DNA of 64,000 bases, from positions 744,001 through 808,000 of the forward strand of contig JAEPLN010000001.1 in assembly GCA_017644425.1 (NCBI GenBank). Direction: 5' to 3'. A model generated the notes under the pieces. That model saw only the letters and a list, made by a program, of their open reading frames with translations. It did not search any database and was not told where the DNA came from. The stretch is from Prochlorococcus marinus CUG1433 (GTDB lineage: Bacteria; Cyanobacteriota; Cyanobacteriia; PCC-6307; Cyanobiaceae). Positions 1 to 64,000 of the stretch are shown piece after piece. The position numbers and the translations under genes were made by a program. Positions within the stretch are counted from its first letter, which is position 1. Every line of letters begins with the position of its first letter.

Positions 1-1
1 G

Positions 2-1129
2 AATAATAAAAAACTTAAAGATGATGTTTTGATTGCTTTTAAAATTAAGCCAGAAAAAAATCTTGATGATATATTGCATCTCCCCAATCAAATTGATCAG
101 ACCAATGAAATAATTCCAATTTATAGAGAAAATAAAATAAATTTTCTCAATTTCATATATCGGACAGAAGATAATTATGTTATTGCGTCATCAGATAAAA
201 AATTAATCAAAAACAGTATTAGCTCTGGTGATGATTTTAAAGAAAAAAAATTTCAATATAAGGGGGGATTTTTTGGACTAAAAAAAGAAAAAAATATTTT
301 ATTCACAAATAAATTTTGGGAAAGTAAATTTTTTAATAAAGAATTTTTTCCTGAGAATAATGAGGATATTATAGCTACAACATTTGACTATAAAAATGAG
401 TATTTAATTTTAAAATCATATTTACTAAACAATAAAAAAAATATTGATATTCATACTTACGATAAGCTTTTAAATAAAGAGAAAAGGAATGAAAATAATC
501 CAGAAGTTTCAATTTTTTGTGATATAAAAAATTTTGAAAAATATCTAAAACCTTTAATAAGTGATTTTGAACTTAGTTTGTTTGAAGAGTTTGATCAAAA
601 TATCAATGAAGACATATTAATTCTCAATTCAAAAAAAGATTGGCTTATTGCATTTCAAAAAAATACTGGAGATAAATTTAACTTAAGTACTTTGAAAAAA
701 CTTAAAGATTTCAACAAATATACTTTGAAAAAGAATGAAGATATTTACTCGATTTATACTAAAGATATTCTTGAAGAAAAAAACGATTTAATAAAAGAAT
801 TAACTTATGAAAATATCTATTCAATAGAATCAGGAGATTTACAAATCATAAGTAATTATTTAATTGATGATAAAAAATTAGAAACAGTCTCAAATAAATT
901 TTTTAACCTAAAAACTAATAAAAATAAATCTGCTTTTCTTTATGCAAAAGTTGATATCAAAGATGAAAATTCTAAAAAAATTAAAAATTTTACTGATTTA
1001 CAAGATCTTAATTTTCTCATTACAAATATTTTAAAAATATCAAATGAAGAATCTCTAGAAATCATTAGACAATCTATTCCTGAAAAAAATCCAATTCTTT
1101 ATACAGAAAAAATATTAAAAATACTTTAA
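2..1129 (+). CDS. DUF3352-like protein, 5' truncated by window edge
   Basis: The frame is open from the left edge to a TAA at 1127-1129, so the true start lies outside the window and about 375 residues are visible. The protein is rich in Lys, Asn, Asp, Ile and Phe and shows no catalytic motif or membrane segment in the visible part. I associate it with the DUF3352 proteins of picocyanobacteria from general appearance and its position before gltA; this is a memory-based call and function is unknown. It runs in the same direction as gltA, with a 124-base AT-rich gap that probably carries the gltA promoter. Confidence 0.6.
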   Translation, partial: NNKKLKDDVLIAFKIKPEKNLDDILHLPNQIDQTNEIIPIYRENKINFLNFIYRTEDNYVIASSDKKLIKNSISSGDDFKEKKFQYKGGFFGLKKEKNILFTNKFWESKFFNKEFFPENNEDIIATTFDYKNEYLILKSYLLNNKKNIDIHTYDKLLNKEKRNENNPEVSIFCDIKNFEKYLKPLISDFELSLFEEFDQNINEDILILNSKKDWLIAFQKNTGDKFNLSTLKKLKDFNKYTLKKNEDIYSIYTKDILEEKNDLIKELTYENIYSIESGDLQIISNYLIDDKKLETVSNKFFNLKTNKNKSAFLYAKVDIKDENSKKIKNFTDLQDLNFLITNILKISNEESLEIIRQSIPEKNPILYTEKILKIL

Positions 1130-1253
1130 TAAAGTCATTCAAAAAAGCTTTAAAAACAATTAATTACAATTTTTGTGAAGTTAATAACTTGTGGTTAATT
1201 AATCATTATTTGACTATCTTTAATCTATAAGTATTTAATATTGAATTAAGGAA

Positions 1254-2399
1254 TTGGATAGCAAAAAACTAACTTTAAAACCAGGATTAGAGGGTGTCCC
1301 AGTTACTAATTCATCTATCTGTGATATAGACGGTAACAAGGGTAAATTATTGTACAGAGGCTACTCCATTGAGGAACTATCAAAAAAAAGCAGTTTTTTA
1401 GAAACTGCTTACCTATTGATTTGGGGTGAATTGCCTACAGCTATTCAACTAAGAGATTTTGAACAAGAAGTTCAAATGCATCGAAGACTAAGTTTTAGAG
1501 TCAGAGATATGATGAAATGTTTCCCTGCAACAGGTCATCCTATGGATGCTCTTCAATCTAGTGCAGCTTCTTTGGGGCTCTTCTATTCACGTAGAGCAAT
1601 AGATGATCCTAATTACATCTATAACGCAGTGATAAGACTAATAGCAAAAATACCAACAATGATTGCTGCGTTTCAACTTATCAGAAAAGGACAAGACCCA
1701 ATTCAACCTAGAGATGATTTAACTTACTCATCAAATTTTCTTTACATGCTTACTGAAAAAGAACAAGATCCTATAGCCGCAAAAGTTTTTGATAGATGTT
1801 TAATTCTACATGCCGAACATAGTTTAAACGCAAGTACATTTAGCGCAAGAGTAACTGCAAGCACTCTTACAGACCCATATGCTGTCATCGCCTCTGCGGT
1901 GGGAACCCTGGCTGGCCCACTTCATGGAGGAGCAAATGAGGATGTTATTGCAATGTTAGAAGAAATCAAAATTCCAGAAAATGCTGCTTCTTTTTTGGAT
2001 AATGCTATAAAAAATAAAAGTAAGATAATGGGCTTCGGTCACAGAGAATATAAAGTCAAAGATCCAAGAGCAATAATTCTTCAAAAACTGGCAGAAGAGC
2101 TTTTTATTAGATTTGGAGCAGATGAAATGTATGAAGTTGCTAAATCACTAGAGGCAGAGGCAATACCAAGACTCGGACAGAAGGGTATATTCCCTAACGT
2201 GGACTTTTATTCTGGTCTCGTTTATAGAAAACTTGGAATTCCTCGTGATCTTTTTACTCCAATTTTTGCCATATCTAGAGTTGCAGGTTGGTTGGCACAT
2301 TGGAGAGAGCAACTTGGAGCGAATAGAATTTTCAGACCATCGCAAATCTATACCGGTTCAGCACCAAGAGATTGGATCAGCCTAGAGAATAGAAAATAG
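1254..2399 (+). CDS. gltA: citrate synthase
   Basis: Condenses acetyl-CoA and oxaloacetate to citrate, the entry step of the incomplete cyanobacterial TCA route toward 2-oxoglutarate and nitrogen assimilation. The 381-residue length fits the short bacterial type. The catalytic triad is visible: His224 in PLHGGAN, His263 in GFGHREY and Asp317 in PNVDFYSG. The start is a TTG (1254); an AAGGA lies almost directly against it, so the exact start is slightly uncertain, but no in-frame ATG occurs before conserved sequence. 2-methylcitrate synthase is the main alternative, but no propionate genes are nearby. The ndhA gene follows after 82 bases. Confidence 0.95.
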   Translation: MDSKKLTLKPGLEGVPVTNSSICDIDGNKGKLLYRGYSIEELSKKSSFLETAYLLIWGELPTAIQLRDFEQEVQMHRRLSFRVRDMMKCFPATGHPMDALQSSAASLGLFYSRRAIDDPNYIYNAVIRLIAKIPTMIAAFQLIRKGQDPIQPRDDLTYSSNFLYMLTEKEQDPIAAKVFDRCLILHAEHSLNASTFSARVTASTLTDPYAVIASAVGTLAGPLHGGANEDVIAMLEEIKIPENAASFLDNAIKNKSKIMGFGHREYKVKDPRAIILQKLAEELFIRFGADEMYEVAKSLEAEAIPRLGQKGIFPNVDFYSGLVYRKLGIPRDLFTPIFAISRVAGWLAHWREQLGANRIFRPSQIYTGSAPRDWISLENRK

Positions 2400-2481
2400 A
2401 GGAAATATTTGCAGCTTTTCATAAAAAAACACACATATTGTTTGTGAGGGGTTAATGTATTAAGTAAATAACATAAAAATT

Positions 2482-3600
2482 TTGGAATACGGATTAGATC
2501 TCGAATATAGTTTTAATGAATTGTTAAAAGGTTTTGGCCTTTCTAGTGAAATTGCTCATATTATTTGGCTTCCTCTCCCTATGCTTTTGGTTTTAGTAGC
2601 GGCAGTTGTTGGCGTATTAGTAACTGTCTGGCTCGAAAGAAAAATATCTGCTGCTGCTCAACAAAGAATTGGTCCTGAATATGCAGGAGCTCTTGGCGTC
2701 CTCCAACCAATTGCAGATGGTCTTAAGTTACTTGTTAAAGAGGATATTATTCCTGCTAAAGCAGATGGAATTCTCTTCACTGCGGGACCAATATTAGTTC
2801 TTGTTCCAGTAATTCTCTCCTGGCTAATTGTTCCTTTTGGGCAAAACCTTTTAATAAGTAACGTTGGAATTGGAATTTTCCTATGGATCGCCTTAAGCAG
2901 TATCCAGCCAATTGGACTTCTTATGAGCGGATATGCCTCCAATAATAAATATTCCTTATTAGGAGGATTAAGAGCTGCGGCTCAATCAATAAGTTACGAA
3001 ATACCTTTAGCTTTATCTGTACTGGCTATCGTTCTTATGACAAACTCGTTAAGTACTATCGACATTGTTAACCAACAAAGTGGTGTTGGAATACTAAGTT
3101 GGAATATTTGGAGACAACCAGTAGGCTTCATAGTCTTCTGGATTTGCGCTCTTGCTGAATGTGAAAGACTTCCATTTGACTTGCCTGAAGCTGAAGAAGA
3201 ATTAGTTGCAGGATATCAAACTGAATATGCAGGTATGAAATTCGCATTATTCTACCTTGGTAGTTACATAAACTTAATCCTTTCAGCATTATTGGTATCA
3301 ATACTTTATCTAGGAGGATGGGGTTTTCCTATTCCAGTAGAATTAATAGCTAAGTTTCTTAATTTGCCAATTAATGGACCATTTATACAGGTTTTCACTG
3401 CATCGATAGGAATTGTAATGACTGTATTGAAAGCATATCTTTTAGTTTTCATTGCAATATTATTACGCTGGACAACTCCTAGAGTAAGAATAGATCAACT
3501 TTTAGATCTTGGATGGAAGTTTCTTCTTCCAATTTCTCTTGCTAATCTTTTGATAACTGCAGGATTAAAACTTGCTTTTCCGCAATTCTTTGGTGGTTAA
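2482..3600 (+). CDS. ndhA: NAD(P)H-quinone oxidoreductase subunit 1 (NdhA)
   Basis: Membrane subunit of thylakoid NDH-1, homologous to NuoH/ND1, which forms the quinone-binding site at the junction with the peripheral arm. The 372 residues form about eight hydrophobic segments. The family signatures [19 protein letters not shown] and [18 protein letters not shown] are present, with the acidic loop that lines the quinone channel. The start is TTG at 2482; no upstream ATG is available. It is the first gene of ndhA-ndhI-ndhG-ndhE, the usual cyanobacterial order, and is separated from ndhI by 67 bases that begin with a perfect stem-loop. Confidence 0.96.
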
Positions 3601-3622
3601 ATTTAAGTAGAAATACTTAAAT
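3601..3622 (+). other. perfect stem-loop between ndhA and ndhI
   Basis: Directly after the ndhA stop, ATTTAAGTA and TACTTAAAT form a perfect 9-bp inverted repeat around a GAAA loop, which is a GNRA-type tetraloop. No T-tract follows, so it is not an obvious Rho-independent terminator. As RNA it could stabilise the ndhA 3' end or mark a processing site between the cistrons; that role is inference. Confidence 0.5.
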
Positions 3623-3667
3623 TAAAAATTTATCCACTAAAATAAACAATATAGTAAATTCTTCAAG

Positions 3668-4294
3668 ATGAAAAATTTCCTTCAACAAATAAATAGTTAT
3701 ATCAAAGAAGCATTTAATGCTGGCAAATATTTATACAATGGCTTATCAGTTACTTTTGATCATCTTCAAAGAAGACCTGTTACTGTCCAATATCCATATG
3801 AAAAATTAATACCCTCTGAAAGATATAGAGGGAGGATACATTATGAATTCGATAAATGTATTGCTTGCGAAGTTTGTGTGAGAGTATGTCCTATAAATCT
3901 ACCAGTAGTTGATTGGGTGATGAATAAAGAAACCAAAAAAAAGGAACTTAGAAATTATTCAATAGATTTTGGGGTTTGTATATTTTGCGGCAATTGCGTT
4001 GAATATTGCCCTACTAATTGTTTATCAATGACAGAAGAATATGAATTAGCTACTTTCGACAGACACAATCTAAATTTTGATAATGTAGCACTTGGTAGAC
4101 TGCCTACAAACGTCACAACAGATCCGTCAGTTAAACCTCTAAGAGAACTTGCCTATCTTCCTAAAGGAGTCATGGACCCTCATGAAATACCAGCCTCTGA
4201 AACTAGAGTTGGTAAATTACCTGAAGAAGTCTATGATTGGATGAAGCCTGAATCCAATGAAAATAAAGATACAATTTCTAATTCAATTAATTAG
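3668..4294 (+). CDS. ndhI: NAD(P)H-quinone oxidoreductase subunit I (NdhI), 2x[4Fe-4S]
   Basis: Peripheral-arm subunit of NDH-1 carrying two [4Fe-4S] clusters that pass electrons toward plastoquinone (NuoI/TYKY homologue). Two CxxCxxCxxxCP motifs are visible: Cys64, 67, 70, 74 and Cys104, 107, 110, 114. The N-terminal segment (about 1-40) is typical of the membrane-facing helix of cyanobacterial NdhI, and the C-terminal tail of about 90 residues is also family-like. The ATG start at 3668 gives 208 residues. ndhG follows 13 bases downstream, consistent with one transcript. Confidence 0.97.
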
Positions 4295-4307
4295 TTTCCA
4301 TTAATTT

Positions 4308-4907
4308 ATGTCCATTGCAATAACAACACAATTTATTTGTTTTACAGTTCTATCTTTAGTTGTCATTATTGGTGCTCTTGGTGTCGTATTGCTCGAAAGT
4401 ATTGTTTATTCAGCCTTTCTCCTTGGGGGAGTTTTCATGAGTGTAGCAGGATTATATCTTCTATTAAATGCAAGTTTTGTTGCTGCTGCACAAGTTTTAG
4501 TTTATGTGGGTGCAGTTAATGTATTAATAATTTTTGCAATAATGCTAGTCAATAAAAAAGAGGATTTAAAACCCATCAATGATCTTAAATCTAGAAGAAT
4601 CATATCTACATTGATATGTTTAACCTTACTAAGTCTCCTGATAAGAGTTGACTTAACCAATATATGGAGCTTATCAAGTCCTCAAAACTCTATAGGAGAA
4701 GAATCAACTATTAGGATTGGTGAGCATCTATTCAGTGATTACTTACTTCCATTTGAAGTAGCTTCAGTTTTACTTTTAATGGCAATGATTGGGGCTATAG
4801 TTCTAGCTAGAAGAGATGTAATGAGCACAGATATTTCAACAGGATTACCTGTTGATCAAGAGTTAATCGAAAAATCATCAGAACCATTACTTACAAATAA
4901 AAATTAA
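4308..4907 (+). CDS. ndhG: NAD(P)H-quinone oxidoreductase subunit 6 (NdhG)
   Basis: NuoJ/ND6-type membrane subunit of NDH-1. The 199 residues contain five hydrophobic segments; the region around residues 45-80 (LNASFVAAAQVLVYVGAVNV) carries the pi-bulge-type helix typical of ND6. A long hydrophilic C-terminus is exposed. Start is ATG at 4308, 13 bases after ndhI; ndhE follows within 16 bases. Position in the ndhA-I-G-E order supports the call. It contributes to proton translocation in cyclic and respiratory electron flow at the thylakoid. Confidence 0.95.
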   Translation: MSIAITTQFICFTVLSLVVIIGALGVVLLESIVYSAFLLGGVFMSVAGLYLLLNASFVAAAQVLVYVGAVNVLIIFAIMLVNKKEDLKPINDLKSRRIISTLICLTLLSLLIRVDLTNIWSLSSPQNSIGEESTIRIGEHLFSDYLLPFEVASVLLLMAMIGAIVLARRDVMSTDISTGLPVDQELIEKSSEPLLTNKN

Positions 4908-4922
4908 CCTTTGTACTTTGTT

Positions 4923-5243
4923 ATGAATTTAGAATCAATTCCTATTCAAGCTTTTTTGATAGTATCTTCAGCACTATTTTGCATTGGTATTTGGGGATTA
5001 TTAAATAGCAGAAATGCAGTAAGAGTTCTTATGAGCATTGAATTAATGCTAAATGCTGTAAATATAAACTTGATGGCGTTTTCTTCCTACATCGATAATA
5101 ATTTAATTCAAGGACAAGTTTTTACAATTTTTGTGATTACAGTTGCTGCCGCAGAAGCGGCCGTAGGATTAGCTATATTGTTATCGCTTTATAGGAATAG
5201 GGTGACTGTAGATATGGAAAGTTTTAATTTATTAAAATGGTAA
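4923..5243 (+). CDS. ndhE: NAD(P)H-quinone oxidoreductase subunit 4L (NdhE)
   Basis: NuoK/ND4L-type small membrane subunit. I start it at the ATG at 4923 (MNLESIPIQAF), giving 106 residues; an in-frame TTG at 4911 would add four residues but matches the family less well. Three transmembrane helices are evident, with the conserved buried Glu of helix 2 in MSIELMLNAVN and a second acidic residue in AAAEAAVGLA, both implicated in proton transfer in this family. It closes the ndh part of the operon; nadK begins nine bases after its stop. Confidence 0.95.
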   Translation: MNLESIPIQAFLIVSSALFCIGIWGLLNSRNAVRVLMSIELMLNAVNINLMAFSSYIDNNLIQGQVFTIFVITVAAAEAAVGLAILLSLYRNRVTVDMESFNLLKW

Positions 5244-5252
5244 AAGCATTAA

Positions 5253-6164
5253 ATGAAACTTTCATTGGTGCTTATTGTATATCGTTCAGATAGTTCTATA
5301 GCTTTAGAGGCTTCAAAATTCTGTGAAGAAGTCCTCACCGCCAAAAATATTAAATCAAAAAGGATCGAAAGTGATTTTCACAAAGATGAAATTGAGAAAT
5401 ATCTTTCCAATTTAGAATTACAACCAGATATTGGAATAGTTCTTGGTGGAGATGGAACCTTCTTACAATGTGCAAATGCATTAGGTAATTATGATATTCC
5501 ATTATTAAGTATTAATATTGGTGGTAATTTAGGTTTTCTCACGCAAGAAAAAGATTTTTTATTTGACAAATCTTTTATTGAAATCCTTGAAAATGAAGAA
5601 TATATAATTGACTGTCGTAATAGATTAAATTGTAATATTTGTATTAGCGGGGCGAGTCCTGAGAAAAAAATTATAAAAAGCTATGAGGCCTTAAATGATT
5701 TTTATTTTAAATCTGTTGAGGAGGATATTTCTCCTACCAACCAAATACAAATTGAAATAGATAACGAGAAAGTTAATGAATATAAAGGTGATGGATTGAT
5801 TATATCTACATCTACTGGGTCAACAGCATACTCAATGGCTGCAGGTGGCCCAATAGTACATCCTAGTGTAAATGCAATGATAATTAACCCTATATGCCCA
5901 ATGAGTTTAGCAAGTAGACCAATTGTCATACCTTATACCAGTAAGGTAATCATAAAACCAGTAAAAAAAAGTAAAGGTGAAATTAAATTATGGAGAGACG
6001 GTTCAAAATGTATGACCATAAAGGAAACTTATTACTGTGAGATCATAAATGGTAAATCACCCTGCAAAATAATTAGGTTTAAAAAAAGCGCTAGCTATTA
6101 CAGTACTTTAATAAAAAAACTAGATTGGAAAGGAGATTTATCTCTTAAGAATTCAAAAACATAA
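5253..6164 (+). CDS. nadK: NAD kinase
   Basis: ATP-dependent (or polyphosphate-dependent) phosphorylation of NAD to NADP, cytosolic. The 303-residue protein has the GGDGT motif (Gly65-Gly66-Asp67-Gly68) in [12 protein letters not shown] and the second conserved block [15 protein letters not shown] near residue 187. It is nine bases downstream of ndhE and its stop codon is followed immediately by the ATG of the CYTH gene, suggesting a single transcript from ndhA. The link of NADP supply with NDH-1 genes is plausible but inferred. Cyanobacteria often carry two nadK paralogues; which one this is cannot be told here. Confidence 0.95.
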
Positions 6165-6629
6165 ATGGCCTTTGAAATAGAAAGACGTTTTCTTATAAAA
6201 AATGATAATTGGAAAGAATTTGTCAACAAACAAATTTTTATAGAACAAGGGTATTTATCAAAAAGTCTAGATGATTGGATTACTAGGATAAGATTTACAG
6301 GTGAAGACTATAAAATTGCACTCAAAAAACACATTAAAAATTTTACCTGCTTTGAATTCGAATACTCCATTCCGCCAAATGATGGTGAAAAAATAATGTC
6401 AAACCTTACAAATACATTAAAGAAAGAAAGATTCTTTTTAGAAGTTAAAAGTAAATCTTGGATTGTAGATTGCTTTAAAGACAATAATTATCCACTCCAA
6501 ATTGCGGAAATTGAACTTTCTAAGGAAGAAGAAGATCTAATTCTGCCTTCATTCATATCAAAAGAAATTACTGGGATTAAAGAGTACTCAAATTTCTGTC
6601 TGGCCAACAAACCTTTTTCAAGCTGGTAA
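6165..6629 (+). CDS. CYTH-domain (triphosphate tunnel metalloenzyme) protein
   Basis: Small 154-residue CYTH/TTM-fold protein. The N-terminal EIERRF motif (residues 4-9) is the ExExK-like signature that binds metal and triphosphate; later tunnel-lining charged strands appear as TRIRF, YKIALKK and AEIELS. Family members hydrolyse inorganic triphosphate or related phosphoanhydrides, or act as class IV adenylate cyclases; the single short domain favours a triphosphatase-like role, but the substrate cannot be read from sequence. The start abuts the nadK stop with no spacer. Confidence 0.85.
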   Translation: MAFEIERRFLIKNDNWKEFVNKQIFIEQGYLSKSLDDWITRIRFTGEDYKIALKKHIKNFTCFEFEYSIPPNDGEKIMSNLTNTLKKERFFLEVKSKSWIVDCFKDNNYPLQIAEIELSKEEEDLILPSFISKEITGIKEYSNFCLANKPFSSW

Positions 6630-6726
6630 AGAAATATTTGACAACTCTCTAAAATAACTAGGCAAAAGAACCTTTTTTCCTTTATATTTTCTTTATAATT
6701 CACTAACATTTTTTTATTTTCTTCAA

Positions 6727-6912
6727 ATGTATGGTCTTTACGACAAGGAAGGAATATTGAGATTTGTCGATTCAGACAGGGATGCTTGCATTGCATACGC
6801 TGAACTCTTCGATTTAGGTTCTACAAATTATTGTTTAATGGATTTAGCTTCCGATACAGCGAAACTAAGGGGAACTAATTTTGATCAGAATCTGGGAGAG
6901 AACAACAATTAA
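6727..6912 (+). CDS. small conserved hypothetical protein (61 aa)
   Basis: A 61-residue acidic protein beginning MYGLYDKEGILRFV with a SDRDACIAYAELF segment. I recognise this pattern as a short conserved cyanobacterial protein but know no function. The gene runs head-on into the PedR-like gene and their 3' ends overlap by 38 bases (6875-6912); both are supported because both products look family-like. The upstream gap 6630-6726 is a T-rich stretch with no further gene. Confidence 0.65.
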   Translation: MYGLYDKEGILRFVDSDRDACIAYAELFDLGSTNYCLMDLASDTAKLRGTNFDQNLGENNN

Positions 6913-7153
6913 ATCCATCTCTACAGATCTTTCCATTATCCATTGCCCAGTTCAAAAGTGCTACTCTATTTTTAGAGCCTGTTTTTGTAAACATATTACT
7001 TACATGATTATCAACAGTTCTTTTACTGATAGTAAGTTTTACTGCAATTTCTTGATTTGTAAGCCCATCAGCTACTAGATCAATGATTTCCATCTCTCTT
7101 GTAGAGAGACCCATCATATCAATGTTGTTTACTTCTTCTTCAACCATTTGCAT
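6875..7153 (-). CDS. pedR: small LuxR-type HTH regulator, PedR-like
   Basis: A 92-residue protein that is almost only a LuxR/GerE helix-turn-helix: LSTREMEIIDLVADGLTNQE then SKRTVDNHVSNMF. The C-terminus carries Cys77, Cys83 and Cys84 in GKICRDGFNCCSL. This architecture matches PedR of cyanobacteria, a redox-responsive regulator whose DNA binding is lost on disulfide formation when photosynthetic electron flow rises. Assignment to PedR is by length, lack of receiver domain and the Cys cluster; targets cannot be deduced. Transcribed divergently from metF with a 77-base gap. Confidence 0.78.
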   Translation of the reverse strand: MQMVEEEVNNIDMMGLSTREMEIIDLVADGLTNQEIAVKLTISKRTVDNHVSNMFTKTGSKNRVALLNWAMDNGKICRDGFNCCSLPDSDQN

Positions 7154-7230
7154 TTAAACAGTTCCTTTTTTATATTAATTAAGTTTAGCAATCCAACTAC
7201 ACTTGTTAACCAAGTAGGAAACAAAAGCAA

Positions 7231-8121
7231 TTGAAATCAAAACTTCAGCAGACTTTAGAAAAAAAATCCAAGGTAATAACAGCAGAGTTAATGCCGCCCA
7301 GAGGTGGAAGCCCCATAAGATCTCTTAAGATAGCACAACTTTTGAAAGATAAGGTACATGCTGTTAACATTACTGATGGAAGCAGAGCTGTAATGAGAAT
7401 GTGCAGCTTAGCAATGTCTAAACTATTACTGGAAAATGGGATAGAACCAATAATGCAAATATCTTGCAGAGATCGTAATAAAATTGCTTTACAATCAGAC
7501 ATTCTTGGAGCAAATGCTTTAGGAATTAAAAATATTTTATGCCTAACCGGTGATTCAGTAAAAGCCGGGGACCAACAAAATGCTAAACCTGTTCATGAGT
7601 TTGAGTCGGTTAGATTACTTCAACAAATACAGGCTTTTAATAAAGGAATTGATCCTACTTTTGGAGAACTTTCCGATAAAAAAACTTTTATATTTTCAGG
7701 AGCTGCTGCAGATCCAAGTTGCAGAAATCAAAGAAGCTTACAAAATAGAATTAGAAAGAAAAAAGAGGCCGGAGCAGAATTTATACAAACTCAAATGGTA
7801 ATGAAAAAAGAAAATTTGATAGAATTTTGCGAAAAAATTAGCAAACCACTCGAAATTCCTGTAATTGCAGGAGTATTCTTATTAAAGTCTTACAAAAATG
7901 CTATTTTTATAAACAAATATGTTCCTGGAGCAAATATCCCTGAAGATATTTTAAATCGTCTCAGAGAGGCCAAAAACCCACTACAAGAAGGAATAGAAAT
8001 TGCTGCCGAACAAGCTCATGATTTTATAAATATCGCGAATGGGGTTCATTTAATGGCAGTTAAATCAGAACACTTAATCCCAGAGATTCTTAAAAAAGCT
8101 GATCTTAGTCTGGAATATTAA
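7231..8121 (+). CDS. metF: 5,10-methylenetetrahydrofolate reductase
   Basis: FAD-dependent reduction of methylene-THF to 5-methyl-THF for methionine synthesis. The TIM-barrel family features are visible: TAELMPPRGGSP with the catalytic Glu near residue 19, ILCLTGDSVKAGDQ, and GAEFIQTQMVMKKENLIEFC. The 296 residues match the bacterial length. The start is TTG (7231), with AGGA at 7216-7219 as a weak ribosome-binding site. Its 3' end overlaps the convergent nucleotidyltransferase gene by 17 bases. Confidence 0.92.
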   Translation: MKSKLQQTLEKKSKVITAELMPPRGGSPIRSLKIAQLLKDKVHAVNITDGSRAVMRMCSLAMSKLLLENGIEPIMQISCRDRNKIALQSDILGANALGIKNILCLTGDSVKAGDQQNAKPVHEFESVRLLQQIQAFNKGIDPTFGELSDKKTFIFSGAAADPSCRNQRSLQNRIRKKKEAGAEFIQTQMVMKKENLIEFCEKISKPLEIPVIAGVFLLKSYKNAIFINKYVPGANIPEDILNRLREAKNPLQEGIEIAAEQAHDFINIANGVHLMAVKSEHLIPEILKKADLSLEY

Positions 8122-9283
8122 TCAAATCAGTACCCAACAATTCTGCCATTGCCTTCTGCTGTGGAGATGGTTCAGTCAAATCAGATCTTCTAGAATCTGT
8201 TATCAACCAATCCAAAGATGCATCTTGCAAATCGAAATGATCTCCATTTTTCCCAACACAATATTTACCAAACACTAACTTATCCATAAGTCTTACGCCT
8301 TTACCGATTTTAGAATAATCAAAAATAATTGAGTTATCTATAGTTGCTCCCTCGCAAATACAACAACTTGGTCCAATCATGGAAGGGCCAATAATTGTTG
8401 CTCCATCCTCGATCCTAGTCATGCCTCCTATATAAACTGGTCCGGTAATATTAATTTTTTCCCAGTTAGCCGCTACATTCAATCCCGTAAAAACTCCAGG
8501 TTTAATTTCTTTTCCAGGGATCTCCACCTGTCTTACTTTTCCTTGTAATACATTTCTAATAGCACTCCAATAATCAGGAACTTTTCCAATATCTACCCAT
8601 TCAAAATCCATTGGTAATGCAAAAAATGGTAAATCCATTTCAACAAGTTTAGGAAAAAGATCAGCTCCAATATCAAATTTCTTTGCTGAAGGTATGTAAT
8701 TAAAAATTTCAGGTTCGAAAAGATATATTCCTGTATTTATAGAGTCACTTAAAGCTTGATCAACTGTTGGCTTTTCCTGAAAAGCCTTTATTCGTCCATT
8801 TTCATCAGAAACTACGACACCGTAACTTGATACTTGATCTTTAGTTACCTTCTTTGTTATTAAGCTCGCAATAGCTCCTTTCTGCTTATGTTTTTTAACA
8901 GCTTGAGTTAAATCTAAATCAACTAAAGCATCACCACATAAAACAACAAAAGTTTCATCGAAGAAATTTTGAAAATCCTGAATTTTTTTTAATCCTCCTG
9001 CGGATCCCAAAGCATCACCTATTAATTCTCCATCTTCAATTCTTCCCTCAAAACTATAAGCAATTTCTACTCCAAATCTTTGCCCATCCCTAAAATAATT
9101 TTCAATTTCTTCAGCCAGATGAGAAACATTTACCATTATTTCCTTAAAGTTATGTTCTCTTAAAAGTTCCAAGAGAAACTCCATAACAGGCTTTTGCAAA
9201 ATTGGTATCATTGGTTTTGGAATAATATGAGTTATTGGCTGAACACGCGTCCCTTTACCTGCCGCAAGTATCATTGCCTTCAT
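8105..9283 (-). CDS. NDP-sugar pyrophosphorylase (GMPP-like nucleotidyltransferase)
   Basis: A 392-residue sugar-1-phosphate nucleotidyltransferase. The N-terminus has the family signature MILAAGKGTRVQPITHIIPKP followed by the activating GDALVDLD metal site; residues from about 250 on form a left-handed beta-helix with hexapeptide-like repeats (GPVYIGGMTRIEDGATIIGP, GPSCCICEGATIDNS). This two-domain plan fits cyanobacterial mannose-1-phosphate guanylyltransferase or glucose-1-phosphate thymidylyltransferase relatives; the nucleotide and sugar cannot be fixed from sequence. Likely supplies activated sugar for cell-surface glycans. Confidence 0.88.
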   Translation of the reverse strand: MKAMILAAGKGTRVQPITHIIPKPMIPILQKPVMEFLLELLREHNFKEIMVNVSHLAEEIENYFRDGQRFGVEIAYSFEGRIEDGELIGDALGSAGGLKKIQDFQNFFDETFVVLCGDALVDLDLTQAVKKHKQKGAIASLITKKVTKDQVSSYGVVVSDENGRIKAFQEKPTVDQALSDSINTGIYLFEPEIFNYIPSAKKFDIGADLFPKLVEMDLPFFALPMDFEWVDIGKVPDYWSAIRNVLQGKVRQVEIPGKEIKPGVFTGLNVAANWEKINITGPVYIGGMTRIEDGATIIGPSMIGPSCCICEGATIDNSIIFDYSKIGKGVRLMDKLVFGKYCVGKNGDHFDLQDASLDWLITDSRRSDLTEPSPQQKAMAELLGTDLINIPD

Positions 9284-9331
9284 GAATTCAAAACCTCTTT
9301 TTAAAGATTATACGTTATTACTAATAAGCTC

Positions 9332-10153
9332 CTAAATAGCAGAAGGATAAGTCTTGGGTACATCAAGATTATCTATAGGCAATTGAGCTAAACCTCCTTG
9401 AGGAATTATTCTTTTAATTTGAATTGGGCCATATAAGGAGTTAATTTGTTTAATTTCAATTTTGTTTTCAGATGATAAAAATAATAAGGCCCAAAAAACC
9501 CCCAAACGATCTTTATCTAAATCATTTTTTACAGCAGTTTGCCATTGCTCAACTAGATATTCAAAATCTGTCCACTGTAATGCTTTTTCCCACCCATCAA
9601 TAAATTTACCTAGTGCTTTAGTGGTTTCGGGTAGTTTCTCACGATGCGCTAATGATTTCACTTGAGAAATTAAAGCTTTATCTGAATATTTTTTATTTCT
9701 TTTTCTCTTCATTAGAAGAAGGTCTTGGGTTTCTATAACTTCAGCAATAGACTCTAACTGACTTACAAGTTCTCCCAGAGTGGTTGTACGTTTGAGAATT
9801 GGTTGTGCTATTGATCTTCTCCTTAGATATTTTTCAGGATATTTTGGTATGTCAAATTCTTGGTCAATCCAATCTTGATCATCCAAGTCAAAATCATCTT
9901 CAAAATCGGAAGAATTTTCTTTGAAAACATCAGATTCCAAAACTTGAGCCTTTAAATTAACTAATACGGAAGCAGCAAAAAAAGCTTCGCTTGTCTCAGA
10001 TAAATCCTTTTGATAGGAACTTTTACTATTTGATTTGCTGCCAAAAGATTGTGAATATTGCTCTAAAAAACTATCAATTACACTTATTACATCAATATCC
10101 CATGGATCAAGATCACCTTTACCTGCGGCGTCTTGAAGAAACTTAATCAACAA
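9332..10153 (-). CDS. scpA: segregation and condensation protein A (ScpA)
   Basis: Kleisin partner of SMC in chromosome condensation. The N-terminal KFLQDAAGKGDLDPWDIDVI matches the cyanobacterial ScpA pattern, the middle is acidic and low-complexity, and the C-terminal winged-helix region (about 215-260) includes FWALLFLSSENKIEIKQ. I give the first TTG, but in-frame sequence upstream reads GPRL and resembles the conserved GPLDLLL-like start of the family, so the real start may be a rare codon further upstream (see findings). A 122-base gap then separates it from ndhD. Confidence 0.85.
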   Translation of the reverse strand: MLIKFLQDAAGKGDLDPWDIDVISVIDSFLEQYSQSFGSKSNSKSSYQKDLSETSEAFFAASVLVNLKAQVLESDVFKENSSDFEDDFDLDDQDWIDQEFDIPKYPEKYLRRRSIAQPILKRTTTLGELVSQLESIAEVIETQDLLLMKRKRNKKYSDKALISQVKSLAHREKLPETTKALGKFIDGWEKALQWTDFEYLVEQWQTAVKNDLDKDRLGVFWALLFLSSENKIEIKQINSLYGPIQIKRIIPQGGLAQLPIDNLDVPKTYPSAI

Positions 10154-10275
10154 TCTAGGCCCTAATTGTTGTCTATGAATAAGGTTGTAGTTAGATATTT
10201 TTAAATAGGCAATAACTATACATAAGATATACCCTTAATTATTTAATGCCAAACAATATCGCATAATTTTAAAAA

Positions 10276-11880
10276 TTATATAGTTGGAGCTTTTAGAATC
10301 TCATTTGTTTTAGTTCCTGAAAAAATATTTGTTTTCACAGCAGATTTAACAGCAGTTAAATCTCTATCAACTAAATTATTGATAGACGCAATGTAACTTT
10401 CAGTTACTAACCTTGGGTACAAACCTATTCCAATAATCGGTAAAAGTAAACAAGCAATAATATAAACTTCCCTTGGCTCTGCATCTATAAGTTTTCGTTC
10501 CTCCGTTAATTTAGGATTTTCTTTACCAAAGAAAATTTCTCTTAACATTGAAAGTAGATAAATAGGAGTAAGTATTACACCGATAGCAGCTAAAGAGGCC
10601 ATAACTACCCTGAAAGGAAGTGTATATACTTCATCAGTAACAAATCCTGTAAATACCATCAATTCGGAAACAAATCCACTCATACCAGGCAAGGCTAGAG
10701 AAGCAAGTGAGCAAGCAGTCCATAGGGCAAACATGATTCTCATTTTTTGTCCTACACCACTCATTTCATCAAGTTTAAGAGTCTTTGTTCTGTCATAGGT
10801 GGCACCAACAAGAAAAAATAAACTTGCACCGATTAATCCATGACTAACCATTTGCAGCATAGCTCCACTTGTTCCAAGGCTACTAAAACTCCCTATACCA
10901 ATAAGAACGAAACCCATATGACTAATCGAACTATATGCAATTTTTCTTTTAAGATTTCTTTGAGCAAAAGAAGTTAATGCAGCATAAATTATATTGACTA
11001 CCCCTAGAACTATTAATAATGGGGCAAATTGAGCATGAGCAACGGGTAATAATTGTGCATTAAATCTTAAAAGAGCATATCCTCCCATCTTTAATAAAAT
11101 ACCTGCTAGAAGCATATGAACAGGAGCTGTAGCCTCTCCATGAGCATCTGGAAGCCAAGTATGAAGAGGTACTATTGGTAGTTTCACTCCAAATGCAATT
11201 AAAAGCCCGACGTAACATAATATTTGGAATTTTTGACTAAAATCTTGAGCTGCCAAGTGAGAAAACTCAAAGTTAGGAATTTCTGTACCATAGAAACCCA
11301 TTGCTAAAGCTGCCAAAAGAATAAAGATAGAACTACCAGCTGTATAAATAATGAATTTTGTTGCTGCATATTGTCTATTTTTGCCACCCCATATAGCCAG
11401 TAATAAATAAACGGGAATTAACTCAAGTTCCCAAGTTAGAAAGAATAAAAGCATATCTTGTACTGCAAACACTGCGATTTGCCCACCATCCATAACCAAT
11501 ATCAAAAAGAAAAATAACTTTGGTTTGAACTTGACTGGCCATGCAGCAAGAACTGCTAAAGCAGTTATAAAACTAGTCAATAGTATTAACGGCATAGACA
11601 TGCCATCAGCGCCAACAGACCAAGTAAGACCTAAATCAGGGAGCCAGCTAATATTTTCTTTCAGTTGAACATTTTCATTACTAATATCAAAGCCATTTAT
11701 ATATGAACCTACAGTTATTAAAAAAGTTATTAATGCAATAGACAATGCAAACCATCTCACCTCTTTGCCGTCCCCTTTATCCGGGAAAAAAGGTATCACA
11801 AATGCACTACCAATTGGAAATAAAATTGAAGCAGATAGCCAAGGGAAATTAGACAATCCAGCTCCCAAAGTTCCCAACAT
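10276..11880 (-). CDS. ndhD: NAD(P)H-quinone oxidoreductase chain 4 (NdhD)
   Basis: Antiporter-like proton-pumping membrane subunit of NDH-1 (NuoM/ND4). About 14 hydrophobic helices; the conserved Glu in [15 protein letters not shown] and the Lys in [20 protein letters not shown] are present. I start at the ATG at 11880 ([12 protein letters not shown], 534 residues); a TTG at 11916 would add 12 residues that look less conserved. It lies downstream of ndhF on the same strand, and the pair suggests the ndhD1/ndhF1 set used for PSI cyclic flow and respiration rather than CO2-uptake paralogues; that assignment is inferred. Confidence 0.95.
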
Positions 11881-12001
11881 TTGTGTCGCAAAATGTGTAT
11901 AAAAATAAGTACTCAATTTAATAAGAAATTTATCTTAAATAAAGTCTAGAAATTTTCTGTACTTTTTCACCCCAATGGACAGTGAAGACACACAATTGTA
12001 A

Positions 12002-14023
12002 TTAAGATACTTGAGGAGACTGAAAACCAAATATAGCAACTAGTAAAATTACGCCTCCAAAAACGATAAGCGCATAAAATTGAGCCCTACCAGTCTCAAA
12101 ATATTTTAAACCTTCTCCACTACCTAAAGTTACAAGTCCAGTAAGATTTACTACGCCATCAACCACCTTAGAATCAACCTCTAAAACTTCTTTAGCAAGT
12201 TTTCTACTACCCTTAACAAAAAGTTTTTCATTAATATCATCTAGATACCATTTATTTGATAAAAATCTATTGATGCTAGGAAACTTTTCAGCGAATAAAA
12301 CTGATAAATTAATTTTTTTCACAAAATATGCCTGATAAGCAATAATGATTCCAGCTGATGCAATAAGTACTGATGCAAGTGCTAAAGGCAAAAATTCTTT
12401 TAACTCAAAGGCTTTTGCAGCAGTCTCTGCTTCTTCAGGATCTAGTAAATTTGCAATTTTGCTATCCCAGGGAAGTCCCATAAAACCGATAATTACAGAA
12501 GGTACAGCTAAAAATACCAAGGGAAATGTCATTGACCAGGGTGACTCATGAATAGAGCCATTTTCTTCATGATCTTCTTCATTTTCTTCATCTAGGTTTG
12601 TTTTAGAGGCTAATAGGAGCTCTTTTTGCAATTCTTTATTCTCCCCTCTGAAATCTCCTTCAAATGTCAAGAAATAAAGCCTAAACATATAAAAAGCAGT
12701 CATACCAGCTGTTAGAAGTCCAACGAACCAAAAAGCTGGAAATGATATAAAAGCATTTCCTAGTATCTCGTCTTTACTCCAAAAACCTGCCAATGGGGGA
12801 ATTCCACTAATTGCCACACAACCTATTAAAAATGTTGTTGATGTATATGGCATTTTTTTTCTTAACCCACCCATCAATCGCATATCTTGAGCTAATACAG
12901 GCTGATGGCCAACTACTTCTTCCATAGCATGGATCACAGAACCAGATCCAAGAAAAAGCATTGCTTTGAAGCAAGCATGAGTAACTAGATGAAAAATTCC
13001 AGCTATTGGAGCTCCACAACCCATCGCAAGCATCATATAACCAAGCTGTGAAACAGTGCTATATGCCAAACCCTTTTTTAAATCCATTTGGGTTAAAGCT
13101 ATAGAAGCACCTAAGAAACAAGTAATGGTTCCAACTAAAGCAATAATGAACTGAATAGAAGGAAATAATGAATACAAAGGTTGAAGCCTTGCTACAAGAA
13201 ATATTCCTGCAGCAACCATTGTTGCAGCATGGATAAGGGCAGAAATAGGTGTCGGGCCTTCCATCGCATCAGGCAACCAAACATGAAGTGGAAACTGAGC
13301 AGATTTTGCCATTGGCCCTAAAAAAACTAAAAAACAAAGGAGTAAAGCAGCCCAAATGGGTATCGAATTGTCAGTAATTGATTGGGAAATTCCAGTAGCT
13401 ATTTCATTAAAATCAAAACTATTTGTAGCCCAAAATAGGCCAAGAATTCCTAGTAATAACCCAAAGTCTCCCACTCTATTAACAACAAATGCTTTTTGTG
13501 CAGCATGTGCAGCGCCATCCCTGTCATACCAAAAACCAACCAATAAATAAGAACACATCCCAACTAATTCCCAAAAAACATAAATTTCTAATAAATTCGG
13601 ACTAACTATTAATCCCATCATTGAACTACTAAATAATGCTAAATATGTAAAAAATCTGACATAACCTTTATCATGGGCCATATAACCATGAGAGTAAATC
13701 ATTACCAGCAAAGTTATAGTAGTTACTAAAGCAAGCATTACACTTCCCAATGGATCAATAACAAATCCCATTGGAATCGTGAAATCCCCAGCATTGGCCC
13801 ATACAAATAATTTTTCTACTGTTTGATAACCATTAACTTGCTCAATTAGAGCTTTATAACTAATTACTGCAGAAATCCCAACGAAAGAAATCAGACCTAC
13901 AGAAACAATTTCTCTTGAATTATTAATTTTCTTGTTAATGCTTATTAGTCCTAAGCCAGAAAGCACTGCTCCGATAAGTGGGAAAACAGGAATTAACCAG
14001 GCAATTTCTGAAGCTTGAGGCAT
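12002..14023 (-). CDS. ndhF: NAD(P)H-quinone oxidoreductase subunit 5 (NdhF)
   Basis: Largest antiporter-like subunit of NDH-1 (NuoL/ND5), 673 residues. Conserved features include the WELVGMCSYLLVGFWYDR helix, the Lys-containing AKSAQFPLHVWLPDAMEGPT segment and ACFKAMLFLGSGSVIHAM. A charged insertion near residues 465-500 (EENEEDHEENG) and a C-terminal amphipathic lateral helix region follow, as in other NdhF proteins. Start is ATG (MPQASEIAWLIPVFP). ndhD is 121 bases downstream on the same strand. The RbcR-like regulator is encoded upstream, divergent beyond the NnrU-family gene. Confidence 0.96.
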   Translation of the reverse strand: MPQASEIAWLIPVFPLIGAVLSGLGLISINKKINNSREIVSVGLISFVGISAVISYKALIEQVNGYQTVEKLFVWANAGDFTIPMGFVIDPLGSVMLALVTTITLLVMIYSHGYMAHDKGYVRFFTYLALFSSSMMGLIVSPNLLEIYVFWELVGMCSYLLVGFWYDRDGAAHAAQKAFVVNRVGDFGLLLGILGLFWATNSFDFNEIATGISQSITDNSIPIWAALLLCFLVFLGPMAKSAQFPLHVWLPDAMEGPTPISALIHAATMVAAGIFLVARLQPLYSLFPSIQFIIALVGTITCFLGASIALTQMDLKKGLAYSTVSQLGYMMLAMGCGAPIAGIFHLVTHACFKAMLFLGSGSVIHAMEEVVGHQPVLAQDMRLMGGLRKKMPYTSTTFLIGCVAISGIPPLAGFWSKDEILGNAFISFPAFWFVGLLTAGMTAFYMFRLYFLTFEGDFRGENKELQKELLLASKTNLDEENEEDHEENGSIHESPWSMTFPLVFLAVPSVIIGFMGLPWDSKIANLLDPEEAETAAKAFELKEFLPLALASVLIASAGIIIAYQAYFVKKINLSVLFAEKFPSINRFLSNKWYLDDINEKLFVKGSRKLAKEVLEVDSKVVDGVVNLTGLVTLGSGEGLKYFETGRAQFYALIVFGGVILLVAIFGFQSPQVS

Positions 14024-14056
14024 TTTTTAATGAACTTGTATTTTAATTTTAAACTG

Positions 14057-14785
14057 TCAATTGAAAAATTCCGACAAAAATGATGAATTAAATGTTTTAA
14101 CAGCAATATTTATGTATTGATGAGACCACCAAAGTACCCCTATTGCAATTAATATGCCAAGTTGAGATAACCTGAAGAATTCTCTAATCTTAAATTCTTG
14201 CCTCCCTTCAAGTATTGCCATAAAGGGGATTATGGAAGTATTTTGTTTAAACTTTTCAAATTCTTCTCCAAATCTATTTGATAATCTCTTATCCCCATGC
14301 CAGATTGCAAAAAGATGATGCAAAATTAAGCCAATAGAAGTTATTAATGTGAATGATGTCCCAAGCCATAAAGTATGAGCAACACACCAAATTATCTGAC
14401 CAAATGCTTGTGGATGTCTTGTGATTCTCATTATCCCAGTTCCATAAATTCGTACTTTAGGTTTTAAAACTGACGGAATTTCTAGCAAATTGTAAGTAGC
14501 GGGATATAAAAAAAGAAAACTTATTGCAGTTAAGATCCAAACCAACATAAAAACGAAGTTATTACCCTGTAAATTCCATAATCTGATTCCGTCATATCTA
14601 TGAGCCAAAAAATAACTAATCAAGATTACTGCCGATGGCAAACTTAAAAAAACAAAACATAACCGCCATAACCTAGGGCCCATAATAGATTCTGCTTTGA
14701 TTCTTAAAGCAGCTCCACCACTATGGATCACGGCAAAAATCAAAATCAAAAGTAAAATTATTAAAGAAGTTTTATGAGTCTCCAT
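14057..14785 (-). CDS. NnrU-family membrane protein, candidate 15-cis-zeta-carotene isomerase
   Basis: A 242-residue polytopic membrane protein with six or so helices. The NnrU-family core is visible: an early helix with HSGGAALR (near residue 21), then GTGIMRITRHPQAFGQIIW, and ILHHLFAIWHGDKRL. These histidines are the type proposed as haem ligands in plant Z-ISO, which is an NnrU-family enzyme that isomerises the central bond of zeta-carotene between the PDS and ZDS steps. The window also carries crtP, crtB and crtQ, which makes the Z-ISO reading attractive. Family membership is fairly sure; the exact function is inferred. Confidence 0.7.
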   Translation of the reverse strand: METHKTSLIILLLILIFAVIHSGGAALRIKAESIMGPRLWRLCFVFLSLPSAVILISYFLAHRYDGIRLWNLQGNNFVFMLVWILTAISFLFLYPATYNLLEIPSVLKPKVRIYGTGIMRITRHPQAFGQIIWCVAHTLWLGTSFTLITSIGLILHHLFAIWHGDKRLSNRFGEEFEKFKQNTSIIPFMAILEGRQEFKIREFFRLSQLGILIAIGVLWWSHQYINIAVKTFNSSFLSEFFN

Positions 14786-14868
14786 ATATTTAAATTATTC
14801 AAAAAATTTTTGTTCTTAACAAGAATGCTTCTAAGCATTAGAATTATAAGTAATTGTAGGCATAATAG

Positions 14869-15813
14869 ATGCCAGAATTACCATTTACTCTCGACCAATT
14901 AAGAATACTAAAAGCTATAGCAGCTCAAGGAAGTTTTAAAAAAGCTGCAGATCTCTTATACGTAACCCAACCTGCAGTAAGTTTACAAATACAAAATCTG
15001 GAAAAACAACTTGAAATCACAATTTTCGACAGAGGTGGGCGAAAGGCTCTATTGACTGAAGCAGGAAGACTATTGCTTGATTATTGCGAACGAATTTTGA
15101 ATCAATGCGACGAAGCTTGTAAAGCTATTGAAGATTTAAATAGCTTAAAAGGAGGAACTCTTGTCATTGGAGCCAGCCAAACAACTGGAACCTATTTAAT
15201 GCCGAGAATGATAGGACTATTCAGACAAAAATACCCTGACGTATCTGTTCAACTTCAAGTTCACAGTACGAGAAGAACTGGTTGGAGTGTGGCCAATGGA
15301 CAAATTGACTTAGCCATTATTGGCGGACAATTACCGGGAGAATTGGAAAATTTGCTACAAGTAATTCCATATGCAACAGATGAATTGGCATTAGTTTTAC
15401 CCTCTAAACACCCACTTTCGACCAAAAAAGAGCTTCTAAAAGAAGACTTATACAAATTAAATTTTGTAACATTAGACTCACAATCTACAACAAGAAAAGT
15501 TGTTGACAAACTTCTCCAAGATTCTGGGCTTGATATTCAAAGATTAAAAATTGAGATGGAACTTAACTCTCTTGAAGCAATAAAGAATGCAGTGCAATCA
15601 GGTTTAGGAGCTTCCTTTTTGCCTGTTGTTTCTATTGAAAGAGAATTAGCGGCTGGAACAATCCACAAAGCATTCGTTGCTGATTTAGAGGTAAAAAGAG
15701 AACTTAAATTAATTACTAATCCGTCAAGATATAAATCAAGAGCATCAGAAGTATTCAAGAAAAATATTTTGCCTCAATTTGCTAGTTTAGAAAGCCCATT
15801 AAGGCAAATATAA
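14869..15813 (+). CDS. rbcR: LysR-type transcriptional regulator, RbcR-like
   Basis: A 314-residue LysR regulator. The N-terminal winged HTH ([20 protein letters not shown] ... [12 protein letters not shown], residues 8-48) precedes an inducer-binding domain of two alpha/beta lobes ([24 protein letters not shown]). Sequence style and position beside ndhF match the cyanobacterial and plastid RbcR/Ycf30 group, which controls Rubisco and carbon-concentration genes in response to NADPH or RuBP. CmpR/NdhR-type relatives are alternatives. Start is ATG with [10 protein letters not shown], as usual for this subgroup. Confidence 0.85.
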
Positions 15814-15819
15814 ATATTA

Positions 15820-16440
15820 TCAAAACTGAATTGCTTCTTTGTTGATACCTACACCGCCGTCTTCAGCTTGTCCATCACCTTTGATGATAAATTTATTTTC
15901 ATTTACATCAGTCTGATAAACGCACTTAACTATTGGCTTATCTCTTATAGAACCAATATAAGCAAAAGTATTCATCCTTTGCTTACATTCTCTTACATCT
16001 TCATTACTAATTGCGCCCTGTTTTTGTAACACTGTCCAATTCTCTCTTCTAATAACACACCCTGGCTGAAGAGCTGGTTGCGTTACAAAACTCGTAGATG
16101 GATTTAGAGTCGTATACATTTCAACATCAATTACAAAAGCACTAGCTCCCCACTGTCTACAAAATTCAGGATCTGGAACAGCCATATCTAATTGTTGTTG
16201 ACTTGCTATATTTCCCTGCCCGCCATCTGTTGTACTTGTAATCGCGCTCCCAATACCAACTCCTAAAATTAATACTCCCGCAAGCACAGCAATAGTCCCT
16301 GTATTAAAGTTAACATTTTGTTCAGAAGAAGCAGGCAATCTATTGCTTCTTTGACCATACGAATACATATCCTTTGAATTTGGTGGATAACTTCTATTTG
16401 AGCCTCTTCTTGGCCTTCTATTTGAGGATGATCTATTCAC
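15820..16440 (-). CDS. DUF3172-like single-span membrane protein
   Basis: A 206-residue protein: an Arg/Ser-rich N-terminus (about 1-45), one transmembrane helix ([19 protein letters not shown], about 48-66) and a roughly 140-residue domain with conserved Cys and Trp ([15 protein letters not shown]). I recognise this as the cyanobacterial DUF3172 type; no function is known to me. Its start overlaps the ndhM stop by four bases, so it is probably translationally coupled to ndhM. A role connected with NDH-1 is possible only by neighbourhood. Confidence 0.75.
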
Positions 16441-16784
16441 AGCACTTTATTCGTCTTTGGTAAACCCATTGAATAATTCATTACTCTACAGTCAGGGTTA
16501 TAGCTAAGCTGACCATTTTGAAGCAAAAATTTAATCAAACCTTCAATTTCTGATCCTATTTTTCGAAGTTCATAATCATCTAAATCCTTTCCAGATCTCT
16601 CTTTTATTAATTCATTGAATTTTTCATTTACTTTGTTTAGAGAATCTTCGCTCCAAATAAATTCGTTATCGGGATCTAAATCAAGAGTTAGTTTATTGGG
16701 ATGAAACTTTAATTCCTCATCTACCACTTCGGCAGTAAAAATTCTTACATGCCTAGTTGTCGATTTTAAAAGCATTTTTTCCAT
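16437..16784 (-). CDS. ndhM: NAD(P)H-quinone oxidoreductase subunit M (NdhM)
   Basis: Oxygenic-photosynthesis-specific peripheral subunit of NDH-1. The 115 residues match Ndh[14 protein letters not shown] near the start, [18 protein letters not shown] in the middle, and the conserved C-terminal [15 protein letters not shown]. Start is ATG at 16784. It overlaps the DUF3172-like gene by four bases (16437-16440). The 90-base gap to crtP upstream probably holds divergent promoters. Confidence 0.93.
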
Positions 16785-16832
16785 AATTTTACGAAATAAT
16801 CAACGAAAAAAACTATTATGTTCTAACTTTAA

Positions 16833-18275
<1,443 letters not shown>

Positions 18276-18315
18276 GATTTACATTGCAGTAATTTAAAAA
18301 TTCATCTAAAACTTT

Positions 18316-19224
18316 TTGGAAAATTCAACTTCTCAACTTGATCAAGCATACGAGATATGCCGAAAAGAAACCCAAAAATGGGCTAAAACCTTTTACTTGG
18401 GAACCCTTCTGCTACCTACAGAGAAAAGAAAAGCTATTTGGGCTATTTATGTTTGGTGTAGAAGAACTGATGAAATAATGGACAGCTTAGAAGCTTCAAC
18501 TAAATCTCAAGATGAACTTTCAGATAATTTAGATGCATGGGAAGACAATACAAAGAATGTATTTAAAGGAAATATTAAGTCAGAATTAGATGCGGTTTTA
18601 TTAGATACAATCGAAAAATATCCACAAAGTATTCAACCTTACTTAGATATGATAGACGGTCAGAGGATGGATCTCACTAAATTTAGATACAAAGATTTTG
18701 ACGAATTAAAACTATATTGTTATAGAGTTGCAGGAACTGTTGGCTTAATGACTCAGAATGTCATGGGTATTGATAGCGCTTATACATCAGCTCCTTGGAG
18801 TGAAAAACCTGATCCTTCTAAAGCAGCGATAGCTCTAGGTATAGCTAATCAATTAACGAATATACTAAGAGATGTAGGAGAGGATAGACAAAGAGGTAGA
18901 ATTTATCTGCCACAAGCAGACATTGAAAAATTTCATTATTCCGAAGAAAAACTTTTAAAAGGTGAAATAAACAGCCAATGGAAGGCACTCATGAATTTTG
19001 AATTAGCAAGGGCTCGAGATTGGTTCCAAAAGTCTGAAGATGGCATTAAATGGTTATCTTCCGATGCAAGATGGCCAGTTTGGACCTCATTACGTCTTTA
19101 TAGAGGGATATTAGATTCTATTGAAAGGTTAGATTATGATGTTTTTAATAACAGAGCTTTTGTAAGAAATTCAGTTAAAGCTTTTGAAATTCCTATATCT
19201 TTTTTAATTTCTAGAATTAAATAA
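18316..19224 (+). CDS. crtB: phytoene synthase
   Basis: Condenses two geranylgeranyl diphosphates to phytoene, the first committed carotenoid step. Both Asp-rich Mg-binding motifs of the squalene/phytoene synthase family are visible: RRTDEIMDS near residue 57 and NILRDVGEDRQRGRIYLP near residue 188. The start is TTG at 18316; no ATG precedes conserved sequence. It sits 40 bases after crtP and its stop codon directly abuts the stop codon of the convergent RRM gene (19225), leaving no space for a terminator between them. Confidence 0.96.
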   Translation: MENSTSQLDQAYEICRKETQKWAKTFYLGTLLLPTEKRKAIWAIYVWCRRTDEIMDSLEASTKSQDELSDNLDAWEDNTKNVFKGNIKSELDAVLLDTIEKYPQSIQPYLDMIDGQRMDLTKFRYKDFDELKLYCYRVAGTVGLMTQNVMGIDSAYTSAPWSEKPDPSKAAIALGIANQLTNILRDVGEDRQRGRIYLPQADIEKFHYSEEKLLKGEINSQWKALMNFELARARDWFQKSEDGIKWLSSDARWPVWTSLRLYRGILDSIERLDYDVFNNRAFVRNSVKAFEIPISFLISRIK

Positions 19225-19638
19225 CTAAGCCGGTGTTTTTTGGTTTGCCAACAAATCTTTTAATTTAGATAGTTCTCCAGCCCATCTTGGATCTGGTGCT
19301 TCAAGATTAGGAGCATCACTATGTACAATTTTCTTAAAGTTTTTCCTCCTCTTCGTTGAGTTCCCGCTATTTCTTTTATTTGAAGCAGAATCTTTCTTTT
19401 CTGATAGCTCTACTCTTAATTTGGAACCATTAAATTCAAAACCGTTAAGTTTTTGGATCAATAGATTAGCATTCTCTTCATTGTTTGCAGTTGCGAAACC
19501 AAAACCCCTTGATTCCTTCGTTTCTTTATCTAAAACTGCTTTAAATCTAATTGAATCAGAGACTGATTTTAAAATTGCATCAAATTCTTTTGGATTAAAT
19601 GCTTCTGGTAAGTTGCCAATGTAAATGCGGATGCTCAT
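19225..19638 (-). CDS. RRM-domain RNA-binding protein (Rbp type)
   Basis: A 137-residue protein with one RNA recognition motif. RNP2 is IYIGNL (residues 5-10) and RNP1 is RGFGFATA (residues 44-51). Beyond the domain (about residue 82 on) is a Lys/Ser/Asn-rich linker and a short conserved-looking tail (APDPRWAGELSKLKDLL). Cyanobacterial Rbp proteins of this kind are cold-regulated or guide mRNAs to membranes; which role applies here is unknown. Convergent with crtB with adjoining stop codons. Confidence 0.9.
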   Translation of the reverse strand: MSIRIYIGNLPEAFNPKEFDAILKSVSDSIRFKAVLDKETKESRGFGFATANNEENANLLIQKLNGFEFNGSKLRVELSEKKDSASNKRNSGNSTKRRKNFKKIVHSDAPNLEAPDPRWAGELSKLKDLLANQKTPA

Positions 19639-19696
19639 AAATTTTTTAAAATGATTTTGAAGTCTAAACTTCTAAACAAAACTAAGCTATGTGTAT

Positions 19697-20914
19697 TTAA
19701 TCACATTTCGGCGCATTTTGTTTAATCCATTCCTTTGCTTTATAAATAGCTTCATCAAAATTATTTAACCTTTTATACGCAAGCTCCATTGAAAGATACT
19801 GTAAAAGCTCTCCTAATATAGGCCCATCCTTAATTTTTAAGTTTCTTTTGATTAAATTACCATTAACTAAATTTGAAGGATGAAATAATTTGTCATCATT
19901 GTCACGCCACCTATTTAGCCAATCTAACCTCAAATTTTGAGGCAAATAAAAAATAAAAGATGGTAAAAATCTCTCTAATTCTTGATGTAATTCGAATCTA
20001 TCTAATTCATTTAATTGATTAATATTTTTTTTCTCCAAGTAAAAGTGCCATTTTCGTAATAATTTAATTTTTGCAATTTGAGCTTTACTAAATTTAAATT
20101 TTTCTAAAGCCACCTCATCTAAAATCTGGGCCATAAAAAATAATGGTAAAAATTTTTCTTTTTCTTCCTTATTAAGTTCTGCATAATTAATTTTCTCTAA
20201 ATCCAAAAAAAAAGAATCTTTAGATAAATTATCAGTAACAAATATATTTAATTTTTTTATTGACAATACTGCATCAAGAGCATAGGCTCCATGTACTATT
20301 TTCTGTATTTCATAATTAATCCTCTCTTTAGCAACGAGATATAATTTCCCTTTATTTTTTTTTATAAAATCAACCAATTTTAAATCAATTTTAAAATTCA
20401 ATTCTGAAACAAATCGAAAACATCTTAATATTCGTAAAGGATCATTTAATAAATTTTTTTCAGAATGAGTTCTAAGTAAAGAATTCTCAAGATCTTTAAG
20501 ACCATTTAATGGATCAACCAAACACTTCTTATCAATTAAAAAAGCAATTGAATTAATCGAAAAGTCTCTAGAACATAAATCTCCCTCTATCGTAGATGAA
20601 ACCTGATTAGCAATATCAATATAAATATGATTAATGATAATTCTTACTACTTCTCTTTTTTCATCTAAAATTATAAATTTTGATCCAATATTATCTGCAA
20701 TCTTTTTCCCAATTTCAATTGCATTTAAAGGTACAACAATATCAAAATCTACCTTTTCAGTTACTCTTTTCAAAATAAGATCTCTTATGTAACCACCAAC
20801 TAGATATGCTCCTTTAGGTAAAAAACCTAATATTAAATCCAAATTATGAAATTTTATACTTGTTTCTAATTCATCAATTATTAGTGTATGATCTGTGTGA
20901 ATGCTATTTTTCAT
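19697..20914 (-). CDS. CCA tRNA nucleotidyltransferase / poly(A) polymerase family
   Basis: Class II nucleotidyltransferase of 405 residues that adds or repairs the tRNA 3' CCA. This matters here because the tRNA-Asn gene in this window does not encode CCA. The head domain has AYLVGGYIRDLILKR and the catalytic VDFDIVVP (two Asp); RDFSINSIAF and DPLRILRCFRF match the neck motifs. The C-terminal half is less conserved. The ATG at 20914 lies only 14 bases from the divergent ycf34 start; a later start is possible. Confidence 0.88.
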   Translation of the reverse strand: MKNSIHTDHTLIIDELETSIKFHNLDLILGFLPKGAYLVGGYIRDLILKRVTEKVDFDIVVPLNAIEIGKKIADNIGSKFIILDEKREVVRIIINHIYIDIANQVSSTIEGDLCSRDFSINSIAFLIDKKCLVDPLNGLKDLENSLLRTHSEKNLLNDPLRILRCFRFVSELNFKIDLKLVDFIKKNKGKLYLVAKERINYEIQKIVHGAYALDAVLSIKKLNIFVTDNLSKDSFFLDLEKINYAELNKEEKEKFLPLFFMAQILDEVALEKFKFSKAQIAKIKLLRKWHFYLEKKNINQLNELDRFELHQELERFLPSFIFYLPQNLRLDWLNRWRDNDDKLFHPSNLVNGNLIKRNLKIKDGPILGELLQYLSMELAYKRLNNFDEAIYKAKEWIKQNAPKCD

Positions 20915-20928
20915 TTTATTTATTAATT

Positions 20929-21180
20929 ATGTGCATTTGCATCAACTGTAAATGGGTTGATAGATGTATCACATATCATGATGTTGAGAATAATCATGGT
21001 GTTGACCATATTTGTGATCTACCTGATTTTAAAGCAAAAAAACCATTCATTCATGTCAATATAGTAAAAGACACTAATGGTGATTATAAAACTGATTGGG
21101 ATGTTCAATCTTGTGAAAGTTTTGAAAAGGAATTTGGTAAATGGTCTAAGTGTAATCCAGGTATGGAATTACCTGTTTAA
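20929..21180 (+). CDS. ycf34: Ycf34 iron-sulfur protein
   Basis: An 83-residue protein starting MCICINCKWVDRC, with Cys2, Cys4, Cys7 and Cys13 arranged as in Ycf34 of algae and cyanobacteria, where it binds a [4Fe-4S] cluster and influences photosynthetic electron transport. The start is the ATG at 20929 because the Cys-rich N-terminus is invariant; upstream in-frame codons are not part of the gene. A further conserved CESFEKEFGKWSKCNP segment closes the protein. tsaB follows after nine bases. Confidence 0.88.
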   Translation: MCICINCKWVDRCITYHDVENNHGVDHICDLPDFKAKKPFIHVNIVKDTNGDYKTDWDVQSCESFEKEFGKWSKCNPGMELPV

Positions 21181-21189
21181 AGTTAATAG

Positions 21190-21843
21190 ATGACAAATAA
21201 ACTCAATCAAAGAGAAATTTACCCTACATTAGTGATTCATAGCACAGACAATTCTTTTGGCTTTGGATATAGAAAAAACAATGCCCTTGAATCTGATGAA
21301 TTATTTGTTAAACGATTTGATAATGACTTATGTAACAACTTAATTGTTGAATTTAACAAATTCATTTCCAAAGAAAATTTAAAAAAAGTAAATAAGATCT
21401 CTGTCAGCATAGGACCAGCAAATTTTAATGCTTCACGACTTATTGTAGTTTTAGCAAGAACTATCTCACAACAAATCAATTGTCCCCTAGACAGTTTTAG
21501 TTCATATGAAATAATGGCAAAAAGAATTGCATCAAAAAATAATATCTTTACAAACAAAAAATCATTCTGGATTTACAAAAAATTAAAGCGGAAGGGTTTT
21601 ATTGCAGGTAAATATGAAATTTATCATAACGAAAAAAACTCCTCGGATCTAGTCATTCGAGAAACAGTTTTACCAAAATTTGTCAAAGAAATTGAGAGCA
21701 AAAATCTTTCTTTTGAGGCTAATTATGATGATAAAGAAGATTTAAAAGAACTATTAGATTTATCAAATAAAAATTTATTAAATTCAAATGTAGATTCTTG
21801 GAGAAAAGTTTTACCTCTTTACCCTATTTCTCCAATAAACTAA
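21190..21843 (+). CDS. tsaB: tRNA threonylcarbamoyladenosine biosynthesis protein TsaB
   Basis: Non-catalytic ASKHA-fold partner of TsaD in making t6A37 of ANN-decoding tRNAs. The 217 residues show the phosphate-1-like strand (TLVIHSTDNSFGFGY), the KISVSIGPANFNASRLIVVLA block, which parallels the GPGSFTGLR motif of canonical TsaB in a drifted form, and the following helix with TISQQINCPLDSFSS. Start ATG at 21190, nine bases after ycf34. Divergence from the usual GPGSFTG motif lowers certainty slightly. Confidence 0.82.
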   Translation: MTNKLNQREIYPTLVIHSTDNSFGFGYRKNNALESDELFVKRFDNDLCNNLIVEFNKFISKENLKKVNKISVSIGPANFNASRLIVVLARTISQQINCPLDSFSSYEIMAKRIASKNNIFTNKKSFWIYKKLKRKGFIAGKYEIYHNEKNSSDLVIRETVLPKFVKEIESKNLSFEANYDDKEDLKELLDLSNKNLLNSNVDSWRKVLPLYPISPIN

Positions 21844-21847
21844 ATAT

Positions 21848-22468
21848 TCATCCAATCAAATTATTAATTTTATCTTGAAGGTAAATCGTTAAAGAATTCA
21901 GATCATCTCTTGATGAACTTTGTGGAGGTTGAACAGGTTTACCCACCTTAATAACTATTTTTGAAAAAAAAGGAATAAACAATTTAAATCTTACTAGTCT
22001 ATGTGAATTAACTATTGCAACAGGCAATAATAATTTTTGATTTTTAAAGGCTAGTAACGCTGCACCTTGTTTGGGCTTATTCACTCGACCATTTTTTTGA
22101 CGAGTGCCATCAATAAAAATTCCAATACAATTATCATTTGATAATTTTTTACATGCTGTTTTAATTGTATTTTTATCAGCAATTCCTCTTTTTACAGGAT
22201 ACGCTCCACAAGCCCTGATAATAAATCCTAGGAAAGGAATTTTAAAAAGCTCTGCTTTGGCCATAAAAGATATATTACGTCCAAGTGCATGGCCTAACAA
22301 AGGAGGGTCGAGTAAAGAACCATGATTTGAAACCATGATAAAGGAATCTTTTTGAGGAATATTGTCTCTACCTATTAAATGACCTCTAAATACAAATTTA
22401 TAAATAGGAAATACAAGAAGCTTGCTAACTAACTCATAAATTAATTTTTGAATAGTATGATTTTTCAT
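21848..22468 (-). CDS. plsC: 1-acyl-sn-glycerol-3-phosphate acyltransferase
   Basis: Transfers the second acyl chain to lysophosphatidate at the inner membrane. The HX4D motif is NHGSLLDPP (His49, Asp54), followed by GAYPVKRG and the substrate-binding FIDGTRQKNG block; 206 residues is normal for the short bacterial form. It is the last gene of the minus-strand run rpaB-plsX-fabH-fabD-plsC and starts five bases after the fabD stop, so it is probably cotranscribed with fatty acid initiation genes. Confidence 0.92.
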   Translation of the reverse strand: MKNHTIQKLIYELVSKLLVFPIYKFVFRGHLIGRDNIPQKDSFIMVSNHGSLLDPPLLGHALGRNISFMAKAELFKIPFLGFIIRACGAYPVKRGIADKNTIKTACKKLSNDNCIGIFIDGTRQKNGRVNKPKQGAALLAFKNQKLLLPVAIVNSHRLVRFKLFIPFFSKIVIKVGKPVQPPQSSSRDDLNSLTIYLQDKINNLIG

Positions 22469-22473
22469 ACAAA

Positions 22474-23370
22474 TTAATAAGATATTTGATCGGAAGATGA
22501 AACTTGAGAAATTTTTACGTTTTTAATATGTCTTTTTCCTAAACCGCTTAGTACATTAGAGGGACCAATTTCAACAATATGAAGATCACTATCTTTTGCC
22601 ATTAAATCCATAGTTTCTCGCCACCTCACTCCATTACACATTTGTTTTTCTAATCTATTTTTAAGGTCGTTTGGATCACTACAAAGTGAAGGTTCATAAT
22701 TGCTAATAACTGGGAAAGAAGGTTTGTTAAATTTAATCTGTTTTAAATAATCAGAAAATTTTGCTGAAGGTTCATTCATAAATGGTGAATGAAATGCACC
22801 TGAAACATTTAATTTCAAAAATCTTTTACAAGAAATTTCTCTCGATAAATTATCTAATGCTTCACTAGATCCTGATAAGACAACTTGGGAGGAGCTATTA
22901 TCATTAGCAATTACAAGATCATCAATTTTTTGTACTAATTGATCAAGTTGATTTCTATCAAAACCAATTACTGCTGCCATAGATCCTTTCCCAGCATTTA
23001 CCATTAATTGAGACCTTTCTTTTATTAGCGACACACAATCTTCGAATGAAAAAACATCCGCACAATATAATGCAGTGATTTCTCCAAGACTATGCCCCGC
23101 AACATAAGTTGGTTTAAATCCATTTTCCTTTAATGCATCTAATAAAATTGATTCAACTAAAAAAAGACAAATTTGTGTATTTCTTGTGTTATTCAAATCA
23201 ATAAGAGGATTTGTCGGTTCAGTATTTAATTCACAAATTTCAAATAAATTCCTCTCAAATATCTCAGATGCATAACTAAACCTCTCTTTTGTATTGGGCA
23301 AATTTTCAATTTGTTTTGCCATTCCAATTTTTTGCGAACCCTGTCCAGGGAATACCCATGCTACTGACAT
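22474..23370 (-). CDS. fabD: malonyl-CoA-ACP transacylase
   Basis: Loads malonyl groups onto ACP for fatty acid elongation. FPGQGSQKIGM is at the N-terminus and the nucleophile Ser94 lies in AGHSLGEITA; a His in GAFHSPFM completes the dyad. I choose the ATG at 23370 (MSVAWVFPGQG), which has AGGA six to seven bases upstream; an ATG at 23397 would overlap fabH and add nine unconserved residues. Second last in the lipid cluster. Confidence 0.94.
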   Translation of the reverse strand: MSVAWVFPGQGSQKIGMAKQIENLPNTKERFSYASEIFERNLFEICELNTEPTNPLIDLNNTRNTQICLFLVESILLDALKENGFKPTYVAGHSLGEITALYCADVFSFEDCVSLIKERSQLMVNAGKGSMAAVIGFDRNQLDQLVQKIDDLVIANDNSSSQVVLSGSSEALDNLSREISCKRFLKLNVSGAFHSPFMNEPSAKFSDYLKQIKFNKPSFPVISNYEPSLCSDPNDLKNRLEKQMCNGVRWRETMDLMAKDSDLHIVEIGPSNVLSGLGKRHIKNVKISQVSSSDQISY

Positions 23371-23387
23371 AATTTTTCCTATTGTTT

Positions 23388-24395
23388 TTAACCCCATTTA
23401 ATAAGGGCTGAGCCCCAACTTAGCCCAGCACCGAAACCACTTGTAGCAATAATATCATTTTGTTTAATTCTATTCTTTCTAATAGCCTCATCCATCACTA
23501 GTGGGATAGTTGCTGCTGAAGTATTACCATATTTTTCTAAATTGCTGAGAATTTTTTCTTTAGGAATTTTCAATCTATCTCCTACAGAATCCAATATTCT
23601 TTGATTAGCTTGATGCAATACAAGCCAATCAACTTGCTCAGAACTAAAATTCGTTTTTTTAAACAACTTTTTAAGAATTATCGGAACTTCTCTAACTGCA
23701 AATTTATAGACTTCTTGACCATTCATCTGGATTGGAGAAAAATCTCCGCTTATAAAGTCGATATTATCAATTATTAATTCCTTACTATTTTTAGATGGAA
23801 GATTAAGAAAACATCCCCTTTCCCCATCAGTTCTCATTTCAAAACCTATAAAGTTATCAAATTCATCTGTGGCTTCAATTGCTAATGCGCCCGCACCATC
23901 TCCAAAAAGAATACAACTCCTTCTATCATTCCAATCAACAAAGCTTGATAATTGATCTGCTCCTATAACTACAGCTCGTTTAAAATTACCTCCTTTTAAA
24001 AATTGTGAGGCTGTTATTAAAGCGAATAAAAAACCACTACATGCTGCAGTTAAATCGAAAGCTACAGCATTAGAGGCACCCAATTTAGCTTGAATAGAAG
24101 GGGCCGAACCAAATAAATCATGTGGAGTAGAAGTAGCTAAAACGATCAAATCAATTGTCTTTATTTCCCAATTAGCCTTTTCAATGGCATTTAGTGCAGC
24201 CTTATAACCCATCTCAGTGACATTATCGCTTATGTTAGAAATTCTTCTCTCAGAAATTCCAGTTCTAGATTTTATCCACTCATCACTTGTATCTACCTTT
24301 TGACTAATTTTTTGATTGGTCAGTATTTGATCAGGAACAAAACTACCACTTCCTTTAAATGAGAGTCCAATCTGATTAAAGTTTATTCCTTCCAA
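23388..24395 (-). CDS. fabH: beta-ketoacyl-ACP synthase III
   Basis: Starts fatty acid synthesis by condensing acetyl-CoA with malonyl-ACP. The catalytic triad is visible: Cys119 in TAACSGFLFAL, His in VLHQANQRI and Asn in YGNTSAATIP. DEWIKSRTGISERR is the family's N-terminal signature. The 335-residue length and the ATG start at 24395 are normal. It lies between plsX (52-base gap) and fabD, a typical bacterial lipid order. Confidence 0.96.
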   Translation of the reverse strand: MEGINFNQIGLSFKGSGSFVPDQILTNQKISQKVDTSDEWIKSRTGISERRISNISDNVTEMGYKAALNAIEKANWEIKTIDLIVLATSTPHDLFGSAPSIQAKLGASNAVAFDLTAACSGFLFALITASQFLKGGNFKRAVVIGADQLSSFVDWNDRRSCILFGDGAGALAIEATDEFDNFIGFEMRTDGERGCFLNLPSKNSKELIIDNIDFISGDFSPIQMNGQEVYKFAVREVPIILKKLFKKTNFSSEQVDWLVLHQANQRILDSVGDRLKIPKEKILSNLEKYGNTSAATIPLVMDEAIRKNRIKQNDIIATSGFGAGLSWGSALIKWG

Positions 24396-24448
24396 AAGAG
24401 TTTTTTAATTACTTATATAAGTCAAACATAAATTTGACGCATTATGTT

Positions 24449-25801
24449 TTATGAATTTAAAACTTGAAGCTTTTGAAGTTGATTTAAACTGTCCATAACA
24501 TCATGATTTACTGCCGAGTGAGCCAAGCGAAGAGCACTCACTACTGATAAGGACTTACTACTACCATGCCCAATCACGCAAATTCCATTTACCCCAAGTA
24601 ATAAAGCACCACCATGCTCAGCATGATCTAAACGTTTCTTTATTCTGAGCAGATTACTTTTTAAAAAAGCCGAACCAACTTTTCCACGTCTCCCCCGTGG
24701 CAACTCAGATCTCAAAATATCCAATAAAACACCTCCCACAGACTCAAGAAATTTTAATAATATATTCCCAGTAAATCCATCACAGACAACTACATCAAAA
24801 CTTCCCGATAACACATCTCGACCTTCACAATTGCCTCCAAAATTAAAACTTTTGTCTGTAGATAATAGTTCATATGTTTTTAGGGACAAATCATTCCCTT
24901 TACATTCTTCTTCGCCTATATTTAGAAGACCAATTCTTGGTTTTTTTACTTGCAGAACGTCTTTTGCATAAATATTACCTAGAAGAGCAAACTGATGCAG
25001 ATAAGAGGGTTTACAGTCAGTATTTGCACCTACATCTAAAACTAAAACAGGGCGAGTTTGATCCCTTGTTGGAAATAATGCCCCAATAGCTGGTCTATCA
25101 ATACCTTTCAATCTACCAATTCTAAATATGGCAGAAGCCATCATAGCTCCCGAATTACCAGCTGAATAAACAGCTTGTGCTTTATTATTTCTAACTAAAT
25201 CCATCGCAACATTTATACTTGCATTTTTTCTTTTTCGAACTGCAGTAGCCTCTTCATTCATACCGATGGGATCTCCACTATCAAGTAGTTCAAGACGATT
25301 ATTATCTATCTCTTTTTCAAGTAATTCTAATAAACCAGTTTTTTCAGCTTCATTTTTAACTTTTTCAATTTTGCCAACAAACTTTATATTTATCGGAAAT
25401 CTGCTGATAGCCTCAAGGCAACCCTCCAGAATTGGGCCTGGCGCATAATCTCCACCCATACCGTCAACTGCGATCCAAATTCTTTTAGATTGCGTATCTT
25501 CCACCTTATCTAAAATATTATCGCTATTTTGTAATCTTTTTAAAGGGTCAAAAACTAGCGGCTGCAATGTATTTTTTGCCAATATCCCAGCATTTGAAAC
25601 TACACTGCTAGCGGTATTCACAACAGATTCAGCGCTTGAAACTACATTTCCTGCAACATTACCTGCAACATTGCTAGCCGTTACTGCAGAGTTAGCTGCA
25701 GTATCTACTATTGAAGTTACAGCCGAGTTTCTTTTATACCAAATAACTAATCTTCTGATAGCTCTGGACTTATTAGTTTTGTGTACAGTTTCTTTCCCCA
25801 T
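24449..25801 (-). CDS. plsX: phosphate acyltransferase PlsX with long N-terminal extension
   Basis: Makes acyl-phosphate from acyl-ACP for the PlsX/PlsY route. The conserved core begins near residue 107 with IWIAVDGMGGDYAPG and includes YSAGNSGAMMASA and GNILLKFLESVGG. In front is an unusual extension of about 105 residues: a basic start (KSRAIRRLVIWYKR) then an Ala/Val/Ser/Asn-rich stretch with repeated AGNV and VVS units, possibly an amphipathic membrane helix. PlsX elsewhere is about 330-350 residues. The ATG directly follows the rpaB stop, so the two are likely one transcript. Confidence 0.93.
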   Translation of the reverse strand: MGKETVHKTNKSRAIRRLVIWYKRNSAVTSIVDTAANSAVTASNVAGNVAGNVVSSAESVVNTASSVVSNAGILAKNTLQPLVFDPLKRLQNSDNILDKVEDTQSKRIWIAVDGMGGDYAPGPILEGCLEAISRFPINIKFVGKIEKVKNEAEKTGLLELLEKEIDNNRLELLDSGDPIGMNEEATAVRKRKNASINVAMDLVRNNKAQAVYSAGNSGAMMASAIFRIGRLKGIDRPAIGALFPTRDQTRPVLVLDVGANTDCKPSYLHQFALLGNIYAKDVLQVKKPRIGLLNIGEEECKGNDLSLKTYELLSTDKSFNFGGNCEGRDVLSGSFDVVVCDGFTGNILLKFLESVGGVLLDILRSELPRGRRGKVGSAFLKSNLLRIKKRLDHAEHGGALLLGVNGICVIGHGSSKSLSVVSALRLAHSAVNHDVMDSLNQLQKLQVLNS

Positions 25802-26548
25802 TTATTTACCGTCAAAAGGAGCAATATCTACAATACGCTGAAAAAGATATCCTGTACCTCTTGCTGTAAGTATCAATTCAGGGTTCGCTGGATCAGCTTC
25901 CAATTTGGATCTCAATCTTGATATGTGAACATCAACAACCCTAGTATCTACATGTCTCTCGGGTGTATATCCCCAGACCTCTTTTAAAATCTCTCCTCTA
26001 CTAAATGGCTCTCCAGATCTACTTACCAAAAGCTCTAACAGACTAAACTCCATACCAGTCAATCTAATTCTCTCATCGCTTTTAAAAACTTGTCTTCGAT
26101 TTGTATCTATTTTTATATCAGTAACCAAAATTAATCCTGAATTAGGCATTCCTGGAATTTGTTCTTTGTCAATCCTTCTAAGAACGCACCTGATTCTAGC
26201 TTCTAATTCTTTTGGGCTAAATGGTTTTACTACATAATCATCGGCTCCCAATTCTAATCCAGTTATCCTATCAGCCACATCTCCTAATGCAGTTAACATA
26301 ACAATTGGAACATCAGAATCTTTCCTTAATTCTTGACAAACTCCATAACCATCTAATTTTGGCATCATGACATCAAGAACTACTAAATCAGGCTCATAAT
26401 CTTTAAATAACTTCAGCGCTTCTTTTCCATCACATGCAGTTACCACTTTGTAGCCAATCATGGAGAGACGCGTCTCCAGAATTCTTCTAATACTTGCTTC
26501 GTCATCAGCGACAAGGATTGTTTCTTTAGTTTGACTAGACAGAGCCAT
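25802..26548 (-). CDS. rpaB: OmpR-family response regulator RpaB
   Basis: High-light and redox response regulator that represses or activates photosystem and hli genes at HLR1 sites. The receiver domain has the acidic pocket DDE and phospho-acceptor Asp59 in LVVLDVMMPKLDG, with Lys in VVKPFSP; the C-terminal winged helix includes [29 protein letters not shown]. The 248-residue length and near-identical wording match RpaB/Ycf27. It heads the lipid cluster: plsX starts at the very next base. The 107 bases to radA hold divergent promoters. Confidence 0.95.
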   Translation of the reverse strand: MALSSQTKETILVADDEASIRRILETRLSMIGYKVVTACDGKEALKLFKDYEPDLVVLDVMMPKLDGYGVCQELRKDSDVPIVMLTALGDVADRITGLELGADDYVVKPFSPKELEARIRCVLRRIDKEQIPGMPNSGLILVTDIKIDTNRRQVFKSDERIRLTGMEFSLLELLVSRSGEPFSRGEILKEVWGYTPERHVDTRVVDVHISRLRSKLEADPANPELILTARGTGYLFQRIVDIAPFDGK

Positions 26549-26655
26549 TTGTTTCTATTAGCTAATCAGTAAGAGAATTTATTATTAACCTAATCTAACT
26601 TGTAGAGGGGCAATATCCCAAACATTCTAGTTCTAATACTTAATTTAAAAACTAA

Positions 26656-28008
26656 ATGTCTAGCAAATTGTCGACTTTTATTTGTCAAAATTGTGGAACT
26701 GAAACTTCTCAATATTTTGGGAAATGCCTTAATTGCAACTCATGGAATTCCATTGTTGAAGAAATTAAAAGCAAGGGATCTAAACATCAAGATATACAAA
26801 ATAATAAAAAAGCTATTCGTTTTAATGAGATTTCATCTAAAAAGATATCAAGATTTACAAGTGGTTTTAAAGAATTGGATCGAGTTCTTGGAGGTGGGAT
26901 AGTCCCAGGATCTGTTGTTTTACTTGGAGGAGAGCCAGGTATAGGTAAAAGCACAATAGTTCTTCAATCAGCAGGTAAAATTTCTCTCAATGAAGAGGTT
27001 TTATACGTTACTGCAGAAGAATCTTTAGAGCAAGTAAAAATAAGATGGGAAAGATTAAATCAAAAAAGTATTAATTTAAAAATTTTTGCAGAAACTAATT
27101 TATCTCTAATTATTGATGAGATCAAACGCGTAAATCCTAGTTTTGCAATTATTGATAGTATTCAAGCTATCCATAATCATGAGATGGAAAGTTCTCCAGG
27201 ATCAGTATCTCAAGTAAGGGCATGTTCTTCTGAATTACAAAATCTCGCTAAAGACAAAAATATCGCACTCTTAGTAATTGGCCATGTTACCAAAGATGGT
27301 GCTTTGGCTGGCCCAAAAACTTTAGAGCATTTAGTGGATGTAGTGATAAGCTTTGAAGGAGATAATATTTCCTCTCATAGATTATTAAGAGGTATCAAAA
27401 ATCGATTTGGTTCTACCTTTGAAATCGGAATTTTCGAAATGATTGAAGAGGGACTAAGAGAGATAAAAAACCCAAGTTCAATCTTTACAAATAAAGAAAA
27501 CATTTCAGGTGTGACAACTACTATAACCAATGAAGGCAGCCGACCATTCGCAGTAGATATACAAGCACTCGTTAATAAGACTTTTTACAGTAACCCTAGA
27601 CGAACTACAACTGGGATTAGCATCAACAGGCTGCATCAAATACTAGCTGTTATTGAAAAACACGTCGGGATTAAATTATCTGAATTTGATTGTTATGTAG
27701 CTACTGGTGGTGGCTTTGAGATAAATGATCCTTCATCTGACTTAGGTGTAGCAATATCAATTTTATCAAGTTTGAAAAATATTCCTCCTTTAACAAGTAG
27801 CTCATTTATTGGAGAACTTGGTTTGAGTGGTCAAGTTAGAAAAACAAAAAATCTTCGAGCAAAGATAGAAGAGGCTGCCAGACTAGGAATACAAAATATC
27901 GTGGTACCCAAATTAGAAGAGGATTTAAATGATAATTTCAAACATTTAATTAACATTAAGGAGGTTTCTAGTATTAATGAAGCAATTGAATATTCGTTAT
28001 TACAGTAA
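26656..28008 (+). CDS. radA: DNA repair protein RadA
   Basis: RecA-like branch-migration ATPase for recombination repair. The N-terminal zinc finger has Cys10, Cys13, Cys24 and Cys27; Walker A is GGEPGIGKST near residues 91-100; the RadA-specific KNRFGST motif follows near residue 255; the C-terminal Lon-protease-like domain includes CYVATGGGFEINDPSSDL. Full length at 450 residues, ATG start at 26656. It is convergent with ycf3 with a five-base gap. Confidence 0.95.
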   Translation: MSSKLSTFICQNCGTETSQYFGKCLNCNSWNSIVEEIKSKGSKHQDIQNNKKAIRFNEISSKKISRFTSGFKELDRVLGGGIVPGSVVLLGGEPGIGKSTIVLQSAGKISLNEEVLYVTAEESLEQVKIRWERLNQKSINLKIFAETNLSLIIDEIKRVNPSFAIIDSIQAIHNHEMESSPGSVSQVRACSSELQNLAKDKNIALLVIGHVTKDGALAGPKTLEHLVDVVISFEGDNISSHRLLRGIKNRFGSTFEIGIFEMIEEGLREIKNPSSIFTNKENISGVTTTITNEGSRPFAVDIQALVNKTFYSNPRRTTTGISINRLHQILAVIEKHVGIKLSEFDCYVATGGGFEINDPSSDLGVAISILSSLKNIPPLTSSSFIGELGLSGQVRKTKNLRAKIEEAARLGIQNIVVPKLEEDLNDNFKHLINIKEVSSINEAIEYSLLQ

Positions 28009-28013
28009 AAATT

Positions 28014-28535
28014 TTAAAGATACATATCAATTGAACTTCTTCCTGAGTTTTTTAGCCAATTTTCTATATCAAGATACCCACCAGGATATAATCTGACAGC
28101 CTTAGACCAGACTTCAGCTGCTTTATCAAACCAAATATCTCTCTGATCTAAATCACCATTTTGTTCCGCATATCTTCCTCTTTTCTCATAAATTAAACCT
28201 ATATTTTTCAGACATGATGGTTGTTTAGGATTCTCTACTAATGCCTTTTCATAAGTTTCAATAGACAAATCCTCTTCACCGTTACTCATATAAATTATTG
28301 CCATATTTTTTAGAGTCTCACCCCTATCTATTTTATTTTCTTCAAGCAATAAACTCTCTTTGTAATACTCTAATGCTTCTGAGTAATCCCCATTATTTTG
28401 TGCCGCCAGGCCATCTCTATAATAAATGTAGGCTTTTTTTTCCTTATCTGCAATCGGCATTATTTTGACTATAGATTCGGCAATTACAGTAAAAGCTTTA
28501 TCAATAAAATTGTCTCTGTTTTGATTACTAGGCAC
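28014..28535 (-). CDS. ycf3: photosystem I assembly protein Ycf3
   Basis: TPR protein at the stromal/cytoplasmic face of thylakoids that helps assemble PSI subunits. The 173 residues match Ycf3 in length. Three TPR repeats are readable: [41 protein letters not shown] and [18 protein letters not shown], followed by the conserved tail [17 protein letters not shown]. Start ATG at 28535. The 120-base divergent gap to the P-type ATPase gene is AT-rich. Confidence 0.95.
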
Positions 28536-28655
28536 TGATTTAGAATTAATAAAATTAATATAGTAATTTAAATAACTAATATTTAAATAGTCTATAACAT
28601 TTATTATTATAGTTAAGTATTTAATTAATCATTTACTTGCTTCTGTGAAAAAAAA

Positions 28656-30953
28656 ATGGAGAACATTCAATTAAGCATCACAGGAATGAAATGTGGAGGG
28701 TGTGTAAATACTGTTGAAAAAATATTAAAAAACTCAGAGGGTATTGAAAATGTTTCCGTTAATTTACTCACTGAAAGTGCGTATTTTGAGATTAGCCAGA
28801 AACACATAGAAATAGAAACAGTTCTTGAAAACCTTAAAGAGAATGGTTTCCCATCAAAGATTTACATAAATGATTTCTCAAAAAAAATTAATAAAGCAGA
28901 ATTAGAAAAAAAAAAGAAATGGAATAATCAATGGAAAAAACTTACTTTTGCACTACTACTTTTAATATTTTCAGGTTTAGGTCATCTTGCAGAAGGAAAA
29001 TATATAAATTTTCCAATATTAGGAAATATATTTTTTCACGCCTCATTAGCAACATTAGCTTTAGCATTTCCTGGAAGACGAATAATTATTAATGGATTTA
29101 AATCATTTTTTAAAAACCGTCCCGATATGGATTCTCTAGTTGCTCTTGGAGTAACTAGCGCATACCTAACAAGTCTTCTATCACTAATATTTCCTAATAC
29201 TGGTTTCCCATGTTTTTTTAATGAGCCAGTAATGCTACTAGGATTTATCCTAATCGGGCGTTTCTTGGAAGAAAGAGCTAGATATCAAACTGGTTCATCT
29301 ATTGGAGAGTTATTAGATCTCCAACCTGAAATGGCAAATATCTACACTAAAGATAATCAATTACTATCAATAAGAGTGAATGCTTTAAAACCTGATCAAG
29401 AGATTCAAGTTTTAGCAGGTGACAGAGTTCCTGCTGACTGCCTTGTAATTGAAGGTCATTCCTATGTAGATGTCTCACATATTACTGGAGAATCCAAACC
29501 GATAGAAGTTAAAGAAGGGGAAAAATTATCAAGTGGATCTTTAAATTTGAACTCAACTCTGAGATTAAAAGTTCAAAAAGTTGGAGGAGACTCCTCTCTT
29601 GCAAAACTAGTCAGTCTCATTGAGTCTGTAAATGCGAATAAACCCGCCATTCAAAGAATAGCTGATAAAGTTGCAGGAAAATTTACTTACTTTGTACTCA
29701 TATTTGCGACTGCAAGTTTCTTTTTTTGGTGGAAAGGGGCAAAACAAATATGGCCCGAGTTACTAAGTCATAATCATCATCAGCAAATAATAAACACAAG
29801 CCATACGCTTCATAGTTCGCTTGGTAGCAATGCAGAAAATTTTCTTAGTTTAGCAATTCAATTGTCAATTGCTGTTTTGGTAATAGCTTGTCCATGTGCA
29901 CTTGGTTTAGCTACACCTACGGTGATCACCGTAGCATCAGGAAAGGCTGCCAAAAAAGGGGTTCTATTTAAAGGAGGCGACAAAATAGAAATAGCTTCAA
30001 AAATTAATCAAATTATTTTTGACAAGACTGGTACCTTAACGAAAGGGGAACCATTTATTGTAGACTACAAAACTAATAATGATTATTTATTCTTATTAAA
30101 AGTAGCTGCCAGTTTAGAAAAGGAAAGCAGACATCCAATTGCAAATGCTTTAACACAAGAGGCAAAAAAACAAAACTTAAGTTTATTACCAATAAAAAAA
30201 ATTCTCACTGAATCAGGTAGAGGTATTTCTGGAGAACTTGATTCAATTGATGGAATTATTAATATTGGAAATGTTGAGTGGCTACTGAGTAAAGGAATAA
30301 CTATTGACAATAATGCGAAAAAAATTATTGAAAATGAAGGTACACAAACTAATACAATTATTGGAGTGAGTATTCAAGATAAGTTATTTGGCTTTATTTT
30401 TTTAGGAGATTTACTCAGAGAGGATTCAATTAAAACAGTTCAAAAGTTGAGAGAAAATAAACTTAAAATTACTATTTTAAGTGGAGATAGAAAACAGACA
30501 GTTTTAGATTTAGCAAGAAAAATTGGTTGTAAAGAAACAGAAGTAAGGTGGGACCTTCTTCCCCAAATGAAACTTGACATTATAGAAAGTTTAAAAGTCA
30601 ATAATAAAGTAGCGATGATTGGTGATGGGATTAATGATGTCCCAGCCTTAGCAGCTTCAGACTTAGGAATTGCGGTTGGCTCAGGAACTCAAATAGCTAA
30701 GGCTAACGCGGATGTAGTATTGATGGGGGATCAACTAAATGGACTACCCTATGCATTAAATCTTGCAAAAAAAACTATTAGAAAAATAAAACAGAATTTA
30801 ATTTGGGCATTTGGTTACAACTTACTAGCGATACCGATTGCCGCCGGTATTTTATTCCCTAAATACGGGATACTTCTTACTCCCTCAATAGCAGCATTAT
30901 TAATGGCAACAAGCTCTATTACAGTTGTAATTAATGCTTTATCACTGGATTAA
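28656..30953 (+). CDS. copper-type P1B ATPase
   Basis: Heavy-metal-transporting P-type ATPase of 765 residues, probably for copper (CtaA/PacS group) and so for plastocyanin supply or copper efflux. An N-terminal HMA domain carries GMKCGGC (Cys13, Cys16). The transmembrane CPC motif is at residues 412-414, the phosphorylated Asp456 is in DKTGT, and TGES, SRHPIA and GDGIND are present. A His-rich loop (SHNHHQQ) precedes the CPC helix. Which of CtaA or PacS it is cannot be told by eye. tmk starts at the base after its stop. Confidence 0.92.
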   Translation: MENIQLSITGMKCGGCVNTVEKILKNSEGIENVSVNLLTESAYFEISQKHIEIETVLENLKENGFPSKIYINDFSKKINKAELEKKKKWNNQWKKLTFALLLLIFSGLGHLAEGKYINFPILGNIFFHASLATLALAFPGRRIIINGFKSFFKNRPDMDSLVALGVTSAYLTSLLSLIFPNTGFPCFFNEPVMLLGFILIGRFLEERARYQTGSSIGELLDLQPEMANIYTKDNQLLSIRVNALKPDQEIQVLAGDRVPADCLVIEGHSYVDVSHITGESKPIEVKEGEKLSSGSLNLNSTLRLKVQKVGGDSSLAKLVSLIESVNANKPAIQRIADKVAGKFTYFVLIFATASFFFWWKGAKQIWPELLSHNHHQQIINTSHTLHSSLGSNAENFLSLAIQLSIAVLVIACPCALGLATPTVITVASGKAAKKGVLFKGGDKIEIASKINQIIFDKTGTLTKGEPFIVDYKTNNDYLFLLKVAASLEKESRHPIANALTQEAKKQNLSLLPIKKILTESGRGISGELDSIDGIINIGNVEWLLSKGITIDNNAKKIIENEGTQTNTIIGVSIQDKLFGFIFLGDLLREDSIKTVQKLRENKLKITILSGDRKQTVLDLARKIGCKETEVRWDLLPQMKLDIIESLKVNNKVAMIGDGINDVPALAASDLGIAVGSGTQIAKANADVVLMGDQLNGLPYALNLAKKTIRKIKQNLIWAFGYNLLAIPIAAGILFPKYGILLTPSIAALLMATSSITVVINALSLD

Positions 30954-31592
30954 ATGAAAGGAAAATTTATTGTTATTGAAGGAATTGATGGATGTGGCAA
31001 GACTACCCAAATTGAAGAGCTATCGAAATGGCTTCCAAATAGTGGCCTATTGAGAAAAGATTCTAAATTAATCACAACAAGAGAGCCAGGAGGAAGCCAA
31101 TTAGGCAAAAAACTAAGAAAACTGATTCTCGATAACAATGAAAAAAAACCTTCATCCCTTGCGGAATTATTGCTTTATTCCGCTGATAGGGCTGAGCACG
31201 TCTCAAAAATTATTGCACCTGCTTTAAATAATAATGATTGGGTAATTAGTGATAGATTTGCAGACTCGACCCTCGCTTATCAAGGTTATGGAAGAAACAT
31301 AAATTTAGAAATAATTAAAAATATCGAATCTATTGTTTGTCAAGGACAATATCCTGACCTAACCATCTTCTTAGAAATTTCTCCAGAAGAAAGTATTTTG
31401 CGAAGAAAAAACGAAATTCCAGATAGGATAGAATCAGAGGGCATCAGATTTTTAGAAAAAGTAAATGAAGGCTTCAAACTAATTGCTAAAGAAAAAAACT
31501 GGGTTGTCATATCTGCCTCGCAAAATATAAAAACTATTTCAAATCAAATTAAAGAGACTTTATTAAATAATTTTCCTAAAAACGATGAATGA
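30954..31592 (+). CDS. tmk: thymidylate kinase
   Basis: Phosphorylates dTMP to dTDP. The P-loop is [16 protein letters not shown] at residues 6-21; the DR(F/Y) motif is [14 protein letters not shown], and [10 protein letters not shown] binds nucleotide. The 212-residue length is standard. The ATG immediately follows the ATPase stop codon and the 3' end overlaps holB by eight bases, so ATPase-tmk-holB appears to be one translation-coupled unit. Confidence 0.95.
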
Positions 31593-32547
31593 GATTAAAA
31601 AAAATAATTTTTTATTTAACGAAGAAATCAATACATGCCTGAAAAGCATAATTAAAAACAAATCATATGCTAATGGTTATATATTTTATGGTTCAGAAGG
31701 ATTAGGAAAAAAACAAACGGCTTTAAAATTTATAAAAGAGATTTTCGAACAATTGTCCCCGAGCCAAAATATTGAAGAGAGAATTGCGAATAATAACCAT
31801 CCTGATTTCCTAATTATCGAACCTAGTTCTCATGTGGAGACTAAAAGATCAAAAAAATCTGACCTTGAAAAATCAACAAGAAGTGAATCTGAGATTATTA
31901 AAATTGCTCAAATACGAAATATCAAAACTTTCATCGGTCAAAAATCAATCACTTCAGGAAAAAAAATAGTTTTAATTTGTGATGCACACCTTCTAAACGA
32001 AGCAGCCTCAAATTGCCTATTAAAAACACTAGAAGAACCTAGCAATGGCATTTTTATTTTATTAACACCAAAACTAAATCTTCTTCTAGATACTTTAATA
32101 TCTAGGTGTCAGATAGTTAGATTTCGATCATTTTCAAGTGAACAAATTAAATTCATTTTAAAAGATTTTTTGGATCCCTTTAAATTTAATATTCATAAAA
32201 AATTAAAATTTGAAGATTTAATAAACGCTACGAATGGATCTCCAAGTGATTTACTAAAGCATATTGAAATTTGGAACGAAGTATCAAATGAAATCACAAG
32301 TAAATTAGATTCTCCAATAAAAAATAGTTATGAAATATTAGAAGTAGCTAAATTAATATCTGAAAAATTAGAAATTAATCAACAGATTTGTTTAGTTAAT
32401 TTGATACAAATTATGTGGTGGAGAAAAACAAAAAGGATTAATCTAGTAAAAAAACTTGAAAAATTGAAATTTTTCCTGAATAAAAAAATTCAACCAAGGC
32501 TGGCATGGGAAATTACCCTTTTAAAAATTTCAATGGAAGATGTATGA
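31585..32547 (+). CDS. holB: DNA polymerase III delta' subunit
   Basis: Clamp-loader AAA+ subunit of 320 residues. [12 protein letters not shown] near residue 33 is the Walker A region, [25 protein letters not shown] covers the Walker B and SRC-adjacent block, and SRCQIVRF carries the SRC motif. Like other delta' subunits it shows reduced ATPase motifs and no visible zinc-binding Cys cluster. tmk-holB adjacency is common in bacteria. Convergent with rpaA three bases later. Confidence 0.88.
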
Positions 32548-32550
32548 AAT

Positions 32551-33333
32551 TTAATCTATACCAGAATTTATTAAATCTAATTTTCTTGCTTGGACAAAAT
32601 CTTGCTTAGCAATTTCGACTTGGGAACCAATTGGTAGTTCAAGACAATATCCAGCTCCATATACGGTTTTAATATAAATAGGTTTACGAGGATCAGGTTC
32701 TAGTTTTGTACGTAGGTGTCTAATATGAACTCTTATAGTTTCAATATCATCGTCAGGCTCATATCCCCATACCTCTTTAAGAATGAGTGCAGGTGACACG
32801 GTTTGGCCATGTCTTTGTAGTAGGCAATGAAGTAATTCAAATTCAAGATGCGTTAATCTAACAGGAGAATCAAACCATATAGCTTCAAATCTTTCTGGTA
32901 CAAGAGTTAAAGGTCCATAGTTTAAGATTTCCTGCTGGTTACTTGAGTTTAATTGTGCTCTGCTAGTTCTCCTTAATAGTGCTTTTATTCGAACATGTAA
33001 TTCTTCTAAGTCAAATGGTTTTGTGATGTAGTCATCTGCTCCAGAATTGAATCCAGTAACTTTATCTTTAAGCCCACCCAATGCCGTTATCATCAAAATT
33101 GGGATGTTTGATGTTCTTTCATCTCTTCTAAGTCTCTGACATAAAGTTAATCCATCCACATTAGGCAACATTAAGTCTAAGAGTATTAAATCGGGTGAAT
33201 ATTGGAGAGCTAAGGCTTGACCTTTGATTCCATCTTCAGCTTTTTGTACATCAAAACCTGAGTGTTCTAAATGTTTAGCTACCAGATCGCGCATATCACG
33301 ATCATCTTCAATTAAAAGGATGGAAATTTTCAT
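32551..33333 (-). CDS. rpaA: OmpR-family response regulator RpaA
   Basis: Output regulator of the cyanobacterial circadian system, phosphorylated by SasA. The receiver has Asp53 in [13 protein letters not shown] and the Lys in YITKPFDL; the DNA-binding domain includes [36 protein letters not shown]. The extended C-terminus and the 260-residue length match RpaA rather than RpaB. Both regulators occur in this window about 6 kb apart. The start is ATG at 33333. A long AT-rich leader region lies upstream. Confidence 0.93.
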
Positions 33334-33735
33334 ATTTATAAACTATTAAATTAAAATTAAAATTTTAGTAATACGATTCTCTCAAGAATTTCGAAAGAGT
33401 GCTGATTTAATGTAAACATTTTTATCAACAAGATTTATAAAAAAGTTAGTAATAGCAAGCTTTTTGAGACAAATTACTAATTTATAGAAATTGTAAATTT
33501 TATAATTTCTTTTGATTTTATTTATTATTTCTTCATAATTACGATAAATTCTTGTTTTAGATACTAGAGGTCTTGCAAAAATATCAACATTATATTTATT
33601 AAGAATAAGGGATACAAATAGAGTTGAATTTAAATATTGGGTTTGTAGAAATTTTAATCTGTTTTATTATTTCGAATTAATTTTGAATGTTTAAGCCAGA
33701 ATATTTGTCTATATTAAAAAAAATCATGGGTATTT
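33334..33735. other. intergenic region with a startless minus-strand open frame
   Basis: This stretch lacks a conventional gene. On the minus strand a frame without stops runs over 33382-33663 (93 codons, ending TGA) and reads like protein (for example DIFARPLVSKTRIYRNY and EEIINKIKRNYKIYNFYK), but it contains no ATG, GTG or TTG and is preceded directly by a TAA. It may be a decayed 3' gene fragment or chance. The rest presumably carries the rpaA promoter and the promoter of the gene at 33736. No RNA gene was recognised. Confidence 0.4.
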
Positions 33736-34095
33736 ATGAAAAAAAAGGCATTTATCTATTCTGATTTATCAAAAAAACAGCTAGATAATCTTAAAGAATT
33801 ATATATTCATAAGAAAGTTGAATCGATGAGTCATAAAGAACTTAAAAAATATGTACAAGAAATTATTTCACATAACATAATGGACACTATAGGCAAAGAA
33901 GAAGAAATGGAAGCATGGAGAGAAATGTCTGATTTTTTTGGGGAAGAATTCGAAATATTGATCTCAGAAATCAAAGCAAAATATAATGATGATAAGAACT
34001 TAATTAACACTGAAATAGATCCCCAGAAACTGAGGAAAGAATTACTTGAAAAAAATAATTTAGATCAAGATAAAAAGGATATGTGGGACGATTAA
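33736..34095 (+). CDS. charged hypothetical protein (119 aa)
   Basis: A soluble, helical, very charged protein (KKAFIYSDLSKKQLDNLKELY, then AWREMSDFFGEEFEILISE) without signal peptide or membrane span. It resembles the small Lys/Glu-rich hypothetical proteins that recur in Prochlorococcus accessory regions, but I cannot name a family or function. It lies just outside the putative left end of the island at 34652 and has no close co-directional partner. Confidence 0.6.
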   Translation: MKKKAFIYSDLSKKQLDNLKELYIHKKVESMSHKELKKYVQEIISHNIMDTIGKEEEMEAWREMSDFFGEEFEILISEIKAKYNDDKNLINTEIDPQKLRKELLEKNNLDQDKKDMWDD

Positions 34096-34756
34096 AGTCT
34101 TCAACAGAACGCATAAATTTGTAAAAATTATAATTAAATATATATATTGGAAAATATAAGAAAAACCTAATTTTTTTCTGAAATATTTTGTGAAAAAGAT
34201 TCAATTTTTTGTTCTAATTTCTATACTTAAAACATATCAGTTTTTTATTATTTAAATCAATTAAAATAATAAAAATTGAAATATTTAAAATGTTCTAAAA
34301 ACTGTTCTAAAAAACTATTTATATCTGTGTCATGCATTTTTTATTGATTTGAGGATATTTTTAATTAAGGTTTCCATCAAAATCTACCCACAAAATAAAA
34401 AATACACTTTGAAGTTTTTAGTGAGTTTTAAATTTTTTAAAAAACTTTTTGAGCAGTTTAATAACAAGTTTCTTATGAACTTTGCTAAAGGGGTTTTGGC
34501 TAAAATTTTTTTGCTTTTAATAAAATCCCGAATATGATCTCAAACATCTTTTGCAAAAATGCAAAAATACCAAACATTATTTTTCCAAAATCCTTTTTTT
34601 TCAAAAAAAGACACCTTGGTGAGTCTTGCAATATAGATGATACAAAAATGCAACTACCCGGGCGGGATTTGGGTTAATATTTCGTGATAGTTCCTAACTG
34701 AAGTAGATATGAGAAAATGCTGAATTTTAAAAATCTTCCCACCATATTTCCACCAC
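34096..34756. other. extremely AT-rich intergenic region, left edge of island
   Basis: No credible gene. A 62-codon frame at 34349-34537 is Lys/Phe/Ile-rich, has no ribosome-binding site and looks like chance in AT-rich DNA. Visible structure: two close copies of TGTTCTAAAAA near 34291 and 34303, a hairpin around 34608-34628 (AGACACC...GGTGAGTCT) flanked by A- and T-rich runs, and the tRNA-like repeat at 34652-34671. Confidence 0.4.
34652..34671 (-). repeat. displaced copy of the tRNA-Asn 3' end (att-like)
   Basis: Twenty bases matching 44412-44430 plus one with 18 of 20 identities (shared core CCCGGGCGGGATT). It is in the same orientation as the 3' end of tRNA-Asn(GTT) at 44414-44485. A run this GC-rich is exceptional in the surrounding AT-rich DNA. 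A same-orientation copy of a tRNA 3' end on the far side of a gene block is what tRNA-targeted integration leaves behind. Confidence 0.6.
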
Positions 34757-34952
34757 ATGAACTCACAAAATCATCCTTTCTTGACCATCAGAGAGGTTTT
34801 CGAACTTTTTGGAATTTCAATTTCTACTATTAATCGTTTAATAAAAAGAGGAGAATTTCCTCCAAAAGTAAAAATATCTCCTATGAAGAATGGTTGTTAC
34901 GAAAGAGCAACTTAAAGAATAGATAGATCAAAAAACATTGCCTCACTAGACT
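34757..34952 (+). pseudogene. AlpA/excisionase-like HTH protein, disrupted (copy 1)
   Basis: The ATG at 34757 opens a 52-codon frame with a MerR/AlpA-type HTH: FLTIREVFELFGISISTINR then LIKRGEFPPKVKISP. After NGCY the frame is lost: shifting by one base continues as KEQLKE, a stop (TAG where Trp would be expected) and IDQK. Removing one base at about 34901 and restoring TGG would give the usual family ending with an EWI motif. Small proteins of this type are excisionases or regulators of integrative elements. The copy at 43305 is related. Confidence 0.6.
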
Positions 34953-35031
34953 ATGAAAGTTAAAAATGTATGCTTCGTTAACATTTAAGATATCTAAAAT
35001 GGTATATTTTTAGTTATTAAAAAATTTATCT

Positions 35032-36342
35032 ATGCTAAAGAAAATTTTTGATAATAAAATCTTTTTACTTTCCTCTGCTTTAATGCTTGGAAGTACTCCA
35101 GTTTTTGCTGAATCAACTTGGGATGGCAAGTATAACTCTACCTTCCCTTTCCAAATGTCTAAAGCATCTGTTTGTCCAAAATTTTTACCAATTGATATAG
35201 AAGTTAAGATTGAAAAAGGACAAATATCAGGTTTTATGTTTAATAATGGTGGTGGTAACAAAGATTCTTTTTGTAAGTTATATCACAATGGTAGTATTAC
35301 TGGATCAATTGACGATGCTGGAAATTTTATAAATGTGAAAGTAAAGCAGAAAGACAGTCATTCTAGGAAATATTCCTCTTACAAAATCACGGGTAATATT
35401 AAAAACAATTTAAATTTAATCAGTAAAAGTCCCAAGTATCATCCCACAACAGCATTTTTAATTACTAAATATGCCGATTTAGACAGTGAATCTACAAATG
35501 CTCAAGCGAATAATAATAGTAAAACAGTTATTAATAACAACGATAACTCTGTTACTCTAAAAGTTAATGTCAATAATCAATCACAGGCCCAAAAAACTCT
35601 AGATGAGGTTCAATCCTCTCTTAATATGTATCAAGCAATATCAAAGGTAGTAAAGAAACAATCCCCTGATATTAGAAACAGAATTCTTGGCGCAGTTAAC
35701 AAAGAAATTAAAAAATTAACCCAAGAAAAAGAAGCACTTGAAACGCAGTTTTCTAATCAATTTTCAACTCCCATTAGACCATCTAACCAAAAATTAAATG
35801 TTTCCTCTTTTAAAGCATCTGAAACATTTCCCAAAATACCTTTCTATGTCCCTGGAACAAATGAAATAGGTGAGATGCTAACTATACCAAGGGTAACTGA
35901 TGAAGGGTTTTTAGTTTATAGACTTGATTTCTTAGACCCCTCATCAACTTATGAAAAAGTTAGAGATAGTATAAATATTCCTCACGAAAATATTGATGGA
36001 GTTATTAAAGCACTCGTAAATATTGATAAATGGACAAAAACTGCTCAGGAAAATAATTTAACTAGAAGAGTATCAAAGACTGCTATATGTATACCAGCAG
36101 GAAGATGTCAAAACAAGAAAAAAGGAATTATGTCTACAGAAATAGTTTTTCAGGTCTACGAGGATGGAAGTACATCAGGAAGAATTCAACGAAATAAAGG
36201 TACATACTCGGTTGGATACAACTTGTCTGTTGAATCATCAGTATTACTATCTGCTTATTTAACTTACATGCGAGACACAGGATCAAAAGAGTTTAATATT
36301 GGTAACATGTCTGACGATGAAGTGAAGTCTCTATTTAATTGA
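35032..36342 (+). CDS. exported protein of unknown function (436 aa)
   Basis: Starts with a clear signal peptide (MLKKIFDNKIFLLSSALMLG, cleavage likely after VFA). The N-terminal domain (about 27-145) is beta-rich with Cys residues that could pair; an Asn-rich linker (about 160-190) precedes a coiled-coil-like helix (about 190-245) and a C-terminal domain (about 260-430) with a second Cys pair (AICIPAGRC). I recognise no family. Its stop overlaps a TTG start of the glycosyltransferase gene, so the two may be cotranscribed. It is likely periplasmic or outer-membrane associated. Confidence 0.75.
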   Translation: MLKKIFDNKIFLLSSALMLGSTPVFAESTWDGKYNSTFPFQMSKASVCPKFLPIDIEVKIEKGQISGFMFNNGGGNKDSFCKLYHNGSITGSIDDAGNFINVKVKQKDSHSRKYSSYKITGNIKNNLNLISKSPKYHPTTAFLITKYADLDSESTNAQANNNSKTVINNNDNSVTLKVNVNNQSQAQKTLDEVQSSLNMYQAISKVVKKQSPDIRNRILGAVNKEIKKLTQEKEALETQFSNQFSTPIRPSNQKLNVSSFKASETFPKIPFYVPGTNEIGEMLTIPRVTDEGFLVYRLDFLDPSSTYEKVRDSINIPHENIDGVIKALVNIDKWTKTAQENNLTRRVSKTAICIPAGRCQNKKKGIMSTEIVFQVYEDGSTSGRIQRNKGTYSVGYNLSVESSVLLSAYLTYMRDTGSKEFNIGNMSDDEVKSLFN

Positions 36343-37331
36343 GATCAAATTTTGTGAAAAATAACTTAAGTCTCTCAATAGTTACAACAATTTTTCAAAG
36401 TGAAAATACAATAAAATCATTTATAAATAAAATTGCTGACTGTGCTAAGAAAAATTTTGGAGATAATTACGAAATAATAATAGTAAATGATGGTTCAACT
36501 GATAAGAGCTTAAATATTGCTATTGGGGAGTCCAAACTATCTAATAAAATTAAAATTGTTGATCTATCTAGAAATTTTGGCCATCACAAAGCTATCATGG
36601 CAGGGCTTTCCTATTCTAATGGTGATTTAGTATTCCTTATAGATAGTGATTTGGAGGAAGATCCAGAATTATTATTTCTTTTTCTGAAAACAATAGAGGA
36701 TTATAATGTTGATGTTATTTATGGTGTACAGAAACAGAGAAAAGGTAAATTATTTGAGAGAATTTCAGGAGAAATTTTTTATAGATTATTTAACGCAATA
36801 TCTAGAATAAACTTCCCTAAAAATATTTTAACTGCAAGGCTCATGACTAGGAAATATGTTGACTCCTTATTACTATTCAAAGAATCTGAACTTTATTTAT
36901 TAGGAATATTGCATATTACTGGATTCGAACAAATGCCTATAAAAGTTTCAAAAAAATTTAAGATATCTAGCACATATACAATTAGAAATAAATTATCATT
37001 AGTAATTAACAATATAACTTCATTTACTTATAGACCCCTAAAATTAATTTTCTATTTTGGAATAACTGTAACCTCAATTTCTTTATTTTTTGGCATAGTT
37101 CAAATTGTTAGATACTTTTTATTAGGAAATACAATAGTTGGTTGGACTTCTTTAATAGTGTCTATCTGGCTGTTTGGAGGAATCATTATTTCAATTCTAG
37201 GAATATTAGGTATTTATCTATCAAAAGTATTTATGGAAGTAAAGAATCGACCTCATCATATAGTTAAAAACACATATGTTAATGGTTCAGTGTCTGATCT
37301 TGTATGTAGAGTAAACATGAATAAAAACTAA
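36339..37331 (+). CDS. GT2 glycosyltransferase (DPM1/GtrB-like)
   Basis: Membrane-bound family-2 glycosyltransferase of 330 residues. The catalytic domain has IIIVNDGSTDKS for nucleotide binding and LIDSDLEEDPELL with the metal-binding DxD-like Asp; two C-terminal transmembrane helices (about 230-255 and 265-295) follow, as in polyprenyl-phosphate sugar synthases such as GtrB and ArnC. It probably loads a sugar on a lipid carrier for surface glycan modification. The TTG at 36339 overlaps the previous stop; a GTG at 36354 is an alternative start. Confidence 0.85.
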   Translation: MRSNFVKNNLSLSIVTTIFQSENTIKSFINKIADCAKKNFGDNYEIIIVNDGSTDKSLNIAIGESKLSNKIKIVDLSRNFGHHKAIMAGLSYSNGDLVFLIDSDLEEDPELLFLFLKTIEDYNVDVIYGVQKQRKGKLFERISGEIFYRLFNAISRINFPKNILTARLMTRKYVDSLLLFKESELYLLGILHITGFEQMPIKVSKKFKISSTYTIRNKLSLVINNITSFTYRPLKLIFYFGITVTSISLFFGIVQIVRYFLLGNTIVGWTSLIVSIWLFGGIIISILGILGIYLSKVFMEVKNRPHHIVKNTYVNGSVSDLVCRVNMNKN

Positions 37332-37338
37332 ATGAAAT

Positions 37339-38103
37339 ATGCAGGTTGATCCTTCGAATTATATTCTTAATGTAAATTGTTTAGAAGAACTAGATTTCCA
37401 TCACGTAAGAGAAAGATTACAATCGAATTCTCTAGTAATAATAAGGGGATTAGTTTCAAAGCATGAAATAGAAAAATCAATTTTTAAAATTAAAAAGTCT
37501 TTTAGAAAAGAAAATGATAATCCTACTATTGGCGAAAGTCCAAAAGATATTCAGAAGAATTTTCAAAAACTAATGGTTGGAGGTAATTCACACAGTGGAT
37601 TATATTTAACAAGATTATTTAGAACATTTTATAATCCAATGTGGGAAGAAGATATTTTTGAAATGCATAATATTTATAAACTTATGATAAAAATCAGAAA
37701 TTTATGTTCTAACTACCCAGAGGAATTTGCTATTTCTAAGATTGAAGACAATGGTTTATGGAGTGCAACTAGAATTCATCAATACCCTACGGGCGGAGGT
37801 TATTTTACTAAACATAAAGATACGGTACTTACTACGGTTGCAAAAGAAAATAATATAAGTTTTTATCAAGTAATTCTTAACATGACTAAATTAGGAAGAG
37901 ATTTTGAGAGTGGAGGGGCTTTTGTTGAAATAGAAGGTAAGAAAATTATGTTTGAGAGAGAGTTTGATATTGGAGATATAATTATCTATGATGAAAGGAC
38001 CTTTCATGGAGTTGATGAAATTGATATTAAAAAAAATCTAAATCTAGATAAAATTTGTGGAAGAATTACTGCTTTCGTATCTCTTTATAAAGATATTAAA
38101 TAA
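37339..38103 (+). CDS. Fe(II)/2-oxoglutarate-dependent oxygenase
   Basis: A 254-residue double-stranded beta-helix oxygenase. The facial triad is visible as His159 and Asp161 in FTKHKDT and His223 in ERTFHGVDE, with Arg242 in GRITAF placed to bind 2-oxoglutarate. SGGAFVEIEG and DIGDIIIYDE are typical core strands. The substrate is unknown; the position seven bases after a lipid-linked glycosyltransferase suggests a surface sugar or lipid, by context only. It is not of the same subfamily as the phytanoyl-type oxygenase at 41519. Confidence 0.8.
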   Translation: MQVDPSNYILNVNCLEELDFHHVRERLQSNSLVIIRGLVSKHEIEKSIFKIKKSFRKENDNPTIGESPKDIQKNFQKLMVGGNSHSGLYLTRLFRTFYNPMWEEDIFEMHNIYKLMIKIRNLCSNYPEEFAISKIEDNGLWSATRIHQYPTGGGYFTKHKDTVLTTVAKENNISFYQVILNMTKLGRDFESGGAFVEIEGKKIMFEREFDIGDIIIYDERTFHGVDEIDIKKNLNLDKICGRITAFVSLYKDIK

Positions 38104-38603
38104 TAAAATATTCAAAAACACTTTTCTGCGTAATTTATGCAATGGTGACTTAAAATTTAAATAAAATAAAGGATCTATAGATTGTATAGCGTGAATAGGT
38201 TTTATTAGATCAGCAAAAAATTATAGGTCTCTAATTTCTTATTTTCTAAGAAAATCTTAAACTTAAATTATTTTTGTTTGCTTAGAAGTAACATTTTTGG
38301 CAGGTTTTATTATGCTTTTAATCCTTTAAAATTTATCTTCAGGAAATCAAAAATTTATAGATTACTTTTTTAAATTTTTTTCCTTTGAGCTTTTTATTTT
38401 TCATTATCAATCTAATATTAATTAGAAAAATCCTTCAAAAAATTAATAAGAAAAATATGAATTATCTGTATTTAAAATTTACTCATGAATTCAATAACAA
38501 TTTATCTTTCCTGAATTTAATAAAATTGGTGAGAAACTTTTAGTAAATATTTTTCAAAAAATGGATTTTATAAAAAATCAAATATTCGAAAACTTTTAAT
38601 TTC
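38104..38603. other. AT-rich gap with possible coding remnant
   Basis: Five hundred bases without a usable gene between two converging island genes. Near its right end a plus-strand frame ending at the TAA at 38597-38599 reads FPEFNKIGEKLLVNIFQKMD, which looks like the tail of a lost gene, but it is only about 33 codons after a stop. I see no RNA gene and no convincing terminator. Confidence 0.3.
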
Positions 38604-39563
38604 TTATATGGTTTTTTTAAAAATCTGATCTTTTAGGTAAAAAGGGAAAAAAGAAGAATTTTCATTTGATGTTGGAAAATTATTAATTTCTTTAAGATAA
38701 TTTTTTTGATCCACAACTAATTTTAAACCACCATTGTATAAAACCTCACCCCCCAATTTTTTTTTAAAATTGTCAATACCGTCATTCTTCCTAACTCCCC
38801 CTCCTAAAAAGAATGTTTTAAAGCCTAATGATTTCAAAAAAATTATTTCATTCCACAACATCAAATAACCATAAGAATAACCATTATTTTTAGAAGCAGC
38901 AAAAACAAAATCGGCATTATCATTTTTTTGGTTAATACCAATTAAATGCATTAATTGAATTTCTTTATTAACTTTTAAACAAAATAAAAAATTATTATCA
39001 AGTTTAAGGATTTCTTTCATAAAAAATGAGTTTATAAATTGACTATTATTAGCGCCAACAGAAGACATAAAATTACTATAGAGTTCAAAAAAATAATTTT
39101 CTTCTTCTTTTGTTGCAATATTAAATTCATAAAAAGATTTACTTAATTCGGTATTTTTTCTATTTTTTTTACTAATATTTTTTTTAAGTTGATCCTCAGT
39201 ATTTTTTAGATCAATATAGTAACTATTTAATCTCTCAGAAAAAATATCTTTTAACTTATTAGGAAACGCTTCTTTTAAATTAAATTTACTTATTAATGGC
39301 AAGTATAGAGTTGTGATATTTTTTAATGATATTTCTTCAATTATTTTTTCGAGCTTATCAATTGAAGAACTACTAATAATATTGAAAGAGGAATATGAGT
39401 TTACAGGTAAATAATTTGTAGTTTCATTAAATCGATATTCTAGAAACTTTAAATTAAATATATTTTCTTTGCTTTGATTCAAAGAGACCAATTCTTTATT
39501 TTTAAATTTCGAATAAATTTTTAATATTTCATCTGTATTATACCAATTATCCAAGTTATTCAT
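38604..39563 (-). CDS. FemAB/GNAT-like acyltransferase
   Basis: A 319-residue protein with the C-terminal GNAT-like fold of FemAB/FemX-type enzymes: a charged stretch (KKNISKKNRKNTELS, about 132-146), then the acceptor-binding core (ADFVFAASKNNGYSYGYLMLWNEI) and the diagnostic GGGVRKNDGIDNFKKKLGG near residue 255. Such proteins transfer amino acids or acyl groups onto sugars or peptides. It is two bases downstream of the methyltransferase gene, so they form a unit that probably decorates a surface sugar; the donor is unknown. Confidence 0.75.
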   Translation of the reverse strand: MNNLDNWYNTDEILKIYSKFKNKELVSLNQSKENIFNLKFLEYRFNETTNYLPVNSYSSFNIISSSSIDKLEKIIEEISLKNITTLYLPLISKFNLKEAFPNKLKDIFSERLNSYYIDLKNTEDQLKKNISKKNRKNTELSKSFYEFNIATKEEENYFFELYSNFMSSVGANNSQFINSFFMKEILKLDNNFLFCLKVNKEIQLMHLIGINQKNDNADFVFAASKNNGYSYGYLMLWNEIIFLKSLGFKTFFLGGGVRKNDGIDNFKKKLGGEVLYNGGLKLVVDQKNYLKEINNFPTSNENSSFFPFYLKDQIFKKTI

Positions 39564-39565
39564 TT

Positions 39566-40261
39566 TTATCTAGAAGTACAAATAACTGTCCAATAAAACT
39601 CTTCAAGGCCCCACCAGTTATTCTCACAAAAGCCAATTTTGAACCCTTCAAATTTTTGACTTAAGAGATTGATAATTTCAGTATCAGTTTCAAAAAATTT
39701 TATTTTCAATCCATTTCTAATTCTCAATGGGTCATCTTTTACAACTGCATAATTATCTTTAAGAATTTCGGCATTTTTCAAAAGATAACTTTTATTTGTT
39801 GGAATAGAAAAAATAAATCGACCACCCTTTTTTATAATTCTACTAATCTCATTTAAATTTGAGCTAAAGGAATCATTATTGTTTAGATAATAAAATGAAT
39901 GACATGCAACTATACAATCAAAGAATTCTTTTTGAAAGTTACTATTACTATTATTGCCAACTTGCAAAATAGCTTTGTAATTATTGAATTCTAAATTTTT
40001 AGAACAAAATTCCAAAATTTCTTTATTAATTTCTAGTCCATATACTCTATATCCTAAATCACTAAGAAAAGGTATATTTCTTCCATCACCACAACCCAAG
40101 TCCAAAACTTTTTTACCTTTATAAAAAGTTTTATCATTTGGTTTTAAATTAGGATAGGTTCCTAAAAAAGACCTTACAACGAATTCAGTTGGATATAGTT
40201 TTGAAAGTTTTTTCCCTTTATAATATTTTGTATATTGAAGATAAATATCTTTATTAATCAT
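39566..40261 (-). CDS. class I SAM-dependent methyltransferase
   Basis: A 231-residue Rossmann-fold methyltransferase. Motif I is KVLDLGCGDGRNIPFL (near residue 49); the later motifs VYGLEINKEILEFC, DCIVACHSFYYL and IIKKGGRFIFSIPT are all in order. It resembles the methyltransferase-11/25 group that acts on small molecules and nucleotide sugars. It is followed after two bases by the FemAB-like gene on the same strand; the pair recalls sugar N-acyl/methyl tailoring sets. Confidence 0.85.
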   Translation of the reverse strand: MINKDIYLQYTKYYKGKKLSKLYPTEFVVRSFLGTYPNLKPNDKTFYKGKKVLDLGCGDGRNIPFLSDLGYRVYGLEINKEILEFCSKNLEFNNYKAILQVGNNSNSNFQKEFFDCIVACHSFYYLNNNDSFSSNLNEISRIIKKGGRFIFSIPTNKSYLLKNAEILKDNYAVVKDDPLRIRNGLKIKFFETDTEIINLLSQKFEGFKIGFCENNWWGLEEFYWTVICTSR

Positions 40262-40437
40262 TAGAAAGATTATTTGTATAATTTTAAATTAAATGGTTTT
40301 AGTTTTAGGTCAAGATTAATACTTTAGGAGTAATTTTTATAGTCACTGAAAAAATTTTATTCATTACACAATAACAATTAATCTCGTTTTTGTGATTAGA
40401 AAAATTTAAGCTGGAGGAAAATATATTTTCACAAAAA
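40262..40437. other. short AT-rich gap
   Basis: Between the WbqC-like gene and the methyltransferase gene, both on the minus strand. No gene, RNA or clear terminator is seen; it probably holds the promoter of the methyltransferase/FemAB unit. Confidence 0.3.
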
Positions 40438-41127
40438 TCAAATATATTGCATATGCTCATAACATTTTCTTCCACAATTGAAAATAAGATCTAATATTGA
40501 TAGATTATCTACAAAACCACCCCATAGCTGTCTATAACTCCCATATTTAGAATAGTTAATATATGATAATTTTATTTTATTTTCTTTAAATATATTTTGG
40601 TCAATATAATTTTTTGCTGATGGGCCGGTAACATATTCGCAGGCATTTAAATCTTTGCATATATTAACCAATCTTTCTGTTTTCCCATTTTTTAAATTAA
40701 ATTCAGAAGAATCTCTGATTTTAGTAGTAATTTCAAGATAATTACAAATCAATTCAATTAATCTTCTATTCAATTCCGAAAGATAAATATAGTTTTCTTC
40801 AAAGTATATTTTCTCAAGTTCTGATGATAAATCTTCAAAAAAAGGTGCTTTTGAATAACTTGATTTTAAACTTTTCCAGTGACTATTTTTCCAAGATTGA
40901 CCATCTATTTCTGCTTCTTTAATTTTTTGAAAATATTTTCCTTTAACTTTTACTGGAATACTAAGCCAAAGTGGACCATCTTTTGTTTTTATCTTGTTTC
41001 TATTTCTCCAATCACGTTTTGTATATTGCATATCATCAAAAATTATAAATTCGTCTACAGAAGCTATTAAATCAAAATAACCTCTCCAAGGAATATAGTT
41101 TGACTGAGATATAGCTATTTTTTTCAC
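40438..41127 (-). CDS. WbqC-like family protein
   Basis: A 229-residue protein with the WbqC family signature at the N-terminus: KKIAISQSNYIPWRGYFDLI, then DEFIIFDDMQYTKRDWRNRN and LWLSIPVK. WbqC proteins occur in O-antigen and surface polysaccharide clusters and are thought to act in sugar tailoring, possibly with aminoacyl or acyl transfer; the exact reaction is not established to my knowledge. Its presence with methyl-, acyl- and glycosyltransferases is the best argument that the island works on cell-surface glycans. Confidence 0.85.
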   Translation of the reverse strand: MKKIAISQSNYIPWRGYFDLIASVDEFIIFDDMQYTKRDWRNRNKIKTKDGPLWLSIPVKVKGKYFQKIKEAEIDGQSWKNSHWKSLKSSYSKAPFFEDLSSELEKIYFEENYIYLSELNRRLIELICNYLEITTKIRDSSEFNLKNGKTERLVNICKDLNACEYVTGPSAKNYIDQNIFKENKIKLSYINYSKYGSYRQLWGGFVDNLSILDLIFNCGRKCYEHMQYI

Positions 41128-41260
41128 TAATTTGAAACATATTTTTAGATTATTTTATATTAAAAAATTAATTAATTAACTTTTGAATTGCATAAAAAAA
41201 TTATAGAAATTAATACTCAAAAAATAAAAGATAAAATCAATAAGATATGGGGCGAATAAT

Positions 41261-41282
41261 AAATTAATCAATTGATTAATTT
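41261..41282. repeat. perfect 22-bp palindrome
   Basis: The left half is AAATTAATCAA and the right half is its exact reverse complement with no spacer. It is immediately followed by the ACTAGT repeat cluster. AT-rich palindromes arise by chance, but a 22-bp perfect one next to iterated repeats is notable; it could be a protein-binding or cruciform site. Confidence 0.5.
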
Positions 41283-41352
41283 GGACTAGTAAAAACGTTA
41301 AAAGACTAGTAAATAGACTAATAAAAATGTCCTATACTATTCTTACTAGTCC
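41283..41352. repeat. ACTAGT repeat cluster
   Basis: GACTAGTAAA occurs at 41284 and 41304 and a near copy GACTAATAAA at 41316, all direct. GGACTAGTAA (41283-41292) is also the inverse of TTACTAGTCC (41343-41352). A further TTACTAGTTA lies at 41501. Short iterated direct repeats near an inverted pair resemble arm-type sites bound by integrase or excisionase; this function is inference. Confidence 0.45.
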
Positions 41353-41389
41353 TTCCCTGATTGCATGGAGATCTAGTGACATACATAAA

Positions 41390-41410
41390 AAAGACCCAAT
41401 TAGGGTCTTT
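41390..41410 (-). terminator. Rho-independent-type terminator hairpin
   Basis: AAAGACCC and GGGTCTTT form a perfect 8-bp stem around a five-base loop. On the minus strand the stem ends in a run of T (six T in total), fitting termination of transcripts coming from the oxygenase gene at 41519-42262, about 110 bases upstream on that strand. Confidence 0.6.
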
Positions 41411-41518
41411 GTTCGACTATTTAAGACATATAAAAATCCTCGGGCGATTTAATAATAAGTCCTATAAGCGGTTCGAGTCGGCTTGGCTCAATAGTGATTT
41501 TTACTAGTTATGCCAATT

Positions 41519-42262
41519 TTATTTAATTTCATTTTGATATTTTAAAGTTTTAAATTCCGTATTAATAGGGAAATTTCTTTTTTTATATTCATTACATCCA
41601 AGATCAGAGAACCTTAATTGTACAGAAAATCGTATTTTATCAGAACAGTTATATCCACTAGCATGAACTAACTTTTGGTTAAAAATAATTGCTTGGCCAT
41701 ATTTAACATCGCAGTTCTCAAATTTAAATTTAAATTTTTTTTCAATAATCCCCTTTTTGTTTGGATAAACTTCATTTAGATGACTTTTTGCACATACTAA
41801 AAGAGATCCCTCTTTGAAAGAAGTATCTTGAAGAGGAATCCATATGGTAACAGAGTTTTCGCTGCCACAATTGTATGCATAATCTTGATGTTGAGAGAAC
41901 CTGGATTGTTCTTTTATAGGTAAATCAACCCTCAATACGGGTTGCAAATTATGTATGGGTTCTTTAAATTTGCATATACTTTTAAGTAACTCTTCAAAGT
42001 ATGGATGACCTCCTAATGAAAAAAGAGCTGATGAATTCCACAAATGCTTAACTCCAAGGTATTGGAGAGACTGATTTTTAAGCCTAAAGTTTACAATATC
42101 TCGATCGTCTGAAATTTTACCAAGATTTTTTGATTCACTTAAGCAATTATTTACACTAAAGATTTTTGCCCTTAAGTTTTCTAATAAAGGAATACAGGGA
42201 TTTATTGATACTCTAAAGTAACCTCTTTCATCAAGATCTTTCTTAAGCAATGAATAATCCAT
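41519..42262 (-). CDS. phytanoyl-CoA dioxygenase family oxygenase
   Basis: A 247-residue PhyH-type Fe(II)/2-oxoglutarate oxygenase. His125 and Asp127 in SQHQDYAY and His200 in QKLVHASGYN form the metal triad, and Arg211 in KIRFSVQLRF likely binds 2-oxoglutarate. WIPLQDTSFKEGSLLV is the conserved central strand pair of the family. Substrates of bacterial PhyH proteins range from lipids to sugars and antibiotics. The gene begins one base after the stop of the FkbM gene, so both are probably one transcript and may act in sequence. Confidence 0.83.
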   Translation of the reverse strand: MDYSLLKKDLDERGYFRVSINPCIPLLENLRAKIFSVNNCLSESKNLGKISDDRDIVNFRLKNQSLQYLGVKHLWNSSALFSLGGHPYFEELLKSICKFKEPIHNLQPVLRVDLPIKEQSRFSQHQDYAYNCGSENSVTIWIPLQDTSFKEGSLLVCAKSHLNEVYPNKKGIIEKKFKFKFENCDVKYGQAIIFNQKLVHASGYNCSDKIRFSVQLRFSDLGCNEYKKRNFPINTEFKTLKYQNEIK

Positions 42263-42952
42263 TTAATCCTTTCTCTTTATAAATAAATCTAATGAACATA
42301 TGGAGCCATTATTAAAATCAAAAAAGAAGTGACCAATTTGCTCTGAATCTCCATGAATAAATGTATAAAGTTCATAATCTAAATTCTCTAAAAAAGTTAA
42401 TATTTTGCTTAAAGATTCATTCTTTTCATAAAATCCTGAAATATTAACCTCAACCTGCAGATACTGCACTTTTTTGTGAAAAAGTGTTTCTTTTGCACCC
42501 TCCAAGACTTCAAAAGAATGACCTTGAGTATCAATTTTCAAGAAATCAATATTTTCAATAGATTCTTCAGATACGATATTATCAATAGTTTTGCACTGAA
42601 CAGTAAATTCTCTCTGCTTCACATAATCCCTTGAAAAATAATAACCTTTTTTATCCAGATCATAGAATGAATTTGCTTCAGAATTGGAATAGCATTTAAA
42701 ATTCCTCTCGTTTTGATTATTTGAAATCGCAAAATTTTGAACTTTGCTATTGCAATCTGAGAATTCTTTTTGTAATTTTTCTGATAATAATGGATCTGGC
42801 TCAAATAAATAAAGTTTTGAATTAGAAAATAAAGATCGAAAATTTTTTGAAGATTGACCTTTGTTTGCACCAATATCAAAAAATAATGGTGATTCAGTAC
42901 ATATAAAATGTCTTAGAAGATCATTCTTACAAGTTATAGATGATATGGACAT
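42263..42952 (-). CDS. FkbM-family methyltransferase
   Basis: A 229-residue SAM-dependent methyltransferase of the FkbM group. Motif I is LFFDIGANKGQSSKNFR near residue 24; NIDFLKIDTQGHSFEVLEGAK near residue 135 is the family's most recognisable block. FkbM proteins O-methylate sugars or polyketides. In picocyanobacterial islands they usually accompany glycan genes. Its stop is directly followed by the PhyH-type oxygenase start. Confidence 0.85.
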   Translation of the reverse strand: MSISSITCKNDLLRHFICTESPLFFDIGANKGQSSKNFRSLFSNSKLYLFEPDPLLSEKLQKEFSDCNSKVQNFAISNNQNERNFKCYSNSEANSFYDLDKKGYYFSRDYVKQREFTVQCKTIDNIVSEESIENIDFLKIDTQGHSFEVLEGAKETLFHKKVQYLQVEVNISGFYEKNESLSKILTFLENLDYELYTFIHGDSEQIGHFFFDFNNGSICSLDLFIKRKD

Positions 42953-43169
42953 TTAATTAATCTGAATAAAAGTATAAAAAGTTTTTTATAAATTCTTGTT
43001 AATTTTATTTTAGTAAGTAGAAAAGTCAAAAATCTCGTAATTTTAAAAATATTATTAATAAAAAATTGATTTATCTGTAAATTTTTAATAAAGATTGAAA
43101 AGCTTTTATAATTTTAGTCAAAATCATTGACATAAGCATTCTTAAGAACCCTGATATACCCGCTCAAAA

Positions 43170-43189
43170 AGAGACTTTTGAAAGTCTCT
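43170..43189. repeat. perfect 9-bp inverted repeat
   Basis: AGAGACTTT and AAAGTCTCT are separated by two bases. No T-tract follows on either strand, so termination is not evident. It lies in the coding-like repeat region near the right end of the island. Confidence 0.5.
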
Positions 43190-43213
43190 GGAAGTGATTG
43201 GAAGTGTTATTAA

Positions 43214-43252
43214 ACTCCCCAGCCAAAAGTCGGAGAGACCTCTCCTGGGAGT
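43214..43252. repeat. nested GC-rich hairpin
   Basis: The outer arms ACTCCC and GGGAGT enclose an inner perfect hairpin GGAGAG/CTCTCC (43232-43245). It is far more GC-rich than its surroundings. It could be a structured RNA or recombination site; nothing known to me matches it. Confidence 0.45.
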
Positions 43253-43304
43253 GCCTGAAAAAACCTGATATAAGAAATCGAAGAAGCAGATATATTTCAT
43301 GACC

Positions 43305-43486
43305 ATGACTAATTTAGAAAATAGATCTTTTTAACATTAAAAGAGGTTTCAAAATTAATTGGACTATCAGTATCAACGATCAATCGCGTGGTCAAAAAAA
43401 GAGACTTAACCTCAAAAGTAAAAATATCGCTAAAAAGAATGATTTTTATAAAAAACGAAATAGAAGAATGGATAAATGCAAGATGA
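43305..43486 (+). pseudogene. AlpA/excisionase-like HTH protein, frameshifted (copy 2)
   Basis: The ATG at 43305 starts MTNLENRSF and then hits a stop; adding one T in the T-run at about 43328 joins it to a frame reading LTLKEVSKLIGLSVSTINR, VVKKRDLTSKVKISLKR and ending EIEEWINAR before TGA at 43484-43486. The product would be about 60 residues, the size of AlpA-type regulators, and is clearly related to the copy at 34757. The single-base loss in a homopolymer suggests decay, or less likely a sequencing error or slippage. Confidence 0.6.
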
Positions 43487-43550
43487 AATAGATATAAAAA
43501 AAGGTATTATTTAAAAAATTATATTTAATAATCATTTCTCCATATTTGCA

Positions 43551-43841
43551 ATGTCCTCATTAAGGTTTTTACTTATTTTTATTTTTTCTTTTTCCTTATC
43601 ATCAAATGCTACTCCAACCATCAGAGAGCATTATTCAGATAATTATTTAAAGTTAGTTGAATTAATCTTTGATAAACATAATGTAGACATAATGAATAGA
43701 GATTTTTATGAAGGTTATAGTATGAAATTTGAAGACAAATGTAATGCTGAAGTTAAATTAAAGACTTACTCATCTTTATTAAATATTTTCAAAGTAAATA
43801 TATGCACTAATCAAAGTGAGATTATTTCAGAAAGAGTATAA
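43551..43841 (+). CDS. small exported hypothetical protein (96 aa)
   Basis: Begins with a signal peptide (MSSLRFLLIFIFSFSLSSNA) followed by about 75 residues with two Cys (DKCNAEV and VNICTN) that could pair in the periplasm. No family recognised. ATG start at 43551 with little ribosome-binding signal. It converges with the hypothetical gene at 43853, 11 bases away. Confidence 0.55.
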   Translation: MSSLRFLLIFIFSFSLSSNATPTIREHYSDNYLKLVELIFDKHNVDIMNRDFYEGYSMKFEDKCNAEVKLKTYSSLLNIFKVNICTNQSEIISERV

Positions 43842-43852
43842 AAAAAATTCTT

Positions 43853-44242
43853 TTAAAAATTTTTAATCTTTTCATTAACAAAATCCCTAATAAATAATCT
43901 TGTCGCCATTTTGACAATTTGATCTTCAATAGGATCAAATCTGATCTTTTCGAAAAATTTATACAATTTTATCATTGTATATTTCTTTGCAATCATAATT
44001 TCAGAATATGAATTTGCAGAAAATATACTTTTTTTATTATTCTTGTTTTTCATTTCTTGAATTTTTAAAAAGTCCAATTCCATTGGGAAAAAATACATAT
44101 ATACGGTACTATCTATCTCCTGAAGAATTCTAAAAATCTCTGGAATCCTGAAAGAATCCTCGACAAAAAAAGATTCATGAAATATATCGCTATCAACTTT
44201 TCCATGATGAATAATTAACTTTATAAATTCTCTTTCATTCAT
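43853..44242 (-). CDS. hypothetical protein (129 aa)
   Basis: No recognised domain. I start it at the ATG at 44242 (MNEREFIKLIIHHGK); a TTG at 44266 would add eight residues. The protein is mixed alpha, with aromatic segments (STVYMYFFPMELDF) and a basic C-terminal half (KKYTMIKLYKFFEKIRFDP). It is the last gene before the tRNA-Asn end of the island. It could be a real accessory gene; composition is like its neighbours. Confidence 0.5.
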   Translation of the reverse strand: MNEREFIKLIIHHGKVDSDIFHESFFVEDSFRIPEIFRILQEIDSTVYMYFFPMELDFLKIQEMKNKNNKKSIFSANSYSEIMIAKKYTMIKLYKFFEKIRFDPIEDQIVKMATRLFIRDFVNEKIKNF

Positions 44243-44366
44243 CAAATAAACAAGTGGCGATAACAATAAAATAATGGTTTTTAAAAGAAAATAGTTTAAT
44301 AATTTACAATCTTATCAAGACAATTTCACGACCATCTACAAGTCAAAATAATAGAAAATCTTAAAA

Positions 44367-44396
44367 AAGACCTCAAGTAAATTAACTTGAAGTCTT
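44367..44396 (-). terminator. terminator of tRNA-Asn
   Basis: AAGAC-C-TCAAGT and ACTTGA-A-GTCTT form a stem with one mismatch around a short AT loop. On the minus strand it is followed by a run of T (complement of AAAAAA at 44363-44368). It lies 18 bases past the tRNA-Asn 3' end, so it most likely ends that transcript. Confidence 0.6.
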
Positions 44397-44413
44397 AAGA
44401 ACCCAAAATTGAA

Positions 44414-44485
<72 letters not shown>

Positions 44486-44496
44486 ATATAAGATGA

Positions 44497-44525
44497 ATTT
44501 AGCTCTTCTAAGTACCTTATGACAA
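44497..44525 (-). promoter_or_regulatory. possible tRNA-Asn promoter
   Basis: On the minus strand TTGTCA (44520-44525) is followed after 17 bases by CTAAAT (44497-44502), a weak -10. A start about 44490 would lie just upstream of the tRNA. The -35 is good and the -10 poor, so this is tentative. Confidence 0.3.
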
Positions 44526-44534
44526 GTAGAAAGT

Positions 44535-45185
44535 TTAATTATATTTAAATTTAGATGGTATTTGCCAATTAGATAAAAAACCATTTTTCAATTCTGCTAC
44601 TGCATCAGCGTAAGTTAATTCTTCATAACGGTGTGTTATCCACAAAACGGTTAAAGGTTTTTCAGTGTCACTTGTCAGATTTTTAATGGTTTTTAAAACT
44701 TTTAATTGGCTAAATTGATCTAACAAAGCAGTAGGCTCATCTAAAAGAATAAAATTTCTGTCACTAATAAGAGCGCACGCAATTGTTAATCGTTGTTTTT
44801 GACCACCACTTAAAGTATGCACAGGCCTTTTTTCAAAACCATTCAATCCAACCTGGTCAAGAACATATTTTATTTTTCTATTAATTTCATAATCATCTAT
44901 ATTTTGATTAATGTTAATTAAAAGTTCGCTCCTGCAATTTGGCATCAATATTTGATGATCAGGATTTTGAAATACCATGCCAATATTTGCGTTACAATTA
45001 ATAATTCCTTTTTTAGGTTCAATTATTCCATTAATTAATTTTAAAAGCGTACTTTTACCACTTCCATTTTCACCAACAATCATCCAGAAACCTGGAGTAT
45101 TTATTGAGAAACTACAGTTATATATTAAATTTTCTTTTTTTGCAGGATATGAAAAAGAGACATCTTTGAAATTAATATGAGGCAT
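44535..45185 (-). CDS. ABC transporter ATP-binding protein
   Basis: A 216-residue ABC ATPase with Walker A GENGSGKST, Q-loop MVFQNPDHQILMP, signature LSGGQKQRL and Walker B FILLDEPTALL. The NPDHQ wording is like EcfA/CbiO energy-coupling ATPases for vitamins or cobalt/nickel, but no permease is adjacent, so the substrate is open. I choose the ATG at 45185 (MPHINFKDVSFSYP) since ABC proteins begin right before this strand; a GTG at 45212 would add nine residues. It follows the UPF0367-like gene on the same strand. Confidence 0.85.
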   Translation of the reverse strand: MPHINFKDVSFSYPAKKENLIYNCSFSINTPGFWMIVGENGSGKSTLLKLINGIIEPKKGIINCNANIGMVFQNPDHQILMPNCRSELLININQNIDDYEINRKIKYVLDQVGLNGFEKRPVHTLSGGQKQRLTIACALISDRNFILLDEPTALLDQFSQLKVLKTIKNLTSDTEKPLTVLWITHRYEELTYADAVAELKNGFLSNWQIPSKFKYN

Positions 45186-45214
45186 TTCATTTTCGAAAGA
45201 ATTTCTTATCACTT

Positions 45215-45490
45215 TTAATCATCTATGTCCAGAGAAAAACCTGGTCTTTTAGCTCCTCCAGCTACCGATGATTTTTCGTATATTTGTATAGAAATAATTT
45301 CTTGAGCTCTAACAGCAATTTTTTTATCCTGCACTTTATCACAAGTTAATTCAATCAAGTTTGAAACTTCTAAATTTTCATTCATAGATTTTTTTATTTC
45401 ATCATAAGTTCTTTGTATATCATCATATTCTTTCTTCTGAATTGAAAGCGGAAATGGTGAATATCTTAGACTTAGTTCAAGCGAATACAT
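45215..45490 (-). CDS. UPF0367-like cyanobacterial protein
   Basis: A 91-residue protein beginning MYSLELSLRYSPFPLSIQKK, then a helical segment and LIELTCDKVQDKKIAVRAQEI, ending AGGAKRPGFSLD. This pattern matches the UPF0367 family, which is conserved in cyanobacteria and of unknown function. The ATG at 45490 is preferred because the conserved sequence begins there; a frame extending further upstream encodes an unlikely Tyr/Phe/Lys-rich leader. Confidence 0.8.
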   Translation of the reverse strand: MYSLELSLRYSPFPLSIQKKEYDDIQRTYDEIKKSMNENLEVSNLIELTCDKVQDKKIAVRAQEIISIQIYEKSSVAGGAKRPGFSLDIDD

Positions 45491-45640
45491 AATAATAATC
45501 AAACTCTTCTTATAATAATAAAAATTCTTGATTAAAAAGTTATTTAAATTAAATTCTTTTGAGAAAATTATATAAAAGGTATTTAAATACAATTATCATA
45601 TAGTTATGAGATTTTATTTTGAAATTTAAATAATCATTTT

Positions 45641-46609
45641 ATGGAAATAGCAAATGATATAACTTCTCTCGTAGGAAATACCCCATTAGTCAAATTAAAT
45701 CGGATCAGAGGGCATTTTAATTGTTATCCAGAAATAATTGCAAAACTTGAAAGCTTCAATCCATCAGCTTCCGTTAAAGATCGCATTGCTTATTCAATGT
45801 TATGTAAAGCTGAAGAAGAGAGATTAATAACGCCAGATAAAACAACATTAATTGAAGCGACAAGTGGAAATACTGGCATTGCATTAGCAATGGTTGCTGC
45901 AGCAAAGGGGTATAAATTGATATTAACAATGCCTGATACGATGAGTATTGAAAGAAGGGCTATGTTAAGAGCCTATGGAGCTGAATTACAGCTCACACCG
46001 GGAAAAGAAGGCATGAAAGGAGCTTTAGATTTAGCTAATGAGTTATCTAAAAGCATTGCCAATAGCTATCAATTTAATCAATTTGAAAACTTCGCTAATC
46101 CCGATATTCATGAAAGAACAACAGCTCAAGAAATATGGGCCCAATCCAATAATAATTTAGATGGACTTGTTACAGGAGTAGGCACAGGGGGGACAATCAC
46201 TGGATGCGCACGTTTTTTGAAAAAAGTTAATCCAAATTGCAAAATTTTTGCTGTGGAACCCAAAAAAAGCGCTGTAATTTCTGGAGAAAAGGCAGGATCT
46301 CATTCGATTCAAGGAATAGGTGCAGGTTTCGTGCCAAAAGTACTTAATACTAAATTAATTGATGAAATTATAAAAATAGATGACGATGAAGCATTTTATT
46401 ATGGGCGTTTATTAGCTCGATTAGAAGGTCTTTTATCTGGCATCAGCAGCGGAGCAGCTTTAGCAGCAACTATAAAAATTGGTAAAAGAAAAGAACTAAT
46501 GAATAAAAGATTAATAGTAATTCTTCCAAGTTTTGGTGAAAGATATTTATCAACAGCAATGTTTGAATCGAATACCTCTATTCAAGCCAGAAAAGACGGT
46601 TATCTTTAA
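45641..46609 (+). CDS. cysK: cysteine synthase A
   Basis: PLP-dependent O-acetylserine sulfhydrylase making cysteine from sulfide. The PLP lysine is Lys46 in PSASVKDRIA; the substrate loop TSGNTG is at residues 74-79; the GTGGTITGCARFLK phosphate-binding loop and SGISSGAA are conserved. The 322-residue length is typical. The J-domain protein gene follows 16 bases downstream. Confidence 0.95.
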   Translation: MEIANDITSLVGNTPLVKLNRIRGHFNCYPEIIAKLESFNPSASVKDRIAYSMLCKAEEERLITPDKTTLIEATSGNTGIALAMVAAAKGYKLILTMPDTMSIERRAMLRAYGAELQLTPGKEGMKGALDLANELSKSIANSYQFNQFENFANPDIHERTTAQEIWAQSNNNLDGLVTGVGTGGTITGCARFLKKVNPNCKIFAVEPKKSAVISGEKAGSHSIQGIGAGFVPKVLNTKLIDEIIKIDDDEAFYYGRLLARLEGLLSGISSGAALAATIKIGKRKELMNKRLIVILPSFGERYLSTAMFESNTSIQARKDGYL

Positions 46610-46625
46610 TCACCAATTTATAAAA

Positions 46626-47303
46626 ATGAAAAAAAATTTATATGAAGAATTAGGGCTTAAAAAAAATGCAACCAAAAGTGAAATTAAATCTTCATATCGT
46701 TCCTTAGTTAAGCAACATCATCCAGATGCAGGTGGAGAAAAAGAACGATTTCTTGCCATACAAAATGCCTGGGAGACCTTAAACGACCCAATAAAAAAAG
46801 AACAATATGATAGAAATTCTTTTTCTTCCAATTCATCATTTAATTCTTTAGATGATAACTGGGAGGAAAAAGTTAATTCAAAAAAATATAATTCGTCAAT
46901 TAAAGATAAAGAAGTTGAAATATGGATTAAAGAAATTTACACGCCAATCAATAGATTAATTAGCCAAGTAATTAAACCTTTGAATAACGAAATAAAAGAA
47001 CTATCTGCGGATCCATATGATGACCAACTAATGGAAAATTTTTGCAACTACATAAATATTTCGCAAACTAAGATTGAAAAAGTTGAAAAAATTTATAACA
47101 AAAGATTAATTCCAAAATCTATTTCAGCTTTAGGCCTCGATCTATATCATTGTTTTTCACAAGTAAAAGATGCTTTATCTGAATTTGATAGATATACCCA
47201 AGGATACGTAGATGATTACTTATTTGATGGTAGAGAAATGATTAAAGAAGCAAAAAGAATCCAATCAAAGATGTCTTTAGAAAAAAAAAATAAAAACTTT
47301 TAA
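46626..47303 (+). CDS. J-domain protein
   Basis: DnaK co-chaperone-like protein of 225 residues. The N-terminal J domain (residues 1-62) has LYEELGLKKNATKSEIKSSY and the HPD motif in KQHHPDAGG. There is no Gly/Phe-rich or zinc-finger region, so it is a class III J protein with a private C-terminal helical domain of unknown partner. The ATG at 46626 is chosen because the J domain starts there; the in-frame extension overlaps cysK. Confidence 0.87.
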   Translation: MKKNLYEELGLKKNATKSEIKSSYRSLVKQHHPDAGGEKERFLAIQNAWETLNDPIKKEQYDRNSFSSNSSFNSLDDNWEEKVNSKKYNSSIKDKEVEIWIKEIYTPINRLISQVIKPLNNEIKELSADPYDDQLMENFCNYINISQTKIEKVEKIYNKRLIPKSISALGLDLYHCFSQVKDALSEFDRYTQGYVDDYLFDGREMIKEAKRIQSKMSLEKKNKNF

Positions 47304-47328
47304 AAATAAAGATTTCTTAAAATAAAAT

Positions 47329-47565
47329 CTATTGAACGTATTCTTTAAGTTGGTCTAATTTCAACCACACATCTGGAACAGGTCTGCTCCATCTAACTTG
47401 AGCATATTCGTCTTTAACGGCAAGAATCTCTCCAGGACCTTCAAAGACATAATTAGGTAAATCATAATCACTAGCTAACGCTTCTATACTTTTAAAATAA
47501 TTATCTTTATCGACAAAAACTAAGCTACCTTTCTTGAGAGGTTTCTTTTGAATAGAATCTGTCAT
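47329..47565 (-). CDS. ndhO: NAD(P)H-quinone oxidoreductase subunit O (NdhO)
   Basis: Small peripheral subunit specific to photosynthetic NDH-1, 78 residues. LKKGSLVFVDKDNYFKSIEA and the C-terminal PGEILAVKDEYAQVRWSRPVPDVWL-type block are diagnostic. NdhO is reported to influence NDH-1 stability and activity. It stands apart from the other ndh genes and converges with the J-domain gene with a 25-base gap. Confidence 0.93.
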   Translation of the reverse strand: MTDSIQKKPLKKGSLVFVDKDNYFKSIEALASDYDLPNYVFEGPGEILAVKDEYAQVRWSRPVPDVWLKLDQLKEYVQ

Positions 47566-47700
47566 GATAAAGTCAGCAAAGTTGTTTGAAATTTATTATA
47601 CGAAAAATTGTTTAATAAATATTTAAAAATTTGATAACGGAATAATAATTACAAACATAAAAAAAATTTTATAGCCTTAGTTAATAGATATTTAAAAAAT

Positions 47701-48627
47701 ATGCGTCTTTTATTACTCGGCTGCACTGGTTTTGTAGGTAGAGAATTAGTGCCAACACTACTCAATGAAAATCACGAGATATACATTGTAAGTAGAAGAC
47801 CTATAAGTAAATTACAACTTGATTTAGCTTTCAATAAATTTAAATTTTTTCAAATAAACTTATCCAAAGAACAAAACTGGAATAACGAAAATCTTCTAAA
47901 CATATTAAGAGAAACAGATGGAATTATTAATTTAATGGGAGAACCCATAGCAGAAAAAAAATGGACTTCAGCTCAAAAGCAAGAGATTGAAAATAGTCGT
48001 ATTAACACCACAAAATTTATGATGAAGACTCTTAAAAATTTTAAAATAAATCCAAAAGTCATTATTAATGGATCAGCAATAGGTTATTACGGCACAAGTT
48101 TATCTGATGAATTCACTGAAAATAGTATTGGAGGAAGTGACTTTCTAGCTAATCTTTGCAAAGAATGGGAAGCGGTAGCTTTTGAAAAACCATTTTTCTC
48201 AAGATTAGTAATTTTTAGAATTGGAATTGTTATAGAGGCAGATGGAGGAGCGTTAGGGAAAATGCTCCCTATTTTTAAAGTTGGATTAGGTGGACCAATT
48301 GGAGATGGAATGCAATGGATGAGTTGGATTCATAGAAGGGATTTATGTGCATTAATAGCTCAAGCATTGGTTGATAAAAAGTACTCGGGAGTAATTAATG
48401 CTGTTGCACCAAAGCCAGTACTAATGAAGGACTTTTCTCAGACTTTAGGAAAATGTCTAAATAGGCCTAATTTACTTCCAGTGCCCGGAGCAGTTCTAAA
48501 AATATTGTTGGGAGATGGAGCAAAAGTTGTATTAGAGGGACAAAAAGTAAAAAGCAATAAACTCAAAAATTATAATTTCAAATATCCTCTTCTCGAGAAA
48601 GCAATTTACGCTTCCACCAAGAAGTAA
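47701..48627 (+). CDS. TIGR01777-family epimerase (SDR superfamily)
   Basis: A 308-residue atypical short-chain dehydrogenase. The NAD(P)-binding GCTGFVGRELV is at the N-terminus, followed by IINLMGEPIAEKKW, NGSAIGYYG and FRIGIVIEADGGALGKMLPIF, all typical of the TIGR01777 (SulA-like, DUF1731) group. Its role is not established; in plants a relative affects chloroplast division. It overlaps the convergent small membrane protein gene by 50 bases. Confidence 0.9.
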   Translation: MRLLLLGCTGFVGRELVPTLLNENHEIYIVSRRPISKLQLDLAFNKFKFFQINLSKEQNWNNENLLNILRETDGIINLMGEPIAEKKWTSAQKQEIENSRINTTKFMMKTLKNFKINPKVIINGSAIGYYGTSLSDEFTENSIGGSDFLANLCKEWEAVAFEKPFFSRLVIFRIGIVIEADGGALGKMLPIFKVGLGGPIGDGMQWMSWIHRRDLCALIAQALVDKKYSGVINAVAPKPVLMKDFSQTLGKCLNRPNLLPVPGAVLKILLGDGAKVVLEGQKVKSNKLKNYNFKYPLLEKAIYASTKK

Positions 48628-48847
48628 AACCATTCACTAAGGCCCCAACAATAAGAATTGTTATCAATGGGACTATAAGAGGATTCCAAACTCTTTGAAT
48701 AAAATTAATAAAAATGAATATCCCATTTAATTGCATGATGATTGCAAATATAAAAAATATTGCAAAAAAAATTACAATAAATAAATTAATCAATAACAAA
48801 TTATCGATTAATTGTTTTATGTTATTTGGATTATTTTCGTTAGTCAT
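48578..48847 (-). CDS. small two-span membrane protein (89 aa)
   Basis: Two hydrophobic helices are clear: LLLINLFIVIFFAIFFIFAI (about 17-36) and NPLIVPLITILIVGALVNGF (about 55-74), followed by a basic tail WWKRKLLSREED. No family recognised. It overlaps the upstream LpxB-related gene by eight bases, implying translational coupling, and overlaps the 3' end of the epimerase gene on the other strand by 50 bases; the coupling supports that it is real. Confidence 0.65.
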   Translation of the reverse strand: MTNENNPNNIKQLIDNLLLINLFIVIFFAIFFIFAIIMQLNGIFIFINFIQRVWNPLIVPLITILIVGALVNGFTSWWKRKLLSREEDI

Positions 48848-50042
48848 TTTTCATGACAATTTTCATATCATCAACCATCTTAATACAAGCTTTATCTTCA
48901 CCTAGTCTTTTTTTTGCATTTTCATTACATGAGATCAAAAACTTTTTATTTAGTTTTATTAGGTATATAACTTTAATGATCAATCTAATTGTCTGATTTA
49001 TTTGATCATTCTTATTTTTATAATTACTAGCGCAAAAAACATATTTTCCAAGCAATCTTCTTTGCGCTTCTGCAAAAGATTTTGTAAACTGTGGACCTTT
49101 ACCCTCAATCTGAATAACTGGTTTTCCTAATCCAATAGCTTGCTCTGTTGCTGTTCCTGCCATGCTGATACAGCATTTACTTTTCAATAATATTTTGTCA
49201 AAATTATTCCAATATATATTCACTTCTAAAGATTGATATTGAAATTTCAAGAAAAACTTATTTTGCATTTTTTCTATGTGTACCCACTTTCTTTTTTGAA
49301 ATATCTCCTTTATTTTTGATAAAGATAAAGCATTAACTATTGCAAAATTAAATTCAGTTTTTTGAAAATATTTTAAATCTGACATTGCCTCTATTACCTC
49401 TAAAATTAAAACAAAATTCTCTAAAATTTCGGGGAATCTACTTCCTGGAAATAATCCAATACTAAATTCAGATTTTTCTATTTCTTTATCTCTTATAAAA
49501 AACTGATCCATAAATGGATTACCTAAAAAAGAGACTGTCTTTTTTAATTGCAAAGTTAAATCATTGGCTGTAAGAGAATCTCTTGCATATATTCTTATTG
49601 CCTTTTTTGAGAGCAAGAAAAATTTAGACGGCCATGGTAATTTTAATTTACCTTCATAATGACTGGAATAAGCAACTAGATATGTAAAAAAATATTTCTT
49701 ACAAACCCACGCAAAAAAAACTGGCACAATATCACCAACTACAAAAAAATAATCATATTTTTTTCTTATTTTATAAGTTAAATACAATTTTTTGAGAAGA
49801 TAAAATACTTCTCCTCCAAATATCTCAGTTAGTCTTCCCTTAAGCGAATTATAGCCAATTCCTCCAGTACTAAATTCTTCAGTTTTTCCGATAATCTTAA
49901 TTTTTTCTTTTGAATAATGAATTCCTTTCCCAACAATTGGCAAAGCGTTAACAGAATAACCATTTTTTACAAATTGTTTAGCTATTAAACTGCCAGATAG
50001 ATCTTCTCCATGCCCATTACTTAATATTAAAATTTTAGACAA
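48840..50042 (-). CDS. lipid-A-disaccharide synthase-related glycosyltransferase
   Basis: A 400-residue GT-B-like protein related to LpxB. It has ILILSNGHGEDLSGSLIAKQF at the N-terminus, VGDIVPVFFAWVCKK in the first lobe and the donor-lobe blocks IGLFPGSRFPEIL and SMAGTATEQAIGLGKPVIQIEG. This resembles the TIGR03492 group of cyanobacteria, distinct from true LpxB. The reaction is unknown; an envelope glycolipid is a reasonable guess. It overlaps the small membrane protein by eight bases and follows the TPR gene by one base. Confidence 0.83.
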   Translation of the reverse strand: MSKILILSNGHGEDLSGSLIAKQFVKNGYSVNALPIVGKGIHYSKEKIKIIGKTEEFSTGGIGYNSLKGRLTEIFGGEVFYLLKKLYLTYKIRKKYDYFFVVGDIVPVFFAWVCKKYFFTYLVAYSSHYEGKLKLPWPSKFFLLSKKAIRIYARDSLTANDLTLQLKKTVSFLGNPFMDQFFIRDKEIEKSEFSIGLFPGSRFPEILENFVLILEVIEAMSDLKYFQKTEFNFAIVNALSLSKIKEIFQKRKWVHIEKMQNKFFLKFQYQSLEVNIYWNNFDKILLKSKCCISMAGTATEQAIGLGKPVIQIEGKGPQFTKSFAEAQRRLLGKYVFCASNYKNKNDQINQTIRLIIKVIYLIKLNKKFLISCNENAKKRLGEDKACIKMVDDMKIVMKND

Positions 50043-50043
50043 T

Positions 50044-50472
50044 TTAAAATTCCAGCCATTTTTTAACTTTGCTTAACTCAGGCCAATCTGGATATCTACT
50101 TAATCCATCTTCAACGGATTCTTTCAACTCACTTTTAACATCTGGCATCATCATAGACATTTTTTTTATTAACTCAATATGATCCCTAACACCTTTATTA
50201 TTTGTAGCCAAAAGAGCTAAAGACAAATTCATTCTTGCTTGTGGATCTTGCTGATTTAATCGCACAGCTTGTCTAGCAGCTGCCAAAGCTTCTTCATTAT
50301 TTTTCAAAAGTAATTGAAGCCATGATAAACAAGTCCAGGCAGCAAAATGATTTGGAATTTGCTGTATGATTTTTTGAAATTCTTGCACGATTGGGATTAA
50401 ATCTTGCCCTGCTTTGTATCTTGATAAAGCTGCATTAAAATCCTCTTCGATGGGATTAATTTCGTTATTCAT
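50044..50472 (-). CDS. TPR-repeat protein (142 aa)
   Basis: A soluble 142-residue helical protein with two or three TPR-like repeats: DFNAALSRYKAGQDLIPIVQ, NHFAAWTCLSWLQLLLKNNE and AARQAVRLNQQDPQARMNLS. No catalytic motif. It sits between the IscA-like gene (six-base gap) and the LpxB-related gene (one-base gap) on the same strand, so these are probably cotranscribed. Partner unknown. Confidence 0.82.
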   Translation of the reverse strand: MNNEINPIEEDFNAALSRYKAGQDLIPIVQEFQKIIQQIPNHFAAWTCLSWLQLLLKNNEEALAAARQAVRLNQQDPQARMNLSLALLATNNKGVRDHIELIKKMSMMMPDVKSELKESVEDGLSRYPDWPELSKVKKWLEF

Positions 50473-50478
50473 TATTTA

Positions 50479-50871
50479 TTAAACCGCAAAGGAGCTTCCA
50501 CAACCGCAAGTTTGAGAAGCATTTGGATTTACAAAATTAAAGCCACCACCAATTAATTCCTTACTAAAATCTAATTGCATTCCATAAATATATAAGAGAC
50601 TTTTAGGATCACATACTACTTGAAAGCTTTGATCAGCTTTTAATGAATAATCATAAACTTTATCATCGTGATTTATTTCATTAGTTCCTATAAAATCCAT
50701 CGTATAACTCATCCCACTACAACCACCTGATCTTACCCCTACCCTTAGTGCTTTTTTATTACTTTGGTCCTTCAATAAATTTGAAATTTGTTCTATAGCA
50801 TCATTTGTAATTAAAATACCTTTGCCATCATCAGAATTTTTAATTTCCTGTTTAACTTCTACATTTTCCAT
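50479..50871 (-). CDS. A-type iron-sulfur carrier (IscA/SufA/ErpA family)
   Basis: A 130-residue HesB/IscA-like protein that delivers or holds Fe-S clusters. The three conserved cysteines are Cys51 in RSGGCSGMSY and Cys122 and Cys124 in TCGCGSSF. About 17 N-terminal residues precede the fold. I use the ATG at 50871; a TTG two codons earlier is possible. Fe-S supply is important for the NDH-1 and Ycf34 proteins encoded here, but there is no direct link. Confidence 0.92.
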   Translation of the reverse strand: MENVEVKQEIKNSDDGKGILITNDAIEQISNLLKDQSNKKALRVGVRSGGCSGMSYTMDFIGTNEINHDDKVYDYSLKADQSFQVVCDPKSLLYIYGMQLDFSKELIGGGFNFVNPNASQTCGCGSSFAV

Positions 50872-50971
50872 AAACAAAGGGATTTCTACTATTTATAATA
50901 TAAAAACTTTATCGATAGGATGCATATTACAAACATTATCCAAGCTTGATTTGTTATAATTTTAAGAAAAA

Positions 50972-52426
50972 GTGAAAATTGCAATAGTTGGTTCTGGATT
51001 AGCTGGTCTTACAGCAGCAGTCAATTTAGTTGATGAAGGCCACGAAGTAGAAATTTACGAGAGCAGGTCATTTTGGGGAGGTAAAGTCGGAAGTTGGGAA
51101 GATAAAGATGGAAACCACATAGAAATGGGTTTACATGTATTTTTTTACAATTATGCGAATCTCTTTAAATTAATGAAAAAAGTGGGAGCCTTAGACAATT
51201 TACTCCCGAAAGATCATACTCATCTATTTATCAATAATGGTGGTGATTTAAAATCTTTAGACTTCAGATTCCCTTTAGGTGCTCCATTTAATGGACTAAA
51301 AGCTTTTTTTACCACCGAACAACTTACTTGGGTAGATAAGTTTAGAAATGCCTTAGCTTTAGGGACAAGCCCAATAGTTAGAGGATTGATAGACTATGAA
51401 GGTGCAATGAAAATAATTAGAGATCTAGATAAAATTAGTTTTAAAGAGTGGTTTTTAAACCATGGTGGAAGTGAAAAAAGCTTAGAAAGAATGTGGGACC
51501 CTATCGCATATGCTTTAGGTTTTATTAATTGCAAAGACATTTCAGCAAGATGCATGCTAACTATATTTATGATGTTTGCTTCAAAAACAGAAGCCTCAAA
51601 ACTTAACCTTTTAAAAGGTTCTCCGCATAAGTGGTTAACACAACCTATTGTCGACTACATCATAAGCAAAGGTGCAAAAATCCATCTTAACCATAAGGTA
51701 GAGGAAATCATTTATGAACAGGAATCTTCCTCTTATTCAGTAAATCAATTAAAAATATCTTCTCCTGAAGGAATTAAGGCAGTCTTTGCAGATAAATTTC
51801 TAGCTGCATGTGATGTTCCTGGAATAAAAAAAATAATTCCAAAAGAATGGTATCAATTTAAAGAATTTGAAGGATTAAAAAAACTTAGAGCTGTAGCTGT
51901 TGCCACAATCCAATTAAGATATGACGGTTGGGTTACTGAATTACAAAAAAATAATACTGGAAACGAACCAATTGGTCTAGATAACCTTCTTTATTCTGCT
52001 GATGCCTCTTTCAGTTGTTTTGCTGATTTAGCACTAGCAAGTCCAGCAGACTATAGAAAAAAAGATATGGGATCGCTTCTCCAATGTGTTTTAACTCCTG
52101 GCGATAGATGGATGGGAAGATCCACAGAAAGAATTACAAAAGAAATAGATAAAGAGGTGCGCCGTCTATTCCCATCCTCAAAAAACCTTAAATTGCTTTG
52201 GAGTAACGTGGTACAAATTCCACAATCACTCTACAGAGAAGCTCCCGGTATGGAACCTTTCAGACCCGACCAAAAAACATCAATATCTAATTTCTTTATG
52301 GCTGGTAGTTATACAAAACAAGATTATATAGACTCTATGGAGGGAGCTACAATGAGTGGTCATTTAGCTGCTGCCGCAATTTTAGAGAAGAAAGCCGAAT
52401 TAGCAAAAAATCTTGCAGTAAGTTAA
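50972..52426 (+). CDS. crtQ: zeta-carotene desaturase (plant type)
   Basis: FAD enzyme that converts zeta-carotene to lycopene isomers. The GTG start gives [20 protein letters not shown] as the dinucleotide-binding motif, then [16 protein letters not shown], and the C-terminal [20 protein letters not shown]. The 484 residues and a clear relation to CrtP (16875-18275) place it as CrtQ/ZDS. The SRPBCC gene starts four bases after its stop, an arrangement that suggests cotranscription. Confidence 0.95.
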
Positions 52427-52429
52427 TTC

Positions 52430-52900
52430 ATGGGTACTTGGCTAAAACATAACGTAATAACAGTTGTTAATGCGCCTCTTGAAAATGTATGGGATACATG
52501 GAGCGATTTAGACTCAATGTCACTTTGGATGAGCTGGATTGAATCTGTAAAAACAGTTAACGAAGAGACTAATACGTTACCAGATTTAACAGAATGGACT
52601 TTAGCTGCAAATGGCTTTAGGTTTAAATGGAAAGCTCAAATTACAGAAAGGGTTGAAAAAAGCAAACTTAAATGGAAATCAATAGGAGGTTTACCAACTG
52701 AAGGATCAGTAGTTTTCGAAAGTAAAACTGATCAAATCACAGCAGTCAATTTAGCCATAACTTATGAACTACCAAAAATGATTGCTCGGTTTATGGAAGA
52801 AAATATTTTAGGCAAAATGGTTACAAACGAATTACAGGCCAATATTGATAGGTTCAAAGATTTAGTTGAAAAGAACTATACAAAAAATTTTTCTAACTAA
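52430..52900 (+). CDS. SRPBCC (START-like) family protein
   Basis: A 156-residue START-like hydrophobic-pocket protein: KHNVITVVNAPLENVWDTWS, PDLTEWTLAANGFRFKWKAQ and a long C-terminal helix (MVTNELQANIDRFKDLVE). Such proteins bind hydrophobic ligands and are often labelled cyclase/dehydrase. Tight coupling to crtQ makes carotenoid binding or delivery a fair guess, but no sequence feature proves it. The 3' end overlaps hemD by eight bases. Confidence 0.82.
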   Translation: MGTWLKHNVITVVNAPLENVWDTWSDLDSMSLWMSWIESVKTVNEETNTLPDLTEWTLAANGFRFKWKAQITERVEKSKLKWKSIGGLPTEGSVVFESKTDQITAVNLAITYELPKMIARFMEENILGKMVTNELQANIDRFKDLVEKNYTKNFSN

Positions 52901-53690
52901 AAATATTAATTGCTACATCTAGTAGTCCTTCAAAAGTATATTTTTGTGACTGACTATCAACTCTTCCAAAAATCTTGTTACATATTTTTGTTGTCTGAGG
53001 TCCAATAGTTAATAACTTAATTTGATCAAAATATTCTAACCATTGTTTACCAAGTTTTTTTTCTAGTAAAAAAGCAGCATTTACTACGGTTTTACCGCTT
53101 GAGAAAATAATTGCATCAACTTTTCGATTAGAAATAATATCAATTGTTTCTTCCGGAATTGATTCAGGACATCTAGTTTCATATGCAGCAACCTCAAATA
53201 CACGAGAACCAGCCTTTCTAAATTGATCTGCAATTAAATCCCTACCACCTGTTTGAACTCTTGGTACAAAAACTCGAAGTCCATAACCAGATACTGGAAA
53301 ATTATCAATTAAACTTTCAGCAACAAATTCTGGAGGTATGAAATCGGCTTTTATCCCAAAATCATCAAGAGTTTTTGAGGTTTTTTCTCCGACTACGGCG
53401 ATTTTTGTTTTTTTAGAACATTCTTTTAATGAACTATTAAACTTTCTAAGTCTTTTATCCACAAATTTGATCCCATTACTACTGGAAAAAATAATCCAAT
53501 GAAAATCATTTATTTGATTTAATGCTTCGTCAAGAGGATTTAAATCATCGGGATCACCAATACTTATTGCAGGCAAATCAAATACATTAGCGCCCTTGCT
53601 TGTGAATATCTTTTTTATATCCAATATCCCTTCTTTTGATCGAGTAATAATTATATTTCTTTGATCAAGAGGTAGATCAACTTTTGGCAT
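52893..53690 (-). CDS. hemD: uroporphyrinogen-III synthase
   Basis: Closes hydroxymethylbilane to uroporphyrinogen III for haem, chlorophyll and cobalamin. The family is poorly conserved, but the two-domain plan is visible: NIIITRSKEGILDIKKIF and WIIFSSSNGIKFVDKRL, then VDAIIFSSGKTVVNAAFLL and LLTIGPQTTKIC. I choose the ATG at 53690 (MPKVDLPLDQRN), 265 residues; an upstream start at 53705 would deepen the overlap with rbfA. Confidence 0.88.
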   Translation of the reverse strand: MPKVDLPLDQRNIIITRSKEGILDIKKIFTSKGANVFDLPAISIGDPDDLNPLDEALNQINDFHWIIFSSSNGIKFVDKRLRKFNSSLKECSKKTKIAVVGEKTSKTLDDFGIKADFIPPEFVAESLIDNFPVSGYGLRVFVPRVQTGGRDLIADQFRKAGSRVFEVAAYETRCPESIPEETIDIISNRKVDAIIFSSGKTVVNAAFLLEKKLGKQWLEYFDQIKLLTIGPQTTKICNKIFGRVDSQSQKYTFEGLLDVAINIFS

Positions 53691-54069
53691 CCTTACCCTC
53701 AACATTATTATTTTGATTTTTATTTTTTAATTCATCGAGAAGTTTCAAGACTGATAATCCTTTATCAAGAACAACATCGTCTTTAAAAATTATCTCTGGA
53801 ACTCTTCTCATCTCAATTCTTTTTCCTAAACTATGCCTTATAGAGCTTTTAGCAGTATTCAAGTTTTCCACAATCTCTTTCCTCACTTTCTCTTTTGCAG
53901 TTGAAGTTATGTAAATTTTACAGTGTTGCAAATCACCTGATAAATCAATCTTAGAAATATTGATGAAATGATCTCTAATAAGATCATTTTCTAAATCATT
54001 CTGCAAAATAAGTGTTATTTCTTTCTTCAAAAGAGAAGAAACTTTTGCAATACGGTAATTATTTGGCAT
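53677..54069 (-). CDS. rbfA: ribosome-binding factor A
   Basis: KH-like factor for 30S subunit maturation, especially 16S 5' end processing and cold growth. The 130 residues include RIAKVSSLLKKEITLILQN, a central HCKIYITST strand and the C-terminal RRVPEIIFKDDVVLDKGLSV, all typical of RbfA. It begins at the stop of the DUF751-like gene (one shared base) and overlaps hemD by 14 bases, so the three appear coupled. Confidence 0.93.
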   Translation of the reverse strand: MPNNYRIAKVSSLLKKEITLILQNDLENDLIRDHFINISKIDLSGDLQHCKIYITSTAKEKVRKEIVENLNTAKSSIRHSLGKRIEMRRVPEIIFKDDVVLDKGLSVLKLLDELKNKNQNNNVEGKDAKS

Positions 54070-54278
54070 TATGGTTGTAAATTTATTGGGTTTGTCATCG
54101 CTTGCAAGACAAAATAAACAGTTATGAAAGCACTTAAGACAGAAGATATCAAACCTACTATTGTGAGTGGATTTGATCTATTCTTGAATAAAGGTTCAAG
54201 CAAAGCAACAAGTCCACCAACAATGATAGATATCAAATACTTTGGATATCTCGCAACATTAGAGAAAAATTCGCCCAT
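54069..54278 (-). CDS. DUF751-like small membrane protein
   Basis: A 69-residue protein: MGEFFSNVARYPKYLISIIVG leads into a first transmembrane helix (about 13-30), and a second spans about 41-63. This is the DUF751 type of cyanobacteria and plastids (Ycf33-like in size), function unknown. The ATG at 54278 has GGAG eight bases upstream; a GTG three codons earlier is less likely. It overlaps rbfA by one base. Confidence 0.82.
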   Translation of the reverse strand: MGEFFSNVARYPKYLISIIVGGLVALLEPLFKNRSNPLTIVGLISSVLSAFITVYFVLQAMTNPINLQP

Positions 54279-54332
54279 CAGCTCCACAAATAGATTACTT
54301 TTTTAGCTAAGTTTTAACAAACATTAAACAGC

Positions 54333-55058
54333 ATGATTACATTATATCAATTTAGGCATAGTGCTTTTTGTTTAAAAACAAGAATGGCGCTTCATGCAAA
54401 AAAACTACAATATCGAGTTGAAGAAGTAACACCTGGAATAGGCCAATTTGAAATTTTTAAAATATCAGGTCAAAAACAAGTGCCTGTAATAGTCGATAGT
54501 AATGATCAAGTTATTAATGACTCTTCAACTATTTGCGAATACATAGATAAAAAAAATGAAAACAATCCACTCTTTCCTGAGAATCCAATATTATTTGCAC
54601 AATGCAAACTAATTGAAGACTGGGCAGATACTACAATGGCTACAACTTGTAGAAAAGCTTTAATAAAATCTGCAATAGAAAATCCACGGCTAAGAACTGC
54701 ATTACTTCCAGATGAAATACCTTCTTCAGTTAAAAGTATTGTTGATAAATTACCTTTTGAAAATCTTAGTAAAATTTCTAATGTAGTTTTGTCTTCTAAA
54801 GATAATTTAGAACTCCAAAAATTGCTGGAAGCTTTATCAAAATCCTTGATCAACAAGAAATATTTAGTTGGAGATAGTTTATCAATTGCAGATATTTCAA
54901 TTGCTGCTCAATTATCCCTTCTTAAATTTCCAAAGTCTGCAGGACCAATTCTTTCAGGAGAGGGGAGCCAAGAATACATAAACAACCCTTATTTAGAAAA
55001 TCTTTTCATTTGGAGAAACAACTTAGAAGAATATCTTTTTAGTGCTAACTCTCAATAA
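54333..55058 (+). CDS. glutathione S-transferase-like protein
   Basis: A 241-residue GST-fold protein. The N-terminal thioredoxin-like domain has ITLYQFRHSAFCLKTRMAL, the cis-Pro element KQVPVIVD and the glutathione-binding NDSSTICEYID; an all-helical C-terminal domain follows, with LVGDSLSIADISIAAQLS as its N-capping box. The Cys in SAFCLK suggests an omega- or dehydroascorbate-reductase-like class. Its 3' end overlaps the DUF6816-like gene by 14 bases. Confidence 0.87.
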   Translation: MITLYQFRHSAFCLKTRMALHAKKLQYRVEEVTPGIGQFEIFKISGQKQVPVIVDSNDQVINDSSTICEYIDKKNENNPLFPENPILFAQCKLIEDWADTTMATTCRKALIKSAIENPRLRTALLPDEIPSSVKSIVDKLPFENLSKISNVVLSSKDNLELQKLLEALSKSLINKKYLVGDSLSIADISIAAQLSLLKFPKSAGPILSGEGSQEYINNPYLENLFIWRNNLEEYLFSANSQ

Positions 55059-55752
55059 ATTCAAACTTCAATTTATATTTATTTGTTTTTATAGCATGAA
55101 TAGAAGGATCACCAACTTTTGAACCATAAGAAGCAACATATTGCACTCCACAAATTGATGGTTTGATTGATTTTTCAACTTCCAATATTTCTTCGGAACA
55201 TTTTTGAAATTTACTAATGGTCTCTACCTGATTAATCCTTGAAGCACCTGGCCTATGTGCTGTTTGTATAACTAGCTCATCTGCGAAAAAAATATCATCA
55301 TCTTGGATCTGATTTCTCCCTGTAATTCTTGAATCGATATAAAAATCATCTTTTAAATAAGTAATTTGATTATTAATAGATTGAGGATCATTTACAACCT
55401 TGATTAAGGTTTCACCAAATATTGCTTTTCCAATAGATTCAGAATTTTCTGCACGATTACCAACAATTAAATCTGAATCATTCTTAAAGAAATTTACTTT
55501 ATAAATAACTGGCTCTTCTGAATCATTAACTATATCTTGAGAAGTAACAAGCCAATTTCCCTCGAACCATTTTGGATAAATTAAATCCTTAGAAGTATCC
55601 GATAATTTAAAATTTGGCAAATATAATTCTGGCCATTGATTTAAACGATTTTCCAAAAACTCTCGTACGTTAGAATCTACTAGAGCAAAAGAACTTTCTA
55701 AAAAAATTCCTTGAAAAATCAAGCAAAGAATTAATCCAAGAAGAACTTTCAT
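55045..55752 (-). CDS. DUF6816-like exported/lumenal protein
   Basis: A 235-residue protein with a signal peptide (MKVLLGLILCLIFQGIFLES, cleavage near SFA). The mature part includes IYPKWFEGNWLVTS and a long beta-rich domain, resembling the cyanobacterial and plastid DUF6816 group. It is probably periplasmic or thylakoid-lumenal; function unknown. Its ATG is separated from the divergent CRR7-like ATG by a single base, so promoter and leader of each must lie inside the other gene. Confidence 0.75.
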   Translation of the reverse strand: MKVLLGLILCLIFQGIFLESSFALVDSNVREFLENRLNQWPELYLPNFKLSDTSKDLIYPKWFEGNWLVTSQDIVNDSEEPVIYKVNFFKNDSDLIVGNRAENSESIGKAIFGETLIKVVNDPQSINNQITYLKDDFYIDSRITGRNQIQDDDIFFADELVIQTAHRPGASRINQVETISKFQKCSEEILEVEKSIKPSICGVQYVASYGSKVGDPSIHAIKTNKYKLKFEFIES

Positions 55753-55753
55753 T

Positions 55754-56011
55754 ATGTCAAATCCACTAATAAGAGCATCAGATCATTATGTATTATTAGA
55801 GCCAGATTCAAAAGAAAAAATTGTATCAAAGCAAGAAGCAATTTTATGGTTAAAGAATTGGCTTAGTAAGACAGAAACACAAACAATATATCAAAATATA
55901 GAAGATCCTGATCAGAAATTTTTTGAAGAATTATTGGAAAGCACTTATGAATTAGAAATAAAATTAGGATACGTTATCAAATGGTTTGCAGTAAGAATTG
56001 AACCAGATTAA
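55754..56011 (+). CDS. CRR7-like protein
   Basis: An 85-residue protein that I match to the chlororespiratory reduction 7 family: YVLLEPDSKEKIVSKQEAI, a Glu-rich middle and the conserved LGYVIKWFAVRIEP ending. In plants CRR7 is needed for assembly of the chloroplast NDH complex; here it would fit with the many ndh genes, though the role in cyanobacteria is not established to my knowledge. It starts one base from the divergent DUF6816-like gene and overlaps aroK by four bases. Confidence 0.75.
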   Translation: MSNPLIRASDHYVLLEPDSKEKIVSKQEAILWLKNWLSKTETQTIYQNIEDPDQKFFEELLESTYELEIKLGYVIKWFAVRIEPD

Positions 56012-56565
56012 CTTATTATTTCTTTATGAATTGCATTAATTATTTTCATAGCGACTTCTTCAATGTTTTCTTTTTTTACTTCAATTCTTAAATCTGCTTG
56101 AGAATACAAATTTTCTCTAGATTGAAAAATGCTCATATATAGATCATTGAGATTCTTTCCCTGAAGAAGTGGCCTATTTTCAATTTCATTTTTCAATCTT
56201 TCAATTGCTATATCTTTGTCGAGATCTATCCAAGCAATTATTCCCTGTCTTAAGATTCCCCAGTTTTCCGATTTGGTAACTATTCCTCCCCCAGTTGAGA
56301 TAACTAATGAAGGAATTTTGATAGTTTCTTTAAGGCATTTTGCTTCTAACTCACGGAAATTATCTTCTCCTTCATCACTAAAAATTTGATTGATAGATTT
56401 TTTTGCCAACTTCTCTATTAATGAATCTAGATCAATATACTTATACTTCAATAATTCAGCTAGTTTCAAACCAGTTTGTGACTTACCAGAACCCATCATT
56501 CCTATTAAAAATATGCTTCTGCCCTTAATACTATGAAGTGTTTTTTCGATAATGGATTGTTCCAT
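56008..56565 (-). CDS. aroK: shikimate kinase
   Basis: Phosphorylates shikimate in aromatic amino acid synthesis. The P-loop GMMGSGKSQTG (Lys28), the shikimate-binding DLDSLIEK (second Asp) and FRELEAKCL, and STGGGIVTKSENW are all present. The 185-residue length is standard. Start ATG at 56565; the next gene upstream is divergent after 50 bases. Confidence 0.95.
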   Translation of the reverse strand: MEQSIIEKTLHSIKGRSIFLIGMMGSGKSQTGLKLAELLKYKYIDLDSLIEKLAKKSINQIFSDEGEDNFRELEAKCLKETIKIPSLVISTGGGIVTKSENWGILRQGIIAWIDLDKDIAIERLKNEIENRPLLQGKNLNDLYMSIFQSRENLYSQADLRIEVKKENIEEVAMKIINAIHKEIIS

Positions 56566-56615
56566 AAAGACAAAAGCGTATTTAAAACCTTAAGATAGTA
56601 TTATCGCAGACAGGT

Positions 56616-57542
56616 ATGACTTCTACACAATCCAAACCACTACATGGAAAAGGACGTGAATGCGTCATAACTCGACGTGCCTGCTTTAGTTCTAGTCACC
56701 GTTATTGGCTTCCTGAAAAAAGCCCAGAAGAAAATTTATCTCTTTTTGGAAAGTGTAGTATTGCACCAGGACATGGTCATAATTATGAACTTATTGTTTC
56801 AATGGGTGGAGAACTAGACTCTGATGGAATGGTACTTAATCTCTCTGATGTAAAACACTCTATTAAAGATAAAGTTACTGGACAATTAGATTTTCGTTTT
56901 TTAAATGATGTCTGGCCTGAATTTAATGTTAATAATCAAGAGGGTATACTTCCCACAACTGAAGCATTAGTAAAGGTCATTTGGACTCGTCTAAAGGATG
57001 ATTTACCTCTTACAAGTCTAAGACTTTATGAAAACCCAACTTTATGGGCAGATTATTTTGGAAAAAACATGGAAGCATTTTTAACAGTACAAACTCATTT
57101 TGCAGCCGCTCATAGACTTGCAAAAGAAGAGATATCCTTTGATGAAAATAAAAAAATCTATGGGAAATGTGCCAGAGTTAATGGACATGGTCATAACTAT
57201 ATCGTCGATATAACTGTAAAAGGAGACATCGATAAAAGAACAGGAACGGTTTGCGACTTATCTGCCCTCCAAGAAATAATTAACGATTTAGTTGTTGAAC
57301 AACTAGATCATACTTTTCTTAATAAAGACATCGAATTTTTCCATAACTGTGTTCCAACTGCTGAAAATATAGCTTTATATATTTCTGATATTCTTAAAAA
57401 ACCAATACATCAAATTGGTGCAACATTACACAAAATAAGACTCCAAGAGAGCCCAAATAATGCTGCAGAAATTTATGTTGATCAAAAGTTAACCAATTCA
57501 TTGAAGTTGCAATTTGAAAATAGTTTAATCACGCAAACTTGA
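56616..57542 (+). CDS. tandem-domain 6-pyruvoyl-tetrahydropterin synthase / QueD-like protein
   Basis: Two T-fold PTPS/QueD domains fused in 308 residues. Domain 1 (about 17-150) has zinc histidines His28, His53 and His55 and Cys47; domain 2 (about 155-295) has His166, His191, His193 and Cys185. The catalytic Asp-His pair is intact only in domain 2 (Asp231-His232); domain 1 has Asp92-Phe93. The likely substrate is dihydroneopterin triphosphate, for pterins or 7-deazaguanine. The RibD_C gene overlaps its stop by four bases. Confidence 0.88.
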   Translation: MTSTQSKPLHGKGRECVITRRACFSSSHRYWLPEKSPEENLSLFGKCSIAPGHGHNYELIVSMGGELDSDGMVLNLSDVKHSIKDKVTGQLDFRFLNDVWPEFNVNNQEGILPTTEALVKVIWTRLKDDLPLTSLRLYENPTLWADYFGKNMEAFLTVQTHFAAAHRLAKEEISFDENKKIYGKCARVNGHGHNYIVDITVKGDIDKRTGTVCDLSALQEIINDLVVEQLDHTFLNKDIEFFHNCVPTAENIALYISDILKKPIHQIGATLHKIRLQESPNNAAEIYVDQKLTNSLKLQFENSLITQT

Positions 57543-58189
57543 GTATCCCAAGAGTAATAATTGTTATAGCATCAAGTCTTGATGGGAGAATTGCATTTCC
57601 TAGAGGTGGAGAATGTCATCTTGGAAGCGATGAAGATAAAAAAATATTAAATCAAAACTTATCAATGGTTGACGCCACCATTTTTGGTTTAGGTACTTTA
57701 ATAGCTCATCAATCAACTTACCTAGTTAAAAATCTCAATGATAATAACGAAGTAAATATATCAAAAAGCCAACCAATTTCTATAGTTGCTTCAAATAGCA
57801 AAAAATTTAATAGTAATTGGAAATACTTTCGTCAACCAATTAGAAGATGGCTAATAAGCTCAAGTAAAGTTGATAATTCGTCGAATAATGAATTCGAGAA
57901 GGAACTCTTTTTCGAAGATTCATGGGAAAAAACTTTAATTTCACTCAAAAAACGAGGGATAAATGATTTAGCTCTTTTAGGTGGGGCAAAACTTATAAAT
58001 TCATTTATAAAAGAGGATCTAATAACAGATATAAAAATTACAATAATTCCACGAATTATTGGAGGTAAATATACATGGATTCCTCCAGAACAAACAAATG
58101 CGATTTTTAATCTCGAAAGAAGATGGGAAATAAACTCAATTAAAAATTTAATGAATAATGAAATCCATATTCATTACAAAAAAAGTTAA
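57539..58189 (+). CDS. RibD C-terminal-like reductase (DHFR fold)
   Basis: A 216-residue stand-alone RibD_C/DHFR-like domain: RVIIVIASSLDGRIAFPRGG, DATIFGLGTLIAHQ and DLALLGGAKLINSFIKEDL are the family motifs. It lacks the deaminase domain of full RibD. Such proteins reduce ribosylaminopyrimidines or pterins with NADPH. The TTG start overlaps the stop of the pterin synthase by four bases, so the two are translationally coupled, which argues for a pterin substrate, though riboflavin synthesis remains possible. Confidence 0.83.
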   Translation: MSIPRVIIVIASSLDGRIAFPRGGECHLGSDEDKKILNQNLSMVDATIFGLGTLIAHQSTYLVKNLNDNNEVNISKSQPISIVASNSKKFNSNWKYFRQPIRRWLISSSKVDNSSNNEFEKELFFEDSWEKTLISLKKRGINDLALLGGAKLINSFIKEDLITDIKITIIPRIIGGKYTWIPPEQTNAIFNLERRWEINSIKNLMNNEIHIHYKKS

Positions 58190-58206
58190 AATAGATTCAA
58201 TAATAA

Positions 58207-59361
58207 ATGGACCAACCAATACATAAAGTTGAAGTCAAATTGTCAATTAAGGAAATCTCCAAAGAGATATGGAATGAATTGGCAAATGAAATTAATAATC
58301 CATTTTATGAATGGACTTGGATTAAAAACCTTGAGATATCAAAAAGTGTTTCAAGAGAAACTGGTTGGCAGCCACTTTATTTTGTTGCTTTTAAAAATGA
58401 AGAGATATTAGGAATTGCCCCACTTTTTTTAAAAAATCATAGCTATGGAGAATTCATTTTTGACCAATCATTTGCAAGATTAGCTCAAGAGTTGAATTTA
58501 AATTATTACCCTAAATTAATTGGAATGAGTCCTTATAGTCCTGTAAATGGATATCAATTTCTTTATAAAAAAAATAAAGACGAGAAAGAAATTACAAATC
58601 TACTTATAACCCACATCGAAAACTTTGCGATTGCAAACAAAATTCTAAGTTGTAATTTTTTATATATTGATGAAAGCTGGGGCAACCATCTTAAATCTTT
58701 GGGATACCATGAATGGATAAATTCCAGTAGTGAATGGAGGAGTAATGGAGAAAAAACATTTGATGATTTTCTTTCTAGATTTAACTCTAATCAGAGAAAA
58801 AATATAAAAAAAGAGAGAAAATCAATTACTAAACAAGATATTAAAGTAGAAATTTTTAATGAAGATGATATCAACCAAGAAATACTCAAAAAAATGCATA
58901 ATTTTTATGAACAGCATTGTTTGAGGTGGGGAGTTTGGGGAAGTAAATATCTAACATCTAAATTTTTCGAAACACTGGTTGATAATAAAAAAAATCTCTT
59001 ACTTTTTAGTGCATCAAAACATGATTCAAATGAAATTTTTGCTATGTCGATGTGCCTTAAAAATCAAAAAAACTTATGGGGTAGATATTGGGGTAGTCAA
59101 GAAGAAATATCTAATTTACATTTTGAATTATGCTATTACCAGCCAATTGAATGGGCAATAAAAAATAGTATTCATTTGTTTGATCCTGGAGCGGGTGGTA
59201 AACATAAAAGACGGAGGGGGTTTTTTGCAAAAAGCACCGTTAGCATGCATAAGTGGTTTGACAAAAATATGGAAAATATTATTAAACCTTGGCTAAATGA
59301 AGTGAATAAACAAACCGAGATGGAAATTGATTTTGAAAATCAATCTATACCTTTTAAATAA
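58207..59361 (+). CDS. COG3146/DUF482-type GNAT-like protein
   Basis: A 384-residue protein of the DUF482 group (GNAT-like fold, related to FemAB). Signature parts are PFYEWTWIKNLE near the start, SNQRKNIKKERKSI in the middle, CLRWGVWGSKYLT and the C-terminal FDPGAGGKHKRRRGF. Annotated elsewhere as peptidoglycan biosynthesis or acetyltransferase-like; the reaction is unknown. It follows the RibD_C gene by 17 bases on the same strand. Confidence 0.85.
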   Translation: MDQPIHKVEVKLSIKEISKEIWNELANEINNPFYEWTWIKNLEISKSVSRETGWQPLYFVAFKNEEILGIAPLFLKNHSYGEFIFDQSFARLAQELNLNYYPKLIGMSPYSPVNGYQFLYKKNKDEKEITNLLITHIENFAIANKILSCNFLYIDESWGNHLKSLGYHEWINSSSEWRSNGEKTFDDFLSRFNSNQRKNIKKERKSITKQDIKVEIFNEDDINQEILKKMHNFYEQHCLRWGVWGSKYLTSKFFETLVDNKKNLLLFSASKHDSNEIFAMSMCLKNQKNLWGRYWGSQEEISNLHFELCYYQPIEWAIKNSIHLFDPGAGGKHKRRRGFFAKSTVSMHKWFDKNMENIIKPWLNEVNKQTEMEIDFENQSIPFK

Positions 59362-59422
59362 AAAATTATTTAGCTTTACCAAAGATTATATTAGTAATAT
59401 AGTTTGAAATTAAATTCTCAAA

Positions 59423-59809
59423 ATGGATTCAAGTAAAAGTTTAGATGAAAAAATAAAGATTGATAATGATCTATCCAACAGATATATAGACTTAGATCCA
59501 AACGGTTATTTCATTATCAAAGTAGACTTAGAAGAAAATAAAATAATTTTAGAGCACTTTCTAAATAATATTAATGATGACGGATATGCGCTTGACCCAG
59601 AAACAAATGAACCAATTAAATGCGACTCGCAAAATAAAAGATTTAGTAATGAAGTTTTTAAAGGTATTAGTGCGAAACAACTTGGAATATTGATCACTGA
59701 AGAAAGAAATGACTTAATAACCAGATTCGATCATGCTCTATATTTAGGCAGGGAACTGCAAAAAGCTGAAGAATGTTTATACAAAAAATTACCCTATATC
59801 CAAGATTAA
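59423..59809 (+). CDS. DUF4346-like protein
   Basis: A 128-residue soluble protein with DLDPNGYFIIKVD, YALDPETNEPIKCDSQ and the C-terminal FDHALYLGRELQKAEECL. I recognise the DUF4346 pattern; in some proteins this domain is associated with dihydropteroate-synthase-like modules, hinting at pterin or folate chemistry. That would fit the pterin synthase upstream, but the link is speculative. ATG start at 59423, 61 bases after the previous stop. Confidence 0.75.
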   Translation: MDSSKSLDEKIKIDNDLSNRYIDLDPNGYFIIKVDLEENKIILEHFLNNINDDGYALDPETNEPIKCDSQNKRFSNEVFKGISAKQLGILITEERNDLITRFDHALYLGRELQKAEECLYKKLPYIQD

Positions 59810-59873
59810 GAAATTAAACGAAAAAATCTAATCTTTTCATCTGATGTTAAATTAAATAAAAATAAAAAAATTA

Positions 59874-59966
59874 ATGAACATCATTTTCTATTTTGCATTT
59901 ATTGGTTTTGGTTTTGGAGCTGCTTTCGCATTAGATAAGCTCTTAAGAGCAGTTAAATTAATTTAA
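59874..59966 (+). CDS. petL: 30-residue single-span membrane protein, PetL-like
   Basis: The frame ATG 59874 to TAA 59966 encodes one hydrophobic helix, MNIIFYFAFIGFGFGAAFAL, with the tail DKLLRAVKLI. Size, single helix and the basic ending in LI resemble PetL, the small subunit of the cytochrome b6f complex. It lies in the 162-base space between the DUF4346-like gene and rimO (convergent, five bases away). No classical ribosome-binding site is seen, as is common here. Other small photosynthetic peptides are possible. Confidence 0.5.
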   Translation: MNIIFYFAFIGFGFGAAFALDKLLRAVKLI

Positions 59967-59971
59967 AAAAA

Positions 59972-61336
59972 CTACAACAATTTAATAGTCTCTCCATACA
60001 AATCATATTCATCCACAAAAGAAATATTTGCTTCAACAAATTTACCAATAAAATTTTTCAAATCAATTTTTTCTTTAACAGATAAAATTACAGTTCCGTC
60101 AATTTCAGGCGCGAAATTGTAGGACCGACCTATTAATTCGTTATTATCTGATATTTTCTCTACCAAAATCTTCATTTTTGAACCAACATATCTCTGATTT
60201 TTAAGTTTAGAAATATTTTGTTGAACTGAAATAACGTTATCTTTTCTTGCCTCTGCAACCTCTGCGGATACTTTATTTGGCAAATGAAAAGCTGCAGTTC
60301 CTTCCTCAGGAGAAAAAATAAACACTCCCACATGATCAAATTTATGCCTATCCAAAAATGCAAGAAGATGTTCAAAATGTTCTTTTTTTTCTCCTGGGAA
60401 GCCAACAATGAGACTAGTTCTTAATACAGCAGATGGAATTTCTTCTCTAATTTTCTCCAAAATTGATTCGTTCAAAGAAGCCTGCCAAGGTCTATTCATA
60501 CTCTTCAAAACATCTGGATGACTATGCTGAAGTGGTAAATCAAAATAGGGAACTATATTCTTTGAATTTTTGAAAGCTCTAATAACTTCATCAGTTAAAC
60601 CCGTTGGATAAGCATAATGTATCCTTATCCAAGGAATTGAGACTTTAGAAAGCTCATTTAAAAGTTTGGCTAATGAAGGTTTTCCATAAATATCTTGACC
60701 ATAATTAGTTGTTATTTGACTAATTAATATAATTTCTTGAATACCCTGCTTTACAAGACTTTTGGCTTCTGAAACTATAGATTCTATTGTTCTACTTCTT
60801 TGAGGACCTCTCAACTTAGGAATAATACAAAAAGCACAACTATAGTTGCAGCCTTCAGCAATACGAAGATAAGCAACAAATTTATTTTTATCTACAAAAC
60901 GAGGTATTTTCTCATCAGCAATAAATTCCGGTATTTTTGAAACTTCATTAACGATTTCCCCTTTTTCTACTCTTTCTAAAACCTTGGCTATCTTTTGATA
61001 ATCTCCTGTTCCAATCAAACCTTTTATTTCAGGTATTTCTTTTAGAAGTTCATCTTTAAAATGCTGAGCCATACAGCCTGCAACTATTACTTCCTTTCCT
61101 TGATTTGTATATTCTAGAATTTTTCTAATAGATTCTTCTCTAGCTGTTTCAATAAAACTGCAAGTATTTACAACAACTACATTTGCATCATTTATTTTGC
61201 TGTCAACTTCATAACCCTCTTTATCTAATAATCCTTGCATATGTTCAGTATCAACAAGATTTTTCTCGCAACCAACATGACTGAATGCAATCTTAGATAG
61301 TTTTTTATCTTTAACCTTAAGACTTTTTTGTTTCAC
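59972..61336 (-). CDS. rimO: ribosomal protein uS12 methylthiotransferase
   Basis: Radical-SAM enzyme with two [4Fe-4S] clusters that methylthiolates Asp in ribosomal protein S12. The N-terminal cluster uses Cys23, Cys59 and Cys88; the radical-SAM triad is Cys163, Cys167 and Cys170 in [10 protein letters not shown]; the C-terminal TRAM domain begins near residue 385. The 454-residue length and motif wording ([14 protein letters not shown]) fit RimO rather than MiaB. Divergent from the VKOR gene across 107 bases. Confidence 0.95.
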
Positions 61337-61443
61337 AAGCTTGAAAAATTAAAAATTAAAAAATTTAAGCAGCATTTCGTATACAAGACTCCTGCCAAGA
61401 TAATATTAAGATAGATAATGCAAATAACAAACTTTCATTTTGT

Positions 61444-62379
61444 ATGGCCTTTAAAACTCTAAAAATTAGAAATAAAAAAGACTTAAAATGGCCAAAACTC
61501 TTAATCGCAATTCTTAGCACTATAGGCATAGTTGACACAGGTTCGATTACTTTAAAAAACTGGGGATTATTTACTTCGCTTTCATGCCCAGGGATACAAA
61601 ATGGTTGCGAAACAGTTTTAAATAGTCCTTGGGGTACTTTATTTGAAAACAGTACATTCAATATACCTCTTTCTTTAGCAGGATTTATTACGTATTTATC
61701 AATATTAGTTATCACAATAATCCTTTCACTTAATTTAATTTCACCTAAAGAAACACTAAATAAGTTTTTATGGTGGTTAATATTTCTAATATCTTGTGCC
61801 TCATCAACATTTAGCTTTTTATTGCTCAATATAATGTTTTTTAAGATTCAAGCAATTTGTTTTTTTTGTATACTTTCAGCAATTTTATCGTTTTCTATCT
61901 TTATAGTTTCTATCATTGGAGCAAAGTTTGAAAGTAGAGAACCTATGATTTTTAGAGGTTTCATAGTAGCCATTAGTGTCCTGCTAGGGGGGCTAATTTG
62001 GTCAACTAACGTTGACCCTTCTAATGCTGTAGATGTTACAAACCCAGCTGAAAATGTATCACCAAAAATTACCACTTCAAGCTCGCCCCAGAAGATAAAA
62101 TTTGCAAAATTTTTAAATGAAAACAATATCGTTATGTATAGTGCATACTGGTGCCCACATTGCCACGATCAAAAACAATTATTTGGTAGAGAGGCAGTCA
62201 AAGAATTAAAAATAGTTGAATGTGCAAGAGATGGTAAAGATAATGAGTATGAGCTATGCCAAACAAAAGGAATCAGTGGTTTTCCCTCTTGGGAAATAAA
62301 TGGAGAAATCATTAGTGGTACTCGTAACCTAAGTGAATTAGCCATAAAGACAAGCTATCAAGGAGATTCTAATTTCTAA
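61444..62379 (+). CDS. VKOR-thioredoxin fusion (LTO1-like disulfide-forming protein)
   Basis: A 311-residue membrane protein that makes disulfides in the periplasm or thylakoid lumen. The VKOR domain (about 18-190, four or five helices) has Cys48 and Cys55 in the loop and the CFFC redox pair (Cys139, Cys142) facing the quinone; a short linker leads to a thioredoxin-like domain with WCPHC (Cys237, Cys240) and the cis-Pro region GFPSWEING. This is the cyanobacterial/plastid LTO1 layout. The 3' end overlaps nadB by 11 bases. Confidence 0.92.
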   Translation: MAFKTLKIRNKKDLKWPKLLIAILSTIGIVDTGSITLKNWGLFTSLSCPGIQNGCETVLNSPWGTLFENSTFNIPLSLAGFITYLSILVITIILSLNLISPKETLNKFLWWLIFLISCASSTFSFLLLNIMFFKIQAICFFCILSAILSFSIFIVSIIGAKFESREPMIFRGFIVAISVLLGGLIWSTNVDPSNAVDVTNPAENVSPKITTSSSPQKIKFAKFLNENNIVMYSAYWCPHCHDQKQLFGREAVKELKIVECARDGKDNEYELCQTKGISGFPSWEINGEIISGTRNLSELAIKTSYQGDSNF

Positions 62380-64000
62380 TAAATCTTTTATGAATTTTTT
62401 GATCTAACTGTTGTCTAGTATGACATTCCCAATTTTTATCTTTATCTGGGAAATCATCTCTAAAATGCCCTCCCCTACTCTCTTCTCTAAATAAACAAGC
62501 TTTTAATAAAGTCATAGTTGTTATTTGTCTATTCTTTAAATCAAGTAAAAGATTCAATGCTCTCCTATTGGGCTCACTAAGTTTGATTTTTTGATCAAAT
62601 TCTATTTTTTCAAGACTATTTAGTAAAGCATTATTATGTAATTCATCGATATCATCTTGAATAACATTTTGGAATTTACTCATATTTAGCTTATTTCGAG
62701 AGACACCTAAATTTAACCAACATAGTTTTCTTAGTTCATCAATTTTTTCAGCAATCTTAGAAATTTGATCTTCTTCCGGATCTTTAGTGTCAAACTCTTG
62801 GGATGATCTATCATTTTGTACTAATTTAGGAGGATCATTTAAAACAATTGAAGACATTTTTCTCGCAAAAACAAGGCATTCCATCAGCGAATTACTTGCC
62901 AATCTATTAGCACCATGAACACCAGTGGAAGCAACTTCTCCTACAGCATATAAACCTTTTCTTGTGGTAGATGCATTTAAATCACTTTTAACACCTCCCA
63001 TCCAATAGTGAGCTGCAGGAGCAACAGGAATAACCTCATTTAAAGGATTAACGCCATAATCCAGACATCTACTTAAGATAGTGGGAAATCTTTCTACAAT
63101 TTTTTCTGGATCAATATATCTAAGATCTAAGCCAACATGATCAATATTATTGTCATGCATATTCTTCATAATTGCCCTGCTTACTTGGTCTCTAGTGGCT
63201 AAATCACGATTTTTAAGATTTTTAACTGGACTTTCGCCATTTTTATCAACTAAAATAGCGCCTTCTCCTCTAAGTGCCTCAGATATTAAGAAACAAGGTG
63301 CTCCATAAAATTTTAAAGCCGTTGGATGAAATTGAACAAACTCTAAATCTTCAATAGCAGCTCCCGCTTTCCATGCTAAAGCTATTCCTTCTCCAGATGA
63401 TTGAGCAGGATTAGTTGTATTAGTGAATAAATGGCCACCTCCACCTGTAGCTAAAACAACAGCTCTCGATTGAATCCAATATAAATTCGCCCCATCAAGA
63501 ACCTGAACCCCTTTACATTCTTCGTTTTCAATAAGAAGTTCAGTTACTCTTACACCCCTACAGTGAAGAATATTTTTTTTATTTTCAACATGTTCTTCTA
63601 AAACTTCAACTAATGCTCTTCCTGTACGATCTTTTACATGCAAAACTCTTCTTCTAGAATGTGCTGCCTCTAAAGTAGTAGCTAGTTGATCATAACTTTG
63701 ATCAAAAACCATACCTAAATTCTGCAATCTATCCACGCAACCTGGAGCTTCCTTAACCAGCATTTCTACGGCCTGAAAATCACATAGTCCATCTCCTGCT
63801 TGTAAAGTATCATCAGCATGAAGATCGAATGAATCATCTTGTCTAATGACAGATGCTATTCCTCCTTGCGCCCATCTACTAGAAGATACCTTGCTAGTAT
63901 TTCTATTTAAAAGAAGCACTTTTAAATTTGTTGGTAATTCTAGGGAAGACATAAGACCTGCAGCCCCAGCACCTATAACGATTACATCCCAATTATTTAT
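62369..64000 (-). CDS. nadB: L-aspartate oxidase, truncated by window edge
   Basis: FAD enzyme making iminoaspartate for NAD synthesis. The minus-strand frame continues to the right edge: codons just inside the window edge encode the FAD motif DVIVIGAGAAGL, so the start lies beyond 64000 and the first in-frame ATG at 63952 is not the true start. Also visible are SRWAQGGIA, DLEFVQFHPTAL, RGEGAILVDKNGE and TGVHGANRLASNSLMECLVF. Only the extreme N-terminus is missing. It pairs functionally with nadK in this window. Confidence 0.93.
   Translation of the reverse strand: MNNWDVIVIGAGAAGLMSSLELPTNLKVLLLNRNTSKVSSSRWAQGGIASVIRQDDSFDLHADDTLQAGDGLCDFQAVEMLVKEAPGCVDRLQNLGMVFDQSYDQLATTLEAAHSRRRVLHVKDRTGRALVEVLEEHVENKKNILHCRGVRVTELLIENEECKGVQVLDGANLYWIQSRAVVLATGGGGHLFTNTTNPAQSSGEGIALAWKAGAAIEDLEFVQFHPTALKFYGAPCFLISEALRGEGAILVDKNGESPVKNLKNRDLATRDQVSRAIMKNMHDNNIDHVGLDLRYIDPEKIVERFPTILSRCLDYGVNPLNEVIPVAPAAHYWMGGVKSDLNASTTRKGLYAVGEVASTGVHGANRLASNSLMECLVFARKMSSIVLNDPPKLVQNDRSSQEFDTKDPEEDQISKIAEKIDELRKLCWLNLGVSRNKLNMSKFQNVIQDDIDELHNNALLNSLEKIEFDQKIKLSEPNRRALNLLLDLKNRQITTMTLLKACLFREESRGGHFRDDFPDKDKNWECHTRQQLDQKIHKRFIRN

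Follow-up and report, generated by a model that had tools for sequence, protein, structure and literature searches.

Organization of the tRNA-Asn locus

In the window, i.e. the whole 64,000-nucleotide stretch of Prochlorococcus marinus CUG1433 DNA that was analyzed, the genes at the locus occur in the order ABC ATPase, tRNA-Asn, insert, DUF7326 protein and response regulator, and the flanks are conserved (Table 1). ARAGORN and Rfam agreed with the sequence-only reading in placing tRNA-Asn(GTT) on the minus strand with its 3' end pointing left, and Rfam detected no other RNA at 33300-45300 up to an E value of 1. The sequence AACTCCCCGGGCGGGATTCG (44412-44431) is repeated at 34652-34671 with 2 mismatches (18/20), in the orientation of the tRNA-Asn 3' end, as had also been noted from the sequence; an intact tRNA plus a displaced 3' fragment pointing the same way is the arrangement expected of a tRNA-targeted integrative element. 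No chance matches to AACTCCCCGGGCGGGATTCG were found in 100 shuffles of the window, and in the genome (1.70 Mb) the exact 13-mer CCCGGGCGGGATT at the heart of the repeat is present at just two places, the distal repeat and the tRNA-Asn 3' end. A chance repeat is ruled out by these two results and by the survey of cores in relatives described below.

Table 1. Features of the tRNA-Asn locus in the window (positions of the window; strand as annotated)
Feature	Position	Strand	Remark
DUF7326 protein	33736-34095	+	conserved flank
Distal copy of tRNA-Asn 3' end	34652-34671	+	core 34652-34664
Unit B2	34665-41433		composite
Unit B2 right arm repeats	34735-34755	-	by eye
AlpA/excisionase-like gene	34757-34915	+	adjoins distal repeat; C-terminus lost
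436-aa ORF	35032-36342	+	no convincing family
Family 2 glycosyltransferase	36339-37331	+	GtrB-like
254-aa ORF	37339-38103	+	no family match
319-aa ORF	38604-39563	-	no family match
Methyltransferase	39566-40261	-	
WbqC-like protein	40438-41127	-	
Unit B2 left end	41282-41446	-	arm repeats 41284-41321
Intrinsic-terminator-like hairpin	41390-41410	-	just past internal core
Internal core copy	41434-41446	-	2 mismatches; followed by hairpin
Unit B1	41447-43212		
Displaced 3' fragment of tRNA-Ala(GGC) and downstream flank	41467-41518	+	among the top two or three candidates in each genome
PhyH dioxygenase	41519-42262	-	unit B1
FkbM methyltransferase	42263-42952	-	unit B1
Internal core copy	43213-43225	-	3 mismatches; end of unit A; matches end position of lone L058 unit
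Unit A	43226-44411		same element as lone 1.24-kb unit of G030 (L058)
Unit A right arm repeat	43295-43306	-	by eye
Unit A AlpA-like gene	43325-43483	+	frame broken near N-terminus
Unit A cargo ORF, 96 aa	43551-43841	+	no family
Unit A cargo ORF, 137 aa	43853-44266	-	no family
Unit A left arm repeats	44315-44335	-	by eye
Attachment core CGCCCGGGGAGTT	44412-44424	-	tRNA 3' end
tRNA-Asn(GTT)	44413-44486 (ARAGORN); 44414-44485 (Rfam)	-	integration target, intact; 3' end points left
ABC ATPase	44535-45212	-	conserved flank

The insert had been taken for one genomic island extending from 34652 to the tRNA, with accessory genes inside and core genes outside. The integration geometry and the nature of the flanks and contents were upheld, but the single element has to be rejected because of the internal core copies and the existence of unit A on its own elsewhere: the insert comprises at least three units arrayed head to tail. 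Unit A occurs alone in another species (G030, locus L058), where the two copies are 92.7% identical, as compared with 84.0% for the flanking ABC gene, 84-86% for the flanking genes and 57.1% for the distal intergenic DNA. Both cores and the arm repeats are kept in unit A without a recombinase, which corresponds to the definition of a CIME (att sites retained, integration genes absent). In the composite unit B2, the arm repeats differ between the two ends, and the left end is 86% identical to that of a recombinase-bearing tRNA-Asn element of G082 (L045), among the best two or three candidates scored per genome. The approximately 230 bp adjoining the distal repeat fall outside the array explanation and were counted against it. 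A search of the window's own genome with the core-proximal consensus gave no match.

The cargo of the array looks like that of surface-glycan loci, and the PHROGs matches of the island ORFs were to GtrB-like and methyltransferase families. No virion, packaging or replication genes, such as a prophage or phage satellite would carry, were detected among the island ORFs of at least 96 aa with Pfam, NCBIfam and PHROGs. None of the B cargo proteins was found at the tRNA-Asn site in the 76 other loci, apart from a 27% glycosyltransferase match in L010. The two AlpA-like genes of the window both match PF05930 and are both damaged; the one adjoining the distal repeat had been missed in the sequence-only reading.

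Occupancy of the site in related genomes

Loci were fetched from 76 relatives, 63 of which have tRNA-Asn and DUF7326 on one piece; the other 13, in which DUF7326 (or the tRNA) is not on the piece, were excluded from the empty-site counts. The prediction that relatives with an empty site would be found was confirmed, as is expected of tRNA-targeted elements and genomic islands: the site is empty in 22 of the 63 loci, 6 carry an insertion of about 175-225 bp and 35 carry 1-12.6 kb. No core copies with up to 3 mismatches were present in the 22 empty sites, where the spacing amounts to 243-347 nt (326-347 nt in 19 of them). Among the 41 occupied loci, 5 had no recognized core; in 22 of the remaining 36, DUF7326 and the distal core are 334-361 nt apart, the distance expected from the empty sites, the list of cores being hand-chosen (one 3-mismatch core of L025 was dropped, and L053, with its distal core 338 nt from DUF7326, was added by eye). 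In 270 kb of inserts from 75 relatives and the window, 55 cores were oriented like the tRNA, versus 3 on the reverse strand. When the tRNA ends were counted, a terminator-like hairpin occurred at most 80 nt past the core in 111 of 130 cases, versus 67 of 555 random positions.

AlpA classes and tyrosine recombinases

At tRNA-Asn, AlpA units designated class I were identified in 34 Prochlorococcus loci (L150 of Prochlorococcus marinus MIT 9107 has such a unit), some of which overlap the genomes surveyed and are therefore not independent of them (L134 and G075 contig 6, for example). In none of the 26 complete units of class I was a recombinase found. The incomplete locus L136 is ambiguous: 4.3 kb separate its class I-type AlpA from a recombinase, no real-looking core (up to 4 mismatches) intervenes, and the two may share one unit. 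Only L147 clearly has a recombinase-bearing unit arranged in tandem with one of class I. A distinct AlpA, class II, has an adjoining recombinase in L008, L073, L055 and L126. The class I copy of L124 scored 28.5 bits against TIGR01764, just under the cut-off of 28.8. In a set of 18 class I copies hand-chosen as intact, the median dN/dS was 0.30 and pN was lower than pS in 153 of 153 pairs, and class I AlpA is thus under purifying selection. A tree of 36 of the 45 AlpA matches (5 dropped by name, the rest by length) did not firmly separate classes I and II, and class II grouped with subclass Ib (support 0.76). Repeated loss of the recombinase is therefore possible, and the tree did not decide in favor of AlpA monophyly as proof of a single recombinase-less lineage. 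Neither class I AlpA nor the recombinase of G035 had a relative in IMG/VR.

The apparent lack of a tyrosine recombinase in the window, as previously reported from the sequence, was confirmed with two approaches: a profile built on 20 recombinases from the genus (L045's included) matched no ORF of the insert, and tblastn with four recombinases from tRNA-Asn elements gave only chance matches to the insert (best E 2.5) and no remnant. The integrase search suggested for the tRNA-Asn loci of other strains was fruitful, since some relatives have tyrosine recombinases there: the genus profile detected complete recombinases at four loci (L045, L073, L008 and L055) plus, in L015, a fragment of 61 aa. 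PF00589 alone is insufficient as a detector, yielding a single recombinase at tRNA-Asn (G082) in 60 genomes. With the element-recombinase profile, matches at E<=1e-5 were obtained in 10 of 24 genomes, the window's included; nearly complete genomes, G002 (99%) for example, gave none at this threshold.

Conservation and possible spread of the unit ends

The main class I subclass has ends matching those of less common tRNA-Asn elements that carry both AlpA and a recombinase (G035, G050, G021 and G169). Over 45 nt, the mean identity of the right ends was 0.66 between class I and recombinase-bearing class II, 0.61 within class I and 0.27 in shuffles, the L053 end being misaligned by about 19 nt in this comparison as in those of left ends and of unit versus flank. 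Subclass Ib, which consists of approximately 1-kb cassettes with one variable gene and AlpA, showed 0.78 within the subclass and 0.48 against class II, and the end of the recombinase-bearing L045 element showed 0.38 against class I; because of these two low values, no helper was identified for Ib.

The class I ends appear not to track host phylogeny: the distances of right end plus AlpA showed no correlation with those of the host ABC gene, the one host marker used (Mantel r 0.03, p 0.36, 21 loci; 22 of the 34 named loci were entered, 21 with a usable ABC gene, and L160, L162 and L165, which also have it, were left out). In 41 of 210 pairs, the identity of the elements was higher than that of the hosts. 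The units of L043 and L059 are 97.6% identical, versus 64.9% for the adjoining intergenic DNA. L148 and L158 have an AlpA end in common at 90%, as against just 65% for the unit as a whole, and the ends may therefore spread by recombination between units. The high identity of a 970-bp unit is weakened as proof of transfer, since parts of its cargo recur at many other places in the genus, at 80-96% in most of the genomes searched (best two or three candidates scored in each).

Possible origin and mobility of the arrays

Taken at a probability of about 0.6, our main interpretation is that the loci are tRNA-anchored arrays of non-autonomous integrative units that would be mobilized in trans, as their sequences suggest. 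Based on the anatomy of the array, the 13-nt core of the element recombines with the tRNA 3' end at each insertion, rebuilding the tRNA and displacing the older core, and most units deliver a terminator-like hairpin behind the rebuilt tRNA-Asn. The Prochlorococcus family to which the units belong has retained the attachment ends and, in most cases, a small gene of AlpA/excisionase type, and has no tyrosine recombinase. For both integration and excision, we infer that the recombinase is supplied in trans by the AlpA- and recombinase-bearing elements at the same tRNA, and in the case of the main subclass the helpers (G035, G050, G021 and G169) would use the same ends. The unit's own AlpA, starting at the arm repeats, would set the direction of the reaction and its own expression. 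The main interpretation is weakened by the poor match of the Ib and L045 ends, the possibly shared unit of L136, the genomes with no match to the element-recombinase profile, the loose separation of the AlpA classes, the possible exchange of ends between L148- and L158-like units and the lack of relatives in IMG/VR. The copy in the window is probably decayed and fixed in place, since both its AlpA genes are damaged. The choice between a decayed and a trans-mobilized element offered by the sequence-only reading was therefore well framed, the first term suiting the window copy and the second the family.

Plain decay, whereby tycheposon-like elements arrived with their own recombinases, each lost later, and left stacked CIME-like remnants, could account for the damaged AlpA genes of the window, the unlike arm repeats of unit B2 and the resemblance of its left end to that of a recombinase-bearing element, as well as for the 61-aa recombinase fragment adjoining AlpA in L015 and the single unit that L136 may hold. 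This explanation is nevertheless unlikely, given that units of about 1 kb recur on the same plan with no room for a recombinase, that selection conserves class I AlpA, whose distances do not follow the host marker, and that none of the 26 complete units has kept the gene. That the mover is instead a 389-aa tyrosine recombinase present in the window's genome and many relatives, or one located at a different tRNA in the same genome, is suggested by the lack of an identified helper for Ib and by the two element-type recombinases of the window's genome (contigs C3 and C4), one of them beside tRNA-Pro. Recombinase-bearing elements adjoin tRNA-Ser, tRNA-Pro and tRNA-Asn in the genus, but those at other tRNAs have other cores, and the class II ends match the class I ends, which makes this proposal very unlikely. 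We regard it as still more improbable that the cargo is shuffled by homologous recombination between the flanks rather than by site-specific integration: the conserved flanks would permit it and stretches of the 970-bp unit are indeed found at many sites across the genus, but the units are bounded by oriented core copies and the identity changes stepwise at the core in both the L043/L059 and the unit A comparisons.

Within the preferred interpretation of arrays mobilized in trans, it can be suggested, quite tentatively, that tRNA-Asn hosts an integron-like cassette system, in which compact units, often consisting of a single variable gene with its own AlpA, would insert head to tail and depend, for an integrase absent from the array, on visiting elements that target the same site. 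A large part of the flexible genome of Prochlorococcus sits in islands, in many of which no mobility gene is seen. Units that lack a recombinase but have conserved ends and an AlpA under selection would provide a concrete, testable route for the gain of single genes by streamlined genomes, and the direction factor would become a mobile trait apart from the integrase.

Comparison with known systems

AlpA/excisionase proteins normally belong to elements that also encode an integrase partner, whereas the homologues described here (PF05930, TIGR01764) stand without one. The tycheposons of Prochlorococcus, which Hackl and co-workers reportedly described in 2023 as cargo elements at tRNA genes and which PMC10872708 and PMC11389934 also cover, resemble the class I units and the window array in genus, in cargo and in the border tRNA. 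They have a tyrosine recombinase inside the element, however, which neither the window array nor any of the 26 complete class I units contains, L136 being ambiguous; PMC10872708 gives their size as 4-200 kb, whereas many units here are about 1 kb. CIMEs, as presented in PMC5704250, likewise have no integration genes while both their att sites persist, and they form tandem stacks at a tRNA 3' end, as the window units do. They are described there as decay products, whereas AlpA, a homologue of a recombination gene, is kept and selected here. CALINs and MITEs are hitchers needing a recombinase in trans, according to PMC11389934, and the units described here would share this need; CALINs have attC sites, whereas these units have a tRNA 3' end and arm repeats, and the likeness is one of analogy only.

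Displaced tRNA-Asn Ends and Units of the Window

The island claimed in the sequence-only reading is real, and its guess of a decayed or trans-mobilized element was sound. The displaced copy of the tRNA-Asn 3' end, in the same orientation, shows 2 mismatches in 20 (no chance matches in 100 shuffles), and the 13-mer common to both ends occurs only at these two places genome-wide. The picture of one enclosed element did not hold: two further copies of the core (the 13-nt attachment sequence) lie inside the island, and unit A alone forms the entire insertion in the G030 genome, with the usual host flank starting right behind it, which makes the island an array. The two copies of unit A are 92.7% identical (63 gap positions), vs. 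84.0% for the flanking ABC ATPase, 85.6% for the response regulator and 57.1% for the distal intergenic DNA.

Features of the tRNA-Asn island in the window
Feature	Coordinates	Strand	Remarks
tRNA-Asn(GTT)	44413-44486	minus	tRNA gene call
Unit A	43226-44411
Core copy	43213-43225		closes unit A
Unit B1	41447-43212
tRNA-Ala(GGC) 3' end fragment and its flank	41467-41518		precedes core 41434-41446
Core copy	41434-41446
Terminator-like hairpin	41390-41410		after core 41434-41446
Unit B2	34665-41433
AlpA/HTH_17 protein	34757-34915		Pfam; 105 nt from core start
Displaced tRNA-Asn 3' end	34652-34671

The tRNA-Ala arrangement matches genuine tRNA-Ala genes and their flank in the three relatives compared. 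It gives the island a second tRNA fragment out of place, which makes the array a mosaic. At its start, unit B2 matches the left end of the recombinase-bearing G082 element with 86% identity, while at its far end it carries AlpA-type arm repeats of unlike sequence; because the repeats differ between the two ends, we take B2 to be a composite. The stretch between the distal core and the DUF7326 gene (34096-34651) exceeds that of most relatives by about 230 bp; no core or arm repeat was recognized there, and the extra DNA is possibly one more worn unit.

The AlpA (excisionase-like) gene of B2 was missing from the earlier inventory. PF05930 has two matches across the whole genome, both inside the island. 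Both frames are damaged, close to the N-terminus in unit A (G030 shows the same) and at the C-terminus in B2, so the array is probably immobile. Intact copies were found in relatives.

Empty and Occupied Sites in the Genus

ABC ATPase orthologs were located in the genus and the neighboring DNA of 76 genomes was taken; tRNA-Asn and DUF7326 lay on one piece in 63 loci, on which the gap between them was classified. The sequence-only reading had proposed a search for empty sites, and these exist: the gap is 243-347 nt in 22 of the 63 loci, none of which holds a core copy (up to 3 mismatches). It amounts to 514-564 nt in 6 loci and to 1.0-12.6 kb in 35. Insertion at this one tRNA is oriented and repeated: with the same tolerance, the core CGCCCGGGGAGTT occurs 55 times in the tRNA orientation vs. 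3 times in reverse when the window insert is pooled with those of 75 relatives. A recognized core is present in 36 of the 41 occupied loci, with the distal copy 334-361 nt from DUF7326 in 22, 128-129 nt in 3, and at least 767 nt in 11, where older copies are presumably worn.

Class I Units and Their Ends

The alignment of class I AlpA (from tRNA-Asn units lacking a tyrosine recombinase) was scanned against 84,980 species. Prochlorococcus accounts for 34 of the 40 loci found, and the other 6 are weak. Of the 34 Prochlorococcus loci, 32 have a core upstream of AlpA, in 28 cases at 105-117 nt, and those with a tRNA (n = 25) have tRNA-Asn only. No recombinase was found inside the 26 complete units (core to core); in L147 it lies beyond the next core, in a clear tandem with a class I unit. 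These recombinase-less units keep an AlpA that is conserved by selection (n = 18; mean pN 0.19, mean pS 0.47, median dN/dS 0.30). A Mantel test shows no correlation between distances of the host ABC genes and those of the ends plus AlpA (r 0.03, p 0.36), mean end identity being 70% between close hosts (ABC >85%) and 69% between distant ones (ABC <75%). Ten units of the short subclass Ib measure 0.8-1.1 kb, apart from one of 2.0 kb, and mostly consist of one variable ORF and AlpA.

By eye, a right end shows the core, paired direct repeats of 10-13 nt about 70-95 nt ahead of it and, in many cases, a TCAGGCACTATCAGG-like motif. Behind 111 of 130 cores (tRNA 3' ends included) vs. 67 of 555 random positions there is a terminator-like hairpin no more than 80 nt away. 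The smallest units, of about 175-250 nt, are ends and little more. The main class I subclass shares its ends with the recombinase-bearing elements: over 45 nt, mean identity between classes I and II (AlpA beside a recombinase) is 0.66 vs. 0.27 for shuffles, in a comparison where the L053 end is misaligned. The values are 0.48 for Ib vs. class II and 0.38 for the G082 element vs. class I; 2 of 12 mini-units have a right end at least 0.8 identical to class II.

Recombinases

A profile built from 20 genus recombinases, that of L045 (G082) included, was run on 966 ORFs of tRNA-Asn inserts. It had no match in the window insert, in agreement with the recombinase being invisible in the sequence-only reading, and yielded complete recombinases in four inserts (L045, L073, L008, L055) and a 61-aa fragment in L015; L126 is an additional case. 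A distinct class II AlpA overlaps the recombinase gene start in L008, L073, L055, and L126, and AlpA with a recombinase was also seen at tRNA-Ser genes, with different cores. L136 (3823-10192) has a recombinase and, 4.3 kb away, a class I-type AlpA that lacks both arm repeats and a core; since no core separates the two genes, both may share one unit, a possible link between the classes.

Three recombinase-bearing tRNA-Asn loci encode a 192-aa serine resolvase-family protein (L055 5119-5697, where the Pfam match was made, L045 13486-14064, and L136 8263-8838); L055 also carries a type I restriction set (Pfam). Three recombinase matches (ORFs of 429, 406, and 191 aa) occur in 9.1 kb around tRNA-Ser(TGA) in L090 of G050. 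Elsewhere in the window's genome, L174 (contig C3, 5836-13950) encodes a 417-aa element-type recombinase (profile match, no Pfam match) beyond an ABC transporter set and a D-2-hydroxyacid dehydrogenase (Pfam), a putative phosphonate/phosphite set, and in L175 (contig C4, 2769-7436) a 462-aa recombinase adjoins tRNA-Pro(TGG) and is accompanied by an McrB-type ATPase and an McrBC-family protein (Pfam). A 389-aa tyrosine recombinase-like protein (L082 823-1989) with weak NCBIfam matches is found in many genus genomes.

Cargo

The island encodes a GtrB-like glycosyltransferase, WbqC, FkbM, PhyH and a methyltransferase, a mix associated with surface glycans. The island proteins (ORFs of at least 96 aa) had no match to virion or packaging families in Pfam, NCBIfam or PHROGs. 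Only the glycosyltransferase of the B cargo was matched in relatives' tRNA-Asn loci (27%, L010). Among the matches listed in a DNA search of 121 genus genomes (best two candidates per genome) were unit A in G030 and G011, element ends, short stretches and part of the WbqC gene (73%, G011). Among the matches listed in a separate DNA search, stretches of the first unit (about 970 bp) of L043, L059, L010, and L032 recur elsewhere at 80-96% in most genomes searched. Small tRNA-Asn units (L006 and L025 inserts; L158), common to distant hosts, encode tandem-repeat proteins of about 33-aa repeats (NKFSIEDIILSSKEAYQKEL...).

Mechanism and Relation to Known Systems

The recombinase acting on class I units would be supplied by recombinase-bearing tRNA-Asn elements, with AlpA as the putative direction factor of the unit; as its start sits at the arm repeats, AlpA may also regulate itself. 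Recombinase-less AlpA units at tRNA-Asn are unnamed in the titles and abstract openings searched, which is weak evidence of novelty since subscription papers were mostly outside this scope. The window locus is probably a known kind of array that has decayed, to be set beside the tycheposons, as recounted second-hand in parts of PMC10872708, PMC11389934, and PMC12416821, and the CIMEs, whose definition and accretion are covered in part of PMC5704250. What is of interest beyond these is the genus-wide set of units keeping AlpA without a recombinase, which is directly testable.
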